Source: an uncultured Chlorobiota bacterium
GTDB taxonomy: Bacteria; Bacteroidota; Ignavibacteria; UBA10030; UBA6906
DNA: 64,000 bases
NCBI GenBank assembly: GCA_900696645.1
Contig: CAADGV010000007.1
Coordinates: 248,001 to 312,000, forward strand
Reading direction: 5' to 3'
Positions 1-64,000 of this stretch are shown here, piece after piece; positions within the stretch are counted from its first letter, which is position 1; every line of letters begins with the position of its first letter. The notes below the pieces were generated by a model. The model was given only the letters and a program-made list of their open reading frames with translations. It did not search any database and had not been told where the DNA came from. A program made the translations under genes and the position numbers.

Positions 1-114
1 TCGGTAACAACCTTGCCATCAAGTACAAATGAAATGGACGAACGCATCGTCATTCCTCATGGAAGGTTTTCACTGTTGGTGGTGGGAAATCATCAAGATT
101 CTAATGGAAACTAA
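1..114 (+). CDS. C-terminal end of a gene cut by the window edge
   Basis: An open frame enters from the left edge in frame 1 and stops at TAA 112-114, giving 37 residues that end in RFSLLVVGNHQDSNGN. The stop lies 52 bases before the start chosen for the next gene. The alternation of charged and hydrophobic residues resembles the C-terminal domain of CorC/HlyC-type transporter-associated proteins. The fragment is too short to prove this, so the product is left open. Confidence 0.35.
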   Translation, partial: SVTTLPSSTNEMDERIVIPHGRFSLLVVGNHQDSNGN

Positions 115-166
115 ACAAAATCCTCGTTACTATCAAATAGCCAGGAATCGAGTCATTCCCATCCTC

Positions 167-1138
167 ATGAGAGAAAGAGAAATCTGGACATTCATCAACA
201 CGAGCTTGAGTAATCACATTTCGGTGATGCTCTTGATTGTTGTCGAAAGTCATGGTTCGTCCCCCGGCCGGGCGGGATTCAAGATGGCCGTTGCTGCCAA
301 CGGGGAACGACGCGGAACAATCGGCGGCGGCATGATGGAGCTTGACTTGATTGAAGAGTCGCGGCAGCGATTAGCTGTCGGCAACTCGGCTTCATCAGTT
401 CGGCAGCTTTTCCATTCGAAGCAGACAATTCACGAGTCTTCAGGACTTATCTGCTCAGGATCGCAAACGGTTCTTCTCAAGCCGTTGTCGCGCGACAATC
501 TCGGGACTGTCGGTGAAATCGTTCACACCTTCGAGAAACACGACTGTGCAAACCTGACGATTACGCCTTTGGAGTTCGAGTTTCACAACAAGAAAAGGAG
601 TGGGCCGGACACGGTATTCTCTTTTGCGAATGAGAAGAAGTGGCAATATGAGGAGAATATTGGTATTCTTGATACGGTTTTTATTGTGGGAAGCGGCCAT
701 GTCGGGCTTGCCCTTTCGCGCATCATGGCGACGCTCGACTTCCGGGTGATTGTGATCGACAACAGAGCCGATGCGCCGACATTTGCTTCAAACAATTACG
801 CCCACCGGAAAGTGCATTGCGGTTATGATCAGGTTGGATCGCTGATCTCCGGAACGGGCCGGGAGTACGTTGCTGTTGTGACAACAGCGTACAAGTCCGA
901 CGAAGCTGCGCTGAAAAGTATTCTTGGCAAAAGACTTCGGTATATCGGTTTGATGGGAAGCGCTGCGAAAACAAAGCAAGTCTTTGAAGATCTGACATCT
1001 GAGGGAATCTCTGATGATCAGTTGCGCCGCATTAGAAATCCTATCGGCATTCCAATAGAAAGTCACACACCCGAGGAGATCGCCATTAGTATTGCTGCAG
1101 AGATTATCAAAACAAAGAATCAGATGTTGAATGACTGA
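167..1138 (+). CDS. XdhC/CoxI-family protein
   Basis: A 323-residue two-domain protein. The N-terminal XdhC/CoxI domain carries SSPGRAG (31-37), a GGG turn (53-55) and Cys96 in a CSG motif. The C-terminal half is a Rossmann-like XdhC_C domain with GSGHVG at 175-180 and a conserved GSxAK near 264-268. Family members bind or deliver molybdenum cofactor, often in sulfurated form, to xanthine dehydrogenase-type hydroxylases in the cytoplasm. No molybdoenzyme is visible in the window, so the partner may lie to the left or elsewhere. The frame is open from base 29, but the first 46 codons match nothing in the family and overlap the upstream gene's tail, so ATG 167 is preferred. The end overlaps murB by 8 bases, suggesting translational coupling. 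Confidence 0.85.
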   Translation: MREREIWTFINTSLSNHISVMLLIVVESHGSSPGRAGFKMAVAANGERRGTIGGGMMELDLIEESRQRLAVGNSASSVRQLFHSKQTIHESSGLICSGSQTVLLKPLSRDNLGTVGEIVHTFEKHDCANLTITPLEFEFHNKKRSGPDTVFSFANEKKWQYEENIGILDTVFIVGSGHVGLALSRIMATLDFRVIVIDNRADAPTFASNNYAHRKVHCGYDQVGSLISGTGREYVAVVTTAYKSDEAALKSILGKRLRYIGLMGSAAKTKQVFEDLTSEGISDDQLRRIRNPIGIPIESHTPEEIAISIAAEIIKTKNQMLND

Positions 1139-2198
1139 GTTCCTCGAGAACTTCCCTCTTGCCAATCTTACCACGTTCAAACTTGGAGGGAATGCCCGGT
1201 ATTTTACTGAGTGCAGGAATACTGACGGGATGCTCGATGCAATTCGTTTTGCAGAATCAAAAAACATTCGGTATCACATTCTCGGCGGCGGAAGCAACAC
1301 GATTTTTTCTGATGACGGCTTTGACGGGCTTGTACTGAAAATTGCATCGCGAGGAATTCAGTTTGTTCGTGAACCGGATGGCGTTATGATTGTTGCTGCA
1401 GCAGGCGAACAGTGGGATGATGTTGTCAAGTTCTGCATCAGATCGGGGCTGGGGGGTGTGGAATGTCTTTCCGGTATTCCCGGACTTGTCGGGGCAACGC
1501 CGATTCAGAATGTTGGAGCATACGGGCAGGAGGTTGCAGAGACGATTCTGGAAGTGAAAGCGATTGATCTCCTTACATTGCGTACAGTCCGCTTCAGAAA
1601 CAGCGAGTGCAGATTCGGGTATCGCAGGAGTCGCTTTAATCAGGAGGATACCGGCAAGTTCATTATCACAGAAGTGGCGTTCAAGCTCAATACTGTAGTT
1701 CAACCGGAAATACGCTACCCGGAATTGCGGAGCTTCATCGCATCATCCATTGAAATGGAGAAGCTTGCGAGCGAAGCAGAAAAGCTTGAGGCTGTACGAA
1801 ATGGCGTGCTTGCTCTTCGCAGAAAAAAATCAATGGTCATTGATGAATCGGACCCCAATTCACAATCGGCAGGCTCATTTTTCAAGAACCCGGTTCTCAC
1901 ACAGGACAAGTTCGATCATCTTCTGGACCTGTGCAGAAAGAATGGGATTGAAGACTCACCGCCGACTTTTCCCTCAGGCGAAGGTGTAAAGGTTCCTGCG
2001 GCATGGTTGCTTGAGAAGGCAGGCTTTCACAAAGGATTCAGAAAGGGAGGCGTCGGCGTTTCTGCAAATCACGCGCTTGCGCTTGTGAATTACGGCGGCA
2101 CAACAAGAGAGCTGCTGTTACTTGCAGAAGAAATTCAATCTGCCATCGTTCAACAATTCGGAATCCTGTTGGAGCGGGAACCTGTTCTTGTTCAGTAA
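1131..2198 (+). CDS. murB: UDP-N-acetylenolpyruvoylglucosamine reductase
   Basis: A 355-residue cytoplasmic flavoenzyme that reduces UDP-GlcNAc-enolpyruvate to UDP-MurNAc with NADPH, the second committed step of peptidoglycan synthesis. The FAD-binding domain shows GGGSN (52-56) and the long conserved segment from IPGLVGA (116) to GAYGQE (129-134). FGYRRSRFN (162-170) is the tyrosine-containing loop of the E. coli-like type I enzymes. SAGSFFKNP (246-254) holds the catalytic serine (Ser249), and the C-terminal domain has GVGVS and HALALVN. The start overlaps the end of the XdhC-like gene. Confidence 0.97.
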   Translation: MTEFLENFPLANLTTFKLGGNARYFTECRNTDGMLDAIRFAESKNIRYHILGGGSNTIFSDDGFDGLVLKIASRGIQFVREPDGVMIVAAAGEQWDDVVKFCIRSGLGGVECLSGIPGLVGATPIQNVGAYGQEVAETILEVKAIDLLTLRTVRFRNSECRFGYRRSRFNQEDTGKFIITEVAFKLNTVVQPEIRYPELRSFIASSIEMEKLASEAEKLEAVRNGVLALRRKKSMVIDESDPNSQSAGSFFKNPVLTQDKFDHLLDLCRKNGIEDSPPTFPSGEGVKVPAAWLLEKAGFHKGFRKGGVGVSANHALALVNYGGTTRELLLLAEEIQSAIVQQFGILLEREPVLVQ

Positions 2199-2215
2199 AA
2201 ACAAATGGAGCGCAA

Positions 2216-3793
2216 ATGAAATCCCTTAAGTTTCTCGTACTCGCAGTATCGTTTGTTCTTTCAGCCTGCAGTGTCAGTGTGCGGACAGGCGCAGACAAGG
2301 CAGCAGAGGCGGCAAAGCTTTCTGCAAGCAGCGACATTGTTGAACTTACATTTCTCCAACTGAATGATGTGTACGAAATTGCGCCGGTTGAAAACGGCAA
2401 GTATGGCGGCATGGCGCGTGTTGCTGCTGTGCGGCAGAATCTGCTGAAGGAAAATCCCAATATCTTCACTGTACTGGCCGGTGATTTCATCAGCCCCTCG
2501 GCGATCGGCACTGCGACGTTTGAGGGAAAGCGCATCAATGGGGCTCAGATGATCGATGCGATGAATAGTGTTGGTGTTGACTTCGTTACGTTCGGCAATC
2601 ACGAATTTGATCTCGGCTACGAAGTGTTGCAGGATCGTATCAACCAATCAAAGTTCATGTGGATTTCATCCAATATCCAGTACACACCGTCGCAGGAAGG
2701 ATTTGTTGCGCCATTCGAAAAAGTAGTGAACGGCGTTGCACACCCCCTGCCGGAGTCCCACATCATTCGGGCAAAGAACAGTGCAGGGATGGAAGTCCGC
2801 GTTGGTATCTTCGGCTTGACGATTGGAAGCAATCAGCCTCCGTACGTTGTCTGGACCGATCCTTTCGAGTCCGCACAACGGGTCTATGCCGATCTCAAAA
2901 CCAAAACCGATATTGTTATTGCCCTCACTCATCTTTCAATCGAAGAAGACAGACGACTTGCGGAGTTGATTCCCGACCTGAAGCTTATCCTTGGCGGACA
3001 TGAACATACAAATATGATGTTCAAGGTAGGCGAGACGATCATCTCAAAGGCCGATGCAAATGCACGGACAGTGTACATCCATCGCTTGCGCTGGTCGGCT
3101 TCGACGAAATCGCTTTCGATTCTTTCGGAAGTGAGGACTATCGACAGCACAATCCCTGATGAACTGTCAACGGCAAACATTGTGAACGAGTGGACGGCAA
3201 GAGCGTATAAGGGATTTCAGGAAAGAGGATTTGATCCTGCTGAAGTTGTGACGACGCTTCGTGAACCGCTTGACGGACGGGAAAGTTCAATCCGTTATCG
3301 TCAAACAAATCTCGGCTCGCTCGTTGCGCAATCGATGCGTGCATCGGCATCGAAGTCAGGCATTGCAATCTTCAACAGCGGATCAATTCGTCTCGACGAT
3401 CAGCTTGCGGGAACAGTGACACAATACGACATCATTCGTACACTTCCTTTCGGTGGCAAGCTCGTTGAAGTCGAGATGAAAGGCAGCTTGCTGAAACGGG
3501 TTCTCGATGCGGGTCAGAAGAACGTCGGCAGGGGTGGATTCCTGCAATACGACGGAGTTGCTTTTGACACAACGAAACGCGCCTGGGTTATTGATGGAAA
3601 GGCAGTTGACATGAATGCCCGTTATTGGGTCATCGTGTCCGATTTTCTCTTTTCCGGGAGGGAGACAGGAATTGAGTTTTTCCACAAGGATGATCGGGAT
3701 GTCGTTTCGGTTGCAGAGCATAATCCTTCCAACGCTAACGACTTGAGGAAGGATATTCGTCTGGCTGTAATTGCTTTCCTGAAGAGCAATTGA
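2216..3793 (+). CDS. 5'-nucleotidase / metallophosphoesterase lipoprotein
   Basis: A 525-residue UshA-like enzyme. The N-terminus is a lipoprotein signal with lipobox LSAC (Cys18). The metallophosphatase domain has GDF (89-91), GNHEFD (127-132), THL (238-240) and GGHEH (260-264). The C-terminal 5'-nucleotidase domain begins near 350 and includes NLGSLVAQ, FNSGSIR and LPFGGKL. The first metal motif reads LNDVYE (49-54) instead of the usual NDxHG, so one canonical histidine is a tyrosine; NDVYE variants are known in this superfamily. It probably hydrolyses nucleotides or related phosphoesters outside the cytoplasm. GGAGCG lies 5-10 bases before the ATG. Confidence 0.9.
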   Translation: MKSLKFLVLAVSFVLSACSVSVRTGADKAAEAAKLSASSDIVELTFLQLNDVYEIAPVENGKYGGMARVAAVRQNLLKENPNIFTVLAGDFISPSAIGTATFEGKRINGAQMIDAMNSVGVDFVTFGNHEFDLGYEVLQDRINQSKFMWISSNIQYTPSQEGFVAPFEKVVNGVAHPLPESHIIRAKNSAGMEVRVGIFGLTIGSNQPPYVVWTDPFESAQRVYADLKTKTDIVIALTHLSIEEDRRLAELIPDLKLILGGHEHTNMMFKVGETIISKADANARTVYIHRLRWSASTKSLSILSEVRTIDSTIPDELSTANIVNEWTARAYKGFQERGFDPAEVVTTLREPLDGRESSIRYRQTNLGSLVAQSMRASASKSGIAIFNSGSIRLDDQLAGTVTQYDIIRTLPFGGKLVEVEMKGSLLKRVLDAGQKNVGRGGFLQYDGVAFDTTKRAWVIDGKAVDMNARYWVIVSDFLFSGRETGIEFFHKDDRDVVSVAEHNPSNANDLRKDIRLAVIAFLKSN

Positions 3794-3908
3794 TTTTGCG
3801 GACTGCGTGCAGAATTCCGGGTCAACTTTTCCTCCGGTTCTACGTATCAGAGGTCGGTCACATTTCATCTCGTTTGCCAATTCACATCACACATAAAAGG
3901 AACACATC

Positions 3909-5957
3909 ATGAAGTACACGCCTTCGGCGCGACGCCGGATAGGAATGCTCGTAACATCTTTCGTCGTAATAGGTTCGCTTCACGCCCAATCCGGTTACAA
4001 TCAAACCAAACCGCTCGATCCCGCAAATATGGATACGAGTGTCCCGGCGTGCACGGATTTCTACCGCTACGCCAACGGCGGTTGGGTTGACAAGAATCCT
4101 GTTCCGGCTGCATACAGCAACTGGGGGAGTTTCAGCGAGCTAACGGTTCGCAATGACGAGATGCTTCATTCCATCCTTGAATCAAAAGCAAAGAAAGATG
4201 CCCCGAGGGGAACATCTTACCAGCTTGTGGGAGATTTCTATTCAAGCGGCATGGATTCCGCGGGAGCTGAGGCATCGGGTGTCACGCCGTTGCAGGAGGA
4301 ATTCAGAAGGGTTGAAGCAATCAAGAATCTCTCCGATCTCCAAAAAGTGATTGCGCATTTTCATCTCTCCATCGGCAATCCCCTTTTCATGATTTCGTCA
4401 CAACAGGATTTCAAGAACAGTGAAGAAGTCATTGCCAGCATCGATCAAGCGGGATTGACATTGCCCGATCGTGACTTTTACGTGAAGGATGATGATCGTT
4501 ACAAGAATATCCGGCAGGAATATCACAACTACATGGTGAAGATTTTCAGCATGCTCGGTGACAAGCAGGCAGCGGCAGAGGCGAATGCGAAGGCTGTAAT
4601 GAATATCGAAACACGTCTTGCGAACGCATCGATGACGCGGGTAGAGTTACGTGACCCTTCAAAGGTATACAACAGAATGGCCGTCAGTGATCTGAAAAAG
4701 CTTGTTCCTTCCTTTGGCTGGGATGTGTACCTGAAGGATGTGAATCTGCGGAACGTGACATCGCTGAACATTGCACAGCCGGAATTCGTGAAGGAAGTCA
4801 ACGCAATGCTGAAATCCGTTTCGATCAAGGACTGGAAAACATATCTTCGCTGGCATTTGATTGACAATGTTGCGCAGTACCTCAACAGTGACTATGTGAA
4901 TGCCCACTTTGCTTTCCACGGCACTGTGCTGAACGGGCAAAAAGAACTTCAGCCACGGTGGCGACGGGTTCTTCGAACGATTGACAGAACAGTTGGCGAT
5001 GCGCTTGGCCAATTATACACCGCAAAGACATTCAGGCCGGAGGCAAAGGCCCGGGCATTAGAAATGGTTCACAACCTTCAGGCGGCATTCCGTGAACGCC
5101 TTCAGTCGCTGGATTGGATGAGTGATGCTACAAGAACGAAGGCGCTTGAAAAGCTTGATTCGTTTGTTCCGAAGATCGGCTATACTGATAAATGGAAGAC
5201 GTACGACGGATTGAAGATCGACAACGGAGCGTACGTGCTGAACGTGCATCGGGCAAACGAATTCGAAACACGCCGGCAGCTTGAAAAAATCGGCAAGCCC
5301 GTTGACCGGACGGAATGGTTCATGACTCCCTCAACTGTGAACGCGTATTACAATCCGCTGCTGAACGAGATTGTGTTTCCCGCGGGAATTCTCCAGCCGC
5401 CGTTTTTCGATCCCAATGCAGATGATGCCGTAAACTATGGCGGCATGGGTGCAGTGATCGGGCATGAAATTACCCACGGCTTTGACGATCAGGGCCGGCA
5501 ATTTGACGCAAAAGGCAATCTCTCGGATTGGTGGACTGAGGAAGATGCTACACGATTTATCGAGCGTGCAAACATTGTGGAAACGCAATTCAATCAGTAT
5601 GTGGCAATTGACACACTGAGAGTGAACGGAAAACTGACGCTGGGAGAAAATATTGCCGATCTCGGCGGACTTGCAATTGCATATCATGCTTTCAAGAAGG
5701 CGCAACAGGGCAAAACGACCGGGAAGATTGAAGGGTTCACCCCGGAACAGCGTTTCTTCCTTGCGTGGGCCCAAATGTGGCGCCGGAACTATACCCCGGC
5801 GAATCTCAAGCAGCGTCTTGTCACAGATCCGCATTCTCCGAGCGTCTTCCGGGCAAACGGCCCGATTGCGAACATGCCGCAGTTCTTCGAAGCGTTCGGC
5901 TGCAAGGATGGCGACTCGATGGTGCGCCTCGCCGACAAACAAGTCAAGATCTGGTAG
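3909..5957 (+). CDS. M13-family (neprilysin/PepO-like) zinc metallopeptidase
   Basis: A 682-residue exported endopeptidase, full length for the family. An N-terminal signal (about 1-26, ending SLHAQ) is followed by the M13 N domain from about 40 (DFYRYANGGWV). The active site is HEITH (519-523), with the third zinc ligand Glu580 in ENIADLGG and the substrate-binding NAYYNP near 477. The C-terminus ends VKIW, close to the family's CxxW ending. It is expected to degrade short peptides in the periplasm or at the surface. A terminator hairpin follows 25 bases after the stop. Confidence 0.93.
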   Translation: MKYTPSARRRIGMLVTSFVVIGSLHAQSGYNQTKPLDPANMDTSVPACTDFYRYANGGWVDKNPVPAAYSNWGSFSELTVRNDEMLHSILESKAKKDAPRGTSYQLVGDFYSSGMDSAGAEASGVTPLQEEFRRVEAIKNLSDLQKVIAHFHLSIGNPLFMISSQQDFKNSEEVIASIDQAGLTLPDRDFYVKDDDRYKNIRQEYHNYMVKIFSMLGDKQAAAEANAKAVMNIETRLANASMTRVELRDPSKVYNRMAVSDLKKLVPSFGWDVYLKDVNLRNVTSLNIAQPEFVKEVNAMLKSVSIKDWKTYLRWHLIDNVAQYLNSDYVNAHFAFHGTVLNGQKELQPRWRRVLRTIDRTVGDALGQLYTAKTFRPEAKARALEMVHNLQAAFRERLQSLDWMSDATRTKALEKLDSFVPKIGYTDKWKTYDGLKIDNGAYVLNVHRANEFETRRQLEKIGKPVDRTEWFMTPSTVNAYYNPLLNEIVFPAGILQPPFFDPNADDAVNYGGMGAVIGHEITHGFDDQGRQFDAKGNLSDWWTEEDATRFIERANIVETQFNQYVAIDTLRVNGKLTLGENIADLGGLAIAYHAFKKAQQGKTTGKIEGFTPEQRFFLAWAQMWRRNYTPANLKQRLVTDPHSPSVFRANGPIANMPQFFEAFGCKDGDSMVRLADKQVKIW

Positions 5958-5981
5958 AACTCGAACCGCAAGCAAAAGCGC

Positions 5982-6019
5982 AATCCCGATTGACGGATGT
6001 TGATCGGGATTTTTTATTT
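5982..6019 (+). terminator. Rho-independent terminator after the M13 peptidase gene
   Basis: The 9-bp perfect stem AATCCCGAT (5982-5990) / ATCGGGATT (6003-6011) has a 12-base loop and runs into TTTTTTATTT. It separates the peptidase gene from the MOSC gene. Confidence 0.85.
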
Positions 6020-6085
6020 GATTGAGACTGAGACATGAATCAGATATATTGTCAACGTTTGTAGTACTGTCTTCCTGCATTGTCA

Positions 6086-6877
6086 ATGAGATTGTCAGAA
6101 ATCAATATCTATCCCATCAAGTCGTGCGGGCTAATATCGTTGAACGAGGCCGAACTTGAACCACGAGGCCTGCAACATGATCGTCGCTGGCTTGTTGTGG
6201 ATGATCGGGGAATGTTCATGACGCAACGCGACTTCCCCCGCATGACGCTGATTTCAATTCAAGTAAAGTCTGACGGCCTGTTTGTGCAAGCGCCGGAGAT
6301 GGAGCCGCTCTTGGTTCCGTTTGCGACGGAATCCCGCGAACATATCCCTGTTGTGATATGGAATGACAGTCTCAAAGCGATGCCGGTTGATGGGATGTCT
6401 GCGGAGTGGTTCAGCAAATTCCTCGGCGTGCGCTGTAAGTTGGTGGCAATGACAGATCGCTCGGTTCGTCCTGTTGACAAGAGTTACGCCATCGGCGAAG
6501 ATGTCGTCAGCTTTGCGGACGGATTTCCGATGCTGTTGATTTCCGAGGCATCGCTTGCCGATCTCAACTCACGGCTTGACGTTCCGATTCCGATGAAACG
6601 CTTTCGCCCGAATCTTGTTGTGGAAGGTTGCGAGCCTTTTGCCGAAGATACGTGGAAAGAAATCGCAGTCGGCGATGTCCGTATGTATGTTGTGAAACCC
6701 TGCGCCCGCTGCACGATTACAACTGTGGATACGGCGACAGGGGAAAAAGACCGGGAGCCGCTGCGAACTCTTGCAACATACCGTTCCGTAGGAAATCAGG
6801 TGATGTTCGGGCAGAATGTCATTCACGCAAGCCGTGGAAGAATACGCGTCGGCGACGAAGTACGGGTGATCCGATGA
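6086..6877 (+). CDS. MOSC-domain protein with MOSC_N barrel (YcbX/mARC-like)
   Basis: A 263-residue protein with an N-terminal MOSC_N beta-barrel (starting IYPIKSCGL, then RGLQHDRRW) and a C-terminal MOSC domain with the conserved cysteine in KPCARC (about 205). Family members bind molybdenum cofactor and reduce N-hydroxylated compounds, or act in Moco sulfuration. No C-terminal 2Fe-2S domain is present, unlike E. coli YcbX. A TTG six bases earlier could also start it, but ATG 6086 fits the family's first strand; no clear Shine-Dalgarno sequence is visible for either. The stop overlaps the next ATG (ATGA), so the two genes are probably co-translated. Confidence 0.88.
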   Translation: MRLSEINIYPIKSCGLISLNEAELEPRGLQHDRRWLVVDDRGMFMTQRDFPRMTLISIQVKSDGLFVQAPEMEPLLVPFATESREHIPVVIWNDSLKAMPVDGMSAEWFSKFLGVRCKLVAMTDRSVRPVDKSYAIGEDVVSFADGFPMLLISEASLADLNSRLDVPIPMKRFRPNLVVEGCEPFAEDTWKEIAVGDVRMYVVKPCARCTITTVDTATGEKDREPLRTLATYRSVGNQVMFGQNVIHASRGRIRVGDEVRVIR

Positions 6878-7872
6878 ATCGTTCAGACAAGACGGTTCGA
6901 TACGGTATCACGGGATTTGGCCGCTTTGCGGAAAAAGCAATTGCTCCCGCGATCCAACAATCTCACAATTCAACACTTGTCGCAATTCACAACCGGTCGA
7001 TGGCAAAGGCGAAAGACGCGGCATCCGCATTGAATATTCCTCTCGCATTCAATTCTGTTTCCAATCTTGTCGCCCACCCCGATGTTGATGCTGTGTTTAT
7101 CGTTTCGGCGAATTCAGCCCACTGCGAGGAGACTATTCTGGCCGCAGAAGCAGGGAAGCACGTTCTTTGCGAAAAGCCAATGGCGATGAATGTTGCGGAA
7201 TGTGAACGCATGATTGAAGCCTGCAAGCAGAACAACGTCAAACTGATGGTGGGGCACATGGTCCGTCTCTCGCCTCTTGTGAAAAGAATGAAGGAACTTG
7301 TTCAATCGGGGGCAATCGGAAAAATCATCCGGGCGGAATCGGATTTTGTGTATGACGGGAGGCTCAGTTCCCGTGCATGGCTTCTCGACAGAAAGGTGGC
7401 GGGAGGCGGTCCAACATTCGATGTCGGAGTACACTGTCTCGATACGTTGAGATATGTTCTGGATGATGAAGTGATTTCTGTGAAAGGAGAATTGGAACCG
7501 GTTGCTGACGGGAGTCGTACCGAGAGTTCGTCACAGCTTCTTTTGCGTTTCTTTCGCGGGACGATCGCAACGATCTTTTCATCGTATGCGTCGCCGATTC
7601 GTGAGAGCCGGATTGAGATCATCGGCACAGAGGCGAGAATCTCGAGCGTTGACTTCACCGTGAGCGGATGCCAATCCCAACTACGAATCGAGAAACGAAG
7701 TACCGGCGGCACTCCCGATATTGTTATCGAGGAGTTTGATGTTCCAAATCTGTATACCGGGGAAGTGAACCTTTTCTACGATTGTATTATCAACAACACC
7801 GAGCCTTCGCTGAGTGCAGAGAATGCCGTCAAAAACCAGTACGTGCTGGATCAGGCAATGGCGCTTCACTAA
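6874..7872 (+). CDS. Gfo/Idh/MocA-family NAD(P)-dependent oxidoreductase
   Basis: A 332-residue cytoplasmic dehydrogenase. The N-terminal Rossmann domain has GITGFGRFA (11-19), the conserved EKPMA motif and a GHMVRLSP segment. The C-terminal alpha/beta domain includes GGGPTFDVGVHCLD, where Asp and His are the usual catalytic residues. These enzymes oxidise or reduce sugars, inositols or similar ring compounds; the substrate cannot be read from the sequence. Start ATG 6874 overlaps the stop of the MOSC gene. Confidence 0.9.
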   Translation: MNRSDKTVRYGITGFGRFAEKAIAPAIQQSHNSTLVAIHNRSMAKAKDAASALNIPLAFNSVSNLVAHPDVDAVFIVSANSAHCEETILAAEAGKHVLCEKPMAMNVAECERMIEACKQNNVKLMVGHMVRLSPLVKRMKELVQSGAIGKIIRAESDFVYDGRLSSRAWLLDRKVAGGGPTFDVGVHCLDTLRYVLDDEVISVKGELEPVADGSRTESSSQLLLRFFRGTIATIFSSYASPIRESRIEIIGTEARISSVDFTVSGCQSQLRIEKRSTGGTPDIVIEEFDVPNLYTGEVNLFYDCIINNTEPSLSAENAVKNQYVLDQAMALH

Positions 7873-7893
7873 CCCGCCACTCGAACAACGGCA

Positions 7894-9453
7894 ATGAACA
7901 AACAAACATTTGGCTCCCTCCTCGGAGCTACCCTCTTCGCCGTGTTGGTGTTTCTGCCTCCCTTTGAAACATTCCGCGTGGCAGCACAACTGTTCGCAGG
8001 CGACCAGCACGCTACTCATATTGACATTCTTGCCCGCTCGATGCAACTCATATCGGGATTGATGGGCTTGATGGTGATCTGGTGGATTACCGAAGTGATG
8101 AAACTGGCATACACAGCCTTGCTTCCCCTTGTCATTCTTCCCCTGTTCGGCGTTATCGGATTGAGCAACAATCAATTGCATGAGTTCAGCATCATCAATA
8201 CGGCGAAGAACTACTTCAGCCCCGTTGTGATGCTCTTCTTCGGCGGGTTCCTGCTGGCGGGGGCGATGCGTCGATGGAAACTTGACAGACGGCTGACGCT
8301 TTGGATTCTGACGCGGGGTCGGCTCGCTGAAGATTCCCGCAAGACGTTATTCGGCATGATGGTAGTATCGGCGATTTCTTCGATGTGGATTTCGAACACA
8401 GCAACTTGCGCGATGTTGCTGCCACTTAGCGTAGGTATTCTTACCTACATCGGAGCCGAGCCGGGCAAGTCAAACTTCGGCAAGGCGTTAATGTTGGGAA
8501 TTGCGTGGGCTGCATCAATCGGCGGCATGGGAACGTTGATTGGCACACCCCCCAACGGAATAGCAGTCGGAATTCTCAATACGGCGTTTGCTGGCGATCC
8601 AACATACCAGCGCATTACGTTCCTCGACTGGATGAAATTTGGAGTTCCTTACGTTATCCTTTTCCTTCCTGTAGCATGGTTTGTTCTCCTGAAAGTCTTT
8701 CCTCCTGAAGTCTCATCGTTCGAAGGGGGAAAGAAGAGGTTGATGGAAGAATTCCGTACACTCGGCCCGATGACAAGGGGAGAAAAGGGATCAATAGTAG
8801 TTTTCTTTTGTGCCGTCGTTTTGTGGCTGGCACTGCCTTTCCGCGAACAGCTTCTCCCCCAACACATTCTTGCTCACATTACATGGCTTGATGAATACAC
8901 AACCGGTCTCTTTGCGGGAATGGCTTTGTTTCTTGTACCCGTCAGCTTTCGCGAGCGCACATTTCTCCTCCATTGGAGAGACTTCAAGTACGTCGAATGG
9001 GGCGCGCTTGCGATTGTCGGAGGCGGCATTGCCCTGTCGGATGGCATGTTCAAAACCGGATTTGCGGCTTGGTTGGCATCGTCGTTTGTTTCGCTTTTCG
9101 GCTCTCCCTCAACAATCGAAATGATGTTTGCAATTGTCCTGTTTATCGATTTGTTGACCGAGGTGGCAACAAACTCGGCCGTCATTTCCATGATGACACC
9201 GGTTGTTATCGCCATTGCGCAAACAACAGGCGAGAATCCGATAGCGCTCTCCATTGCCGCCGCGCTTGCTTCGTCGATGGCATTCATGCTGCCCGTTGCA
9301 ACTCCCCCCAACGCCCTTGTGTATGGTACGGGGTATATCCAACTCAAGGACATGATTAAGGCGGGATTCATTCTGGACATTTTGGGATGGCTGTTTACCA
9401 TTGGAATTTTGATGGTTTTCGGCTGGTTTGTATTCGGAGTATTCTCGCTGTGA
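7894..9453 (+). CDS. DASS/SLC13-family sodium-coupled anion transporter
   Basis: A 519-residue inner-membrane protein with about a dozen hydrophobic segments. Two inverted halves each carry the family hallmark: SNTAT near 168 followed by GTPPNG near 220, and TEVATNSA near 424 followed by ATPPNAL near 470. These SNT- and TPP-type motifs form the sodium and carboxylate sites. Likely substrates are di- or tricarboxylates, or sulfate; the sequence alone does not decide. It lies 21 bases after the dehydrogenase gene, probably in the same operon. Confidence 0.92.
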   Translation: MNKQTFGSLLGATLFAVLVFLPPFETFRVAAQLFAGDQHATHIDILARSMQLISGLMGLMVIWWITEVMKLAYTALLPLVILPLFGVIGLSNNQLHEFSIINTAKNYFSPVVMLFFGGFLLAGAMRRWKLDRRLTLWILTRGRLAEDSRKTLFGMMVVSAISSMWISNTATCAMLLPLSVGILTYIGAEPGKSNFGKALMLGIAWAASIGGMGTLIGTPPNGIAVGILNTAFAGDPTYQRITFLDWMKFGVPYVILFLPVAWFVLLKVFPPEVSSFEGGKKRLMEEFRTLGPMTRGEKGSIVVFFCAVVLWLALPFREQLLPQHILAHITWLDEYTTGLFAGMALFLVPVSFRERTFLLHWRDFKYVEWGALAIVGGGIALSDGMFKTGFAAWLASSFVSLFGSPSTIEMMFAIVLFIDLLTEVATNSAVISMMTPVVIAIAQTTGENPIALSIAAALASSMAFMLPVATPPNALVYGTGYIQLKDMIKAGFILDILGWLFTIGILMVFGWFVFGVFSL

Positions 9454-9543
9454 TGTCAACTTTTGCTCCTTTTTTTCGTAGAACGGAACCAACAGCTTTC
9501 GCTTACTTGTTTCAGTATCATGGAAAATGAGCCGTTCTGTAGA

Positions 9544-12057
9544 ATGAGATTCATGAATTCGATCTGCTGGGTTGTTAGCCTAATCTTTCTTCTCCTTCCA
9601 ACCGTTGCGGTGTCACAGCCCGTGTCGGGAACGATTGCCGGCAAGGTCCTTCTTCCCAATGAAGACGGTGCGCCAAATGCAATCGTTACTCTTGAGGATA
9701 CACGACTTGGCGCTGCGACGACTGAAACCGGGTCGTTCGTGATTGAAGATGTTCCACCGGGAACGTACAGGCTCAAAGTGAGATTGATCGGGTATGACCA
9801 GGGCGAACTTGCTGTTGTACGTGTCCGGGCAAACGAAACCACGACTGTTGCCGTGACCCTACGCGAGAATGAAATTGAGCTTGCTCAGATACTCATCACA
9901 GCAAGTAGAAGACAAGCCGCCGAGGATACGCGACCAAGCGTGACTTCCATGACGCCCAAAGACGCGAAGTACCTTCCGGGCGCTGCGGAAGATGTGTTGC
10001 GTGGTTTACAGGCGCTGCCGGGTGTTACCAGCGTCAGTGATTTCTCGTCCCAACTCGTTGTACGCGGGTCGGGCCCCGATCAGAATCTGATTATGATTGA
10101 TGGATTCGAGGTCATCAATCCGTACCGGCTCTACGGGGTTGTTTCGATGTTCAATCCTGAAACGGTAAGCGATATCAGTTTGCAAACAGGCGGGTTTGCG
10201 GCGCAATATGGCGACCGGCTTTCTGCAGTGATTGATGTGAAGAACCGTGAAGGACGTGGCGACGTGCCGCTGGCCGCAAAGCTTAATTTCAGTCTCACCA
10301 ACATGAACGTAATCCTCGAAGGCGCCTTACCGTTCGACGGGTCGTCGTATCTTCTCTCTCTCCGGAGAACATACTACGATCTCATCCTCGGTCCGGTTCT
10401 CAAGAGGAACAAACTTGTGGACGGCGATGTTGCATTACCGAATTTTCGTGACTTGCAGTTTCGGGCAAGCATGCCTTTCGGAGAATCGAACAAGATCATT
10501 CTCAATGCGCTTACATCGCGTGACGGCGTCTCTCTCATTTCCGGAGCCGAACGTGATCGCGCCGACAGCGTGAGCTTCTTTGATGAATCCTATAACTCAA
10601 TGGTTGGCGCAACCTGGCAGTTCAATCCCGACAAGAACCTGATTGTCAACACGCAGCTTTCGTACTATCAGAACAGAGGAGCAGGCGCTTTCGATGGCAC
10701 GTTTGTCGATCCTTCGCAGAACTCCGGCAGTATCGGAAGGGGCGACACGCTGAATCTGAGGTTCGTCCGGTTTGCGGTGGATTATGATTACATCTATACA
10801 AAAACCTCTGTGGCCCAGAGACTCTTCTGGAATTCCGGCAGTCACACAGTGGAGGGAGGGTACGGCGTTGATTTCCTTCGGACGGATTTCATCAGGTATT
10901 TTCAGATCGACAAGACGTTGAGAGACTTCATTGTCCAACGCGGGTTTGCCGTTCCGACGGACGAGACAGAGACAGTTCGTTACACTCGCTACAATGCGTT
11001 CTTACAGGATCGAATTTCAATTGATGATCGTCTGTTCATTCAGCCGGGTGTGAGGCTTGATGTGTATCCCTTCTTGAAAAAGACTGTACATGTGTCGCCC
11101 CGCATCAACATTTCCTACAAGCTGAATGAACTGACAACACTGCGTGCCGCGTACGGAACTTACTATCAATCGCCGGGAATGGAGAAGCAGAATTTTCAGG
11201 CTCCCATCACGTACAACAAGCAGGCATTTGCATCGCTTGTGCCGGAAGAAGCCCGGCATGTGATTCTTGGATTTGACAGAATGGTTTCGCCTGCGTGGCA
11301 ATTCAAACTGGAAGGATATTACAAGAGGTTCAGGAATGTGATTGCAGCGGAGAAGTTGACCGGCTCCCGGTGGTATTCCCAACCCACGGGCGACAGCGTC
11401 CGAAGCGTTCGCGGTTGGACGACCCCCGTCAAGATTCCCAGTGATTCCCTTACATCCGTTCCTGTCAATGATGCGACAGGCCGGTCCTACGGCTTTGAAG
11501 TGATGCTCCAGAAAATCAGCGGCCAGCCGACAGACAGGTTAGCTGGATGGGTGAGTTATGCGTTGTCGTATGCCGAACGTGACCGTGATGGAGTACGGTC
11601 GCCGTTTCTGTTCGATCAACGTCATGCAATGAATGTTGTTGGCAACTACCGGTTCGCTGATGCCTGGGATGTCGGCATACGGTACACGCTTCGCTCCGGC
11701 AGGCCGTACGCAATCGCATTGGGCGTCAAACCGAGAGTCGTTGTGGCAACAATCAACGGCGTCGAAACTCCGGTATTGCAAACCGATTCGCGGGAAAGGG
11801 TTGTTCTTGATGTTGATTACGAACGCGACAGGTTCTCAGGCAGACTCGATCTGTATCAATCACTTGATGTCCGACTGACAACATATCCCTCGTGGTGGGG
11901 TTTGCGGTGGGCGTTTTATCTGGATGTGCAGAACGTGCTCAACAGAAAGAACGTTCAAAACCAGAACTACTTTGTTGACGAATCGGGCTCTCTGCGCACG
12001 CGAACACTAAACGGCATTCCGATCTTTCCCTCGCTCGGATTCAGCATCAATTTCTGA
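9544..12057 (+). CDS. TonB-dependent outer-membrane receptor with carboxypeptidase-regulatory-like domain
   Basis: An 837-residue outer-membrane protein. A signal peptide (about 1-25, ending AVSQP) is followed by a carboxypeptidase regulatory-like domain (GTIAGKVLLP to about 110), a TonB plug near 130-240 with VVRGSGPDQNLIMIDG, and a long beta-barrel ending in the aromatic FSINF. It is expected to import a ligand using TonB energy; the ligand is unknown. The frame is open from 9463, but ATG 9544 (MRF) or 9553 gives a normal signal peptide; no convincing Shine-Dalgarno sequence separates them. It ends 135 bases before the M19 dipeptidase gene, and that spacer shows no clear hairpin. Confidence 0.88.
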   Translation: MRFMNSICWVVSLIFLLLPTVAVSQPVSGTIAGKVLLPNEDGAPNAIVTLEDTRLGAATTETGSFVIEDVPPGTYRLKVRLIGYDQGELAVVRVRANETTTVAVTLRENEIELAQILITASRRQAAEDTRPSVTSMTPKDAKYLPGAAEDVLRGLQALPGVTSVSDFSSQLVVRGSGPDQNLIMIDGFEVINPYRLYGVVSMFNPETVSDISLQTGGFAAQYGDRLSAVIDVKNREGRGDVPLAAKLNFSLTNMNVILEGALPFDGSSYLLSLRRTYYDLILGPVLKRNKLVDGDVALPNFRDLQFRASMPFGESNKIILNALTSRDGVSLISGAERDRADSVSFFDESYNSMVGATWQFNPDKNLIVNTQLSYYQNRGAGAFDGTFVDPSQNSGSIGRGDTLNLRFVRFAVDYDYIYTKTSVAQRLFWNSGSHTVEGGYGVDFLRTDFIRYFQIDKTLRDFIVQRGFAVPTDETETVRYTRYNAFLQDRISIDDRLFIQPGVRLDVYPFLKKTVHVSPRINISYKLNELTTLRAAYGTYYQSPGMEKQNFQAPITYNKQAFASLVPEEARHVILGFDRMVSPAWQFKLEGYYKRFRNVIAAEKLTGSRWYSQPTGDSVRSVRGWTTPVKIPSDSLTSVPVNDATGRSYGFEVMLQKISGQPTDRLAGWVSYALSYAERDRDGVRSPFLFDQRHAMNVVGNYRFADAWDVGIRYTLRSGRPYAIALGVKPRVVVATINGVETPVLQTDSRERVVLDVDYERDRFSGRLDLYQSLDVRLTTYPSWWGLRWAFYLDVQNVLNRKNVQNQNYFVDESGSLRTRTLNGIPIFPSLGFSINF

Positions 12058-12192
12058 AGCACTCGCACGAATGCGGTGTTGCTTCATCTGCTGCAAATTT
12101 CTACCTTTGAACAGCAAAATTCCGGGTTCGTCCGCCTGCGCCGAAGATCATCAACCTAACTCACGTTTTCTCACATATTTCGGAGAGAGAAA

Positions 12193-13413
12193 TTGTACCT
12201 GAAGATTCTTGCCATTCTGTTGATATCGTTTGTTGTCACGGTATGTTCTGATTCAAAGAAAGAAATTCAATCCGAGGCAGCACAATCCGGTACAGAGCCT
12301 GCGTCCCCGTTTCTCATTGTTGATACGCACGTTGATGTTCCGTATCGCCTTCAGGAGAAAATGGAGGATATTTCCGTTCGGACACCCGGAGGCGATTTCG
12401 ATTATCCGCGTGCCAAAGAAGGCGGATTGAACGTTCCGTTTATGTCCATCTACGTTCCGGCATCGTATGAAGAGAAGGGGGGCGGCAAGAAGTTTGCAGA
12501 CCGGCTGATTGATATGGTGGAGAAGTTCGCAACCGACGCGCCAGACAAGTTCGCGGTTGCGCATTCCGTTGCAGACGTCAGAAAACATGTGTCGAACGGG
12601 CTCATAGCCCTTGCGATGGGGATGGAAAACGGAACGCCGATTGAAGGAAAACTGGAGAATCTTAGACATTTTCATCGACGGGGAATCCGGTACATCACGC
12701 TTGCGCATTCACGCAACAATCACATTTGCGATTCGTCGTACGATCCAAAACGAACGTGGAATGGTTTGAGCCCGTTCGGAAAGCAGGTTGTTGAAGAGAT
12801 GAACCGTCTCGGCATCATGATCGACGTATCGCATATTTCCGACAGCGCTTTCTATCAAGTTCTCCGGTATACAAAGGGGCCGGTGATAGCATCGCATTCA
12901 TCGTGCAGGCATTTCACGCCGGGATGGGAACGCAACATGAGCGATGAGATGATAGTTGCATTGGCAAAGAACGGCGGAGTTATCCAGATCAATTTCGGAT
13001 CGGAGTTTCTGCGGGATGATGTTCGTAAGCGGTCGGAGGAACGCCGTACAGCGCTGAACAAATACTACGAAGAACACAAGCTCAAGCGAACAGATGCTGA
13101 GGCTGTCGCTTACGCAAGAAAATTCAGGGAAGAAAATCCGCCCTTGTTTGCCGATGTTACGGATGTAGTGGCTCACATCGATCATGTTGTCAAACTCGTC
13201 GGCGTTGATTATGTCGGCCTCGGCTCCGATTTCGATGGTGTCGGCGACTCGCTTCCGACCGGATTGAAGGATGTTTCCCAGTATCCCAACCTTATCGGTG
13301 AGCTTCGAAAGTCAGGATATTCCGAAACGGACATCAGAAAGATTTGCGGAGAGAACACAATGCGCGTATGGTCGGAAGTGGAGGCTCTGGCACGTTCGCT
13401 TCAATCCCGATAG
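12193..13413 (+). CDS. Membrane-type dipeptidase (M19 / renal dipeptidase family)
   Basis: A 406-residue metal-dependent dipeptidase. The binuclear zinc site is seen as DTHVD (44-48; His46, Asp48), Glu in MGMENGTP near 144, DVSH near 211 and ASHS near 234. The family signature GLGSDFDG and C-terminal GENTMRVW are present. The N-terminus is hydrophobic and has Cys18 in VTVC, an imperfect lipobox, so it is exported and perhaps lipid-anchored. The start is TTG 12193, supported by GGAGAGAG at 12182-12189. Such enzymes cleave dipeptides, including those with D-residues. Confidence 0.9.
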   Translation: MYLKILAILLISFVVTVCSDSKKEIQSEAAQSGTEPASPFLIVDTHVDVPYRLQEKMEDISVRTPGGDFDYPRAKEGGLNVPFMSIYVPASYEEKGGGKKFADRLIDMVEKFATDAPDKFAVAHSVADVRKHVSNGLIALAMGMENGTPIEGKLENLRHFHRRGIRYITLAHSRNNHICDSSYDPKRTWNGLSPFGKQVVEEMNRLGIMIDVSHISDSAFYQVLRYTKGPVIASHSSCRHFTPGWERNMSDEMIVALAKNGGVIQINFGSEFLRDDVRKRSEERRTALNKYYEEHKLKRTDAEAVAYARKFREENPPLFADVTDVVAHIDHVVKLVGVDYVGLGSDFDGVGDSLPTGLKDVSQYPNLIGELRKSGYSETDIRKICGENTMRVWSEVEALARSLQSR

Positions 13414-13419
13414 CGTGAT

Positions 13420-14994
13420 GTGAAAACACCTGCAAACCCTGCACGCCTTGCAATAATCCTGCTGTTGCTGGTTCTTGTGCCTGCACTGATGTTCACAGTA
13501 TACGAACTGACATCTCTCAGCACGACGGAACAGTTGCTGGACGAAATCTACACACGCCAGCTTGACGCGATTCTTTTTTCCGTAAACCAACATGCCTGGG
13601 ATGTTGTCAACAGTTGGGCGAATACAGTTGCGCAACGCCTCGAAAGCAGTCCGGATTCAGTGCTTCGCTTGCTTGGCACGCAGGAATCCGCAGTAACGGC
13701 ACTGTTCTATGCAGACTCCCTCGGCAGAATTCTTCATCTCTCACGCAAAGCCGACAGTTCAATGAGGCAGCTTGTAGATTCTGCTGATCTTGCCGGCGTG
13801 CTTTCCCGCCAATCAGAGTATTTCCAACGACTTACGCGCTACGTCAGAAGCGGCTACCGGAAGCTTGAACCGATCAATGCGGAAAACCCACGATGGAATA
13901 AGCAACACGTTATTGTAGCGTTTGCGCTGCCGGAACAACAAGAAGCATTGACAGCCGGTTTCGTAATTCATGCTGACGCGTTTATTCGAATGGTGATCGG
14001 CCCTAAACTTCTTGATGTTGCAGGAAACGAATTTGTACTGGGTGTTCTTGCAAAGGAGAACGCAGAGCCTATTGCCAGCACGAGCCCCGTTTCTGCCGCG
14101 GAACTTAAGCAGCAAAGGAGTCTGTGGCTTTTTCCGGATCATAGGCTGGGCATCCGTTTGAAGGGAACAACTGTTGCGGATATTGTCCGTGGGAGAACTA
14201 CGCAGAACACTATTCTCATCATCCTTCTCAATCTCGTCTTGCTTGCCGGAGTGTGGTTTGTGTACAGAACGGTTCGTCGTGAGATGGAACTCGTCCGGCT
14301 GAAGTCGGATTTTGTTTCGAATGTTTCTCACGAATTGCGGACGCCGCTTGCACTGATTCGCATGTTTGCGGAAACCCTGGAGATGGGGAGAATTCGAGGC
14401 GATGAGAAGAAAATGGAGTACTACAGCACGATCGTGAAGGAATCGGAACGGTTGACGCGACTTGTAAACAACATCCTCGACTTCTCCAGAATGGAGGCGG
14501 GCAAGAAGCAGTACAACTTCGGGGAAACCGACATTAATACTGTTGTTGATAGTGTGGTCAATACATACAGTTACCATCTGCAGAATCATGGCATCGAGCC
14601 GGTTGTCCGCCTTGCCGAAGGGCTGCCGGTCATTAAAGCAGACTCCGAGGCAGTAACGGAAGCCGTTATCAATCTGATTGATAATGCCATCAAGTACAGT
14701 AAAGATGAAAAGTTCCTGCGTCTTGAGACGAAGATGGTCAAGTCAGGGATTGCAGTCGAAGTTGAGGATCACGGTACCGGGATTGCAGCCGAACATCAGA
14801 AGAAAATCTTCGATACATTCTATCGTGTTTCGGCAGGACTCGTTCATAATACAAAGGGAAGCGGCCTCGGACTTTCTCTCGTGAAACATATTATGGACGC
14901 CCACGGCGGAAATGTACAGCTCGAAAGCACAGTCGGCAAGGGAAGCACGTTCAGGCTTGTGTTCCCGACAGAAACTTTCCAAACGAAAAACTGA
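13420..14994 (+). CDS. Membrane sensor histidine kinase
   Basis: A 524-residue inner-membrane kinase. Helix 1 (about 9-27) and helix 2 (about 263-283) frame an extracytoplasmic sensor of about 235 residues with no recognised fold. The HisKA domain has the phospho-acceptor in VSHELRTP (near 304). The HATPase domain shows an N-box (LIDNAIKYS), G1 (DHGTGIA), an F-box (KIFDTFYR) and G2 (GSGLGLSL). The start is GTG 13420; the ATG two bases earlier hits an immediate stop. It is followed after 9 bases by its probable partner response regulator. The genes next downstream encode secreted proteins of unknown role. Confidence 0.92.
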   Translation: MKTPANPARLAIILLLLVLVPALMFTVYELTSLSTTEQLLDEIYTRQLDAILFSVNQHAWDVVNSWANTVAQRLESSPDSVLRLLGTQESAVTALFYADSLGRILHLSRKADSSMRQLVDSADLAGVLSRQSEYFQRLTRYVRSGYRKLEPINAENPRWNKQHVIVAFALPEQQEALTAGFVIHADAFIRMVIGPKLLDVAGNEFVLGVLAKENAEPIASTSPVSAAELKQQRSLWLFPDHRLGIRLKGTTVADIVRGRTTQNTILIILLNLVLLAGVWFVYRTVRREMELVRLKSDFVSNVSHELRTPLALIRMFAETLEMGRIRGDEKKMEYYSTIVKESERLTRLVNNILDFSRMEAGKKQYNFGETDINTVVDSVVNTYSYHLQNHGIEPVVRLAEGLPVIKADSEAVTEAVINLIDNAIKYSKDEKFLRLETKMVKSGIAVEVEDHGTGIAAEHQKKIFDTFYRVSAGLVHNTKGSGLGLSLVKHIMDAHGGNVQLESTVGKGSTFRLVFPTETFQTKN

Positions 14995-15003
14995 ATCACA
15001 ATC

Positions 15004-15687
15004 ATGACAAAAATTCTTGTTGTTGAAGACGAACCGACGATGCAAGTCGGCCTGAAAGACAATCTCGAATTTGAAGGATACGACGTGAACGTCGTGAATA
15101 ACGGGAAGTCGGGATTGGATGAACTCACGAACAACACGTATGATCTTGTTGTGCTCGATGTGATGCTTCCACAGATGTCCGGCTTTGATGTATTGAGAAA
15201 AGCCCGTGAAAAGGGGGTCGGTACGCCGGTCATCATGTTGACGGCGAAGGGGGAAGAGATCGACAAGGTTCTTGGCTTGGAACTCGGTGCCGATGACTAC
15301 GTTACGAAACCGTTCAGCCTCCGCGAGTTGATTGCCCGCGTGAAAGCAGTATTACGAAGGCAACAATCAGGCGGTCAGGCTTCTTCTGTTCGGATGAAGC
15401 TCGGTGACGCGGAAATTGATTTCTCAGCATACACCGCAACACGCGGCGGCAAAGAAGTTGCGATGACCCCGAAGGAATTCGACATCTTGAACTTCCTCTG
15501 GCAGCATCGCAACACTGTGGTTAGCCGCGATCAACTCCTCACAAATGTGTGGGGATATGATGAATCTATCAGTACGCGCACGGTTGATAATTTTGTTCTC
15601 AAGCTGCGCCAAAAACTTGAAACCGATCCGGCGCATCCCCGACACATCATCACCATTCACGGGACAGGATATAAGCTGATTGTGTAA
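15004..15687 (+). CDS. OmpR/PhoB-family response regulator
   Basis: A 227-residue DNA-binding regulator. The receiver domain has Glu8-Asp9, phospho-acceptor Asp52 in VLDVMLP and Lys102 in TKPF. The C-terminal winged helix (about 130-225) contains MTPKEFDIL, NVWGYD and TVDNFVLKLRQKL. It pairs with the kinase just upstream. A repeated GACAT-type motif lies 43 bases after its stop and again ahead of the second downstream gene, and is a candidate binding site. Confidence 0.94.
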   Translation: MTKILVVEDEPTMQVGLKDNLEFEGYDVNVVNNGKSGLDELTNNTYDLVVLDVMLPQMSGFDVLRKAREKGVGTPVIMLTAKGEEIDKVLGLELGADDYVTKPFSLRELIARVKAVLRRQQSGGQASSVRMKLGDAEIDFSAYTATRGGKEVAMTPKEFDILNFLWQHRNTVVSRDQLLTNVWGYDESISTRTVDNFVLKLRQKLETDPAHPRHIITIHGTGYKLIV

Positions 15688-15729
15688 GAAACAGCAATCC
15701 GTTGCATCATCACATCCTGTTTCAGTCGT

Positions 15730-15780
15730 GACATTCTTTTACAATTGCTGACGCTGTTTGGACATCTTCCACAATTCCTG
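15730..15780 (+). promoter_or_regulatory. Two phased copies of a GACAT...ACAAT motif upstream of the 147-residue secreted protein gene
   Basis: GACATTCTTTTACAATTGCT begins at 15730 and GACATCTTCCACAATTCCTG begins at 15761. They are 31 bases apart, about three helical turns. A third copy is at 16293, ahead of the next gene. The repeats lie about 110 and 79 bases before ATG 15840. Repeated, in-phase sites are what an OmpR-type regulator would use, and such a regulator is encoded immediately upstream; this link is inference. The coding start has its own AAGGAGG at 15829-15835. Confidence 0.5.
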
Positions 15781-15839
15781 CCCGTAGATTAGGGCAGAGT
15801 TTCCAAGTAAGCAATTCACCAAACCCCAAGGAGGATGTC

Positions 15840-16283
15840 ATGAAAACGAACAAGATAGCCTACGCAGTGTTGGTAATCTCAACACTTTCAGTTGCAGCCT
15901 TTTCCCAGACTAATTCCAACTCGTACTTCTCAGTGCCGAATTCTATCCGAGAATCGAATCTGTCGAAGGCCGAGAAGCAGTATTTCAGTTGCCTGAAATC
16001 GGTTAACGACGGCGTTGTTGAGTCTGCACTTGCCCACGTTGCAATGCTGAAACTGATGAACCCGGACAGGGATTTTGCATCGGTTGCACCCGTGGTTGAT
16101 ATGGTTGCCGGCAAAAACTCATCTCCGGAGATTCGCTACAAGGCTTATCTGGTAAGCAATGTACTCCGGAATCCCGAATTGTTCTCCGGGGATACGCGGA
16201 CAGACTATGAGTCGCCGGACGAGTTGTTTTCTGTGTTGGCAAGCAGAATGAGCGCCTTGATAGCCAGCTCGATCGAGAAGTAG
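15840..16283 (+). CDS. Secreted protein of unknown function (147 residues)
   Basis: The protein has a clear signal peptide (about 1-22, MKTNKIAY... ending AAFSQ) and a mature part of about 125 residues, predicted mainly helical, with one cysteine in YFSCLKS. No family is recognised. A very good Shine-Dalgarno sequence, AAGGAGG, precedes the ATG by 4 bases, suggesting strong translation. It lies after a two-component system and is preceded by two copies of the GACAT motif, so it may be a regulated envelope protein. Confidence 0.75.
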   Translation: MKTNKIAYAVLVISTLSVAAFSQTNSNSYFSVPNSIRESNLSKAEKQYFSCLKSVNDGVVESALAHVAMLKLMNPDRDFASVAPVVDMVAGKNSSPEIRYKAYLVSNVLRNPELFSGDTRTDYESPDELFSVLASRMSALIASSIEK

Positions 16284-16292
16284 GTTGTTGGT

Positions 16293-16313
16293 GACATCTT
16301 TTTACAATCAATG
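16293..16313 (+). promoter_or_regulatory. Third copy of the GACAT...ACAAT motif
   Basis: GACATCTTTTTACAATCAAT begins at 16293. The wider match to the first copy covers 20 of 25 bases (15728-15752 against 16291-16315). It lies 107 bases before ATG 16400, almost the same offset as the first copy before ATG 15840, which points to shared control of the two genes. Confidence 0.45.
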
Positions 16314-16399
16314 ACCGGAAAGCGACACCCCTATGTCTGAAATATTGTATCATTCTAATAACCGAATTGACGTACAAGCAGATAGAATCTGAAACCATC

Positions 16400-17437
16400 A
16401 TGAAGTGGAAGATCATATACGGATCGATTTGTTTCTTGATACTCACGCTCACAACGGCGAACACTCATGCACAAGAGGTTCGACTACTTCATGACTTGAG
16501 GGGGAACTGGAAGTTCGAGTTGGGTGATGCAAAACAGCGGGCAGAGACTGCATTTGATGATAGTAAGTGGGAAACAATTTACGCTCCGGCAAAGTGGGAA
16601 GATGAAGGTTTTCCGGGGTATGACGGATATGCCTGGTATCGTAAGCGCTTCCGGGCAGAAGCGGATTGGAAAGACAAGTCGCTGTATCTTCGTCTCGGAC
16701 GCATTGACGATGTTGATCAGGTGTATGTGAACGGAAAGTTCGTCGGATCAACGGGGGCTTTTCCTCCGGCGTACGAAACGGCATACTATACGGAACGCGA
16801 GTACTATCTTCCGACGTCCTACTTGAACATTGCCGGTGAAAATGTGATTGCCGTTCGTGTGTACGATGATCAACTCGGCGGCGGCATGTATGAAGGAAGG
16901 CTGGGGATATACGAAGACGTTGCAGCGCTGACACCTGAGATTCAGCTTGAGGGTGAATGGCGATTCCTGACGGGAGATGATATGTCGTGGAAGGATGCAC
17001 ACTTCAACGATAACGGCTGGCCAAGAATCAACGTACCGGGATTTTGGGAGCCTCAAGGCTATGCAGATTACGACGGATATGCATGGTACAGAGTACGTTT
17101 TCGTGTTCCAACGGGAATGGGCGGCAAGCGGCTGATACTCTTACTCGGAATGATTGACGATTTCGACGAGACGTATCTCAACGGCAAGCTCGTCGGCAAA
17201 ACGGGTACGATGGGTGAGAACGTTCGCAATTCAAATGCCTGGCAGGAGATGCGTTCCTACACAATTCCCTCCGGCACTCTCATCGAAGGTGGAGAAAATG
17301 TCCTCGCTGTTCGTGTGTTTGATGGCTACAGGGATGGAGGAATATACCGGGGCCCGATTGGTATCGTTACCAGGGAGAAATATATGAAGTGGAGAAATTC
17401 GTCAAAGCGAGATTGGTTTGATTGGATTTTCAGATGA
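16400..17437 (+). CDS. Secreted protein made of two tandem galactose-binding-like (GH2 N-terminal type) domains
   Basis: A 345-residue exported protein. The signal peptide (about 1-25) ends NTHAQ. It is followed by two homologous jelly-roll domains of about 150 residues, each with the pattern G-x-W-(K/R)-F ... YDGYAWYR ... LRLG/LLLG ... VNGK/LNGK ... GENV(I/L)AVRV. This is the sugar-binding domain usually found at the N-terminus of GH2 glycosidases, but no catalytic barrel follows. It may bind glycans or act as a wall or surface adaptor; enzymatic activity is not supported. ATG 16400 is chosen over an upstream TTG because it opens the signal peptide. Confidence 0.75.
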   Translation: MKWKIIYGSICFLILTLTTANTHAQEVRLLHDLRGNWKFELGDAKQRAETAFDDSKWETIYAPAKWEDEGFPGYDGYAWYRKRFRAEADWKDKSLYLRLGRIDDVDQVYVNGKFVGSTGAFPPAYETAYYTEREYYLPTSYLNIAGENVIAVRVYDDQLGGGMYEGRLGIYEDVAALTPEIQLEGEWRFLTGDDMSWKDAHFNDNGWPRINVPGFWEPQGYADYDGYAWYRVRFRVPTGMGGKRLILLLGMIDDFDETYLNGKLVGKTGTMGENVRNSNAWQEMRSYTIPSGTLIEGGENVLAVRVFDGYRDGGIYRGPIGIVTREKYMKWRNSSKRDWFDWIFR

Positions 17438-17445
17438 ATGACGGA

Positions 17446-18402
17446 TTATCTCATAACCATCTGAAATGTTCCCGCCATTTCCATAAGATATGCAACGCCG
17501 AGATGTAGAATGACTCCGCCATAGATTGAGTTTGTTCGATATGAGATAACACCTAAAACCATCCCTCCAACAATCGATCCGATAGCCTCTCCCATCGGCT
17601 TCTGAAAATGAATGAATGCATACACTACCACCATCGGCAGAATCGCCCCCGAACCGAGGTAGCGGACAAACGCCATTACCAGAAATCCCCGAAAAATCAA
17701 TTCTACAAAAATAAAATCCACTCCGTAGCAAACCTCAAAGAATCCGACAAGCAAGGCCTTCTCTATGCCGACGGCATTTGCAGGCAATCCGAACTTGAAC
17801 CTGGGATAAGCCGACTGAAAGTCCGCGCCGAAGGAAGCAGCAAGAACTACCGGAACGAGAAAAAGCAATATGGCGAAGTATGTTTTCAGGTTGATGTTGG
17901 ATGAACTGAAACCATAGAAACGAGAACGAGTTCTATCGTTTACATACCAGTACAGGGCAAGCGGGATGATGATGCCAAGTCCCGGCAACAGGTTGGAGGC
18001 GTATCGCGCATAATACCAGAGATACGGCAGCGTGATTTCAGCAAACGATGACGGAGATTGTCTGACGACATATGCAGGAACGTTGTGCAGCGTGATGTAG
18101 AGAGCAAGCAAAGCAAAGCCAAATGTGGTAAGTAAATAGAAATTCTTCTCGCGCAAGAACGCCCGCTCACCTGCAAAAACTGCGTGCAAACAAACAGTCA
18201 CACCATAGGGGATGATGTAGAAGAGAAAGTAGAAAACAAACTGGTGAAACGGATGGGCCAGCGTTCGAAGGGCGGCAACTTCTGCATCAAGCCCATAGTT
18301 AATTGCAAAGCACAAAGCCAGAAAGATGCCGGTAGAGACAAACAGCCGGGCATTCCATTGTTCAGCGAAGTATTCCTGCAAATACGAGAAAATGCGTTTC
18401 AT
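17446..18402 (-). CDS. CPBP-family intramembrane protease (CAAX protease-like)
   Basis: A 318-residue membrane protein with about eight hydrophobic segments. The CPBP (Abi/CAAX, Rce1-like) signature is VELIFRG (233-239), His265 in AFIHFQ and His300 in VILHLG. The usual motif is EExxxR; here the first glutamate is Val233, while Glu234 and Arg238 are kept. The bases read GTA-GAA, with no sign of a frameshift. Either the residue is tolerated or catalytic activity is altered. The gene converges with the jelly-roll gene, 8 bases apart, with no obvious terminator between them. Confidence 0.82.
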   Translation of the reverse strand: MKRIFSYLQEYFAEQWNARLFVSTGIFLALCFAINYGLDAEVAALRTLAHPFHQFVFYFLFYIIPYGVTVCLHAVFAGERAFLREKNFYLLTTFGFALLALYITLHNVPAYVVRQSPSSFAEITLPYLWYYARYASNLLPGLGIIIPLALYWYVNDRTRSRFYGFSSSNINLKTYFAILLFLVPVVLAASFGADFQSAYPRFKFGLPANAVGIEKALLVGFFEVCYGVDFIFVELIFRGFLVMAFVRYLGSGAILPMVVVYAFIHFQKPMGEAIGSIVGGMVLGVISYRTNSIYGGVILHLGVAYLMEMAGTFQMVMR

Positions 18403-18546
18403 GTATCAGAGAACGTGTTATTCGGATGATTATGATGAACCATAATAATGAACGGCATGTCAAATTGAAAGCGGCATGATGCGATTTCCCTTTTCGTATG
18501 ATTTTGTTATCTTGTGTCAGCGCAATTCATCCGGTTTGCTGCTTTC

Positions 18547-21492
18547 ATGACCATCTCATCACTCACCCTGCGCCTGCGACGAAGGCTCATCGTTTGCCTC
18601 TGCATCTCCGGTGCAGCGGGCCACATTGCTATTGCCGCCGGCGGCAGAATTTCCGGCAGAATAACTGATGCCGGATCCCAAGAACCGCTGGTCGGCGTCA
18701 CTGTAGTTCTCAAGAATACTCTGCGCGGCACAATCACCGATTCACAAGGGAATTACTCCCTCGAAGAAATCCAGCCGGGCAGCCACACAATCCAAGTTAC
18801 GCATGTAGGATACGGAAGTGTATTGCGAAAGATCCGGGTTGGAGTATCCGAAACAACCACAGTTGATTTTTTTCTGGTTGAGAAGGAAGTGGAATTCTCT
18901 GACGAGGTGATTGCATATTCACCTGTCGTTGACCCGGGGCGCACAACTCCCAAAACAACTCTGACCAGGGGTGATATCGGGAGTCTTCCCCTCCGCTCTC
19001 AAGAATCCGCTTTGGTCGTTAGTCCCTCCGTCTATAGGGGATTCATCCGGGGCGGACGGCAGTATGAGACGAAGACCTTGATAGAAGGCGTGGATGTTAC
19101 GGACCAATTTCACGCGGCTGCAAGCGATCAAGCTTCCGTAACTCCCTATATGGTGTACAACGCAATCATGCGACAGTCACAGGCGAACCGCTCGTCACTT
19201 GTCAGCCTGAATGCGTTATCGGTTGACGAGACAAATGTTTTAGCGGGAACTACAAGCTCGGAGTACGGAAGCGCTACAGGCGGGGTCATCGAGTACAATC
19301 TTCAGGCTCCTGCGCCGGACTGGACAGCGAGAGTGAATGTGAGCCTGAGTCAGTTTGGCCTTAAGCATGCAGGTCCGCGAATCTACAATGATGATTCAAT
19401 CTATGCTCGTGAACGTGCCGGGTTGTTTGGCAAACATACCGCCGCCGACTCTACGAAAGCAAGACTGTACACCTACACGCCCGGAAAATACTCATACGGG
19501 GAACGGCCTGCTTTCGATGCCGAGTTTTCGTTAGGCAAAGGGTTCGATGAAGGGGGAGTGTTTTTTACAACACGCTTTTTCAATTCGCATGGCAGATTGC
19601 CGAATGAATTTACCAGAAGAATCAATTCCACGGCAAGGATGAACCTCCAGCCTGTTGAAGATATGAATCTCACAGGTTTGCTGATTGTGGAGGACAGGGG
19701 GCGCATTTTAGGTTGGAAGAACCGGGATTATGCCGACGATTTCCGCTATTTTCTCGAAGGCGTGCCGAAATGGGATGGAGTGAACGTTGTCGGCAGCGTG
19801 AAGTTCTCCCATGTTCTCACATCGAATTTGTTCTATGAAGTTCAGGCGAGTTTTGTGCGTGACCTGATGCGGCGGGGCTTCTCCGACGACAATAATGACG
19901 GCATCATCTCGCTTGATGAAGACGGCGACTTTCTCACCTTCGGAGATACCGCTCAGGTTAACAGATACATGGCAGCCAATGACGGAACCCAGTTCGAGAA
20001 ATTCTTCACGCCAAAACCGCGTAACGAGATCGGAAGCGAGACAACGCTGGGTAGTAACATTCCCTGGAAACTTGCCCGCCCTGGTATCTTTTATGAACGG
20101 TTCGTGAATTCTGTTTTCACTCTGAAAGGTGATGTGTCGAGCCGGCTTTCCGGCAGTCATCAGCTAAAGGCAGGAATGCAGTTTCGATTTCACAATCTTG
20201 CACGGACACTCCGTGCTGCCTATATCGGCGGTGTGTTTCCGCAATACAAGAACTATGTGGAAGAAATGTGGAACATCAAGCCGAAAGAGTACGGCGTGTA
20301 TGCTGAAGACAGAATAGAGTTTGAAGGGTTGATACTGAATCTTGGATTTCGTCTTGACGTTCTGGATCTCTCTGCCGGCGACTACGCAGACTATTTTGCA
20401 CCGTTTCGTGATGACACGACGTTGGTGAACGGTGGTGTCACGGATCTCCGGCGGCTTCCCGTTCGAGCTGAAAATGCTTCATCGAAAATATTCTTCTCTC
20501 CACGGCTTGGCGTTTCACATCCGATAAGTGATAAGGCGGCGCTGTACTTTTCGTTCTCGCGTCAGCAGCAGTCGCAACCATTTTCGAGGCTGTACAGCAA
20601 CTATAACGACTTCGGCAACCCGTCGCTTCCCGTCGTAACCCGCACGAATCAGGATCCGATCCGTTCCACCAACTATGATCTGGGAATTCAATGGATGTTT
20701 GCGGACAACTACGGCATTGACATCAACGCGTACTACAAAGACATAGAAAACTACGGAACGATCATGTTTTCGGTAACACCGCGATCTCCGTGGCGCGGGT
20801 ACAACATAAGCACGAATTTCGGCTATGCCGACTCGCGCGGTGTGGAGTTCACGCTTCGCTCGAATCCGACGCCGGTTCTTGAGTGGCTTACATTGGGAGG
20901 AAGAATATCCTACTCTTACAGTTACATCAAGCAAGCTGTGTATGCCGGAGGCAATGTCACGACATTCTCAACAGCGAGCGATAGCGCCCGCTACAACGGT
21001 CAACTGCCTTTTGATGACATCCGTTCATTTAATACCATCGAACGCAATGTGTTGGGGGGAAGCAGTACGCTGACGGGCGGCTACGATCGGACCCACAGAA
21101 TTGCCTTCAATCTCCTTTTCCGATTTCCGCACGGCATATCATTGTCCGGCGTCGGGACGTTTCAAAGCGGATTCTATTATCCGCTGACGCTCGGTGACCC
21201 TCGTGCACGCGAACTTGGCGTAGCTCCATGGAACAAACGGGTTGATTTGCGAGTTGAACAAGTCTTTACCATCGAAAGTATTGCCCGCATCGTTCTGTAT
21301 GTTGATATCATGAATGCATTCAATTGGACGAACATTGTTGCCTACAATTCTTCAACGCTCGGACAGGAAGCGTGGGAAAAATTCGGTGACCCGACGGGCG
21401 GAACGAAAATCAATCGTGCAGTTACACAGGACGGGTCAATGGTGTACGATATTCCTCGTGAATTCTATTTTGGTGTGAATGTCATTTTCTGA
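18547..21492 (+). CDS. TonB-dependent receptor-like outer-membrane protein with CarboxypepD_reg-like domain
   Basis: A 981-residue outer-membrane protein. A basic signal segment (RLRRRLIVCLC) is followed by a carboxypeptidase-regulatory-like domain (GRISGRITDAG to about 110), a plug-like region with FIRGGRQYETKTLIEGVDVTD, and a barrel with many aromatic-ended strands, ending in Phe (YFGVNVIF). It lacks an obvious N-terminal TonB box. The frame is open from GTG 18514; ATG 18547 gives the better signal peptide. It is followed one base later by a secreted protein and then a PorV-like protein, a grouping typical of FCB genomes with type IX-like export. Confidence 0.83.
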   Translation: MTISSLTLRLRRRLIVCLCISGAAGHIAIAAGGRISGRITDAGSQEPLVGVTVVLKNTLRGTITDSQGNYSLEEIQPGSHTIQVTHVGYGSVLRKIRVGVSETTTVDFFLVEKEVEFSDEVIAYSPVVDPGRTTPKTTLTRGDIGSLPLRSQESALVVSPSVYRGFIRGGRQYETKTLIEGVDVTDQFHAAASDQASVTPYMVYNAIMRQSQANRSSLVSLNALSVDETNVLAGTTSSEYGSATGGVIEYNLQAPAPDWTARVNVSLSQFGLKHAGPRIYNDDSIYARERAGLFGKHTAADSTKARLYTYTPGKYSYGERPAFDAEFSLGKGFDEGGVFFTTRFFNSHGRLPNEFTRRINSTARMNLQPVEDMNLTGLLIVEDRGRILGWKNRDYADDFRYFLEGVPKWDGVNVVGSVKFSHVLTSNLFYEVQASFVRDLMRRGFSDDNNDGIISLDEDGDFLTFGDTAQVNRYMAANDGTQFEKFFTPKPRNEIGSETTLGSNIPWKLARPGIFYERFVNSVFTLKGDVSSRLSGSHQLKAGMQFRFHNLARTLRAAYIGGVFPQYKNYVEEMWNIKPKEYGVYAEDRIEFEGLILNLGFRLDVLDLSAGDYADYFAPFRDDTTLVNGGVTDLRRLPVRAENASSKIFFSPRLGVSHPISDKAALYFSFSRQQQSQPFSRLYSNYNDFGNPSLPVVTRTNQDPIRSTNYDLGIQWMFADNYGIDINAYYKDIENYGTIMFSVTPRSPWRGYNISTNFGYADSRGVEFTLRSNPTPVLEWLTLGGRISYSYSYIKQAVYAGGNVTTFSTASDSARYNGQLPFDDIRSFNTIERNVLGGSSTLTGGYDRTHRIAFNLLFRFPHGISLSGVGTFQSGFYYPLTLGDPRARELGVAPWNKRVDLRVEQVFTIESIARIVLYVDIMNAFNWTNIVAYNSSTLGQEAWEKFGDPTGGTKINRAVTQDGSMVYDIPREFYFGVNVIF

Positions 21493-21493
21493 T

Positions 21494-23953
21494 ATGCGAA
21501 CTGTTGTCGTCATACTGTTTCTGATTGTGTTGGGAATATCATTCTCATTCTCGCAATCGTCTCTCGTTCCTGCTAACGGCGCCGGGATTATGGTGGGTGG
21601 CGAACTGTGGGATTCGTTTCACCCGCCGAATGGGGGAGCGTTATACGTCGAAGCAAACCAACCTGTTATTGCGAACATCCTCCGGATGGGGAATGTCGAT
21701 CGAACCTGGTCAACGCCCACACACATGTGGCCCGGTGGTTGGACAAACGGCAACTTCTGGGGGAAGAATACGTGGCTCACGGAATTTAATCCCGATTCGA
21801 CGTGGAACCCTCCTGCGATAGGCGGCCAGCCGAACCCCGCTTACAAAGCAACATCGGGCGGGCACTATGCGTTTGGCGCATATAAGTCAACTGTCGTCGG
21901 TGCTAACGATCCCAATCGTAACTACACTACTGAAACGCGCTGGGTAGATCCTGACAAACGTCATCACGCAATTTACGACGCTGGTTGGCCTACCAATATC
22001 GGCGTTGATGTGAAGATCAAGGTTCATCAATTCTCCCTCAATTGGAACAACTTCAACGACTTCATCATTGTTGAATTCACCCTTAAGAACACGGGCATTC
22101 TCGATATGAATGCCGACGGCGTTGCTGAACGAACAGGCAACATTATCCGGGCGCTTACGCTCATGGTGAATGGCGAATTCATGTGTTCATACAATCTCGG
22201 CCGTTCAGCCGGACGTTCGAACCGCTTCGGCGCAACCCGGGCCATCGGCTATATTGGCGATAACGACCCGAACGGCTCGCCGTGGGATATGATGGTTGGA
22301 TTTCCCGGAGAAAGCGGCGCCGGTCTGAAAGACATGGGCTTGAATGATTTTCCCCTTCGTTTCTATACGGATGTGTGGAGCGGTTGGAGTTGGCTTGCAG
22401 TGAAGCAGGGGGACAGCAGTTCTGATTCCCTGCATCTGCTTGCTGACAAGCAGACGTTGTACGGCACGCATCCGATTGGTAGCGGAAGCCGGAGAGGTTG
22501 GTTCACTTCCGGCGGACAAGGCCGCGGCTTGAATGTTCGAGAATTCAGCCACAACGATCCGCGAAGCATTCACACGGCGGCAATGGGAGTGTGGTATCGT
22601 GATGGAGGCAAAACCAGAGACGATTCCAATCCGTTGCGCCTTGACCCGAATCCTGAGTTCTTTGCAGGCGGAACGACAGGCAATCCAACCACGTTCATTC
22701 CCAAATCAAATCCTTCGCGGCCGCACGGTGACCGGAAACTCTTTTCGGACGAAAGCCCTGCCGCTTTTGAGGTGAACTCGTATGAGCCGGGCTGGACAAA
22801 AGGTTTCAGCGCCCCGAACAACTTTGATGGCGATATGTTCAGTGGTGTGGGACCATTTTCACTTCAAGTCGGGGAGAGCATAACAGTTGTATGGGCCGAA
22901 GCGGGTGGTTTCCGATTGCAAGGGATTCAAAATGCAATTGCCGCGGCACGATGGGCGTTTGAGAACGGGTACGACGTTCCCGAACCGCCACCTGTACCCG
23001 ATATGCTGGTCGAGAATACGCTCACGAAATCCGTGAAGATTCGTTGGGACGATCGTGCAAATGCGCATCCCCGCTTTGCGGGCTACAAAATCTACAAGGC
23101 ATCGCTCGCCAAGCAGATCAATTGGCTTGAGACCGGAATGCGCGGGTTGGATTTGTACTGGATGAACACAACCCCCGGTGCCACACCGCAGAGCTTGCTT
23201 TCCTCCGTCAATCCGAATTTTACCGCGCAGAGTTTTGTCGAGGGGCGGAACGGTGTGCCCGATTCGTGGGGGCCGTATGAACTTGTTGCGATAGTTCCGG
23301 CTGCACAGTTGGGATCTGTAACTGATCCTTCGTCGAACGGCTATGCGTACTCATGGGAAGACAAGCAGGTGGATCTTGGTTTCAAGTATTGGTACTACGT
23401 TGCTGCATATACTCACGAGGTGCCGCCCGTGGATTTGGGACCATCCTATTCAGGATTGAACAACCCGGCAACAAACACGCTTGAAACATCGAACCTGAAC
23501 CGCAATGGCGCAAGCGGGCTGTGGATGGATACGTATCCGTTTGCGGATTTGAACAGTTTCTTCCCGAAAACGGCTGCAGGTCAGAAAGCTATAGGCGCCG
23601 GGTTCGTTGTGAAGTCTGCTGTTTCGGAACCCGCTAAACTTGCAAGCGGAGCGGCCCGGATTTCCGTCAAGCCCAATCCCTACAAAAAGAAAGCGCTCTT
23701 CGACAGCGCAGTTGATCCGTTCGACCACAAAGTTACTTTCTACAATCTGCCCGCAAGGGCGAAGATAACCGTACTTGATGTGTCAGGTCAAATTATCAAA
23801 GAAATTCCCTTTGAAAGCAACGATCCGAACAACGGAAGCGTGTTCTGGGATTTGTTTTCAAAAGATGGAATCGAAGTAGCAAGCGGCCTTTACGTGTACG
23901 TTGTAGAATATGACGGCGGGAAGCACGTCGGCTATTTGTCGATTTTGAGATGA
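21494..23953 (+). CDS. Large secreted protein with type IX-like C-terminal tail
   Basis: An 819-residue exported protein. The signal peptide (about 1-20) ends FSFSQ. The long N-terminal part (to about 490) is rich in Trp, Asn and Gly and matches no family I know. A fibronectin III-like segment follows (about 500-640; VKIRWDD and YKIYKAS). The last 95 residues (from VKPNPYKKK) have the layout of a T9SS sorting or FlgD-like Ig domain: KITVLDVSGQIIKEI, a WDLFSKDG turn, GLYVYVVE and a basic end, YLSILR. ATG 21494 follows the receptor stop by one base, so the two are coupled. Confidence 0.75.
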   Translation: MRTVVVILFLIVLGISFSFSQSSLVPANGAGIMVGGELWDSFHPPNGGALYVEANQPVIANILRMGNVDRTWSTPTHMWPGGWTNGNFWGKNTWLTEFNPDSTWNPPAIGGQPNPAYKATSGGHYAFGAYKSTVVGANDPNRNYTTETRWVDPDKRHHAIYDAGWPTNIGVDVKIKVHQFSLNWNNFNDFIIVEFTLKNTGILDMNADGVAERTGNIIRALTLMVNGEFMCSYNLGRSAGRSNRFGATRAIGYIGDNDPNGSPWDMMVGFPGESGAGLKDMGLNDFPLRFYTDVWSGWSWLAVKQGDSSSDSLHLLADKQTLYGTHPIGSGSRRGWFTSGGQGRGLNVREFSHNDPRSIHTAAMGVWYRDGGKTRDDSNPLRLDPNPEFFAGGTTGNPTTFIPKSNPSRPHGDRKLFSDESPAAFEVNSYEPGWTKGFSAPNNFDGDMFSGVGPFSLQVGESITVVWAEAGGFRLQGIQNAIAAARWAFENGYDVPEPPPVPDMLVENTLTKSVKIRWDDRANAHPRFAGYKIYKASLAKQINWLETGMRGLDLYWMNTTPGATPQSLLSSVNPNFTAQSFVEGRNGVPDSWGPYELVAIVPAAQLGSVTDPSSNGYAYSWEDKQVDLGFKYWYYVAAYTHEVPPVDLGPSYSGLNNPATNTLETSNLNRNGASGLWMDTYPFADLNSFFPKTAAGQKAIGAGFVVKSAVSEPAKLASGAARISVKPNPYKKKALFDSAVDPFDHKVTFYNLPARAKITVLDVSGQIIKEIPFESNDPNNGSVFWDLFSKDGIEVASGLYVYVVEYDGGKHVGYLSILR

Positions 23954-23962
23954 GGTGAACAC

Positions 23963-24214
23963 ATGACGATAACCATTCATCCTCATGCACATCAAAGAAT
24001 GGCAGAAAGAGGGGCAACAGAAGAAGAGGTGAGGGCAACTATCGGAATGGGAGAGCGGTTCCCGGCAAAATTTGGGCGTACGGGCTTTCGCAGGAATTTT
24101 CCGTTTGGACGGCAATGGCGGGGCAAGGTCTATGAGACTAAACAAATCGAAGCTTACGCAGTTAGCGATAACGATGGATGGGTTGTAATTACGATTGTAA
24201 CCAAGTATTTTTGA
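23963..24214 (+). CDS. DUF4258-type small protein (possible toxin-like partner)
   Basis: An 83-residue protein. The pattern HPHAHQRMAERGATEEEV, a central FRRNF/GKVYETKQIEAYAV and C-terminal VVITIVTKYF match the DUF4258 layout (H-x-RM-x-RG helix, then a small beta sheet). DUF4258 proteins are often next to DUF2283 or antitoxin-like genes and are suspected, not proven, to be toxin-like. GAGGTG precedes the ATG. It lies 9 bases after the large secreted protein gene and 17 before a DUF2283 gene. Confidence 0.75.
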   Translation: MTITIHPHAHQRMAERGATEEEVRATIGMGERFPAKFGRTGFRRNFPFGRQWRGKVYETKQIEAYAVSDNDGWVVITIVTKYF

Positions 24215-24231
24215 GATAGAAGGAGAGAGAC

Positions 24232-24468
24232 ATGAAACTCACATATGATCCGCGTTACAATATTGCGTACATCCATTTTCGTGAAAAGGGCACAGAGGTG
24301 GAGACGATTAAGATCAGCGATGAACTTGTGATTGATCTCGCGCCTGACGGTTCTGTGTACGGAATCGAGCTCTTGAATGCGAACGAGCAGATACGAATCG
24401 GAGATGATGGAAAGTTCCTTCTTGTAAATGGAGCTACAGGTAAACAAGAAGTACTCACATTTGGGTAA
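24232..24468 (+). CDS. DUF2283-family small protein
   Basis: A 78-residue protein: MKLTYDPRYNIAYIHF, then SDELVIDLAPDGSVYGIEL and a short tail. This is the compact DUF2283 beta-fold. A strong Shine-Dalgarno sequence, AAGGAGAG, precedes the ATG. It pairs with the DUF4258 gene just upstream, a recurrent pairing in bacterial genomes whose role is not established. Both sit between a secreted protein and a PorV-like gene, an unusual place for a toxin-antitoxin-like pair. Confidence 0.82.
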   Translation: MKLTYDPRYNIAYIHFREKGTEVETIKISDELVIDLAPDGSVYGIELLNANEQIRIGDDGKFLLVNGATGKQEVLTFG

Positions 24469-24477
24469 GGCATCGCG

Positions 24478-25509
24478 TTGCTGGGACTCTTGATACGATA
24501 TCGTCAGTGTTCTGTTCTGTTGCTGATCCTGTTGACGATTCAACCGGGGTTTTCTCAAACCCGTAAAGGAGGCCTTACCGGCGCCGCATTTCTCAAAGTC
24601 GGGGTCGGAGCAAGAGCAGTGGGTCTCGGTTCGGCAGCAACTGCCCTGACGGGAGATGTAAACCAGATGTTCTGGAATCCCGCCGGAATTGCCCTGCAGC
24701 CCGGTGATGCCCTCGTACAGGCGACGTTTGGCTACAACAAGTGGATTGCAGGCCTCGGCCATCACAGTGCTGCGGTTTCATACAACTGGGAGAATGTCGG
24801 AACGTTCGGGGTGGGATTTATTTCGTTCGGAATATCCGGCATCCCCGCCGACAGGGATGTGCCGGTTGATCCGGCGCTGATTCAATTTCAAGTTGACCGG
24901 AATACGTCGGCAACATACGACTATCGGGATGTTGCATTTCAACTCAGCGTTGCACGCTATTTCACGGACAGGCTCTCGCTTGGCATTACGGCGAAAATCG
25001 TCTCCCAGTCAATCGACGGGCTGAGTACAGGGGCGCTTGCTTTCGATGCAGGATCGGTGTATGCAATCGGAGTATTGGACTGGAAGATTGCGGCGCGGTT
25101 CAGCAATCTCGGCTCGGATTTGAAATTCTATGACATCGCATACGGCCTGCCGCTTTCATTCAGCATCGGCACGGCACTCTCTCCCCTCAAGTCGGACGAG
25201 CATGAACTGATGCTTGCTCTTGATGCAGTAAAACCCCAGGACGGGCCGCAGTATTTTTTCAGCGGCGTCGAGTACACGTTCATGAACGTGGTTTCCGTTC
25301 GGGGAGGGTGGAAGTTCAACTACTCCGGAACGGATGACGGCGGCAACTCATCCCGTTCAGCCATCAACAGCACAATCGAGGGATTGTCCGTTGGTGCCGG
25401 CGTACGGACAACAGTTCAGGGATTCGATATCGGCGTGGACTATTCGTTCACGAAGATGGAATTGCTGAGTGCCGCACACCGCTTTTCACTTCAGTTGGGA
25501 ATGAAGTAG
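24478..25509 (+). CDS. PorV/PorQ-family outer-membrane protein
   Basis: A 343-residue protein. The signal peptide ends PGFSQ (about 26). The mature start GAAFLKVGVGARAVGLGSA, then NQMFWNPAGIA, is the hallmark of the PorV/PorQ (UPF0164) family of 14-strand barrels. PorV shuttles type IX substrates in Bacteroidota; here the substrate candidate is the large secreted protein upstream. The start is TTG 24478, 9 bases after the DUF2283 stop; no ATG gives a signal peptide. It converges with a minus-strand gene 16 bases on. Confidence 0.85.
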   Translation: MLGLLIRYRQCSVLLLILLTIQPGFSQTRKGGLTGAAFLKVGVGARAVGLGSAATALTGDVNQMFWNPAGIALQPGDALVQATFGYNKWIAGLGHHSAAVSYNWENVGTFGVGFISFGISGIPADRDVPVDPALIQFQVDRNTSATYDYRDVAFQLSVARYFTDRLSLGITAKIVSQSIDGLSTGALAFDAGSVYAIGVLDWKIAARFSNLGSDLKFYDIAYGLPLSFSIGTALSPLKSDEHELMLALDAVKPQDGPQYFFSGVEYTFMNVVSVRGGWKFNYSGTDDGGNSSRSAINSTIEGLSVGAGVRTTVQGFDIGVDYSFTKMELLSAAHRFSLQLGMK

Positions 25510-25525
25510 AACGGCAAGGGGCAAG

Positions 25526-25933
25526 CTAATTCAACCTGCTTCCCGCCTGCCGCAACTGCTGAATCACCGCAACAAGCTTGTCGCCATCTATCGGCTTCTG
25601 CAAGAATGCATCAATTCCGGCCGCAATGATTTCTTTCGATGAATAGAATTGTGAGTATGCCGTTACCATAATGATCGGGAACCCGGGGCGTTCCTTCTTG
25701 GCCTTTCGGGAAAACTCGATCCCGTTCATCTTCGGCATGTCAAGATCGACAATTGCCATATCGGGCAGGTCGGTGTTCATGAGTTCGAGGGCTTGCTCGC
25801 CGTTTCCCGCCTCGATAATATCGTACTTGTTGGAAGCAAGGAGATGTCTGAGGGCGACGCGAAACTCTTCATTATCATCGATGAGGAGAATCTTCAGTTC
25901 AGGTTTCATGGCATTTGTGTTTTGTGAGTTCAT
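25526..25933 (-). CDS. Single-domain response regulator (receiver only)
   Basis: A 135-residue CheY-like receiver. Asp19-Asp20 lie in LLIDDN, the phospho-acceptor is Asp63 in VDLDMP, and the conserved Lys is in FLQKP near 116. There is no output domain, so it probably acts through protein contacts or phosphorelay. GGGGG lies 4 bases before the start codon at 25933. It follows the aminotransferase gene by 15 bases on the same strand, probably as an operon. Confidence 0.9.
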   Translation of the reverse strand: MNSQNTNAMKPELKILLIDDNEEFRVALRHLLASNKYDIIEAGNGEQALELMNTDLPDMAIVDLDMPKMNGIEFSRKAKKERPGFPIIMVTAYSQFYSSKEIIAAGIDAFLQKPIDGDKLVAVIQQLRQAGSRLN

Positions 25934-25948
25934 GATTCCCCCGGTGGT

Positions 25949-27151
25949 TTAGTACAGTTGTTGAATAGCTTCCTGAGTTGCAGAAATCGCAAGCTCAATG
26001 TCAGTTGCAGAATTATAGAAATGCGGCGCATAGCGGAGCTTGCCATCCCGCAACGCGATAGCCATATCCCGGCGTTCGAGTTGCCGGAACACAGATTCGG
26101 CATTCATCCCTTGACCGAGTTCAATGGTTACAATCCCCGCCCGCTTGTTCATGCCGCCCGGCGTTATAACCCTCACGCCGTCAATCGAGCGGAGGCCGTC
26201 AAGAAGCAACTGCGTCAAGGTGAGGATGTGCCCCTCGATTTCTTCGAGGCCGAATTCCAGCAGCGTAGAGAGAGCTGCCTCCATTCCCCACAAGGATGGG
26301 ATATTCTTCGTTCCTCCTTCAAATCGTCTCGCCGATGAGGCCAAGGATTGTCCGTAGTCAAAGAAATTCCACGGCTCCTCAACGGCAAGCCAGCCAACGT
26401 GTGCCGGTTGAATTTTGGACTGAAGCTCTTCTGTAAGATAAAGCCAGCCCGATCCGTGCGGGCCCATCTGCCATTTCTGGCATCCCGCTGCGAGAGCGTC
26501 AATCTTCATGCTCTGAACATCCAAACGAACAGCGCCAACAGCCTGAATTCCATCTACCACAAACACAATCCCCTTCTCCCTGCAAAGCGAACCGATTGCT
26601 GCAAGGTCGGCACGGTATCCGGTGAGAAATTGAACGGCACTCAGCGCCACCAGTTTTGTCTTCTCGGAAATCGAATCAGCGATCAACTGGGGGGTTGGGT
26701 GCCCTTTACCTTTCGGGATGACATCGATTTCGACGCCCAAACGCTTCAAATTGAGATATGGCCACACATTCGCCGGAAACTCATCCTCATGCAAAAGAAC
26801 CCTGTCCCCGCTCTTCCACGTCAACCCCGAAGCAACAACATTCAAGGGGTCCGAGGTGTTGGTCAAAAGGGCTATGCGCTCGGTTGATTCGGCATGTATC
26901 AGAACTCTTACCCGTTCTCTGCATTCTGCGATTTTCGGTACATCAAGAGACAAGTACGTATCAATGGCCCCTTCGGAGCGTTGCTGCAAGTGTAACGTGA
27001 TCGCATCAACGACACGGGTTGAGAGGGGGGATGTTCCTGCATGATTTAGATATATCTTGCCGGTTCTTGTATGGGGGAACAGGGCTCTGGCTTCTGCCAG
27101 AACTTTCTCAGGAAGCAACTCCGTTTTTTCTTGCTCAAAAACCGCGTGCAT
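25949..27151 (-). CDS. Class V aminotransferase (cysteine desulfurase/epimerase-like), PLP-dependent
   Basis: A 400-residue PLP enzyme. It opens with IYLNHAGTSPLS (33-44), has Asp200 in VVDGIQAVG for the PLP pyridine, the Schiff-base Lys226 in GCQKWQMGPHG, and FEGGTKNIPS for the phosphate. It resembles isopenicillin N epimerase-like and SufS-like proteins. No catalytic cysteine loop typical of SufS is evident, so the reaction is left open. The nearest neighbours give no pathway clue. Confidence 0.85.
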   Translation of the reverse strand: MHAVFEQEKTELLPEKVLAEARALFPHTRTGKIYLNHAGTSPLSTRVVDAITLHLQQRSEGAIDTYLSLDVPKIAECRERVRVLIHAESTERIALLTNTSDPLNVVASGLTWKSGDRVLLHEDEFPANVWPYLNLKRLGVEIDVIPKGKGHPTPQLIADSISEKTKLVALSAVQFLTGYRADLAAIGSLCREKGIVFVVDGIQAVGAVRLDVQSMKIDALAAGCQKWQMGPHGSGWLYLTEELQSKIQPAHVGWLAVEEPWNFFDYGQSLASSARRFEGGTKNIPSLWGMEAALSTLLEFGLEEIEGHILTLTQLLLDGLRSIDGVRVITPGGMNKRAGIVTIELGQGMNAESVFRQLERRDMAIALRDGKLRYAPHFYNSATDIELAISATQEAIQQLY

Positions 27152-27250
27152 AGGGCGTAGTGATGGTTAATTGTGAGTGAGGCGAACTGAATCATTAAAG
27201 TTACGCAAATTTTGAATTTCGTTTGTTTCTCTAAGGACCTCACGCTAAAT

Positions 27251-27335
27251 CCCTCTCCTGAGAGGAGAGGGCCTTTATCGAAACCTCGCTCAAATCTCCC
27301 TCCTCCTCTTAGGAGAAGGGGCCGGGAGATGAGGT
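27251..27335. repeat. Two adjacent hairpin-forming repeats (REP/MITE-like)
   Basis: The first is a perfect 9-bp inverted repeat, CCCTCTCCT/AGGAGAGGG (27251-27259, 27263-27271). The second is a larger imperfect hairpin: ACCTC (27283) pairs with GAGGT (27331-27335), ATCTCCC (27294) with GGGAGAT (27324-27330), and CTCCT with AGGAG around a CTT loop. They lie in a 440-base spacer (27152-27591) upstream of the large glycosyltransferase gene. Similar CTCTCC/GGAGAG elements are scattered in many environmental genomes. No transposase is nearby. The rest of the spacer shows nothing recognisable. Confidence 0.6.
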
Positions 27336-27591
27336 CGGTATCAAGAATAGAAGCGCCTTTGGGTTTTGCGTAACATCAGTGAATCAGTTCGGATGCTCCT
27401 CAACCCTCAAAAAATACCAAGTTGGGGGAGCAGAAGCAAAGGAATTGTAGTGTCTGCGCGATTCGCGACCAGATGACCAATATTGTTCACCTGAGTTTGT
27501 CACTACTGCCGAACTCCACTTCGAAATGGTGTTCTTTTCGGGCATGATCCTTGAGTGAGTGCAGTCGACCAATCCCCCGTCAGGGAAGGGT

Positions 27592-30500
27592 ATGCTCATA
27601 CGGATACCGGCTGCGAATGCTGAGCATTGTACAGTTGCGGAATTCGCCGGATTTTTCTGGAAACAATCACAGCAGGGAAGTATGCAATATGTGAAAGCGT
27701 TAGCCGACCACTTGACGCCGCGACATCATCGTTTTGTTGAGGCATTTTTGTTGAAATACTCAGATGCCGGCAATCCACATTTCGTTGCGGATGCATATCG
27801 TCAGATATTGAAGAGGGGTATTGAGGCGGTTTCGTATGTAGATGACCTGATGGTCCTGTATGGTGGATACGATCGGCGTCAGTTTCTATACGACATGTTG
27901 CGCTCGAATGAATTCTGCGCATTACAGCGTCGGGGTGAGGATCCGATCCAGGAACCTGAAGGCGTGAAACCACAGCTGCATCGTCCGCCCATCTCGCAAC
28001 TCGAACAATACCAGGACATATGGGTCAAGGGAAAAGTGGAAAAGAAGGGTGTGCGAGAGTGCGAGGATCGGTTTGAGATTATTCAATCCTTCTGCAAGCA
28101 GTATACGAGGCCATTTACGATTCTGGATATCGGGGCAAACCTCGGGTATTTTTCACTCCGCCTTACAGAGGTTTTCGATTGCACGGCAGTTGCTGTAGAG
28201 GGAATCTACGGCGAGTGGACCCATGAGGTATTGAAGAAGAATGAAAATCAACGCGTGATCCTCCTTCAGAAAGTGATATCGCTGGAAGGTCTGTGCGCGC
28301 TTGCAGCCGTCGAACATTTCGATGTTGTGCTTGCTCTGAGTGTCATTCATCATCTCGAAGGAAGCTTTGATGAATCGCTCAACGTTCTACGCTCGCTTGG
28401 CGATCACCTGATACTTGAGCTTCCGTATGAAGCGAATGCGTGCGGGCAGGAGGTTGTAACCAGCGTGCTGAATGCCACATTGCCGGAAGATGCTCAGATA
28501 CTAGGCTACGGAAAGAGCCATCTGATGGACGGCGAAAGACCAATCATGTTACTCTCGCAGCCAAAACAGTCCATTGCCCGTTCGTATCTTGGTACCCCAC
28601 GAACAGACCTGCACGTTACGATTACGAGTACATTTGACGAGAAGAAGGTCAGGTTTCACACGAAGGAGGAGGAGCGTACGTGGGCTCGCGGAATAAATCT
28701 GCAAACATATTTATGGTTTAAGGGAGTATATCCCTCCATGTCACGGATTGCCGACCTGTTGGCTGCCAAAAGGTTGCCGCAGGTGAGTCATCGCGACATT
28801 CAGCCTTGGAATGTGCTCGTACAAGGTGATGATGTCGAACTGATTGACGCAAATGATCCGAATCATGCCTATGATTTTCCTGACACAAAGTGTCTTGAGA
28901 GATTGTTGTGGCTACTCAGAGCGGATTCCTCCGGTTCACCGGAAGTGACGATGCCACCCGCGTCCCTGCAACTCACCGAACAACCACTATGGCGTCAGGC
29001 AGCCCCTGTCTCCAGCGACGTCGGTCCGCAGGCGGCTGTTGCAGCAGTGTTGAACAATGCCGATCGCCTTATTCAGGCCGGAAAGCTTGAACAGGCTGTC
29101 GCCGAATTGCAGAAAGGCTTTCAGTATTTCCGTGAAGCGGCAAAGCTCCATTTCCGATTGTATGAAGTAATGAAGGCACAGGGTCAGACGGAACGTGCAG
29201 AGGTTGAATTCGCTACCGCCTTCTTCTGTGACCCCTCTCTCGCAGAAGTTCACAACGAATTTGGGGTGAGAGCCTTTGAGAAGGGGAACATCGCGTTAGC
29301 GCTCAGGAACTTTGAGCGCGCCGTGCAATTCGACCGCAGGTGTGTTGCCGCGCAGAAGAATCTCAGTGATCTTTATGTGAACGAGGGAAGGCCGGAAGAC
29401 GCTGTACGGCATCTTCAAGCAGTTCTCGAATATTCACCTGATGATGTTGAGGCACTTGCCGGCCTCGGCTATGTTTGCGTACAGATGAAATCAATTGATG
29501 ACGCGATGTTCTTTTTCAATCGTGTAATTGCAATTCGTCCGGATCACCCCGAGGTCTTGCAAATCCTCCGTCTGCTTGATGCACAGCAGAACAAAGGAAC
29601 GGCCGCTGTGACTCAAGTATCCGGGCAGGAAGTGGTATCTTCAGAAGTTGTATGGGCTGCCCCGTTCTTCAATCCCAGCGGCTATGCAAGCGAGGCCATC
29701 AATTTCGTTCTCCCGCTTGAGCGTCGCCTTGCGTTGAAAATCTTCCACCATAACCACATCGTTTCCAAGGAGTTCATTCGTGAGCTTCCCGTTTCAGTGC
29801 GGGAATCGCTTGACAGGATGCAGAACAGAAAGGTAAAGCCAGAAGGATTCATCTTCGTTTCACACAATCCCGCACACGGCTTTGTGAAGCCCCCCGAAGC
29901 GAAATATGTCATCGGCCGAACAATGTTCGAAACGGACCGCATCCCGCACGATTGGGTTGTCAAATGCAACGAAATGGATGAAGTGTGGGTCCCGACGGAC
30001 TTCAACATGCAGACATTTGCCAGATGCGGAGTTGAGAAACAGAAACTTAAAAAGATTCCCGGGTCAGTCGATGTTCATATGTTCGACCCCCGAATTACCG
30101 AACCACTTCCGCTCGAAGAACGAAAGGGGTTCAACTTCCTTGCGGTGTTCGAATGGTCCGAGAGAAAGGGTTATGATGTTCTGCTGAAAGCATATTTCAG
30201 CGAATTCCATTCGTCGGATGATGTCGCTCTGTACTTACGCACGTACCTTATGGGACGTACGGATGCGGATGATTGCGATGAAATTCTGGAGAGAATCCGT
30301 GCCGTTGCACAGGAATTGGGAAAGAACTCGGACGAATTGCCGGCGATCCGTATCCTGAACAAGCAGGTGCCGCTCACAATGTTACCAATGTTGTACAAAG
30401 CGGTGGATGCCTTTGTTGCACCGAGCCGGGGGGAAGGATGGGGTCGTCCGCACATGGAGGCGATGGCGATGGAGTTGCCATGCATAGCGACAAACTGGAG

Positions 30501-32370
30501 TGGCAACACGGAATTCATGAACGAAAGCAACTCATATCCTTTACGGATTGAAGGGTTGAGATCTGTGCGTAAGATGGAGATTCCGATTTATGTGGGTCAC
30601 AAGTGGGCCGAGCCGTCTGTGAAACACTTGCGTCAGCTGATGCGTCACGTTCAGCAACACCGTGAGGAGGCAAGACAAAAGGGTGTTCAGGCACGCAGGG
30701 ACGTCGTTGAGAAATACAGTCAAGAAAAAGTCGCCGGGCTGGTGATGGAACGTATTGTGGCAATTCAAGAGACGCTCTCCGGCGATGCAGCAGTAAGGAA
30801 GAAGCCTTCGGTTGCTTGGGAAGGTACCCCTTTCGCGCATCACTCTCTTTCGTTGATTAACCGCGAACTATGTGTGGAGCTTCTCTCGAATGGATATGAA
30901 CTGTCCATTGTTCCATTCGGGGAAGATCATTTCAAACCGGGGAAGAAAAATCGCTTTGCGCGACTGCACTCAAAACGAAACAAATTGCTTCCATCGGTTG
31001 ATGTTCACGTTCGCCACCACTGGCCGCCGAACCTGACTCCGCCCGAGGAAGGGCGCTGGGTTGTGATGCAGCCGTGGGAATTCGGCAGCCTGCCAAAATC
31101 CTGGGTTGAGGCTTTCGCATCGCAAGTAGATGAGGTGTGGGCGTACACCGAATACGTTCGTCAGGTATATGTCAGCAGTGGAATTCCGGCAAATCGCGTC
31201 CATATTGTGCCGCCGGGCTTTGACCCGGAGACGTTTCATGCTGGCGTAAAGCCGCTGAAACTGAAGACGAAGAAGCAGTTCAAGTTTCTGTTCGTTGGAG
31301 GAACGATTTATAGAAAGGGAATCGACATTCTCCTGGAAACATACACTCAAACATTCACTAGTACTGATGATGTGTGTCTTGTTATCAAGGACATGGGGGG
31401 AGATTCATTCTACAAGGGTCAGACGTTTCGTGATGTTATTCTCGAACTCCGGAAGAAACCCGGGATGCCGGAGATTGAATACATCGATAAGATTCTCTCT
31501 GAACACGAACTTGCCGGACTCTACACTGCATGCAACGTACTCGTTCATCCGTATCGGGGCGAGGGATTCGGCATGCCGATTCTTGAATCAATGGCGTGCG
31601 GAACTCCGGCGATTGTCACACAGGGCGGCGCGGCTCTCGATTTCTGCAATCGGGAGAACAGCATTCTCGTTTCGGCAAGCAGACTCCAGCTCCCTTCAAA
31701 ATTCATCGGTCACGATGAAACCGTTGATTTCCCGTGGCTGCTTGAAGTCAACAAGAAGGAACTTGCAGAGAAGATGGCATTTGCAATGCAACATGTTGAC
31801 GATCTTCAGACTCTTGGGAAACAGGCAAGCGAGGACGCGCATAGTAACTGGACATGGAGGCACGCCGCCGCAAAGTGCCGTCAACGAATAGGTGAGTTGT
31901 CGAAGAAACCAATTGTCCGTTTCTCACAACAACCACCCGGCAATGAGTACATGCAGGAGAAACTCGGGAAGTCTCTCGCTTTGTTCAGGCTCGGTAGGTT
32001 CAAGGACTCTCTCGCAGAGCTGCTTGACCCGGGACCAAAGGTCAGTGAAAATGTTTCACAGGCAATCCAAACAGATCAGGCCAATCTCAAGGGTGCATGC
32101 TATCTCCGTCTCAACGATTTAGAGAAAGCGAAAGTGAGTTTTGAAGAGGCCCTGAATCTGACACCGGATTCATCGGAAGCTTGCGCAGGATTGGGTGAAG
32201 TGTTCTACTTGCTTGGGAAGGACAAGGAGGCGAAGATTATGTTTGAGTATGCTGTTGTGTATGATGAAGAGAATGTAATGGCTGTAAACGGCCTTGCCAA
32301 GGCGAACGAGAATCTTGGTTTGCCTTCTGATGAAAACTCTCTTGTTCAATACGTGACAGTAAACAAATAA
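27592..32370 (+). CDS. Giant multidomain glycosyltransferase: DUF4214, methyltransferase, kinase-like segment, TPRs, two GT4 domains, TPRs
   Basis: A 1592-residue cytoplasmic protein. The order seen is: DUF4214-like helical segment (about 35-105, ending LRSNEF); class I SAM methyltransferase (motif I LDIGANLG 178-185, then VIHHLEG near 250); a short kinase/APH-like catalytic segment HRDIQPWN (400-407) with LIDAND (417-422) but no clear N-lobe; TPRs (about 490-665); a GT4 domain with the E-x7-E motif E948/E956 in RGEGWG; a second GT4 domain with E1324/E1332 in RGEGFG; and C-terminal TPRs (about 1445-1585). Methyltransferase plus kinase modules are known from the polysaccharide-capping protein WbdD. 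Position just before a GT2-TPR gene and two flagellins suggests flagellin or surface-glycan modification. ATG 27592 is chosen for AGGGA at 27582-27586; GTG 27559 and ATG 27682 are alternatives. Confidence 0.85.
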   Translation: MLIRIPAANAEHCTVAEFAGFFWKQSQQGSMQYVKALADHLTPRHHRFVEAFLLKYSDAGNPHFVADAYRQILKRGIEAVSYVDDLMVLYGGYDRRQFLYDMLRSNEFCALQRRGEDPIQEPEGVKPQLHRPPISQLEQYQDIWVKGKVEKKGVRECEDRFEIIQSFCKQYTRPFTILDIGANLGYFSLRLTEVFDCTAVAVEGIYGEWTHEVLKKNENQRVILLQKVISLEGLCALAAVEHFDVVLALSVIHHLEGSFDESLNVLRSLGDHLILELPYEANACGQEVVTSVLNATLPEDAQILGYGKSHLMDGERPIMLLSQPKQSIARSYLGTPRTDLHVTITSTFDEKKVRFHTKEEERTWARGINLQTYLWFKGVYPSMSRIADLLAAKRLPQVSHRDIQPWNVLVQGDDVELIDANDPNHAYDFPDTKCLERLLWLLRADSSGSPEVTMPPASLQLTEQPLWRQAAPVSSDVGPQAAVAAVLNNADRLIQAGKLEQAVAELQKGFQYFREAAKLHFRLYEVMKAQGQTERAEVEFATAFFCDPSLAEVHNEFGVRAFEKGNIALALRNFERAVQFDRRCVAAQKNLSDLYVNEGRPEDAVRHLQAVLEYSPDDVEALAGLGYVCVQMKSIDDAMFFFNRVIAIRPDHPEVLQILRLLDAQQNKGTAAVTQVSGQEVVSSEVVWAAPFFNPSGYASEAINFVLPLERRLALKIFHHNHIVSKEFIRELPVSVRESLDRMQNRKVKPEGFIFVSHNPAHGFVKPPEAKYVIGRTMFETDRIPHDWVVKCNEMDEVWVPTDFNMQTFARCGVEKQKLKKIPGSVDVHMFDPRITEPLPLEERKGFNFLAVFEWSERKGYDVLLKAYFSEFHSSDDVALYLRTYLMGRTDADDCDEILERIRAVAQELGKNSDELPAIRILNKQVPLTMLPMLYKAVDAFVAPSRGEGWGRPHMEAMAMELPCIATNWSGNTEFMNESNSYPLRIEGLRSVRKMEIPIYVGHKWAEPSVKHLRQLMRHVQQHREEARQKGVQARRDVVEKYSQEKVAGLVMERIVAIQETLSGDAAVRKKPSVAWEGTPFAHHSLSLINRELCVELLSNGYELSIVPFGEDHFKPGKKNRFARLHSKRNKLLPSVDVHVRHHWPPNLTPPEEGRWVVMQPWEFGSLPKSWVEAFASQVDEVWAYTEYVRQVYVSSGIPANRVHIVPPGFDPETFHAGVKPLKLKTKKQFKFLFVGGTIYRKGIDILLETYTQTFTSTDDVCLVIKDMGGDSFYKGQTFRDVILELRKKPGMPEIEYIDKILSEHELAGLYTACNVLVHPYRGEGFGMPILESMACGTPAIVTQGGAALDFCNRENSILVSASRLQLPSKFIGHDETVDFPWLLEVNKKELAEKMAFAMQHVDDLQTLGKQASEDAHSNWTWRHAAAKCRQRIGELSKKPIVRFSQQPPGNEYMQEKLGKSLALFRLGRFKDSLAELLDPGPKVSENVSQAIQTDQANLKGACYLRLNDLEKAKVSFEEALNLTPDSSEACAGLGEVFYLLGKDKEAKIMFEYAVVYDEENVMAVNGLAKANENLGLPSDENSLVQYVTVNK

Positions 32371-33954
32371 ATGAAAATGACAACGGCGCATTCAAAGACA
32401 CAGAGTAAACAAGATCGAGGGAGTAGGCTTTCACTCTCAATGATCGTAAAGAATGAAGAAAAGTTTCTGCCCGACTGTCTCGAAAGTGTGAAAGGCCTTA
32501 TTGATGAAATCGTAATCGTTGACACAGGTTCGACCGATGCAACGAAAGAGATTGCGGCTCGTTACGGAGCACGTATAATTGATTTTAACTGGATCGGCGA
32601 TTTTTCGGCTGCGCGGAACCACGCACTTGAGCAGTGTACGGGCGACTGGGTGCTGTATCTTGATGCAGATGAACGACTTACAGACAATCAAGAGAATCTG
32701 CTGCGCAAGCTCATCACGGCAGGCGGTGTTGACGCGTACAATGTCATCATCGAAAATCCACACTCGCTGCAACAAGGGAACTTCAACCAGGAGAACTCTT
32801 ATCCGAGACTGTTCAGGAGATTGCCCGGAGTGAAGTTCGAGGGAAAAGTGCATGAGCAAGTCTGGCCCTCATTGATGCGACTGAAGCTAACCGTGAAGCA
32901 ATCGTCGCTTGCTATTCAACACCTCGGTTATGGTCAAGGGTATGATGTCGTCAAACAAAAAGCGGAACGGAACCTTGAACTGTTAAAGAACCAGCTTGCC
33001 GCGGACCCGGATGATGCGTATGCACAGTTCCAAACAGGTAACTCGCTTGTTATACTGCAACGCTACGATGAAGCAAGGCCTGCACTTGAGCTTGCTCTTG
33101 AGAACAGCAAACTTGACGTGACCAATAGGGCTTCCTGTTACAACCTGCTTGCCGAGATCGAAGTAAAACGGGGGAACCTTGACGCGGCAGTCGAACTCTG
33201 CCTGAAATCTCTTCAACTTGCTCCCAGACAATTGATGGCGCATTGGTTTCTTTCACTCATGTATTTCGATTTGAAGCTATTTGCCAAAGCAGTTGAGCAG
33301 TTGAGTACAATCGAGGAGTTGATTCCGGTTCCGGCGGCTCAGCGTTCAAATCAGGTTGCCTCCGATCTTCATCTCAGAATGGAAGATGTCAAGAAGCGGA
33401 TGGCAATAACATACGAGGCGGCGGGGGAATTCAAGAAAGCCCTCATACAGTATTCGAATGTTGTTGAACTGACTAAAGCGCAAGACGGATTGGCGGGACT
33501 CCTTAAATGTGCAGAGCAGGTTGAGGATTCCCGTTTCGTGATTGAGACATTGGGGCATCTTACAAGAACAAATTCAGCCAGCGTCGAACTCTTCCTCCCG
33601 CTTGCATGGTATTACCGGAAAGTGAATGACTTGGATTCTGCCATCAACTTCATAGACAAGGCAATCCGTGCCCAGCCTGCAAACAGCAAAGCATATGCCT
33701 TTGCGGTTCGCTGGAAGATGGATACGGGGGATGTTCAATCCGCAGAGAAGACTCTCGAATTGGCAGAGGAGAAAGGGATTCGGGATTTTGAGTTGCACAA
33801 GGCGGGCTTGCAACTTTTTCTGCAAAGGGGAGATGTGAATGCCGCGTTTCATCATCTTGAACTGATGTCGCAAACCACTGATGCTGATCTTACACCGATC
33901 AGGAATCGGCTTGCAGCGCTCGCGGAAAAGATATCGGCTGTATCATCTCCCTGA
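32371..33954 (+). CDS. GT2-family glycosyltransferase with C-terminal TPRs
   Basis: A 527-residue cytoplasmic protein. The N-terminal GT2 domain (about 20-250) opens LSLSMIVKNEEKFLPDCL, has the nucleotide-sugar loop VDTGSTD and the DXD-type motif DADE (98-101). From about 200 the protein is TPR-like helices to the end. GT2-TPR proteins resemble SPINDLY-like and WaaE/SunT-like glycosyltransferases that act on proteins or surface glycans. It starts directly at the stop of the giant glycosyltransferase gene and precedes the flagellins, so the pair may glycosylate flagellin. Confidence 0.87.
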   Translation: MKMTTAHSKTQSKQDRGSRLSLSMIVKNEEKFLPDCLESVKGLIDEIVIVDTGSTDATKEIAARYGARIIDFNWIGDFSAARNHALEQCTGDWVLYLDADERLTDNQENLLRKLITAGGVDAYNVIIENPHSLQQGNFNQENSYPRLFRRLPGVKFEGKVHEQVWPSLMRLKLTVKQSSLAIQHLGYGQGYDVVKQKAERNLELLKNQLAADPDDAYAQFQTGNSLVILQRYDEARPALELALENSKLDVTNRASCYNLLAEIEVKRGNLDAAVELCLKSLQLAPRQLMAHWFLSLMYFDLKLFAKAVEQLSTIEELIPVPAAQRSNQVASDLHLRMEDVKKRMAITYEAAGEFKKALIQYSNVVELTKAQDGLAGLLKCAEQVEDSRFVIETLGHLTRTNSASVELFLPLAWYYRKVNDLDSAINFIDKAIRAQPANSKAYAFAVRWKMDTGDVQSAEKTLELAEEKGIRDFELHKAGLQLFLQRGDVNAAFHHLELMSQTTDADLTPIRNRLAALAEKISAVSSP

Positions 33955-34021
33955 AGAAGTCGGACGTCCGTCTAAGTCGCCCTGCAGAAAATGACTGCAT
34001 GTTTGTAAAAAGGGAACACTG

Positions 34022-34067
34022 GCGCATCCAATTGGCCTCGATTGGAGGGTGCGCGATGATCCTTTTT
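34022..34067 (+). terminator. Probable terminator of the glycosyltransferase operon
   Basis: The hairpin pairs GCGCA (34022-34026) and CCAAT (34028-34032) with ATTGG (34041-34045) and TGCGC (34050-34054), with a small internal bulge. CCTTTTTG follows a few bases later. The gap to the T-run makes it weaker than a textbook terminator. Confidence 0.5.
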
Positions 34068-34133
34068 GTAGCTATTACACGCCTGATACCTCTAACTTCT
34101 TGCCCAGCATCAAGTAACAGACACAACGGGCGC

Positions 34134-34160
34134 TAAAGAGTTTTCTACAAATTCCGATAA
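34134..34160 (+). promoter_or_regulatory. Sigma-28 (FliA-type) promoter of flagellin gene 1
   Basis: TAAA (34134-34137), a 15-base spacer, then TCCGATAA (34153-34160) match the flagellar consensus TAAA-N15-GCCGATAA with one mismatch. Transcription would start near 34167, giving a leader of about 75 bases with a perfect AAGGAGGT before the ATG at 34242. Confidence 0.9.
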
Positions 34161-34241
34161 CACTTCCAGAACAATTATGTTCATAGTTCATGAGAGGGCA
34201 CGGACGCCCGATCGTATCAACATTCTTACAAGGAGGTAACT

Positions 34242-35069
34242 ATGCCGTTTACAGGTGGTGCTAGAATAAACACCAATATTTCAGCTATGAATGCGGTGAA
34301 TGCGCTGAACAGCATCAATCGCGATCTGGGTATGCACCAGGAACGTCTCGCCACAGGCCGACGCATCAATTCATCGGCAGATGACCCGTCGGGTTATATG
34401 ATTTCCAAGAAAATGGAAGGTCGTATTCGCTCGATGAGTTCGGCAATCGATAACGTCGGAGATGCATCTTCCACGTTAGGTGTTGCTGAGGGTTCTTATC
34501 AGAAGATAGCTGATCTGTTGGTGCAAATCAAAGAGAAGCAGACACGGTTCATCAATGGGGCATTCGGAAGTGATGAGAAAAGTGCCATTGCCACGGAGAT
34601 TGCGGCGTTGGCATCGGAGATTGATGACATTGTTGCCAACAACAAGTTCAACGGAGTGCAACTGCTCAACGGTACGTACTCCGAGGATTTTCAGGTTGGC
34701 GAGTCAAGCGCGGAGTTGTTCAATGTATCGTTCAGCGCAAGCGTCTCCTCGGCTTCTCTACTTGGCACGGCAGCAGGAAGCATTACCAGTGCGAATGTCG
34801 TTGGTTTGACTGTTGACACGGGCATTGGGACTGTGAACTCTGCGATCGGCGCAATCGGGGCATCGCTGAATCGTCTTTCGGCGAAGGAAGAAAACCTGAA
34901 CAACGCCATCACGAACACAGAAGCGGCGAAAAGCCGTATCTTTGATGCTGATATAGCAAAGGAACAGATCCAAGCTGCAAAACTCCAAATCTTGCAGCAG
35001 ACAGCTACATCGATGCTGGCGCAGGCAAATCAAGCGCCGCAGGTGTTCTTGTCTCTCTTCCGAAGCTAA
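34242..35069 (+). CDS. Flagellin (copy 1)
   Basis: A 275-residue short flagellin: a D0/D1 N-terminal helix region (RINTNISAMNA; NRDLGMHQERLATG; ADDPSGY), a reduced centre, and a C-terminal D0/D1 (NRLSAKEENL; AKSRIFDADIAKEQ; MLAQANQAPQ). Ser and Thr cluster at about 160-190 (SFSASVSSASL), a likely exposed region open to O-glycosylation. It is about 85 percent identical by eye to the next gene. A sigma-28 promoter and a strong ribosome-binding site precede it, and a terminator follows, so it is a separate late-class transcript. Confidence 0.97.
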   Translation: MPFTGGARINTNISAMNAVNALNSINRDLGMHQERLATGRRINSSADDPSGYMISKKMEGRIRSMSSAIDNVGDASSTLGVAEGSYQKIADLLVQIKEKQTRFINGAFGSDEKSAIATEIAALASEIDDIVANNKFNGVQLLNGTYSEDFQVGESSAELFNVSFSASVSSASLLGTAAGSITSANVVGLTVDTGIGTVNSAIGAIGASLNRLSAKEENLNNAITNTEAAKSRIFDADIAKEQIQAAKLQILQQTATSMLAQANQAPQVFLSLFRS

Positions 35070-35087
35070 GCCAACCAACCGGCGTAT

Positions 35088-35130
35088 TGACGAGGGAGGT
35101 GTTCGAAAGCGCACCTCCCTGTCAGTTTTT
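35088..35130 (+). terminator. Rho-independent terminator after flagellin 1
   Basis: The 8-bp stem GGGAGGTG (35094-35101) / CACCTCCC (35112-35119) is extended by TGAC (35088) / GTCA (35121-35124) and followed by GTTTTT. Confidence 0.88.
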
Positions 35131-35236
35131 AGTGATTTCGGGATGAAAAAAAGCCGTTTTACTGGCGGCTATAACGATGGCAAACAGGTTGCTACCTAAG
35201 TCTTTGAAACTCAACCCGTTACCAATCGGAAGCGGC

Positions 35237-35263
35237 TAAAGATTCAGCACATACCTCCGATAA
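35237..35263 (+). promoter_or_regulatory. Sigma-28 promoter of flagellin gene 2
   Basis: TAAA (35237-35240), 15 bases, TCCGATAA (35256-35263): the same elements and spacing as the first flagellin promoter. The leader is about 73 bases, with AAGGAGGTA before the ATG at 35343. Confidence 0.9.
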
Positions 35264-35342
35264 TAGTAACAGAGCAGCCAATGCTCAAGTAAACGGGCAA
35301 GGAAGCCCGACCAACACATACACAAACTACAAGGAGGTAGTC

Positions 35343-36167
35343 ATGCCACTTACCAGTGGAGCAAGAATCAATACCAACGTTGCCGCGATGAATGCGTTGC
35401 AGTCTTTGAACGCCATCAACCGTGACCTCGGTATGCACCAGGAACGTCTTGCGACCGGCAAGCGCATCAACAGTGCAGCGGATGATCCGTCAGGATACGT
35501 GATTTCCAAGAAAATGGAAGGCCGTATCCGTTCGATGAATTCTGCGCTGGACAACGTCGGTGATGCACAGTCGACTTACGGCGTCGCGGAAGGCGCCTAT
35601 CAGAAGATTGCTGATCTGCTTGTTCAGATCAAAGAGAAGCAAACCCGCTTCATCAACGGCGCATTCGGTGCCGATGAGAAGGATGCTATCGCAACCGAAA
35701 TCAAGGCCCTCGCCAGCGAAATCGACGACATCGTCTCGACCACAAAGTTCAATGGTGTCTCTCTGTTGGACGGCCAATACTCAGAGAGCTTCCAGGTTGG
35801 TGAAGGTTCCTCGGAAACGTTCAGTGTCACATTCAGTGCAAGCGTCTCCTCAGCTTCATTGCTTGGCACGGCGGCCGGCAGCATCACTTCCGCCAACGTT
35901 TCGGGTCTCACAGTGGACACCGGACTTGGAACGGTGAACAGCTCGATCGGTACGATTGGTGCCTCGTTGAATCGCCTCTCCGCAAAAGAAGCGAATCTCA
36001 ACACGGCAATTACGAATACCGAAGCAGCGAAAAGCCGCATCTTTGACGCTGACATTGCGAAGGAGCAAATCAAGGCTGCGAAGTTGCAGATCCTTCAGCA
36101 AACGTCAACATCAATGTTGGCACAGGCGAACACCTCGCCGCAGGTTTTCCTGTCACTGTTTCGATGA
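35343..36167 (+). CDS. Flagellin (copy 2)
   Basis: A 274-residue paralogue of the preceding flagellin, with the same architecture: conserved N-terminal ATGKRINSAADDPSG, a Ser/Thr-rich middle SFTFSASVSSASL-like stretch, and C-terminal SRIFDADIAKEQIKAAK. Differences between the copies are scattered and mostly conservative. Its own sigma-28 promoter allows separate dosage. A GC-rich hairpin follows the stop, before the export-chaperone genes. Confidence 0.97.
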   Translation: MPLTSGARINTNVAAMNALQSLNAINRDLGMHQERLATGKRINSAADDPSGYVISKKMEGRIRSMNSALDNVGDAQSTYGVAEGAYQKIADLLVQIKEKQTRFINGAFGADEKDAIATEIKALASEIDDIVSTTKFNGVSLLDGQYSESFQVGEGSSETFSVTFSASVSSASLLGTAAGSITSANVSGLTVDTGLGTVNSSIGTIGASLNRLSAKEANLNTAITNTEAAKSRIFDADIAKEQIKAAKLQILQQTSTSMLAQANTSPQVFLSLFR

Positions 36168-36189
36168 CGGAACATTGACATGGTGAACG

Positions 36190-36218
36190 AGGAGCGGCGC
36201 CCCGTAAGGCGCCCTCCT
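36190..36218 (+). terminator. Hairpin after flagellin 2 (weak terminator or attenuator)
   Basis: GGCGCC (36196-36201) pairs with GGCGCC (36208-36213) and AGGAG (36190) with CTCCT (36214-36218), with one bulged base. Only GATTTCTC follows, so termination may be partial and allow read-through to fliS and fliD. Confidence 0.5.
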
Positions 36219-36281
36219 GATTTCTCGATGTGAAACAGGATGTAACATAGCACAAACCCTAACTAACGAAAGCACCGATAC

Positions 36282-36641
36282 ATGCAGGCAGCACAACAGC
36301 AACCGTTTCCGACAATGGAGAGATCATACGTTGGAGTCAGGGTAAACTCGGCGTTAAATTCATACCGGAACGAACAGTTGGCGAATCTCTCCCCCGTTGA
36401 GGTGATTCACAAGTTGTACGGCGTGGCCATTCAGGCAATCAAAAAAAATGATCAGCAGTTGGCGAACCGTGCAATCAACGAGCTTATTGCAGGGTTGAAT
36501 TTCGAGCATCAGGAAATTGCTTTAAGCTTATACAGACTTTATCAGTACTCGAAACATTGTCTTCGGCAGGGCAAGCCGGCAGATGCGATGGAAGTATTGG
36601 AAGAATTGCGTTCCGCTTGGGTCGAAGCATTCAAATTGTAA
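36282..36641 (+). CDS. fliS: Flagellin export chaperone FliS
   Basis: A 119-residue helical protein. NSYRNEQLANLSPVEVIHKLYGVAIQAIKK matches the first two FliS helices in content and spacing; the C-terminal helix ends LRSAWVEAF. FliS caps the flagellin C-terminus in the cytoplasm until export. It is followed after 33 bases by fliD. No strong Shine-Dalgarno sequence precedes ATG 36282; ATG 36315 is possible. Confidence 0.9.
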   Translation: MQAAQQQPFPTMERSYVGVRVNSALNSYRNEQLANLSPVEVIHKLYGVAIQAIKKNDQQLANRAINELIAGLNFEHQEIALSLYRLYQYSKHCLRQGKPADAMEVLEELRSAWVEAFKL

Positions 36642-36674
36642 TGTGAGGCGGGCGGACAAAGAGGAGATGCAGTA

Positions 36675-38114
36675 ATGGCGACAATCAGTACGGTTACGAA
36701 CCAACAGATCGAGTCTCTCGTTCAGCAGTATCGGTACAGCATCAGCAACCCGATAACATTGCTGCAGAACCGTCAGACTTCGCTGAACACGCGCCTGAAC
36801 GTTCTCTCCGAACTGAAGTCGAAGATGACTGCGTTGAACAACCTTGCCAAAGGGTTGAAGGCATCGGGCACAACGTCGAAGTTCAACGCGTTCACTGTCG
36901 AGAGTTCACTCGGTTCGGTGGCTACAGGCACTGCAACCGGTACGGCCTCTGCAGGAACCCACTCGCTGCTTGTTACTCAACTGGCGAAGCAGGACAAGGC
37001 TATTTCTGCACAACTTTCGAGTTTAGCGACAACGATTGTAGGAACGGAGGGTGCCGGGCAAAAGACCATCAGCATTACTGTAAACGGCAGTTCTGTGAAT
37101 GTCGATTTTGAGTTGGATGCGGGCGACACGAACAGCGTAGTACTGAATAAACTGGCTGCGGCTGTAAATGCATCGGGTGGTGATGTGTCGGCGGGTGTTG
37201 TTTCCGATACACAGGGCACAAGCAGACTGGTTTTCACAAGCAAAAAAACCGGGTCCGACCAGGCTGTAAGTTTGGCGGATGTATCGGGGAGCGTGCTTGA
37301 CACGATAGGCCTTGGGGCCACCGTTATGGCGGACCGAACGGCTTCCACTGCAACCGGCGGCGGGTTTCTCTATTCTTCGACCGGCCTTCTTGACGCAAAG
37401 TTCAAGTTGGACGGCATCGACATCATACGCGGAACGAATTCCATTACCGATGTACTTTCCGGCGTCACTCTCGAACTGAAGGGCGTACAATCTCCCACAG
37501 ATACGCCGCTGACCTTGACTGTCAGCTCGGACAAATCATCCATCAAGTCAACCGTTCAGGACTTCATCAAGGCGTACAACGATGTTCTCAGCTTTCTCAA
37601 TGCAAAAACGTCTGTAAACCCAGAGAACAAGACGAGGGAGATTCTGGCAAGCGACCAGGTTTTCAAAGGCTTGCGAATGAACATGCGTTCGCTGATTGGT
37701 AGTCCTGTGAGCAGTGTGGCAACCGGGAATCCGTCGTTGCTGGCAGAGATCGGGATAACAGCAGCATCCGACGGAACGTTGAGCATCAGCAATGCGGCCA
37801 CGTTTGACAATGCTCTTGCGAGCAACGTCCGGAAGGTTGCCGATCTATTCAACTCGACCGACGGTGTAGCGGGACGCATGAACGCATTGCTGGAATCCTT
37901 TACTTCAACAGGCGGTCAGTTGGAAATTGCCCAGAACGGAACGAGAGACCAACTGTCAGGCATCAAGTCGGCGTTGACGCGGAACCAAACGCAAATTGAT
38001 GCAAGGGTTGCATCATTCAGGAAACAATACGAAGCATTGTACAATGCCATGACAAGAATTTCGCTGCAGTCACAGACTGTAACGAATCTGTTAAACCAAC
38101 TATACGGCTACTAA
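36675..38114 (+). CDS. fliD: Flagellar filament cap protein FliD
   Basis: A 479-residue protein of typical FliD length. The N-terminal FliD_N domain (about 5-110) has PITLLQNRQTSLNTRL. The C-terminal FliD_C domain (about 230-475) includes FKLDGIDIIRGTN, IKAYNDVLSFLNAKT and the end region RKQYEALYNAMTRI. It forms the cap that folds incoming flagellin. GAGGAG lies ahead of the ATG. Together with fliS, flaG and flgM it makes a late-gene block. Confidence 0.95.
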   Translation: MATISTVTNQQIESLVQQYRYSISNPITLLQNRQTSLNTRLNVLSELKSKMTALNNLAKGLKASGTTSKFNAFTVESSLGSVATGTATGTASAGTHSLLVTQLAKQDKAISAQLSSLATTIVGTEGAGQKTISITVNGSSVNVDFELDAGDTNSVVLNKLAAAVNASGGDVSAGVVSDTQGTSRLVFTSKKTGSDQAVSLADVSGSVLDTIGLGATVMADRTASTATGGGFLYSSTGLLDAKFKLDGIDIIRGTNSITDVLSGVTLELKGVQSPTDTPLTLTVSSDKSSIKSTVQDFIKAYNDVLSFLNAKTSVNPENKTREILASDQVFKGLRMNMRSLIGSPVSSVATGNPSLLAEIGITAASDGTLSISNAATFDNALASNVRKVADLFNSTDGVAGRMNALLESFTSTGGQLEIAQNGTRDQLSGIKSALTRNQTQIDARVASFRKQYEALYNAMTRISLQSQTVTNLLNQLYGY

Positions 38115-38133
38115 AGCCGGGAGGATGATCAAC

Positions 38134-38499
38134 ATGTCAATCTCCCCTCAAATATCAACCGCTGTTGGGACGATGCCCCCGTTGTCGACAACGATCGCAT
38201 ATGCCGGACAATCCGGTATGTACGAACCCTTGGTTCGCCGTGACCCGAAAGTCGAGGAACGACGGACAGAGGTATCAGAAAAAGAGGCCCGACAACTGGC
38301 TCAGGATCTTAATGATGCGTTGCGGCCGTTCAACACCGAATTGAGTTTCACGGTAGACAAAGACACGGAAAAGGTGGTCATCAAGATTGTGGACAGCGAA
38401 ACGCAGGAAATTGTGCGGCAGATTCCTGCAGAAGATACCCTGCGGCTGGCCTCACGCATCAAGCAGTTGTTGGGGCTTCTTGTGGACGGGAACGCATGA
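38134..38499 (+). CDS. flaG: FlaG-family flagellar protein
   Basis: A 121-residue protein. The C-terminal half, NTELSFTVDKDTEKVVIKIVDSETQEIVRQIPAED, is the FlaG domain. FlaG proteins influence filament length and often lie next to fliD and fliS. ATG 38134 is preferred over ATG 38125 because GGGAGG (38119-38124) is directly against the first but 9 bases from the second. The stop overlaps the next ATG. Confidence 0.88.
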   Translation: MSISPQISTAVGTMPPLSTTIAYAGQSGMYEPLVRRDPKVEERRTEVSEKEARQLAQDLNDALRPFNTELSFTVDKDTEKVVIKIVDSETQEIVRQIPAEDTLRLASRIKQLLGLLVDGNA

Positions 38500-38846
38500 T
38501 GGCTGAATGTCTCGAAAAACTCAGCACCGGATTCCGTGCGCTCCTGAAGGTGACTGAATCGCTTTGCGATTGTGTCGAGAATGGCGATGTCCTGATGTTA
38601 TCAGACTTGATAGAAGAGCGGGGACAGCTTCTCCGCCATCAGAATCTGTTGACTGATGAGTGGAGGAGACTCTACTCCGGGCAGAATGACGCCGAAGCGG
38701 CATTGTCTCCTTTGCACTCATTGCTTGAGTCCGTAAAACGAGAGGATGATAGGTTGGTCCGTTGTCTTGCGGACAAAAAGGCTGAACTTTCGGAGAAACT
38801 ACACCATGCACAGAATGAAAAACTATTACTTGTATATTCACGGTAG
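38496..38846 (+). CDS. FliT/FlgN-like flagellar export chaperone (tentative)
   Basis: A 116-residue, wholly helical, charged protein with a long heptad-like pattern (ESLCDCVENGDVLMLSDLIEERGQLL). It has no strong family match by eye, but size, composition and place between flaG and flgM fit a FliT- or FlgN-type chaperone for FliD or hook-associated proteins. The start overlaps the flaG stop (ATGA); a second ATG lies three bases on. Confidence 0.6.
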   Translation: MMAECLEKLSTGFRALLKVTESLCDCVENGDVLMLSDLIEERGQLLRHQNLLTDEWRRLYSGQNDAEAALSPLHSLLESVKREDDRLVRCLADKKAELSEKLHHAQNEKLLLVYSR

Positions 38847-38855
38847 GAGATTGGT

Positions 38856-39116
38856 ATGGCGATAGACAAAATAGGTTTTCGTGCTCCGGTCCCCTCCGTC
38901 ACAGAAACGGCGAAAGCAAAAGAGCGGAGACTGGGCCAATCTGAAGGTGGAGATCGGATCGAGCTTTCTAAAGAAGCGAAATCGATGTTTGCAGCCAAAC
39001 AGGCCAAGCAAACGGATGAAATCCAAGAGAAAGTCAGGAACGGCTTCTATTTCTCTCCGAAAGTTACCGAGAAGGTCGTGGATGGACTCATCCGGGATCT
39101 GAAAACTCCTCGTTGA
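38856..39116 (+). CDS. flgM: FlgM-like anti-sigma-28 factor
   Basis: An 86-residue protein. The N-terminal half is disordered-looking and charged, then RIELSKEAK and the C-terminal EIQEKVRNGFYFSPKVTEKVVDGLI match FlgM: a core R/K-x-x-I-x-x-G-x-Y-x-(V/F) followed by an amphipathic helix. FlgM holds sigma-28 inactive until it is exported through the finished hook. It fits the two sigma-28 promoters in this window. GGAGATT precedes the ATG. Confidence 0.8.
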   Translation: MAIDKIGFRAPVPSVTETAKAKERRLGQSEGGDRIELSKEAKSMFAAKQAKQTDEIQEKVRNGFYFSPKVTEKVVDGLIRDLKTPR

Positions 39117-39127
39117 TACCTCAAAAC

Positions 39128-39164
39128 AGGCACTTCCGGCCCCAGTCGGACACATGACGTGCCT
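39128..39164 (+). terminator. Stem-loop after flgM (no T-run)
   Basis: AGGCAC (39128) pairs with GTGCCT (39159-39164), with an inner TCCG/CGGA (39135-39138, 39147-39150). No T-run follows, so it may be a partial terminator or an RNA-stabilising structure at the end of the late flagellar block. Confidence 0.4.
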
Positions 39165-39254
39165 CACGCGCGGCCGTACCCACGGTTGCTTTTCGAGCCC
39201 CTTTCCGTATATTTTACGGTGTCTGTTTAGCAAAATGACTCGGGGGACGCTGTT

Positions 39255-39929
39255 GTGAAATCCACTGAAAAAATATCCGTTCTGATTGCCGACGATCATA
39301 CGATTGTCCGGCACGGGCTTGTCTCCTTGCTATCCTTGAGTGAAGAGTTTGAGATTGTCGGTGAAGCTGAGAATGGCCGCGATGCCGTAGAGCTTGCTCT
39401 GGCGAAAAATCCGAATGTTGTGCTCATGGATATCGGGATGCCGATTCTGAATGGCTTGGAGGCTACCCGCCAGATTCGAAAACTTGCTCCTCATATCAAA
39501 GTCCTTATTCTCTCAGGCTACGATAACGACGAGTATATTTTGCAGGTAATACACACAGGTGCAAACGGGTACATTCTGAAGAATAGCATGCTGGATGACT
39601 TGTACACGGCCATCCGGTCTGTACAGCGAGGGCAGGCATTTTTCAGCCCTGCGGTTTCAAAAGTAATCGTTGATAGCTATGTAACGCGGCCATCGGATCG
39701 TACCGGGCCGGCTCAAAAGTCCACTCGTCCTCTTACCTCCAGGGAACGGGAAATCCTGCAACTTATCGCCGAAGGTCATCTTCATCATCAAATTGCTGAG
39801 CGCTTGAAGATCAGCGTCCGAACGGTTGACACTCACCGCAACAACATCATGAAGAAGCTCGACTTGCACGACACTGCGAGCCTTGTGACGTACGCCATCA
39901 AAAACGGCATCCTCATCATGCAGCGGTAG
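39255..39929 (+). CDS. NarL/FixJ-type response regulator (LuxR HTH)
   Basis: A 224-residue regulator: receiver with Asp13-Asp14, phospho-acceptor Asp59 in VLMDIGMP, then a LuxR-type helix-turn-helix (about 160-220) with LTSREREILQLIAEG and SVRTVDTHRNNIMKKL. The start is GTG 39255, backed by GGGGGA (39242-39247). No cognate kinase is adjacent; the NtrB-like kinase downstream or the hybrid kinase at 47.2 kb are possible partners. Its place between flagellar late genes and flagellar regulators suggests motility control. Confidence 0.9.
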   Translation: MKSTEKISVLIADDHTIVRHGLVSLLSLSEEFEIVGEAENGRDAVELALAKNPNVVLMDIGMPILNGLEATRQIRKLAPHIKVLILSGYDNDEYILQVIHTGANGYILKNSMLDDLYTAIRSVQRGQAFFSPAVSKVIVDSYVTRPSDRTGPAQKSTRPLTSREREILQLIAEGHLHHQIAERLKISVRTVDTHRNNIMKKLDLHDTASLVTYAIKNGILIMQR

Positions 39930-39988
39930 TTCTCTCGCTGCCTGCATCCTCTTCCTCTCTTTTTCTCTGTGTTGCTCTTGCCCTAAGC

Positions 39989-40108
39989 AATCTTGGGCGC
40001 AAGATTACGTTGTGTTCTGGCGCAAGATACGCTGATTGTCGTATTGTGCACAGGTGACAACTATTGTACATTTGTTCAAAATACAATTTGCCAACACTTG
40101 TTCAATAT
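39989..40108 (+). promoter_or_regulatory. Repeat-rich leader of the NtrB-like kinase gene
   Basis: The palindrome AATCTTG-N4-CAAGATT (39989-40006) overlaps a direct repeat, GGCGCAAGAT (39996 and 40019, 23 bases apart). A second direct repeat, TTGTTCAA-A/T-AT, starts at 40072 and 40098 (26 bases apart). They lie 15 to 134 bases before ATG 40123 and look like regulator sites; no clear sigma-70 promoter was seen. Confidence 0.4.
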
Positions 40109-40122
40109 TGCGCACACGATTC

Positions 40123-41793
40123 ATGTCAACAAACGCTACCAGTCAAACGATCGACGCTGTTCATATCCTGCCAACTCCGTTTCGGGTTCTTGTTGTTGAC
40201 GATATGCCCGAGAATCTGGCTCTTCTGACCGAGGTTTTCTCGACGCAAGGGTTCACAACGTTGGGTAGTGAATCCGGGGCAGAAGCTCTTCAACTTCTCG
40301 GACAGAATGACATCCACCTCATTGTCGCGGATGCTATGATGCCATCCATGGATGGTTTCCAGTTATGCAGGGAGGTGAAGCAAAACCCCGCTTATGCCAG
40401 CATTCCTTACATCATCTACACAGGCCACTACGTTGATGTTGAAGACCAACTCTTTGCGAAAAGTATCGGAGTTGACGCCTATGTGATGAAATTTGACGGT
40501 TTGTCGACGCTGATGGAAACCGTGAACGACCTTTGCCAAAGCCGTTATGGAACGCCGTTTTCGAATAGTGATGTGGACAAACCCAATACTTCTGCAGCGC
40601 CTACTGTTGATGCACGGGAATTCCTCGAACGGCATCATGCCGTTATTGTCCGGAAACTCGAGGAGAAGATGCAAGAGCTGGAAATGTATGCGGAAACACT
40701 GGCACAAAAGAATCGCGAAATCCAATTTTCAGAGTCTCGCTACCGCAATCTATTTGAGAGGGCAGGTATCGGAATCTTCATTCTCGACAAAGAGGACGGG
40801 AAGGTATTGGATGTGAATGCCGAGGGTCTTTCTCTTCTCGGATACACAAAGGAAGAACTTGCCGCGATTGAGCCGCTCTCGTTCGTTCAGGATAGCGCAA
40901 CCGCCAAGGCGATTCTTCAATCAGGGGCGTTTCTCTCAAAAGAAACCGTTTTCAAGCGACGTGACGGTCATACGGTGGATGTCGATCTTGGGGCCGGCCC
41001 ATTCTCTGAACAGATCGACAAGCGAATTATGGTGTACGTGCTCGACATAACTGAACAGAAGAAGATGAGGCAACAACTCATTCAGTCTGAAAAGATGGCA
41101 TTTATGGGGCGCCTTGCAGCAAGCATTGCCCACGATATTCGCAATCCTCTTGCCGCAATTACACTAAATCTGCAGTATCTGGCCAAGCGCTTACCTGCTG
41201 ATTTTCCCGATCGTGGTGCGCTGAATTTTGCTATCGAAGGATCTCAGCGGATTGGGAAGATCATTGAGAACACGCTGAATCTTGCACGTATCACGCCTCC
41301 TGTGGTGAAGCCCGAGCAGATTAACAATATTGTTTCGCAGGCGCTTATGTTTCTTAAGTCGTCGATTTCGCAACGCAATATCTCGGTGGAGACTAACCTC
41401 GCATCCGATTTACCGCTGATTGATATTGAGGCGAAACAGATCGAGCAGGTCATTCTGAACATCATACAGAATGCTATTGACTGCTCTCCCGAGAAATCCA
41501 CAATTCAGATTTCAACATGTCTGATCGAAAATCTAAACTCTCACTCCGAATCGTCGCACAATGTTGCTGTTGTTATTCTTGACCGTGGCCCCGGCCTTTC
41601 ACCCGAACAGATGAAGCGTTTGTTCGAGCCTTTTGAAACAACAAAACGGGGCGGGACCGGGCTCGGCCTGGCACTCTCGAAGCAGATTATGGATAAACAT
41701 CGGGCCGAAATTCGTATTGAGCCGGCAGTTGGTGGGGGCACGATTGCCAGACTTATTTTTCCGGTTACATTAACCAAGAACGGAGATAACTGA
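40123..41793 (+). CDS. NtrB-like histidine kinase with N-terminal receiver and PAS domain
   Basis: A 556-residue soluble protein. Order: receiver (about 20-140; Asp70 in VADAMMP; KFDG replaces the usual KP, a deviation), coiled linker (about 175-205), PAS domain (about 210-320; GIFILDKEDGKVLDVN), HisKA with His337 in IAHDIRNP, HATPase with N-box NAIDCS, G1 DRGPGLS and G2 GTGLGLALS. The AHDIRNPL motif is typical of NtrB/FlrB/AtoS-type kinases that serve sigma-54 activators, and one starts 5 bases after the stop. ATG 40123 is chosen over a TTG at 40036, whose extra 29 residues look non-coding. Confidence 0.88.
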   Translation: MSTNATSQTIDAVHILPTPFRVLVVDDMPENLALLTEVFSTQGFTTLGSESGAEALQLLGQNDIHLIVADAMMPSMDGFQLCREVKQNPAYASIPYIIYTGHYVDVEDQLFAKSIGVDAYVMKFDGLSTLMETVNDLCQSRYGTPFSNSDVDKPNTSAAPTVDAREFLERHHAVIVRKLEEKMQELEMYAETLAQKNREIQFSESRYRNLFERAGIGIFILDKEDGKVLDVNAEGLSLLGYTKEELAAIEPLSFVQDSATAKAILQSGAFLSKETVFKRRDGHTVDVDLGAGPFSEQIDKRIMVYVLDITEQKKMRQQLIQSEKMAFMGRLAASIAHDIRNPLAAITLNLQYLAKRLPADFPDRGALNFAIEGSQRIGKIIENTLNLARITPPVVKPEQINNIVSQALMFLKSSISQRNISVETNLASDLPLIDIEAKQIEQVILNIIQNAIDCSPEKSTIQISTCLIENLNSHSESSHNVAVVILDRGPGLSPEQMKRLFEPFETTKRGGTGLGLALSKQIMDKHRAEIRIEPAVGGGTIARLIFPVTLTKNGDN

Positions 41794-41798
41794 ATACA

Positions 41799-43229
41799 AT
41801 GTCAAGGGGGAAAATTTTAATCGTCGACGACGAGGCAATACTTACTGAGAGCTTACAGAACATTCTGTCGTCAACGGGATATGATGTGACATCGTGTCTT
41901 CAAGGGGAGGAGTTTCTCTCCATGCTAACGTCTGTAAATCCGGATCTCATTCTACTCGACATCTTCATGGGGAAAGTGAACGGCCTTCAGTTATTGCGGA
42001 AGATGAAGGAGGAGGGCAACGACATCCCCGTTCTTATGATGACCGGACATGCCGATGTCGGCCTTGCTGTTGAGGCCATGAAGGAAGGCGCCTTGGACTT
42101 TGTGCTGAAGCCCTTCGAGCTTGCACATCTCAGCGTGCTGATAGAGAAGGCGATGGAGCAATCGCAGTTGAAGCGAAAAGTCAAGGTCTTGCAGTCAGAG
42201 CTTGAAGAGCAGCGACAGCGCAGCGGAATCATAGGAAAAAGCCCGGCACTTCACAGAGTTCTCGATACGGCAGAGAAGCTTGCACAAAGCGACAACACAA
42301 CAGTTCTGTTGGAGGGTGAGAGCGGCACCGGGAAAGAGTTGTTGGCACGTTTTATCTACCAAAAAAGCCCGCGTGCCGATAAGGCATTTATCACGGTGAA
42401 CTGCGGCGCGATTCCGAAAAACCTTGCCGAGAGTGAGTTCTTCGGGTACGAAAAGGGAGCGTTCACCGGTGCGACTGATAAAATGCGTCAGGGGAAATTC
42501 GAGCTTGCAGACGACGGAACAATCTTCCTCGATGAAATCGGCGAGCTATCATTGGACATGCAGGTGAAACTGCTTCGTGTTCTCGAAGATCGCCGGTTCT
42601 ACCGGTTAGGCGGAACACGGGAATTGAGTGTGAATGTTCGCGTCATTGCAGCATCCAACAGAGATCTTGCACGGGAGGTACAGGAGGGAAGATTCCGTGA
42701 AGATCTGTTCTATCGCTTGAATGTTGCGTCAGTCAAAGTTCCTCCGTTGCGGGAACGCATTGAGGATATCGGGGTTATCTCGTATGCCTTCCTTCAGGAA
42801 TTCAGCAAGAAATTCAGCAAGGAAACACCGAAGCTGTCCGATGATGCGCTTTCACTGTTGCAGAGTCTTCAATGGAAGGGCAACATTCGAGAACTGCGAA
42901 ACGCCATCGAGCGTGTTGTGTTGCTCACCAGCGGACCGCTGCTCACGGTTGAACATTTCGCTTTTCTGGATGACGGGCTGGCAAAAACCGTGAATGGCGG
43001 CGGGAACGGGAAGGCATATCGCCTGGAAATCCCGAGTTCGGGAGTGTCGATGGGTCAGGTGGTGAGAGATCTGATTCTAAAAACACTCGTTATCACGAAC
43101 GGCAACCAGGTTCATGCTGCAAAAATTCTCGGCCTTACGCGATCGAAACTTCGATATAGAATGGATCAATTAGGCATTCACCCTGATCAGCGAAGTTACC
43201 GGATAGAGGAGAATGAAGTTGTAGACTAA
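41799..43229 (+). CDS. Sigma-54-dependent response regulator (NtrC/FlrC-like)
   Basis: A 476-residue activator. Receiver with Asp10-Asp11, Asp54 in LLDIFMG and Lys104; AAA+ domain with Walker A GESGTGKE (173-180), the sigma-54-contacting loop GAFTGA (220-225), Walker B TIFLDE (241-246) and an arginine-finger region REDLFYRL; and a Fis-type helix-turn-helix near 425-465 (NQVHAAKILGLTRSKLRYRM). It should drive -24/-12 promoters, two good examples of which lie at 45674 and 50099. Its kinase partner is just upstream. This is the arrangement of FlrB-FlrC or FlgS-FlgR flagellar systems. Confidence 0.93.
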   Translation: MSRGKILIVDDEAILTESLQNILSSTGYDVTSCLQGEEFLSMLTSVNPDLILLDIFMGKVNGLQLLRKMKEEGNDIPVLMMTGHADVGLAVEAMKEGALDFVLKPFELAHLSVLIEKAMEQSQLKRKVKVLQSELEEQRQRSGIIGKSPALHRVLDTAEKLAQSDNTTVLLEGESGTGKELLARFIYQKSPRADKAFITVNCGAIPKNLAESEFFGYEKGAFTGATDKMRQGKFELADDGTIFLDEIGELSLDMQVKLLRVLEDRRFYRLGGTRELSVNVRVIAASNRDLAREVQEGRFREDLFYRLNVASVKVPPLRERIEDIGVISYAFLQEFSKKFSKETPKLSDDALSLLQSLQWKGNIRELRNAIERVVLLTSGPLLTVEHFAFLDDGLAKTVNGGGNGKAYRLEIPSSGVSMGQVVRDLILKTLVITNGNQVHAAKILGLTRSKLRYRMDQLGIHPDQRSYRIEENEVVD

Positions 43230-43354
43230 GCGACAGTTCGTATGCAAGGCTGATCGGATGTGGAGAATATGTGTGCGAGGGGGAGGAAGTAACCGCGGCC
43301 TCGCGCAGTTGCACAGATTCTAAATCAATCCTGCACAACGGATAGCCTGACACT

Positions 43355-43792
43355 ATGAACACAAGCGAATCAGCTATTGGACGTCAAGCCTTCGCAGCAC
43401 TGCCGTCAAACGAACAGACTGAGGTGAAGAAACTCATCCTCATTGTTGACGATGAGCCAGTCATGCAAGAGCTGGGAAGGGACATTCTCGAAGAACACGG
43501 ATATCGTGTGCTGGTGGCTTCTGACGGTCTGGAAGCTCTGGATATGTACAGACAATACGGTAGCGAAATTGATCTGGTAGTCCTTGACATGCTGATGCCG
43601 CGATTGGATGGCGGGCAAACGTATATCGAGATGAAGAAGATGAATGTCGATATCAAAGCCTTTTTCTGTACAGGATATACGCCAACCGAAGTAATCGGCC
43701 CTCTGTTGGCGGCAGAATCCTTGCGCTCTTTGCAGAAGCCTTTCCGTCCAACAGAGTTCGTAGGCATAGTCCGCGATGTACTTTCTTCGTGA
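43355..43792 (+). CDS. Single-domain response regulator
   Basis: A 145-residue receiver with an N-terminal extension of about 25 residues. Asp32-Asp33 lie in IVDDEP, the phospho-acceptor is Asp78 in VLDMLMP, and Lys lies in LQKPF near 129. There is no output domain. It is placed 125 bases after the sigma-54 activator and could act as a phosphorelay shuttle for the nearby kinases. Confidence 0.9.
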   Translation: MNTSESAIGRQAFAALPSNEQTEVKKLILIVDDEPVMQELGRDILEEHGYRVLVASDGLEALDMYRQYGSEIDLVVLDMLMPRLDGGQTYIEMKKMNVDIKAFFCTGYTPTEVIGPLLAAESLRSLQKPFRPTEFVGIVRDVLSS

Positions 43793-44119
43793 AATCGAGC
43801 CGACCACGTCGTTCTCAGGATTGAATTCCTGAGCTGTTTCGCTTTGCCCATCTCTGCCGACATGGCGAAAAAAAATCTTACTTGTAGAACTGCGTTTAAC
43901 GTTTCTTCATTTCCGTTTGTTTTTACTGCAGTCTCTTCATCAGAACCCTTTCATGAAACCCAAGAATCACAAGGAAAACTATGCGGGAATGCGCTTGGTG
44001 ATGCTTGGTATATTCTTTGAGCAATAGGAAGGTTTGAAACCGCCACCGGGCGCAGGGCAGTTACGTTTGGCGCTGTAAAGACGCGTGACCCTTCCAAACA
44101 CGAAACGTGGTGATATAGT
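43793..44119. other. Spacer of 327 bases without a recognised gene
   Basis: The inverted repeat CTCAGGA/TCCTGAG (43814-43820, 43827-43833) may be a weak terminator for the receiver gene, but it is not followed by a T-run. GGTTTGAAACC (44030-44040) is a small palindrome. No riboswitch fold or sigma-54/sigma-28 promoter was found by eye. Confidence 0.5.
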
Positions 44120-45499
44120 ATGCCGGAGCTGACAGATCAGCTTGTTATCACACTTCAAACACATATGGATCCGGTACATCGTGTGAATGCCGCCGAGCAG
44201 CTTTCCTTTGATCCCTCAATGCGTTCAACAAAGGCGCTCGTAGCGGCACTTCACGACAACAATGAATCCGTGCGTTCAGCGGCTGCGCGGTCTCTTGCAA
44301 CCATTGGTAGTAGTGATGTGGCAAGAATGGTCGCTCCACTGCTCGAACGTGAGAGTATGCGGCAATTGGCTTGTGACGTATTCAGCCAAATCGGGCATTG
44401 CGCAGTTACGCCGCTGGAGCCATATCTTTACCACCCTGATCACGAGGTGAGGAATGCCGCGATCGAGATTCTTGGCCGCATCAAACACAGAGATGCCGCA
44501 ACGGCCATTATTCCTTTGCTGTATCACGATGACCCTGATGTGGTTCTTGCGGTTGTTGAGACATTAGCAAATCAAGAACAAGAAGTCTCCGTATCGCATC
44601 TTGAGCAGGTATACGAGAAGGAGGAGTATGCCCGGCCCGCCATTGCGGAGGCACTTGGAAAAATCGGCGGTTCGGAAGCAAGCCGCGTGCTGTTCAACAG
44701 CTTTCAATCCGGAATGTCAACCGGCTCAACCGACCCGATGGTACTCTTTCGCATCATTGAGGCGCTCGCACGCATCGGCAATCCTGAGGCTATAGCGTTG
44801 CTCAGCCATCATTTGCCTGATGCTTACGGAAAAATGCGCCAAACAATTCTGGCCGCAATAATTTGGCTCTGTGACAAGTCCGGTTTGCCGCTCGATATTC
44901 CCGGTGCTACCACACACGACCTCATTGCAATTCTCAATGATACAGATGTCAGGGTCCGGCTCAACGCTGTGCAGAAGCTTTCAGATGTGGGGGATTCGGA
45001 TGTTACCAAGGCATTTTTGAGTGCCTTAGGCGGTTCAGCGTATTTAGACGCTGTTTTGTTTGGATTGTTAGAGCGACGAAAGGACACTCTGCCGGTTGTG
45101 CTGGAAATGTTGAGAACCGATCATTCTCCAATGAAGCGTGAAATGTTCATCCTCCTCAAAACCCTTGTGCTGAATCAGATATCAAATTCTTCTTCGCAAG
45201 TCTTGCAGAATGACGCAAACACCCTATTTACCAAAGCGACTGAGCAATGGCTTTGCATTGAGGATGAATCGAAGCAACTGATTCTCGAAACATTGTTTCT
45301 GCTTGACAGGCAACGGACATTCAGTTTCTTGGAGGAACTTCTCGCAATACCGGATCCATGGGTTAGAACAAAAACCATTGAGGTTCTCGGCAAGTTCAAC
45401 GATCGGGATGTTTTGGAGCTTGTGGCGCGACAGGCAAGCGATGAAGATGAAACCGTTCGCTCAACTGTCGAATGGATATTGGAAGCAAGCGCCAGATGA
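44120..45499 (+). CDS. HEAT-repeat protein
   Basis: A 459-residue soluble protein with repeated 30-residue helical pairs, e.g. ALVAALHDNNESVRSAAARSLATIG, then LEPYLYHPDHEVRNAAIEILGRI, then IIPLLYHDDPDVVLAVVETLA. These are PBS-lyase-type HEAT repeats. Such proteins are scaffolds; no enzyme motif is visible. It sits among flagellar regulators and ends 174 bases before the sigma-54 promoter at 45674. A partner cannot be read from the sequence. Confidence 0.8.
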   Translation: MPELTDQLVITLQTHMDPVHRVNAAEQLSFDPSMRSTKALVAALHDNNESVRSAAARSLATIGSSDVARMVAPLLERESMRQLACDVFSQIGHCAVTPLEPYLYHPDHEVRNAAIEILGRIKHRDAATAIIPLLYHDDPDVVLAVVETLANQEQEVSVSHLEQVYEKEEYARPAIAEALGKIGGSEASRVLFNSFQSGMSTGSTDPMVLFRIIEALARIGNPEAIALLSHHLPDAYGKMRQTILAAIIWLCDKSGLPLDIPGATTHDLIAILNDTDVRVRLNAVQKLSDVGDSDVTKAFLSALGGSAYLDAVLFGLLERRKDTLPVVLEMLRTDHSPMKREMFILLKTLVLNQISNSSSQVLQNDANTLFTKATEQWLCIEDESKQLILETLFLLDRQRTFSFLEELLAIPDPWVRTKTIEVLGKFNDRDVLELVARQASDEDETVRSTVEWILEASAR

Positions 45500-45673
45500 A
45501 CCTGACCGGCCCGCAACCCGGACCGGACATTGATTCCCATCTTAGTGGCACCGAAAGAAGCCAGGTGGCTAGTATTGTACAGCGTTTCTTCTTCTGATCC
45601 GCCCACCCGTGATATTCTCTGCACTTTCTCTGCACATCTCGCCGGTTTTCAGTTGGTTTCCTGTGTGTTGTAA

Positions 45674-45689
45674 TGGCATGTAGTTTGCC
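45674..45689 (+). promoter_or_regulatory. Sigma-54 (-24/-12) promoter
   Basis: TGGCATGTAGTTTGCC has GG and GC 12 bases apart and matches TGGCACG-N4-TTGCW at all but two positions. It lies 35 bases upstream of the 75-residue Cys/His protein gene. No CDS crosses it. Confidence 0.75.
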
Positions 45690-45723
45690 GCAACGGTTGT
45701 GAAACAACAGGTGAACTGACTAC

Positions 45724-45951
45724 ATGCATGTACCCGGGTTCTTCAAGCGGTGCTCACTGTGCGGCACGGAGTGGACTTCAAAAGAAGATTTCCTTGCCGA
45801 CAGGGATGTTCAACTCCAGGGATATCAGTGGGATAGTGTACGTGTGAAGAACGGCATGCCTTCCGAAGGAATGCTGGTTTTTACCCATCGTACAACAGCG
45901 TGTGGAACGTCAATCACCATTTCAGCACGTCAATTCCGCAGAGAAAAATAG
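45724..45951 (+). CDS. Small zinc-ribbon-like protein (75 residues)
   Basis: The protein reads RCSLCG with Cys10 and Cys13, then His55 and Cys60 (THRTTACG), a plausible single zinc site. Between them lies DFLADRDVQLQGYQWD. I know related small proteins from motility and signalling loci but cannot name a function. It sits 35 bases after a strong sigma-54 promoter and is the first gene before the HDOD pair, so it is probably made with the flagellar regulon. Confidence 0.72.
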   Translation: MHVPGFFKRCSLCGTEWTSKEDFLADRDVQLQGYQWDSVRVKNGMPSEGMLVFTHRTTACGTSITISARQFRREK

Positions 45952-45978
45952 CGGATTGTTACATTCATCGGACTTCTA

Positions 45979-46326
45979 ATGGGCAGACTCAACTTAGACG
46001 AAATCTCACCCGGAATGATCCTCGCTTCCGACGTATTGGACAGGAGCGGAAGAGTACTACTGAAAACCGGTCTCCAGGTAACCGAAAAACACCTGACAAT
46101 CCTCAAACAGTGGGGGATAACCGATGCGGATATTCTTGGCGTAGACCGTGACGAAATCAACGCAAAGACTATCGAGAGCTTTGACAAAGATGTTCTGACC
46201 GCATGTGAGACGGAGAAGCGTGAGTTGTTTCATCATGCAGATATGGCTCACCCGATCAATCAGGAACTCTTTCGGCTTTCCGTGCTTCGTTCAATGAAGA
46301 GAAAGGCAGGGGTTGCCACAACATGA
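45979..46326 (+). CDS. Small protein resembling the N-terminal domain of HD-GYP proteins
   Basis: A 115-residue protein. LNLDEISPGMILASDVLDRSG-R-VLLKTGLQVTEKHLTILKQWGI has the pattern of the DUF3391-like domain that precedes HD-GYP phosphodiesterase domains. Here it stands alone, with a helical tail, and overlaps the next gene (ATGA), an HDOD protein. It may be a detached sensor part of the HDOD partner. Confidence 0.65.
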   Translation: MGRLNLDEISPGMILASDVLDRSGRVLLKTGLQVTEKHLTILKQWGITDADILGVDRDEINAKTIESFDKDVLTACETEKRELFHHADMAHPINQELFRLSVLRSMKRKAGVATT

Positions 46327-47165
46327 TAACGAGTCCAAGTGATCTGCTGAAAGGTTACGTCGAACTCTCTTCTCTTCCGACAGTATTCATACGCATTAAT
46401 GAGGCTGTCAACAATCCGCGTTCATCCATGAACGATATCGGAAAAATTATCAGCGAGGATGCCGGACTTACGGCACGCCTGCTCATGGTGGTCAACAGCG
46501 CCTTCTTCAACTTTCCGCAGCGGATTGAATCGATTACAAAAGCCATTGGAATTGTCGGGACCCAACAGCTGCGCGATCTGGCGCTTGCAACGTCCATTAT
46601 CAAGCTCTTCAAGGGCATCCCGTCCGATTTGGTGGATATGGAGAAATTCTGGAAGCACAGCGTCGCAGTCGGAATTGCGGCAAGAACGCTCGCTACGCTT
46701 CACAGGGAGGCAAACATCGAGCGGTTCTTTGTTGCAGGCATCCTTCACGATATCGGCCGGCTTGTGATGTATGTGAAGATTCCCGATCTCTCCCGCGAGG
46801 CATTGCTACGCGCAAGAAAGAACAACCAACTGCTGTATGTAACTGAAACGGAAGTGATTGGCTTCGATCATGCTGCAGTCGGGCGCGCCCTCATGCAAAT
46901 CTGGAAACTCTCGGCCTATCAGGAGGAAGTTGTAGGATTTCATCATAACCCCGGTCTTGCTACCCGATTTCCGGTCGAAACAGCCATCGTGCATGTTGCT
47001 GATATTCTTGCCCACGGCATGGGCTTCGGAAGCAGCGGTGAACAATACGTTCCGCCGCTAAATGCTGAAGTGTGGGAACGTCTTTCATTGCAGGTAAGCG
47101 TTCTTGCCCCGGCATGTGAACAGATTGACCGCCAGTTTGATGATGCGGTGAAGATTATTCTTTAG
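46323..47165 (+). CDS. HDOD-domain signalling protein
   Basis: A 280-residue protein that is almost wholly HDOD: LSSLPTVFIRINEAVNNP, DAGLTARLLMVVNSAFF and GTQQLRDLALATSI. An HD pair survives in FVAGILHDIGRL, and LVGFHHNP-like VVGFHHNP follows, but no GYP motif is present. HDOD proteins regulate signalling and motility in several phyla through unclear chemistry. The gene overlaps the small HD-GYP-N-like gene upstream and lies 9 bases before the hybrid kinase. Confidence 0.88.
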   Translation: MITSPSDLLKGYVELSSLPTVFIRINEAVNNPRSSMNDIGKIISEDAGLTARLLMVVNSAFFNFPQRIESITKAIGIVGTQQLRDLALATSIIKLFKGIPSDLVDMEKFWKHSVAVGIAARTLATLHREANIERFFVAGILHDIGRLVMYVKIPDLSREALLRARKNNQLLYVTETEVIGFDHAAVGRALMQIWKLSAYQEEVVGFHHNPGLATRFPVETAIVHVADILAHGMGFGSSGEQYVPPLNAEVWERLSLQVSVLAPACEQIDRQFDDAVKIIL

Positions 47166-47174
47166 ACGAAGCAC

Positions 47175-49421
47175 ATGAATCCGCAGAATTCACATCACCA
47201 AATCCACGCACCGCTTTCCGTTGAGGTTGTGGATCAGATGAAAAATCTCGAGGAGCGTATTGTCTACCTTGAGGAGGTAAACCGCTGGAATCTCGATGCC
47301 CTTGATATCGTTGCCTCGATGGGCGATTTGCACACAACTGCCCATGTGGATTGGGAGGCGCAGGAGATTCTCGGTGCAACGCGGCAGTATGTTCTTCGCC
47401 TCATGCGTTTCCACACTGTGGCATTTCTGATGGTGAACGATGAGACTGCCGAGTTTGATATTGTTGACTGTGAGCCCGCGGATCAGAGGTCGGCCATTCA
47501 GAAGGAGATAGCGCACCAAACAACTCAGGGAACATTTGCGTGGGCGCTGAACAACAACCGGGCGGTGACGTTCGGTATGCAGCAGTCCGGACATTCGTTG
47601 ATGCTGCATCCCATCGCAACTCGCGACCGGGTACTTGGAATGTTCGTCGGTGTGTTGGATGAACGAACCGGACAGGTTGTTGATGGAACTTTGAACCTTC
47701 TGTCGATTCTTCTCCTTATTACTGCCAACACGCTTGAAAACTCAGCCCTGTACCGCAAAATCAATGAACACAACAAGAACCTTGAGGCCTTGGTTCAGGA
47801 GAGAACAAGGGAACTTGAACAGGCTGTGCACGAGGCACAGGCAGCCACATTAGCGAAGAGTCAGTTTCTTGCGAACATGAGTCATGAAATCCGTACACCC
47901 ATGAACGGCGTGCTCGGCCTTGCTGAACTCCTTCTCGATACCGATTTGGATTCCGTGCAGAGGGATTACGCTCAAACAATTCACTCAAGCGGCGACTCTC
48001 TTCTGACCATCATTAACGACATTCTCGACTTCTCCAAGATTGAAGCGAACAAGATGTCGCTTGAGCGCATTGACTTCGATCTACACCAGATAGTCGGTGA
48101 TACCGTGGATTTGTTCGCCCGCAAAGCGGAGACGCGAGGAGTGCGTGTTGTCGGGATTGTCAATGATAATGTTCCGATTGCCGTTAAGGGCGATCCGGTT
48201 CGACTGCGCCAGATCATATCAAACCTTCTCGGCAACGCCGTGAAGTTTACAAATAACGGAAATATTGTTGTACGGGCGGAATGTGAGGAAGGGCAAGGTC
48301 CGGGAATTCGCGTCCGGTTTACCGTAAGCGATTCGGGTATAGGAATTCCCGAAGAGATTCAGAAAACACTGTTTCAGCCCTTCACACAAGCCGATGGCTC
48401 AACAACCCGCAAGTACGGCGGCAGCGGTCTTGGGCTTGCGATATGCAAACAACTCGTCGAGCTCATGGGCGGAACGATTGGCGTTGCGAGCGAGGCCGGG
48501 AGGGGGAGTACATTCTGGTTCTCGGTTGTATTCGAGAAACCGTCGTCGAGTATCGTGTCAACTGTTGAGGTGGGGAAAACATCCAAGCCCAAAGCAAACC
48601 TCACACTTCCGCATGGTATTCAGGTTCTTCTTGTGGAAGACAACGTCGTTAATCAAAAAGTGGCGATGCGGATGCTGCAGAAGATGGGCTGTGTGCCCGA
48701 TGTTGCCTCGAACGGGCGGGAGGCTGTCGAGGCTGTTGCAAACAAAGTGTATGATGTCGTTCTGATGGATTGCATGATGCCAGAAATGGATGGGTTCGAT
48801 GCGACAATCGCGATTCGAAAATCCGAGCAGCCGGGACGTCGCACCATTATCTTGGCTATGACGGCGAGCATTCTGCAGAGTGAACAAGATCGCTGTTTCA
48901 GCGTCGGTATGGATGATTACGTGGCAAAGCCTGTCAGAATGGGTCTGCTGCACTCCGTTATTTCGAAACATCTTGAGGAAAGAGAAAAATCAATCGGGCA
49001 TTCGCCGACTGAAGAACAGATCGCCATCCCATTCTCGAACGCTCCTGAATCTGGCATCAACGATATTCTTGAAAAATCAAGGCTTGAAGAGCTGTACGAA
49101 CTCAGCGATGGAGCGGACGCATTGCTTGTTGAGTTGCTCGAGATGTTTCGTGTTGATGGACCCGCCCGGCTTGAGGAATTGCGGGCAGCAGTTGCCGCGA
49201 ACGACATGATTGCAACGCGCATGGCCGCGCATGCCCTTAAAGGAAGCAGCAGAAATCTCGGAGCGACCCAACTTGCCGAATACTGTCACGAACTTGAGTC
49301 TGCGTCTCAACGGGGGGCAATTCCGAATGCCGAGGAACTTCTGGCAAGTATTGAGAACGAAATCACGCGAGTTATGCGCGTTAGTGAACAGTTTCAATCC
49401 AATGAAAGGACTACTTCATGA
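47175..49421 (+). CDS. Hybrid histidine kinase: GAF, HisKA, HATPase, receiver, HPt
   Basis: A 748-residue soluble kinase. Order: a short N-terminal coil; GAF-like sensor (about 55-195; [15 protein letters not shown] to [12 protein letters not shown]); coiled coil (195-230); HisKA with His237 in [11 protein letters not shown]; HATPase with [16 protein letters not shown] and GSGLGLAI; receiver (about 475-595) with Asp532 in [11 protein letters not shown]; and HPt (about 640-740) with His686 in AHALKGSS. It can run a full four-step phosphorelay. The stop overlaps the next response regulator (ATGA), its likely output. Confidence 0.92.
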
Positions 49422-49993
49422 AGATACTGACAGCCGACGATGATGCCGGCTCAAGAGCAATTCTGTCACGTGTCCTCAAATCCCTCGGCCACGACGTTGT
49501 TGAAACAAAGGATGGAAATGAAGGCTGGGGAACCTACCGCGTCGGTAATTTTCAGCTTGTCATCTCTGATTGGATGATGCCCGGCATGAACGGCATTGAG
49601 TTTTGCAAACTGGTTCGGCAAGATACCCGGCCGAAGTACACATACATCATCCTTCTTACGTCGTTGGAAGGCAAGGAAAAGTATCTCGAGGGAATGGAAG
49701 CAGGTGCTGATGACTTCATCAGCAAGCCGTTTGATCGTGACACGCTTGCTGCCCGGCTTCGTGTAGCGGAACGCATACTCAGCCTTCAGGCGGAAGTGAA
49801 GCAACTTGAGGGATTGTTACCCATTTGCGCCTACTGCAAGAAAATCAAAGATGACGAAAACCATTGGCAGCATATGGAGAGTTACATCTCACGACGAACG
49901 GAAGCGAACTTTTCCCATGGTATTTGTCCGGATTGCTATCAAAAACACATGGTCCCGCAATTGCAAGAACTTCGTAAGATACGCAATGGTTGA
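49418..49993 (+). CDS. Response regulator with C-terminal Cys-rich extension
   Basis: A 191-residue protein. The receiver (1-120) has Asp51 in VISDWMMPG and Lys103 in ISKPF. A helix leads to a compact tail with CAYC (137-140) and CPDC (170-173) around [12 protein letters not shown]. The four cysteines probably bind zinc. This tail follows many receiver, PAS and GAF proteins in environmental bacteria, with no known function. The gene overlaps the hybrid kinase and lies ahead of the flgB operon promoter. Confidence 0.88.
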
Positions 49994-50098
49994 GAGTTCT
50001 CTGCAGATGCGCGATAGTAGCCACCCCGCGCCTTCGCATTCCGGTTGCGCGTTTCATGTTTGCGGCTTTTGGGAGCCACACAAGCAATCCGGGAATCT

Positions 50099-50114
50099 TG
50101 GCACTGGGGTTGCA
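50099..50114 (+). promoter_or_regulatory. Sigma-54 promoter of the flgB operon
   Basis: TGGCACTGGGGTTGCA matches TGGCACG-N4-TTGCW at every position but one, with GG and GC 12 bases apart. It lies 46 bases before ATG 50161 of flgB, in a 167-base intergenic region. Confidence 0.9.
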
Positions 50115-50160
50115 CGTCAGTGCCCTGAATACTGTATTGTGATTGAAAAGGGAATGTGTT

Positions 50161-50589
50161 ATGCGACTTTTTGATTCGACCAATATCCCTCTGTTGGGCA
50201 AGGCCCTCGATGTCTATGCCCTGCGGCAGAAAGTTATCGCATCCAATCTGGCTAACATCACCACGCACGGGTACAAGAGCCAGAACGTCTCGTTCGAAGA
50301 GCATCTTGCGTCTGCATCGCAGGATTCAGCCGTGAAAGGGGCAACCACGAACGACAAGCACATCAAAGTAGGTGGCGCAACCGCGATGGTCGATGTTCAG
50401 CCTCAAGTTCACGACACTGCGCGCAACAATCCTCCGAAATACAACGAAATGTCAAGCGGCTTCAATGACGTGGATATTGATATGGAGATGGCCGAGCTGG
50501 CAAAGAATCAAATACGCTTCAAGTTCGGTTCACGGCTGTTGGGCGATACATTCAAGGGGATTCAAAAGGCTATTCGAGGTACGTTATGA
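50161..50589 (+). CDS. flgB: Flagellar proximal rod protein FlgB
   Basis: A 142-residue rod protein. It opens MRLFDSTNIPLLGKALDVYALRQKVIASNLANITTHGYK, the flg_bb_rod signature (N-x-A-N-x-x-T-x-G-Y/F). The C-terminal helix, MAELAKNQIRFKF, matches the FlgB end. ATG 50161 is preferred over TTG 50143, since GAAAAGGGA lies just before it. The start of flgC overlaps its end by 4 bases. Confidence 0.95.
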   Translation: MRLFDSTNIPLLGKALDVYALRQKVIASNLANITTHGYKSQNVSFEEHLASASQDSAVKGATTNDKHIKVGGATAMVDVQPQVHDTARNNPPKYNEMSSGFNDVDIDMEMAELAKNQIRFKFGSRLLGDTFKGIQKAIRGTL

Positions 50590-51083
50590 AAGTTGAGAAA
50601 CTCTTTGCCGGACTCAACGTGAGTGCGCAGGGTTTGAGTGCGCAACGAAAACGCATGAACGCGATTGCCAACAATATCGCCAATGCAGAAACAACCCGAA
50701 CCGAAGACGGAACCCCCTACCGGCGGAAGATGGTGACTGTTGAGTCTGCTTCCGGTCAGCCGTTTACCGATACGTTCCATAAGACCGGACTGCAACTTGA
50801 CACGACCAATGCATCACATCTATCACCCGGTGGATTCCAGTTCAGAGCAGAAGGGAACCTCCCCGGCAGTGTGGAAGCCGCTGAAGCGGAAGACTCGTCC
50901 GACTTCAAATTGATTCACGATCCCACACATCCTGATGCGGACGAGAACGGCTATGTGAAAATGCCGAACGTCAACATTATCACTGAAATGGTCGACATGA
51001 TGTCTGCCTCCCGTGCATACGAGGCAAATATCACGGTTATCAATGCACAAAAGCAAATGGCAAAAGACAGCCTGGAGATTTGA
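50586..51083 (+). CDS. flgC: Flagellar proximal rod protein FlgC
   Basis: A 165-residue rod protein. It opens LFAGLNVSAQGLSAQRKRMNAIANNIANAETTRT and ends NVNIITEMVDMMSASRAYEANITVINAQKQM, both classic FlgC. It is slightly longer than the common 134-150 residues, from an insert in the middle (about 75-115). It overlaps flgB; the next gene starts 3 bases after the stop. Confidence 0.96.
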   Translation: MKVEKLFAGLNVSAQGLSAQRKRMNAIANNIANAETTRTEDGTPYRRKMVTVESASGQPFTDTFHKTGLQLDTTNASHLSPGGFQFRAEGNLPGSVEAAEAEDSSDFKLIHDPTHPDADENGYVKMPNVNIITEMVDMMSASRAYEANITVINAQKQMAKDSLEI

Positions 51084-51085
51084 CG

Positions 51086-51382
51086 ATGAAGGTTACAGAT
51101 ATTCGCAGCACACCGGCTCAACTGCCGGTTCAAAAAAAGAACACACGGCCTGCCGGTGAAGAATCGTTCGAAGCTACGCTGAAGAATATTCCGGCAGAAG
51201 CAACGCGTGCGGGTGAGACAAAGCAAACACTTTCACCGGCAGCACTCACGCAGCCGGAACAAGCTTTCTTTGCGCGGCTGTTCCCCGATGCCGCGGACGA
51301 AGTGCGGTCGTACAATCCATACCGGCGTGATCAGACTTCGCTTACGGTACAACTCGGAATTATTGTTGACAGACGAGGATAA
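51086..51382 (+). CDS. Unknown small flagellar-operon protein between flgC and fliE
   Basis: A 98-residue protein. The N-terminal half is polar and disordered-looking. The C-terminal half (LTQPEQAFFARLFPDAADEV, then SYNPYRRD and LGIIVDRRG) looks like a conserved motif block. No named family is recognised. ATG 51086 is chosen over a TTG overlapping the flgC stop because GGAG precedes it at 51074-51077. Tight packing between flgC and fliE argues for a role in rod or export-gate assembly. Confidence 0.75.
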   Translation: MKVTDIRSTPAQLPVQKKNTRPAGEESFEATLKNIPAEATRAGETKQTLSPAALTQPEQAFFARLFPDAADEVRSYNPYRRDQTSLTVQLGIIVDRRG

Positions 51383-51387
51383 GGCAT

Positions 51388-51687
51388 ATGCAGGAACTTC
51401 AATTACTCCCCGAACTGAGCGGGACACGCAATCACAATTCGGTGAACAAGCTTCTCAAGGAAGCAAACACTTCCTTCAGCGATACGCTCAACCAGGCTGT
51501 TCGTGATGTGAATACATTGCAGGGCGAGGCAGGGAAAGCGGTTCAACGCATGGTGAGCGGCGAGGAAACGGATATTCATAACGTCATGATTGCCGTCGAG
51601 AAGGCAAAGACAAGCTTCGAGTTGCTGATGGAAGTCCGCAACAAGACCATTGAGGCGTACAGGGAAATCATGAGGATGCAGGTATAA
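51388..51687 (+). CDS. fliE: Flagellar hook-basal body protein FliE
   Basis: A 99-residue helical protein. SFSDTLNQAVRDVNTLQGEAGKAVQRMVSGEETDIHNVMIAVEKAKTSF, then LMEVRNKTIEAYREIMRMQV, is full-length FliE. It links the MS ring to the rod. It lies 5 bases after the unknown gene and just before fliF. Confidence 0.95.
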   Translation: MQELQLLPELSGTRNHNSVNKLLKEANTSFSDTLNQAVRDVNTLQGEAGKAVQRMVSGEETDIHNVMIAVEKAKTSFELLMEVRNKTIEAYREIMRMQV

Positions 51688-51688
51688 C

Positions 51689-53299
51689 ATGGCCGAGTTT
51701 CCCCAGCAAGTCCGCTCACAGCTGATCGATCTGACGCGACGTCTATCCATTGCGCAGAAAGTTGCCCTGGGCGCCGTTACGTTTGGCGTTATCGTCGGAC
51801 TCATCGTCCTAGTCACATTTGTGAACCGTCCGACGTATGGCACGCTCTTCAGCAATCTTGCGCCACAGGATGCTTCCAAGATTGTGGAGAAGCTGCAAGA
51901 GAAGAAAGTCGAATACAAATTGGAGGACAACGGAAAAACAATTGTCGTTCCGAAAGATAAGATTTACGATGTTCGTCTTGCTTTAGCCGGCGAAGGTCTG
52001 CCACAATCGAGCATTGTCGGATACGAGATTTTTGACAGGACAAACCTTGGTGTTTCCGATTTCGTTCAGAAAGTCAATTATCGCCGTGCCTTGGAAGGCG
52101 AAATTGCCCGAACCATTCTTCAGATTGAGGAAGTGGAAGGGGCCCGCGTTCACATTGTTGTGCCGGAAAAGGCTCTCTTCAAGGATGATGAAAAGCCGAC
52201 GACTGCATCAATTGTGTTGAAGCTGAAGTCGGGGAAGCCGCTACGTCGTGAAAATGTTCAAGGCATTGTTCATCTCGTGTCCAGCAGCATAGAAGGCCTT
52301 GATCCATCCAATGTTACGATTGTTGATTCACGCGGTACAATGCTTTCCGATGTTGAGAAGGGAAATTCGCTTGCAGCGAGAACATCCACACAATATGAAC
52401 TGCAACAACGGGTTGAGAACTATCTCTCACAAAAGGCGCAAACACTGCTGGAGGGAGTTGTAGGTCCGGGAAATGCACGCGTTCAGGTTTCGGCAGAGCT
52501 TGATTACCGGCAGGTGGAACGAACCCTCGAGCAGTACGACCCCGATAAGACGGTTGTTCGCAGCGAACAGGTAACCGAGGAGAAGTCTGTTGTGAACGAT
52601 TCGTCGTCCCCCTCCACCCGGAATAACACCGTGACGAACTACGAGGTGAATAAATCAATCGAACATATCATCGAAAATGTTGGTGGAATCAAGCGGCTCA
52701 CCATTGCGGGGATCGTCAACGATGTTCCCCGTCAGGTGGAAAAGGAAGGGCAGACGGTCACGGAGTTTCAATCCCGAAAACCGGAAGAAATGAACCAACT
52801 CGCTGAAATTGTCAAGCGTGCGGTTGGGTTTGATGAGAAGCGGAACGATGAAGTCACCCTTGTGAATTTGCCTTTTGGCGGCAACGTCGAAAGTGAAGGC
52901 TTCCTCTACAAGGATGCACCGGGGAATAACTGGACTGAGATATTGCAGGACGATTCGTACGGCAAGTTGCTAATGCTTCTTGCTATGCTTGGCGCAGTGG
53001 GGATGATGTGGGTGCTGTTGAGCAAGTTTCGCGGCAGCAGTGATCCTGAATTAGAGGAGATGCTTGGTACCCGCGTTGATGTTCTTTCCGGCAATGCAGG
53101 AAAGTTGGGGGCGGCGCCATCGCAGCAAGGTGCTCTCGCAGGAAGAAGTCAACGCAGGCAACTTGCTGCTGCAGGTAACACGCTCCTCTCGGATGAAGCG
53201 CAGATTCGCGAAGAGCGACAGCAGCGCATAGCCGAGTATATTGCCAACCGACCCAAAGAGGCCGGAAGGTTGCTGAAAGTATGGTTGGTGGACAACTGA
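51689..53299 (+). CDS. fliF: Flagellar MS-ring protein FliF
   Basis: A 536-residue inner-membrane ring protein. TM1 is about 24-46; YscJ-type ring-building domains follow (RPTYGTLFSNL, then GEIARTILQIEEVEGARVHIVVPE), and TM2 is about 430-447. The C-terminal tail NRPKEAGRLLKVWL is the FliG-binding helix. A Ser/Asn-rich loop at about 295-315 (VVNDSSSPSTRNN) is the variable periplasmic part. It starts 1 base after the fliE stop. Confidence 0.97.
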   Translation: MAEFPQQVRSQLIDLTRRLSIAQKVALGAVTFGVIVGLIVLVTFVNRPTYGTLFSNLAPQDASKIVEKLQEKKVEYKLEDNGKTIVVPKDKIYDVRLALAGEGLPQSSIVGYEIFDRTNLGVSDFVQKVNYRRALEGEIARTILQIEEVEGARVHIVVPEKALFKDDEKPTTASIVLKLKSGKPLRRENVQGIVHLVSSSIEGLDPSNVTIVDSRGTMLSDVEKGNSLAARTSTQYELQQRVENYLSQKAQTLLEGVVGPGNARVQVSAELDYRQVERTLEQYDPDKTVVRSEQVTEEKSVVNDSSSPSTRNNTVTNYEVNKSIEHIIENVGGIKRLTIAGIVNDVPRQVEKEGQTVTEFQSRKPEEMNQLAEIVKRAVGFDEKRNDEVTLVNLPFGGNVESEGFLYKDAPGNNWTEILQDDSYGKLLMLLAMLGAVGMMWVLLSKFRGSSDPELEEMLGTRVDVLSGNAGKLGAAPSQQGALAGRSQRRQLAAAGNTLLSDEAQIREERQQRIAEYIANRPKEAGRLLKVWLVDN

Positions 53300-53336
53300 G
53301 AACCGGGTTCGTGCGGATCAAACAACAATTCATAAC

Positions 53337-54374
53337 ATGAGAAAAGATAGTTCAACTCCGGCACTTGGTACAAAGACACAGAGTAACAAGCAGAAGGCAG
53401 CACTCTTGCTGTTGTCATTGGATCTTGGAACGGCAACAACGCTCATGCGGACGCTGACGCAGGCCGAAATCGAGGATCTTACGGTGGAAATCACCCGTTT
53501 GAAAGGTATTCCATCAGCTGAGACAGATAAGGTGATGGAAGAGTTTCAATCACTCATCAAAGCGCAGGAATATCTTGTTGATGGCGGCGCCGACCAGGCG
53601 CGCTCACTCTTGGAAAAATCATTGGGGAACGAACGTGCTGCTTTCACGCTTGACCGCGTGAAGGCGGCGACAACACTGCGAGGATTCAACAATCTCAAGA
53701 AGGCAGACGCTTATCAAGTTGCCAATTTCCTGCAAAAGGAACATCCGCAGACCATTGCATTGATACTCTCGAATCTCCGGCTCGAACAAACCGCCGAAGT
53801 GTTGAGCCAGCTTCAGCCTGATTTGAGAAATGATGTGATCTTTAGAATGGCAACCTTGGGCAAGGTAGCGCCGTCACTTATCGCGGAAATGGAGCAAGCA
53901 CTGGAAGCCGTTGCACAAACCGATATAACAGCGAGTATAAGCGCACTGGGCGGCCCGAAGTCGGTGGCCTCCGTTCTGAATCGTGTCGGGACGGAGAAGG
54001 CGAAGGAGATCATGGAACACCTCGAGATTCGTGAACCGCAACTTGCATCCGAAATAAAAAGCCTGATGTTCTTGTTTGAAGACATTATCTATGTTGACGA
54101 CAGGGGCATTCAACGTGTATTGCGTGAGGTCGATAAGAAAGATCTCGCATTGGCACTCAAAGTTGTTGACGATCAACTGAAAACAAAAATCCTGTCCAAC
54201 ATGTCCGAGCGGGCGCAGGAACTGTTGCGCGAAGAGTTGCAATATATGGGACCGGTGCGTCTGAAAGAGGTTGAGGCAGCTCAAGCACGCATCATTGCGG
54301 TGGTGAAGAAACTGGAAGAAACAGGTGAGATTATCATCGCGGGAAGAGGCGGAACGGAGGAACTCGTTGTTTAG
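53337..54374 (+). CDS. fliG: Flagellar motor switch protein FliG
   Basis: A 345-residue C-ring protein. KQKAALLLLSLD starts the N domain; the middle domain has the EHPQTIALILSNL signature near 135-150; and the C-terminal torque domain contains MFLFEDIIYVDDRGIQRVLREVDKKDLALAL, with the charged ridge residues, and ERAQELLREELQYMGPVR. Its last bases contain the fliH start region. Confidence 0.97.
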   Translation: MRKDSSTPALGTKTQSNKQKAALLLLSLDLGTATTLMRTLTQAEIEDLTVEITRLKGIPSAETDKVMEEFQSLIKAQEYLVDGGADQARSLLEKSLGNERAAFTLDRVKAATTLRGFNNLKKADAYQVANFLQKEHPQTIALILSNLRLEQTAEVLSQLQPDLRNDVIFRMATLGKVAPSLIAEMEQALEAVAQTDITASISALGGPKSVASVLNRVGTEKAKEIMEHLEIREPQLASEIKSLMFLFEDIIYVDDRGIQRVLREVDKKDLALALKVVDDQLKTKILSNMSERAQELLREELQYMGPVRLKEVEAAQARIIAVVKKLEETGEIIIAGRGGTEELVV

Positions 54375-55077
54375 AACTGTCAAAATTCACACCCCGGCGG
54401 GCCGTGTGCGCCTGCTGGATCGGAACGGCCGCCGCCGGACGATATTGCCGTTTGCCCCGTTTCCTGATGAATCGGTTCAGGTACAGCGACCCGAGGCCAC
54501 CCCTGAAGTTGAACAGGCTCCGGTTCAGGTTGCAGAGTCGGATACGTTTGACATCGAGCAACGGTTGAATGATGAATACAAAGCGGGATTTGAAGAGGGA
54601 AGACGATTCACAGAAAAATCCCTGCGTGATGAGTTGACTACGCAGTTGGCTAAGAATCACGCTGTCGTAGAGCAACTTACCGGAAACATTATACGCGAGT
54701 ACGAGCGATTGCAACGTGAGGCCGAGCGGGGTGTTGTTGCGCTTGCACTCGGTATCGCCGAAAGAATCGTGAAACGTGAAGTTAGGTTGGACAATGAAAT
54801 GGTTGTGCGGCAAATCCATGAAGCAACAAAACGGATTATTGGCGTTGAAAGGATCAAGATTCGGGTGAATCCGGCTGATGAAGAATTCGTGAGGGAGCAC
54901 CGTACCCAGATTCTCGCTTCGAGCGATGCCGTACGCGATGTTGCTGTAGAACGTGACGAAACGATTGAACGGGGCGGCTGCATTCTTGAAAGCGAATCGG
55001 GGAATGTTGATGCACTCATTGCAACCCAACTGGAACGCATCGGTCTGGCCCTGCTTGGCGATCAAACGAAGGAATAA
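54367..55077 (+). CDS. fliH: Flagellar export ATPase regulator FliH
   Basis: A 236-residue protein. An N-terminal proline-rich tail with hydrophobic patches is followed by the GxxxE-type helix (YKAGFEEGRRFTEKSLRD), and by the C-terminal FliH domain with LALGIAERIVKREV and VDALIATQLERI. It binds FliI and holds it at the export gate. The start is TTG 54367, inside the fliG end and before its stop, supported by GGAGG (54355-54359); no ATG gives a proper start. The stop TAA overlaps the fliI ATG by one base. Confidence 0.88.
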   Translation: MFRTVKIHTPAGRVRLLDRNGRRRTILPFAPFPDESVQVQRPEATPEVEQAPVQVAESDTFDIEQRLNDEYKAGFEEGRRFTEKSLRDELTTQLAKNHAVVEQLTGNIIREYERLQREAERGVVALALGIAERIVKREVRLDNEMVVRQIHEATKRIIGVERIKIRVNPADEEFVREHRTQILASSDAVRDVAVERDETIERGGCILESESGNVDALIATQLERIGLALLGDQTKE

Positions 55078-56414
55078 TGGCATCAGCAAGTCAACATATC
55101 GAATCCGGCAGATTTGAGCCGTACTTCACAAGACTGCATCACGCCGATGTCGTGAAAGTAAACGGACGCGTGTCGCAGGTAATCGGCCTTGTTATCGAAT
55201 CGACAGGCCCCAACTGCTTTCTCGGTGAAGTGTGTAACGTAAAAGCACGCAACGGCGAAGATCTTTGTATGGCAGAAGTTGTCGGGTTTAGGGGAAATCG
55301 TGTGTTGTCGATGGTGCTGGGCGATGCCGGCCGCGTGAGCCCCGGAAGTGAGATTGTTGCAACAGGCCATCCGCTGACGGTTCCGGTGAGCAATAAGTTG
55401 CTCGGCCGCGTCATCGATGGTATGGGGAGACCCATTGACGGCAAGGGGCCGATTGATGCCGTCGAGAGACGCTCAATACATGCAACTCCGCCGAGTCCGC
55501 TTGAGCGAAAACGCATAACAAAACCAATCGCAACGGGTATCCGGTCAATCGATACGTTGAAGACATGTGGTATTGGACAACGGGTTGGAATTTTTGCGGG
55601 GAGCGGTGTAGGAAAAAGCGTGACGTTAGGCATGATTGCCCGCTATGCAAGCTCGGACGTAAATGTCATTTGTCTTGTTGGCGAGCGGGGGCGCGAGGTG
55701 GGAGAATTTCTAGACAAAGAGCTTGGCGAAGAGGGGCTCCGCCGGTCAATTGTAGTTGTGGCTACAAGCGATCAGGCTGCTCTCATCCGAATCAAGGCGG
55801 CGTTCATGGCAACAACAATAGCGGAATATTTCCGCGACCAGGGGTTGAATGTCGTTCTCATGATGGATTCGCTTACGCGGCTGGCAATGGCGCAACGTGA
55901 GGTCGGCCTTGCGATCGGTGAACCGCCGACAACGAAGGGATACACTCCATCCGTATTTGCCATGCTGCCGAAGCTTCTTGAACGGGCGGGGAACGCAAAG
56001 AAGGGAAGCATTACGGGGTTGTACACCGTGCTGGTTGAGGGGGACGATATGAATGAGCCTGTCGCGGATAGCGTGCGCTCCATCCTCGACGGGCATATCG
56101 TTCTCTCACGACGGCTTGCTTCGGCGGGACATTATCCCGCGGTGGATGCATTGGAAAGTGTCAGTCGTGTTATGCCCGCAATTACTACCGGCGAGCATCA
56201 ACGGGCGGCTGCACGCATGCTCGATCTGATGGCAACCTATCGCGAGGCAGAGGACTTGATTAACATCGGAGCGTATGTAAAGGGAAGCAACCCGAAAATT
56301 GATGAATCTCTGAAAATGCGTGAGATGATCCGGGCATTTCTCCGACAGCAATCGGATGAGCATGAGGATCTCGACACCAGCATCAGCTTGTTACGTGAAA
56401 TGATGATGGTATAA
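55077..56414 (+). CDS. fliI: Flagellar type III export ATPase FliI
   Basis: A 445-residue F1-beta-like ATPase. Walker A AGSGVGKS (174-181), Walker B LMMDSLTRLA near 260-270, GEPPTTKGYTPSVF, and the typical ALESVSRVMPAI. It uses ATP to strip chaperones and help feed export. It starts at the fliH stop and is followed 12 bases later by fliJ. Confidence 0.97.
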   Translation: MASASQHIESGRFEPYFTRLHHADVVKVNGRVSQVIGLVIESTGPNCFLGEVCNVKARNGEDLCMAEVVGFRGNRVLSMVLGDAGRVSPGSEIVATGHPLTVPVSNKLLGRVIDGMGRPIDGKGPIDAVERRSIHATPPSPLERKRITKPIATGIRSIDTLKTCGIGQRVGIFAGSGVGKSVTLGMIARYASSDVNVICLVGERGREVGEFLDKELGEEGLRRSIVVVATSDQAALIRIKAAFMATTIAEYFRDQGLNVVLMMDSLTRLAMAQREVGLAIGEPPTTKGYTPSVFAMLPKLLERAGNAKKGSITGLYTVLVEGDDMNEPVADSVRSILDGHIVLSRRLASAGHYPAVDALESVSRVMPAITTGEHQRAAARMLDLMATYREAEDLINIGAYVKGSNPKIDESLKMREMIRAFLRQQSDEHEDLDTSISLLREMMMV

Positions 56415-56426
56415 TCCGGAGCAAGA

Positions 56427-56855
56427 ATGGCAAAACCAGCGTCGCGGTTCAAGACAGTTGTGCGTGTAAAGAAGCAGCAGGAGAAAATTGCCCAGCAGCA
56501 GTTGGTGCAGATTGAACATGCACATCTGAAAGAGCGCGAGGAACTCCTTCGCCTTCATGAAACAAGGGAAGAAGCCGTCGATGGGTCTCTGCACCAAGGC
56601 AGGACGCGGGCGACCGACCTGCAAATGCAGAGGGCGTTTATTGTCAAGCTGAACGGGCAGATTCATCAACAGTCGTCCAAAGTTAACGACATACTTGTGA
56701 AAGCGAATGCCAAGCGCGAGGAACTGACAGAACGTGCACGCGCCCGTCAGATCGTTGAAAAGCTTGAAGAAAAGAAATCTGTTGAAGCGGCAAAAACTCT
56801 TGATCGCAAGGAGCAGGAAAATACTGATGAAGTCGCAAACCGAAGGTCCAGGTAA
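56427..56855 (+). CDS. fliJ: FliJ-like flagellar export protein
   Basis: A 142-residue protein that is one long coiled coil of charged heptads, from RFKTVVRVKKQQEKIAQQQLVQIEHAHL to ERARARQIVEKLEEKKSVEAAKTLDRKEQENTDEVANR. Length, composition and place after fliI identify it as FliJ, which sits in the FliI hexamer's centre. GGAGCAAGA precedes the ATG. Confidence 0.88.
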   Translation: MAKPASRFKTVVRVKKQQEKIAQQQLVQIEHAHLKEREELLRLHETREEAVDGSLHQGRTRATDLQMQRAFIVKLNGQIHQQSSKVNDILVKANAKREELTERARARQIVEKLEEKKSVEAAKTLDRKEQENTDEVANRRSR

Positions 56856-56864
56856 CATACGATC

Positions 56865-57431
56865 ATGTCCGGCACAAAACAATACATAATCATCTTTCTC
56901 TCATCCCTCGCATCGGTCACGACACTTATGGTCTTGACGGCAATGGTGGAACCGAGGTTCTTTTCTCTCGTTCCCGGCACGTTTCCGCCCGATTCAACTC
57001 AGCAGCACCGTGCCGGAATATCGGATTCAATCGCAACTTCCGGCTATTCAATGACCTCGATGGGTGATAGTTCCGCTCCAACTCCCCGACGGCCCGACAC
57101 GGCTAATGTACAAGCGACCACTGTTGCAGCGAATGGAGGGATAAACCAACTACCTGAGAAAGTGAAGGGAACCGTTTCGGAACTCAAGGGTAATACATCG
57201 ATGACAATACCGGCACCGTTGGACACACTGGAAGAGGCGGAGCTGAGGAAGATGGTGCAGATCTTTGAATCGATGGAGCCCGAGGTTGCCGCCAGAATTT
57301 TGATGAAAATGGATGAACAGGCTATTAGCAAGGTCATTGCGAGAATGAAAAGCCGTCAAAGTGCAAAGATCCTCGCGACATTGGATCCGGAACAAGCTGC
57401 TCGAATACTGAAAGGGAAGAGAAACTCATGA
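56865..57431 (+). CDS. MotE/FlbB-like protein with C-terminal MgtE_N-like segment
   Basis: A 188-residue membrane-anchored protein. One N-terminal transmembrane helix (about 6-28) is followed by a Ser/Thr/Pro-rich linker (30-110) and a helical domain with MVQIFESMEPEVAARILMKMDEQAISKVIARM and ILATLDPEQAARIL, the MgtE_N-like repeat seen in MotE and FlbB. MotE chaperones the stator protein MotC in Rhizobiaceae; in other phyla the role is less clear. It overlaps the fliK start by 4 bases. Confidence 0.8.
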   Translation: MSGTKQYIIIFLSSLASVTTLMVLTAMVEPRFFSLVPGTFPPDSTQQHRAGISDSIATSGYSMTSMGDSSAPTPRRPDTANVQATTVAANGGINQLPEKVKGTVSELKGNTSMTIPAPLDTLEEAELRKMVQIFESMEPEVAARILMKMDEQAISKVIARMKSRQSAKILATLDPEQAARILKGKRNS

Positions 57432-59248
57432 TTGGATTACTGCAAGGTTTGTTTTCCGGTACGGTGAAGCTGCCGGTAACGTCGTCGGAGAAATGCGGCG
57501 AGGATCGGGTAGAGGCTGCTTACACTGAACCTGCTGAAGAAGGAACATCATTTTTTGCTATGCTGGTTCAGTTGTTTACTCCTCAATCCTCAAAGCAAGC
57601 GGAAGTCGTTGGAATCGTGACAGTGGAAACTACTGACGAAATGTTTTCTTACGCGACAATGCCGGAAGGCAATGAGCAAAGAGGTGAAGTGTCATCCAAC
57701 GTCCGATCGCTCGATACGCTCGTGGCGAAGATGACACCCGTTGTGTCGACAAGCGAAAGTGTTGAACCGACATCCGGGATTGTGGATGCTCCTCAAGCAT
57801 CGAACACTCAGGTCGGGTACCGGCGTGCCCAGAGTTCTGCTCAATCTCACCTTGTTGATAACGGGGAACAACGTGAACAGAGAGCGCCTGTTGTTCATGG
57901 GGTCGGACAGATGCATCGCGCAACAGATCTACAAAAGCCCGCGGCTATGCAAAACAATACCGGGCCTCAACCCGATCCGACAGTTCGATCGGATCATGAT
58001 GTTTCGCAGGAATCGCCAACTCAAAACGTAGTCATGGGCGGCCCAAATAGCAGACCTGCAACGGAGATTATTGAGCGAAGAAGTGAAGGATTTCCCCTCA
58101 ATTGGAACAAAACCGGATCAAGCGAGATTGTCAGGGATTCTGTACGGGAAACCGGAAGACAAGAGGTTGCCGAAGGATTGCGGACCCTGTCACCCGAGGT
58201 TGGCAGACCCTCCGTTCGGGAAGCCGGAAGTCAAGGAGTTGCTGAAGAGTTACAGATTCTGACCAACAAATTCTCAACCGTTGGGATTCTGAAGAGGGAA
58301 ACACCGGAGAGTACTGCCCGAATGAATATTCCGGCTGAGTATTCTGAAGATATCTCCACTGACGAAACAGAACGAGTTCAAACTCGAGATGGTGAGAATA
58401 CTAATCATGAAAACAAGGCTGGGCTACAACAATCACCATCACGCAGTAATCTGCAGGCTGTGAAGCAGGCAGGCGTCGATCAGGCGCAGATAGATCAGCC
58501 TTCTGTGATGATTCCGGAGCCGGTATCGCCTAACAAAGCAAATCCGGTCAATCTTCCGGGACAGCCAACAGTGGGCGTTGCAGAGACAAAATTTGCGAAG
58601 GAAGATTCCGAGGCAAACACAGAAAATGATACACAGCTCGACCCCGGCCTTCAAGAGAAAGGCAAAACGCCACCAGAAGCAAAGAGTGTGCAGGCTTCAA
58701 ATCAAGATATGAGACCTGAAGTCGTAGGCCGGCCTGTTTCTGCCGAGTTCCAACAGATACCGATTCACAGCAGGCCGGACACGCCAAACTCATTTCAGGC
58801 TGCTGAAAAGCCGTATGTTCCGGTTCAACTTCCCCGGGATTTCGCGCAGAATCTCATGGTACGAATCTCGGATGAGTTGAAAGCACATATCGAAGGGAAA
58901 TCATCGGAAGTGCGAGTCGTGATGAAGCCGGAATCGATGGGACAGTTGTCCCTCCGCGTTGCAATGGAGGACGGAAGACTTGTTGCGATCATGGATGTGA
59001 GCAAGACGGCTGTAAAGATCGCGCTGGAGGCCCAGTTGCCTCAATTGCGTGAGGCGCTTGCAGCACAAGGAATCAATGTCGAACGATTCGATATTCTATC
59101 GGGATCAACAACTCAGTTTGAGCGTCATGGTGAGGGCAGCGCCTTTCATCGGCAGCAGCACTCCCGGCGTCAGATGGATGTGGATGTAGCCGAACGGTAC
59201 GATACCGTGAAGTATCTCGGCTACAACACGGTCGAATACATTATCTAA
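57428..59248 (+). CDS. fliK: Flagellar hook-length control protein FliK
   Basis: A 606-residue secreted ruler. A long, low-complexity, polar N-terminal part (1-470) is followed by the Flg_hook domain (about 475-575): SSEVRVVMKPESMGQLSLRVAMEDGRLVAIM, then LPQLREALAAQGI. A 24-residue tandem repeat starts at 238 (SVRETGRQEVAEGL) and 262 (SVREAGSQGVAEEL). It should switch export from hook to filament. It overlaps the upstream gene and lies 23 bases before flgD. Confidence 0.92.
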   Translation: MIGLLQGLFSGTVKLPVTSSEKCGEDRVEAAYTEPAEEGTSFFAMLVQLFTPQSSKQAEVVGIVTVETTDEMFSYATMPEGNEQRGEVSSNVRSLDTLVAKMTPVVSTSESVEPTSGIVDAPQASNTQVGYRRAQSSAQSHLVDNGEQREQRAPVVHGVGQMHRATDLQKPAAMQNNTGPQPDPTVRSDHDVSQESPTQNVVMGGPNSRPATEIIERRSEGFPLNWNKTGSSEIVRDSVRETGRQEVAEGLRTLSPEVGRPSVREAGSQGVAEELQILTNKFSTVGILKRETPESTARMNIPAEYSEDISTDETERVQTRDGENTNHENKAGLQQSPSRSNLQAVKQAGVDQAQIDQPSVMIPEPVSPNKANPVNLPGQPTVGVAETKFAKEDSEANTENDTQLDPGLQEKGKTPPEAKSVQASNQDMRPEVVGRPVSAEFQQIPIHSRPDTPNSFQAAEKPYVPVQLPRDFAQNLMVRISDELKAHIEGKSSEVRVVMKPESMGQLSLRVAMEDGRLVAIMDVSKTAVKIALEAQLPQLREALAAQGINVERFDILSGSTTQFERHGEGSAFHRQQHSRRQMDVDVAERYDTVKYLGYNTVEYII

Positions 59249-59271
59249 CAACTAATCAGAAAGGAGACACT

Positions 59272-59958
59272 ATGCCGATCTACCAGGCGACAGCAGTCGG
59301 TCCGCCGCAAATTGGTACATCGACGGTGAACAAAGGGGCTATGGGAAAGGATGACTTTCTCAGGCTTCTCACAAACCAGCTCCGCTTCCAGGATCCGATG
59401 AACCCGATGAAGGGGGCGGATTTTGCGGCGCAGTTGGCGCAGTTCAGCTCGGTTGAGCAGCTTAGCAACATCAGCGCTTCGCTGGAATATAGCATCAACG
59501 CAAACTATGTGTTGACGCAGGCAATCAACAACGGCCTTTCAGCGGGATTCGTCGGGAAGGAAGTACGCGCAAGCGGCGATACGTTTACTCTGGCTGAGGC
59601 GGGTGACGGACTTCGGAGCGCAAAGCTGGGCTATTCGCTCGGATCGTCAGCAAGTTCCGTTACCGTCAAGATCAAGAATGAACGGGGAGAAGTTGTTCGC
59701 ACGATGCAGCTTTCGGGCACGAGCAAGGGCGATAATTCATTCACGTGGGACGGGTTGGATGACGGAGGCGTTGACGTTCCCGGAGGCAAGTACACGTTTT
59801 CCATCGAAGCCAAAGATTCAGCCAACAAGAACATCGATGCGTCTACGTTCTTCTTCGGGAGGGTCTCTTCAGTCCGTTTTACCGCTGAGGGGACGAAGTT
59901 CGTCATCAATGGTCAGGAAGTATTCCTCGGCAATATTCTGGAAATCCTGGAGGGATAA
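59272..59958 (+). CDS. flgD: Flagellar hook assembly (capping) protein FlgD
   Basis: A 228-residue protein. The N-terminal FlgD signature KDDFLRLLTNQLRFQDPMNPMKGADFAAQLAQFSSVEQL is followed by a C-terminal FlgD Ig-like/tudor region (about 95-215; VRTMQLSG, FTWDGLDDGG, GKYTFSIEA). It caps the growing hook. AAAGGAGA precedes the ATG. Confidence 0.96.
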   Translation: MPIYQATAVGPPQIGTSTVNKGAMGKDDFLRLLTNQLRFQDPMNPMKGADFAAQLAQFSSVEQLSNISASLEYSINANYVLTQAINNGLSAGFVGKEVRASGDTFTLAEAGDGLRSAKLGYSLGSSASSVTVKIKNERGEVVRTMQLSGTSKGDNSFTWDGLDDGGVDVPGGKYTFSIEAKDSANKNIDASTFFFGRVSSVRFTAEGTKFVINGQEVFLGNILEILEG

Positions 59959-59961
59959 GTC

Positions 59962-60348
59962 ATGGCAGAAACAGTAAACGGTATCAATGTTCCGTTCCTG
60001 CCGGTAGGCGGGGTTGACGGGCTGAAGCAAAAACCGTCGATTCAACTTCCGGTTGAGCGATCGTTCGAAGCGATCTTTCAGAAGGAACTGAGCGAAGTCA
60101 AGTTCTCTAAACATGCACAGGAACGCCTGAACGAGCGCAATATCCAACTTGATCAACATGACCTGTCTCATCTTCACAATGCCATCGAACTGGCAGAGAA
60201 GAAGGGCTCACACGATTCGTTGGTGTTGCTGCGCGACATGGCGTTCATCGTGAGCGTGAAGAACAGAACGGTTGTAACGGCAATGCACGGTGAAAACATG
60301 AAGGCGAATGTTTTCACGAACATTGACAGTGCAGTAATAGCTGGGTAG
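59962..60348 (+). CDS. TIGR02530-type flagellar operon protein
   Basis: A 128-residue protein. FSKHAQERLNERNIQL, AIELAEKKGSHDSLVLLRDMAFIVSVKNRTVVTAM and NVFTNIDSAVI match the flagellar-operon family TIGR02530, whose function is unknown but which always lies between flgD and flgE in many phyla. It starts 3 bases after flgD. A structured spacer follows before flgE. Confidence 0.92.
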   Translation: MAETVNGINVPFLPVGGVDGLKQKPSIQLPVERSFEAIFQKELSEVKFSKHAQERLNERNIQLDQHDLSHLHNAIELAEKKGSHDSLVLLRDMAFIVSVKNRTVVTAMHGENMKANVFTNIDSAVIAG

Positions 60349-60365
60349 TACAGTAACTAACACGG

Positions 60366-60390
60366 GCTGGTCCTCGGCACGAGGAGGCCC
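60366..60390 (+). other. Stem-loop in the leader of flgE
   Basis: CCTCG (60372-60376) pairs with CGAGG (60380-60384) around GCA, with flanking GG and CC pairs (60369-60370 with 60388-60389). It lies in the 104-base spacer before flgE, 63 bases before its ATG. No T-run follows, so it looks like an RNA structure rather than a terminator. Confidence 0.45.
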
Positions 60391-60452
60391 CCGGTTGAGC
60401 CGAACGACAGAGGCTTGGCCAGAACAACATATCATCATAAGGGGGTACAAAT

Positions 60453-61739
60453 ATGTCACTCTACACGTCTCTTTTTTCGGGCGTTTCGGGCTTGCGTAAT
60501 CATCAGGTAATGCTCAACGTCATCGGAAACAACATTTCCAACGTCAACACCATCGGGTACAAATCAGCGCGTACCACTTTTGCTGAGATGTTCTCGCAAA
60601 CCCGGCTGAGCGCTTTTCGTCCCGCAGGCGAAAGCGGCGGAATCAATCCACAGCAGATTGGCCTCGGTGCTTCGGTAGGTTCGGTGGATACGATGTTCAC
60701 GCAGGGTAATTTTGAGGCATCAGGTTCTGCAACAGATCTTGCAATTGCCGGCGGAGGGTTCTTCGTCGTGAGGCAAGACGGACAGAAGTTCTATACGCGG
60801 GTTGGCAATTTTTCGTTTGATGCAGTCGGCAATATGGTGTTGCCCGGTAACGGGGCAATTCTTCAGGGAAAACTTGCGAATCCCGACGGAACCATTCCAC
60901 CCAATGCATCCATTCAGAATCTGAAGCTTTCGCTCGATATGAAAGCGCCGCCCAAGGCTACAACATTTGCGAAGTTGGCCGGAAACCTCGACAGCCGCGC
61001 TGTGCAAGATACGGAAGTGCATTCAACGATCCAGATATATGATTCTCTCGGCAATTCACACACTGTCGAAATCAAATTCACCAAAACAGCTAATGCGAAC
61101 GAGTGGACATGGGAAGCCTCGATTCCGACGGGCGGTACGCCGCCAGACCCCATGACGATTGCAAGCGGCGGCTCGGGCACTATCACGTTTGATAGCAACG
61201 GCGCATTGCTTGATTTCCAATATGCCGGTGGCGCAACAGCGTTGACGGTTGACCCTAACAACGGCGCCGGCATGGGCCAGAGAATCGACCTTACGCCCGG
61301 CAGGGTGGGAGAATTTTCCGGCATTACACAAACAGCGCAGAATTCCCTCGTCAACATGCGCGATCAGGATGGCTATGTATCGGGAACGCTGGAGAATATT
61401 GCTGTCGATAAGACGGGCAGGATTCAGGGCAAGTTCTCGAACGGAACAATCATCACGCTCGGACAAATTATGCTGGCTGAGTTTAACAACCCGGGCGGGT
61501 TGAGCAAGGTGGCCGAGGGTATGTACAGCGCTTCCGGTAATTCCGGGGAACCGATTCTCCTCATTGCAGGCGAGGGGTCCAACTCCACGATCAACGGCGG
61601 CGCACTCGAACAGTCCAACGTTGATCTCGCAGAGGAATTCACCAAAATGATCGTCGCACAACGCGGATACCAATCAAATGCGCGCATCATTACGACTACG
61701 GATGAAATTCTTCAGGAGACGGTGAATCTGAAGCGCTAA
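60453..61739 (+). CDS. flgE: Flagellar hook protein FlgE
   Basis: A 428-residue hook subunit. N-terminal LFSGVSGLRNHQVMLNVIGNNISNVNTIGYKSARTTFAEM (flg_bb_rod) is followed by FlgE D1/D2 regions (KAPPKATTFAKLAGNLDS; GTITFDSNGALLDF) and the C-terminal LAEEFTKMIVAQRGYQSNARIITTTDEILQETVNLKR. AAGGGGG precedes the ATG. Confidence 0.96.
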   Translation: MSLYTSLFSGVSGLRNHQVMLNVIGNNISNVNTIGYKSARTTFAEMFSQTRLSAFRPAGESGGINPQQIGLGASVGSVDTMFTQGNFEASGSATDLAIAGGGFFVVRQDGQKFYTRVGNFSFDAVGNMVLPGNGAILQGKLANPDGTIPPNASIQNLKLSLDMKAPPKATTFAKLAGNLDSRAVQDTEVHSTIQIYDSLGNSHTVEIKFTKTANANEWTWEASIPTGGTPPDPMTIASGGSGTITFDSNGALLDFQYAGGATALTVDPNNGAGMGQRIDLTPGRVGEFSGITQTAQNSLVNMRDQDGYVSGTLENIAVDKTGRIQGKFSNGTIITLGQIMLAEFNNPGGLSKVAEGMYSASGNSGEPILLIAGEGSNSTINGGALEQSNVDLAEEFTKMIVAQRGYQSNARIITTTDEILQETVNLKR

Positions 61740-61748
61740 TCCTTAGAA

Positions 61749-61776
61749 TCCGGGGCGGCCGTCAGGTCGCTCCGGA
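61749..61776 (+). terminator. GC-rich stem-loop after flgE
   Basis: TCCGG (61749-61753) pairs with CCGGA (61772-61776), and CG-CC with GG-CG inside, around GTCA. There is no T-run, so termination is uncertain. Confidence 0.4.
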
Positions 61777-62006
61777 ATTCATTGTATCCAGAGGCCTTGA
61801 ACAACTTCGCGCGCTGCAGTAACCTCTTACGCGTTATCGTGTAGCTCGTGCTCACCGGGTTCTTCAAGTTCCGCAATACGCGCGGCAAAACATCCACGTG
61901 GCCGATAATAGCCACCAGGGATTTCTCTTGTCCTTTCCCTTCATGCAAATCCTGCCCAAATCTCTGCAATCTGACGCCACACTAAAGATTTTCGAAAAGA
62001 TACCGA

Positions 62007-62022
62007 TGGCATACGGTTTGAC
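62007..62022 (+). promoter_or_regulatory. Weak sigma-54-like site upstream of fliL
   Basis: TGGCATACGGTTTGAC has the -24 GG at the right distance, but the -12 box reads TTGA instead of TTGC. It lies 40 bases before the fliL ATG, where a promoter would be expected after the 322-base spacer. Confidence 0.3.
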
Positions 62023-62061
62023 CTCTCTGCTTGCAGTATTATTCAATAACGAAGAACTATC

Positions 62062-62604
62062 ATGGCAGACGAGAAACCCACAACTGAACAGCCCGCAGAA
62101 ACAACCGAAAGCAAAAAGGATGGTCTCGGAAAGAGGATTTTGATATTCGGCATTCCTGTTTTCCTCGTGCAGTTTATCGTTGTCTATTTCCTGGTGGCGA
62201 AGTTCATCGTTCCGAGTACAGGCCACAAGCAAACTGAAACCGCTGTGGAGCAGTCGGGTCACGAGAGGGAGAATACGAAAACCGACAAAGAGGAAGCCAG
62301 AGAGCAGCATATCTATGCGGTCAAAGATCTCATCATCAATCCGGCAGCAACAAACGGTCAACGCTACCTCCTCACAACGATAGCGTTCGACCTGAGCAGC
62401 AACGATGCATTGAAGAATCTGGAAAAGAAGGAGATGGCTGTGCGTGATGCTCTTAACTCGATACTCACGAGCAAAACGATGGAACAGTTGATTGATGTCT
62501 CGAAGCGCGAGAGTTTGCGCGAAGAGATTGCCGGAAAGGTAGCGCATCTCGTGGATCGCGGAACGCTTCAGAGTGTGTACTTCAGTAAATATATCATCCA
62601 ATAA
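62062..62604 (+). CDS. fliL: Flagellar basal body-associated protein FliL
   Basis: A 180-residue protein with a charged cytoplasmic start, one transmembrane helix (about 28-50; LIFGIPVFLVQFIVVYFLVAKF), a polar linker, and a periplasmic FliL domain: IYAVKDLIINPAATNGQRYLLTTIAFDL, then VRDALNSILTSKTMEQLIDVSKRESLREEI. It supports stator function. The downstream fliM starts 10 bases after the stop. Confidence 0.93.
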   Translation: MADEKPTTEQPAETTESKKDGLGKRILIFGIPVFLVQFIVVYFLVAKFIVPSTGHKQTETAVEQSGHERENTKTDKEEAREQHIYAVKDLIINPAATNGQRYLLTTIAFDLSSNDALKNLEKKEMAVRDALNSILTSKTMEQLIDVSKRESLREEIAGKVAHLVDRGTLQSVYFSKYIIQ

Positions 62605-62614
62605 GAAACGGCAC

Positions 62615-63622
62615 ATGGCGGGCATACTCTCACAACAAGAAATTGACAGTCTTCTTTCAGGAATGACAAAGCAAGACGAGGCGACGGAAACGAATCCCGG
62701 GGCGGATCGAGAGGTTCTTCCTTTCGATTTCCAGATTCCGAGCCGGATTTCGAAACGGCAACTGCAGGCGTTGAACGCCGTGTATGTAACATTTGCGGAG
62801 GCGTTCGGCTCGTACCTCCTGTCAAGCTTGCAGGCACGGGTCTCGATGAGTGTAACGGATGTGCAGCAAATGTTTTACTCGCAATATCTTGCCTCCACGG
62901 CAAAGCCGAGCTGCTTGTATGTTTTCCGGATGGGCGAATCCGAGGCACAGGGCGTTCTGGAATTAAGCCCGTCGCTGGTGCTTGCGGTTATTGCACGAAT
63001 GCTCGGGGGAACTGCCGATCCGAATCTTCCTCCTCGCTCGATCACGAAGATTGAACAGAACATCACCCGCGGAATTGTTCTCCGTGCTCTTGCCGATATG
63101 GATCGTGCCTGGGCGACAATCATCGACCGGAAATTCGTGCTGGAACGTTATGAAACTGAAGGCGACTTTCTCCAGATTGCTCCGGCAAGTGAAGTTGTTC
63201 TGGTCGTATCGTTCGAACTATCAATCGACGGGCAGCCGTATGCAATGAACATCTGCCTTCCAACGTTCGCCTTTGAAGACATTCTTGCCAAACTCCACGT
63301 TCAACATTCTGCCGGTGTGGATTCGAGTCATGGCCATACCGAATCCCGCGTCGTCGTTATGAAGACATTGGAAACCACGAAAATCCCTCTCGTGTGCGTG
63401 CTTGGCGATACGACTCTAACAGTAAAACAATTGATGAATCTGGAGCCCGGCGACGTGTTACTCACGGATACTACGACAGCCAGCGATCTCCGGATCGAAC
63501 TTGGAGGCACAACGCGGGCGCTCGGAAAACCGGGAATCTCCAACGGACGGGCGGCAGTGAAGCTAACTCAAATAATGTCAGATACCATTAATCAGGAAGA
63601 AGGTCAACATGGAACAAATTAA
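62615..63622 (+). CDS. fliM: Flagellar motor switch protein FliM
   Basis: A 335-residue C-ring protein. The N-terminal CheY-binding EILSQQEIDSLLS-type motif reads ILSQQEIDSLLSG. The central domain has FDFQIPSRISKRQL, the LL-x-x-L region and MLGGT; the C-terminal SpoA domain is near 250-330. ATG 62615 begins MAGILSQQEID; an upstream start would add residues inside fliL. fliN overlaps its end by 14 bases. Confidence 0.95.
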   Translation: MAGILSQQEIDSLLSGMTKQDEATETNPGADREVLPFDFQIPSRISKRQLQALNAVYVTFAEAFGSYLLSSLQARVSMSVTDVQQMFYSQYLASTAKPSCLYVFRMGESEAQGVLELSPSLVLAVIARMLGGTADPNLPPRSITKIEQNITRGIVLRALADMDRAWATIIDRKFVLERYETEGDFLQIAPASEVVLVVSFELSIDGQPYAMNICLPTFAFEDILAKLHVQHSAGVDSSHGHTESRVVVMKTLETTKIPLVCVLGDTTLTVKQLMNLEPGDVLLTDTTTASDLRIELGGTTRALGKPGISNGRAAVKLTQIMSDTINQEEGQHGTN

Positions 63623-64000
63623 GGATGAAGAGATCCTGAAATTTCCTCCGCGTCAACAGGAAGCTGAGAAAGCGAAGGAGCAAACAGAAGGTGAAGCCCG
63701 CCTGTTTCCTTATGCTACCGGGGATGTGGAAATGCAGAAGGCAAGCTTTCAACCGTTGGATCAGACGGCTGAACCCGGCTCGGGTGATCGGGACAAAAAG
63801 CTTGACCTGATTATGGGCATCAATCTGTCGGTCTCCGTTGAACTCGGCCGGACGAACCTTGAGATTCGACGAATTCTGGACATGAAGCGCGGCTCAATCA
63901 TCGAGTTCGACAGAATGGCCGGCGAGCCTGTTGATATTGTTGTCAACGGAACAAAGATGGCCGAAGGCGAAGTTGTTGTCATCGACAAGCATTTTGCCAT
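63609..64000 (+). CDS. fliN: Flagellar motor switch protein FliN (cut by window end)
   Basis: A 130-codon fragment, open to the edge. After a polar N-terminal extension of about 65 residues, KKLDLIMGINLSVSVELGRTNLEIRRILDMKRGSIIEFDRMAGEPVDIVVNGTKMAEGEVVVIDKHFA is the SpoA/FliN domain. The stop and the last few residues lie beyond 64000. ATG 63609 lies inside the fliM end, with AAGAAGG before it. Confidence 0.94.
   Translation, partial: MEQIKDEEILKFPPRQQEAEKAKEQTEGEARLFPYATGDVEMQKASFQPLDQTAEPGSGDRDKKLDLIMGINLSVSVELGRTNLEIRRILDMKRGSIIEFDRMAGEPVDIVVNGTKMAEGEVVVIDKHFA

Follow-up and report, generated by a model that had tools for sequence, protein, structure and literature searches.

Capping of a glycan with methyl phosphate is established for a few O-antigens. 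In E. coli O9a the task is achieved by WbdD (PDB 4AZS), a single chain in which a methyltransferase is followed by a kinase and a C-terminal coiled-coil ruler. ORF6 of Klebsiella pneumoniae O7 comprises a methyltransferase-kinase, a coiled-coil and two GT2 modules; for this one chain, sugar addition and methyl-phosphate capping have both been proven biochemically. Its kinase is reported to be unlike that of WbdD in sequence and structure and AmiN-like (PMC11231755).

Among flagellin glycans, too, some are known to carry phosphate and methyl groups, and they are made by other enzymes (PMC11833859). Those of P. aeruginosa b-type and C. difficile type A contain a phosphodiester-linked group, for which a route via CDP-activated (methyl)threonine is proposed, and PA1091 unites a glycosyltransferase and a phosphotransferase in one chain (PMC11833859). 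In Maf-1, the specificity for flagellin is set by TPRs (PMC13317340). A partial literature search yielded no report of a WbdD-type module on flagellin, none of such a module in the flagellin glycosylation of P. aeruginosa or C. difficile, and none in which a module of the WbdD type, its kinase being reduced, is combined with GT4 domains and flagellin. The single parts have precedents.

Layout of the gene and its neighbourhood

The window, i.e., the whole stretch of 64,000 nucleotides that was analysed, contains an uninterrupted frame of 1592 codons on the + strand, which starts with an ATG at 27592 and ends at 32370. An in-frame GTG at 27559 is a possible alternative start and would extend the protein from 1592 to 1603 aa. 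The next gene begins with an ATG at 32371, directly behind the stop at 32370. The features are:

27592..32370, +: whole multidomain protein, 1592 aa (ORF, Pfam, motif positions)
27592..27999, +: residues 1-136, helical N-terminus with a weak DUF4214-like signal (Pfam, below the family cut-off)
28000..28563, +: residues 137-324, WbdD-type SAM methyltransferase, starting LEQYQDIWVKGK (profile, fold, alignment)
28564..28935, +: residues 325-448, compact kinase-like domain whose N-lobe is reduced to 3 strands, with K351 (model and alignment)
28789..28812, +: residues 400-407, catalytic loop HRDIQPWN (aligned to HDDVRPWN of WbdD with D351, W355 and N356)
28840..28857, +: residues 417-422, LIDAND, a DFG-like LID metal-binding segment (D419 aligned to D369 of WbdD)
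29071..29598, +: residues 494-669, first TPR array (Pfam)
29641..30801, +: residues 684-1070, first GT4 glycosyltransferase, E-x7-E at 948-956 (Pfam, motif)
30802..31911, +: residues 1071-1440, second GT4 glycosyltransferase, E-x7-E at 1324-1332 (Pfam, motif)
32041..32313, +: residues 1484-1574, C-terminal TPRs (Pfam)
32371..33954, +: GT2 glycosyltransferase with TPRs, 527 aa, SunS-like in its GT2 part (ORF, family search)
34242..36167, +: two flagellin genes (34242-35069 and 35343-36167), the likely acceptor (Pfam)
36675..38499, +: FliD and FlaG genes, flagellar context (Pfam)

An earlier sequence-only reading had proposed a 1592-residue fusion of methyltransferase, kinase-like, two GT4 and two TPR regions at 27592-32370, and this architecture is borne out by ORF, Pfam, profile and fold. 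The motifs it had named, LDIGANLG of the SAM site (residues 178-185), HRDxxPxN, LID and two E-x7-E, are all present and in that order. Two GT4 stretches exceed the Pfam cut-off (Glyco_trans_1_4, E 1.4e-30), and both units have the GT-B C-terminal domain and the E-x7-E motif of GT4 (Glycos_transf_1); the second is 29% identical to the first. The two TPR regions, too, are above cut-off. Of the DUF4214-like helices only the weak N-terminal signal is left: with 16.3 bits against a Pfam gathering cut-off of 23.2 (E 0.01), the N-terminus is not confirmed as a member of this family, and BLASTP against a DUF4214-like Paenibacillus protein gave no match.

Single-sequence searches of Pfam, NCBIfam and PHROGs returned just generic or phage methyltransferases and sub-threshold kinases; the Pfam matches to methyltransferase (E 0.005) and APH kinase (E 0.02) are both below cut-off. 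Once evidence from profiles and predicted folds is added, the two assignments can be regarded as secure.

Pairs of GT2-TPR and flagellin genes are present in further genomes of the order as well. Judged from its neighbourhood, a context common to a sister species (see below), the giant protein would be a flagellin glycosyltransferase. Like ORF6 of K. pneumoniae O7, it unites glycosyltransferases and a methyltransferase-kinase in one polypeptide, capping being a prediction here. Unlike ORF6, it has GT4 instead of GT2, TPRs instead of a coiled-coil, flagellin instead of O-antigen, and a kinase of the WbdD type instead of an AmiN-like one. As a putative flagellin-modifying multidomain glycosyltransferase it resembles PA1091/FgtA of P. 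aeruginosa and the proteins of C. difficile types A and B, which, however, combine GT2 with a phosphotransferase or a methyltransferase of other families.

The methyltransferase-kinase module and its viral relatives

When the single sequence was compared with solved structures by phmmer, WbdD was the first match (E 2.3e-5), and the segment HRDIQPWN was collinear with HDDVRPWN of WbdD. The signal became far clearer with an alignment (A3) of 28 rows, consisting of the window module and 27 homologues from viral contigs that span the whole module. The A3 profile again had WbdD as its first solved structure (E 1.6e-21), with the methyltransferase and then the kinase segment in the same order. Using A3, AlphaFold2 modelled residues 137-448 with a pLDDT of 88.2 and a pTM of 0.89. 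The five best Foldseek matches of this model among solved structures are WbdD entries, and VIA-align superimposed it on WbdD with Z 16.5 and an rmsd of 3.0 over 187 aligned residues of the methyltransferase, the next family reaching Z 13.1. Both sequence and predicted fold identify residues 137-448 as a genuine methyltransferase-kinase of the WbdD type; what had looked like a mere likeness in the letters has thus proved to be homology.

The methyltransferase of WbdD binds sulphate or phosphate in a pocket made of R31, C33, N34, Q35, R36, F194, D195 and H197 (PMC3482155). R31, C33, R36 and H197 align with R155, C157, R160 and H310 of the giant protein, and these residues are conserved in A3 (25/28, 22/28, 28/28 and 25/28, respectively). 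Since the pocket residues are aligned and conserved, the target of the methyltransferase is likely a phosphate.

The kinase follows directly C-terminal to the methyltransferase and has the H-x-D, N and D(FG) residues. H400, D402, N407 and D419, which include the counterparts of D351, N356 and D369 of WbdD, are invariant in all 28 rows of A3, and K351 is found in 26 of them; this invariance is far beyond chance. Residue 406 (window 28807-28809), aligned with W355 of WbdD, is W in one half of the rows (14) and H in the other (14). In WbdD, the exchange W355H retained about half of the activity (PMC3482155). Modelled alone (residues 322-448), the segment reached a pLDDT of 86, and its 50 best solved structures are exclusively kinase folds, WbdD among them, although the matches are weak (best Foldseek E 0.019, Z 6.8 or less, tied rows); positions 4-127 of the model match 223-420 of WbdD.

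The domain is compact. In its model, the N-lobe consists of three strands and lacks alphaC; two short helices precede the catalytic core, and a single one follows it. Compared with WbdD, some 50 residues are missing before the catalytic loop: from the column of Y332 to H400 every member of A3 has 65-72 residues, WbdD 119, where the equivalence of Y332 to the G-loop tyrosine Y230 of WbdD rests on an ungapped extension and is tentative. The full two-lobed fold of eukaryotic-like kinases, as seen in the WbdD crystal structure, is therefore not reached, and we speak of a WbdD-type module, not of WbdD itself. The sequence-only reading had found the kinase odd for having no obvious N-lobe. The lobe is indeed reduced, but its three strands remain; since all 27 viral-contig homologues are equally short, the short N-lobe is a family trait and not a local decay. 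ATP binding by such a reduced lobe is putative. Behind the module the two proteins also part: TPRs and then GT4 units follow (Pfam) where WbdD has its coiled-coil ruler and polymerase-binding tail, and the context is flagellin, not O-antigen.

As nearest relatives of the module, the searches brought up stand-alone genes from viral contigs, with up to ~50% identity. Most of them encode 301-326 aa and open with a (M/L)EQYQD-W motif; with the same motif the window module starts at residue 137. Some belong to phage virion-glycosylation cassettes (L048-L051, L071), in which the same methyltransferase-kinase (<=50% identity) is a separate gene for ~305-326 aa with a GT4 neighbour and presumably serves a capsid or tail protein, in contrast to the likely acceptor flagellin here. 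The order in L051 is head maturation protease, major capsid protein, GT4, methyltransferase-kinase, head-tail adaptor and major tail protein. In other viral contigs (L052, L053, L055-L060) the gene adjoins one for a UvsX-like recombinase instead of capsid genes, the neighbour having been checked in L055 (2760-4617, +). Fusions occur as well. A viral protein of 658 aa (L094 2828-4801, +) joins the methyltransferase-kinase directly to a GT4 and comes closest to the domain order of the giant protein; another one of 1472 aa (L102 2180-6595, +) consists of GT4, FkbM methyltransferase, methyltransferase-kinase, a further methyltransferase and a GT9-like domain. One viral copy (L079 4001-4717, +) stops early, after 239 aa, and its frame lacks the catalytic loop.

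In the mycobacteriophages Tweety and LittleE, a small kinase, a methyltransferase and glycosyltransferases are encoded by separate neighbouring genes, in Tweety in the order kinase-methyltransferase-glycosyltransferase. Their methyltransferase is of the same family as that of the module (hhalign E 3.9e-30); their kinase resembles the module kinase in the catalytic segment only (hhalign 83%). For F1 phages related to Tweety, glycosylated capsids have been reported (PMC11256854).

In the tree, the window copy falls into a well-supported clade of 15 (99/99), the other members of which all come from viral contigs. As all other sampled rows are viral, this does not prove a phage origin. A plasmid search gave no match, and the base composition shows no sign of recent transfer, the GC of the module (0.49) being that of the surroundings. 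Probably, the module was gained horizontally from a pool that phages use for virion decoration; we infer the direction of transfer.

Proposed function and alternatives

We consider it somewhat probable that the giant protein is a modular flagellin glycosyltransferase with a phage-type capping module that adds methyl phosphate to the glycan end. The neighbouring GT2-TPR protein and the two GT4 domains would build a short flagellin glycan in the cytoplasm, while the TPRs would hold the acceptor, presumably flagellin. The kinase, if active, would phosphorylate the outermost sugar, and the methyltransferase would then methylate the added phosphate, which would leave a methyl-phosphate cap as made by WbdD on the O9a polymannose. 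Speaking against this reading are the short kinase, modelled without alphaC, the weak matches of its fold taken alone, and the TPRs in the place of the coiled-coil ruler of WbdD; the assignment to flagellin is drawn from gene neighbourhood. A broader view is more tentative: kinase-like domains of ~120-140 residues, which is less than the usual protein-kinase fold has, and a phosphate methyltransferase may together form a capper of phage virion glycans, which here would be wired into a flagellin glycosyltransferase and yield protein glycans ending in methyl phosphate.

The same module could, of course, be read differently. Its kinase-like segment might be a structural remnant, only the methyltransferase being active and methylating a hydroxyl group on one of the sugars of the flagellin glycan. 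The reduced N-lobe and the weak matches of the kinase-only fold would fit, and sugar methylation has been proposed for a GT2-methyltransferase fusion in the case of the C. difficile type B flagellin (PMC5207246). Four catalytic residues that are invariant in 28 diverse sequences, however, are unexpected of a dead domain, and the methyltransferase retains the phosphate-pocket residues of WbdD, which makes a remnant unlikely. An active kinase need not act on a sugar either; it might phosphorylate flagellin at Ser/Thr, or a lipid, or a small-molecule donor, and thereby give rise to a phosphodiester-linked group. Its fold is common to protein kinases, and flagellin glycans with phosphodiester and methyl groups exist, PA1091 being a glycosyltransferase-phosphotransferase chain (PMC11833859). 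Yet for those pathways, other enzymes and a CDP-activated (methyl)threonine are described (PMC11833859), and the best relative of the module is a sugar kinase-methyltransferase. We regard a target other than a sugar as rather unlikely.

The context itself may also mislead. A Paenibacillus vini relative of the glycosyltransferase part has, by eye, no recognisable flagellin gene within 14.7 kb, as if the adjacency to flagellin were incidental and the giant protein made a surface polysaccharide or another glycoprotein. In the sister species, however, tail protein and GT2-TPR gene adjoin flagellin too, and the recurrence of GT2-TPR-flagellin pairs elsewhere in the order likewise renders a coincidence improbable. 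That a phage gene and a flagellar gene were joined into one frame by faulty assembly appears highly improbable: the junction was seen in no other genome searched, but the 4.8-kb frame is unbroken across every junction and lies inside a 397-kb contig, and the GC of the module equals that of its surroundings.

If capping of flagellin by the module is true, methyl-phosphate capping extends from O-antigens to protein glycans, and a very small kinase-like domain is to be added to those known. A capping module shared by phages and a flagellin glycosyltransferase would suggest that phages and bacteria exchange their decoration enzymes, and it would account for the "kinase" and "methyltransferase" genes that occur in pairs in the glycosylation clusters of mycobacteriophages.

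Modularity in bacteria

Among the genomes searched, 98 from the order and 395 from the phylum, the full module is present in the window genome only (418.7 bits); the next-best profile match in the phylum has 53.8 bits and covers the SAM core only. The many weak matches in the phylum (<=53.8 bits) were not counted as full-module homologues because nearly all of them cover just the generic SAM-binding core. A single scan of genome_contigs yielded just the relative of the glycosyltransferase part in Paenibacillus vini. In these searches, no homologue emerged that has the same domain order and is assigned to another pathway.

By contrast, the GT4-GT4-TPR tail, complete or partial, is found again in proteins with 1433-4531 aa. 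Its counterpart in the sister species (G001) is 70% identical and adjoins flagellin and the same GT2-TPR gene, the N-terminus being replaced: the protein of 2803 aa (L034 3268-11679, -) has a different kinase there (Pkinase, E 3.5e-9, residues 401-548), TPRs and a GT2. This Pkinase is unrelated to the kinase module of the window. By eye, the stretch in front of it looks nucleotidyltransferase-like. In P. vini (L028 5989-8766, +), the two GT4 units are swapped around a TPR block, beside a SunS-like GT2-TPR gene. We infer that modules at this locus can be exchanged for one another and that kinases were gained more than once. In genome G038 (L035 1568-15163, -), 4531 aa in one frame comprise five GT2 and four GT4 stretches, a methyltransferase and TPRs.
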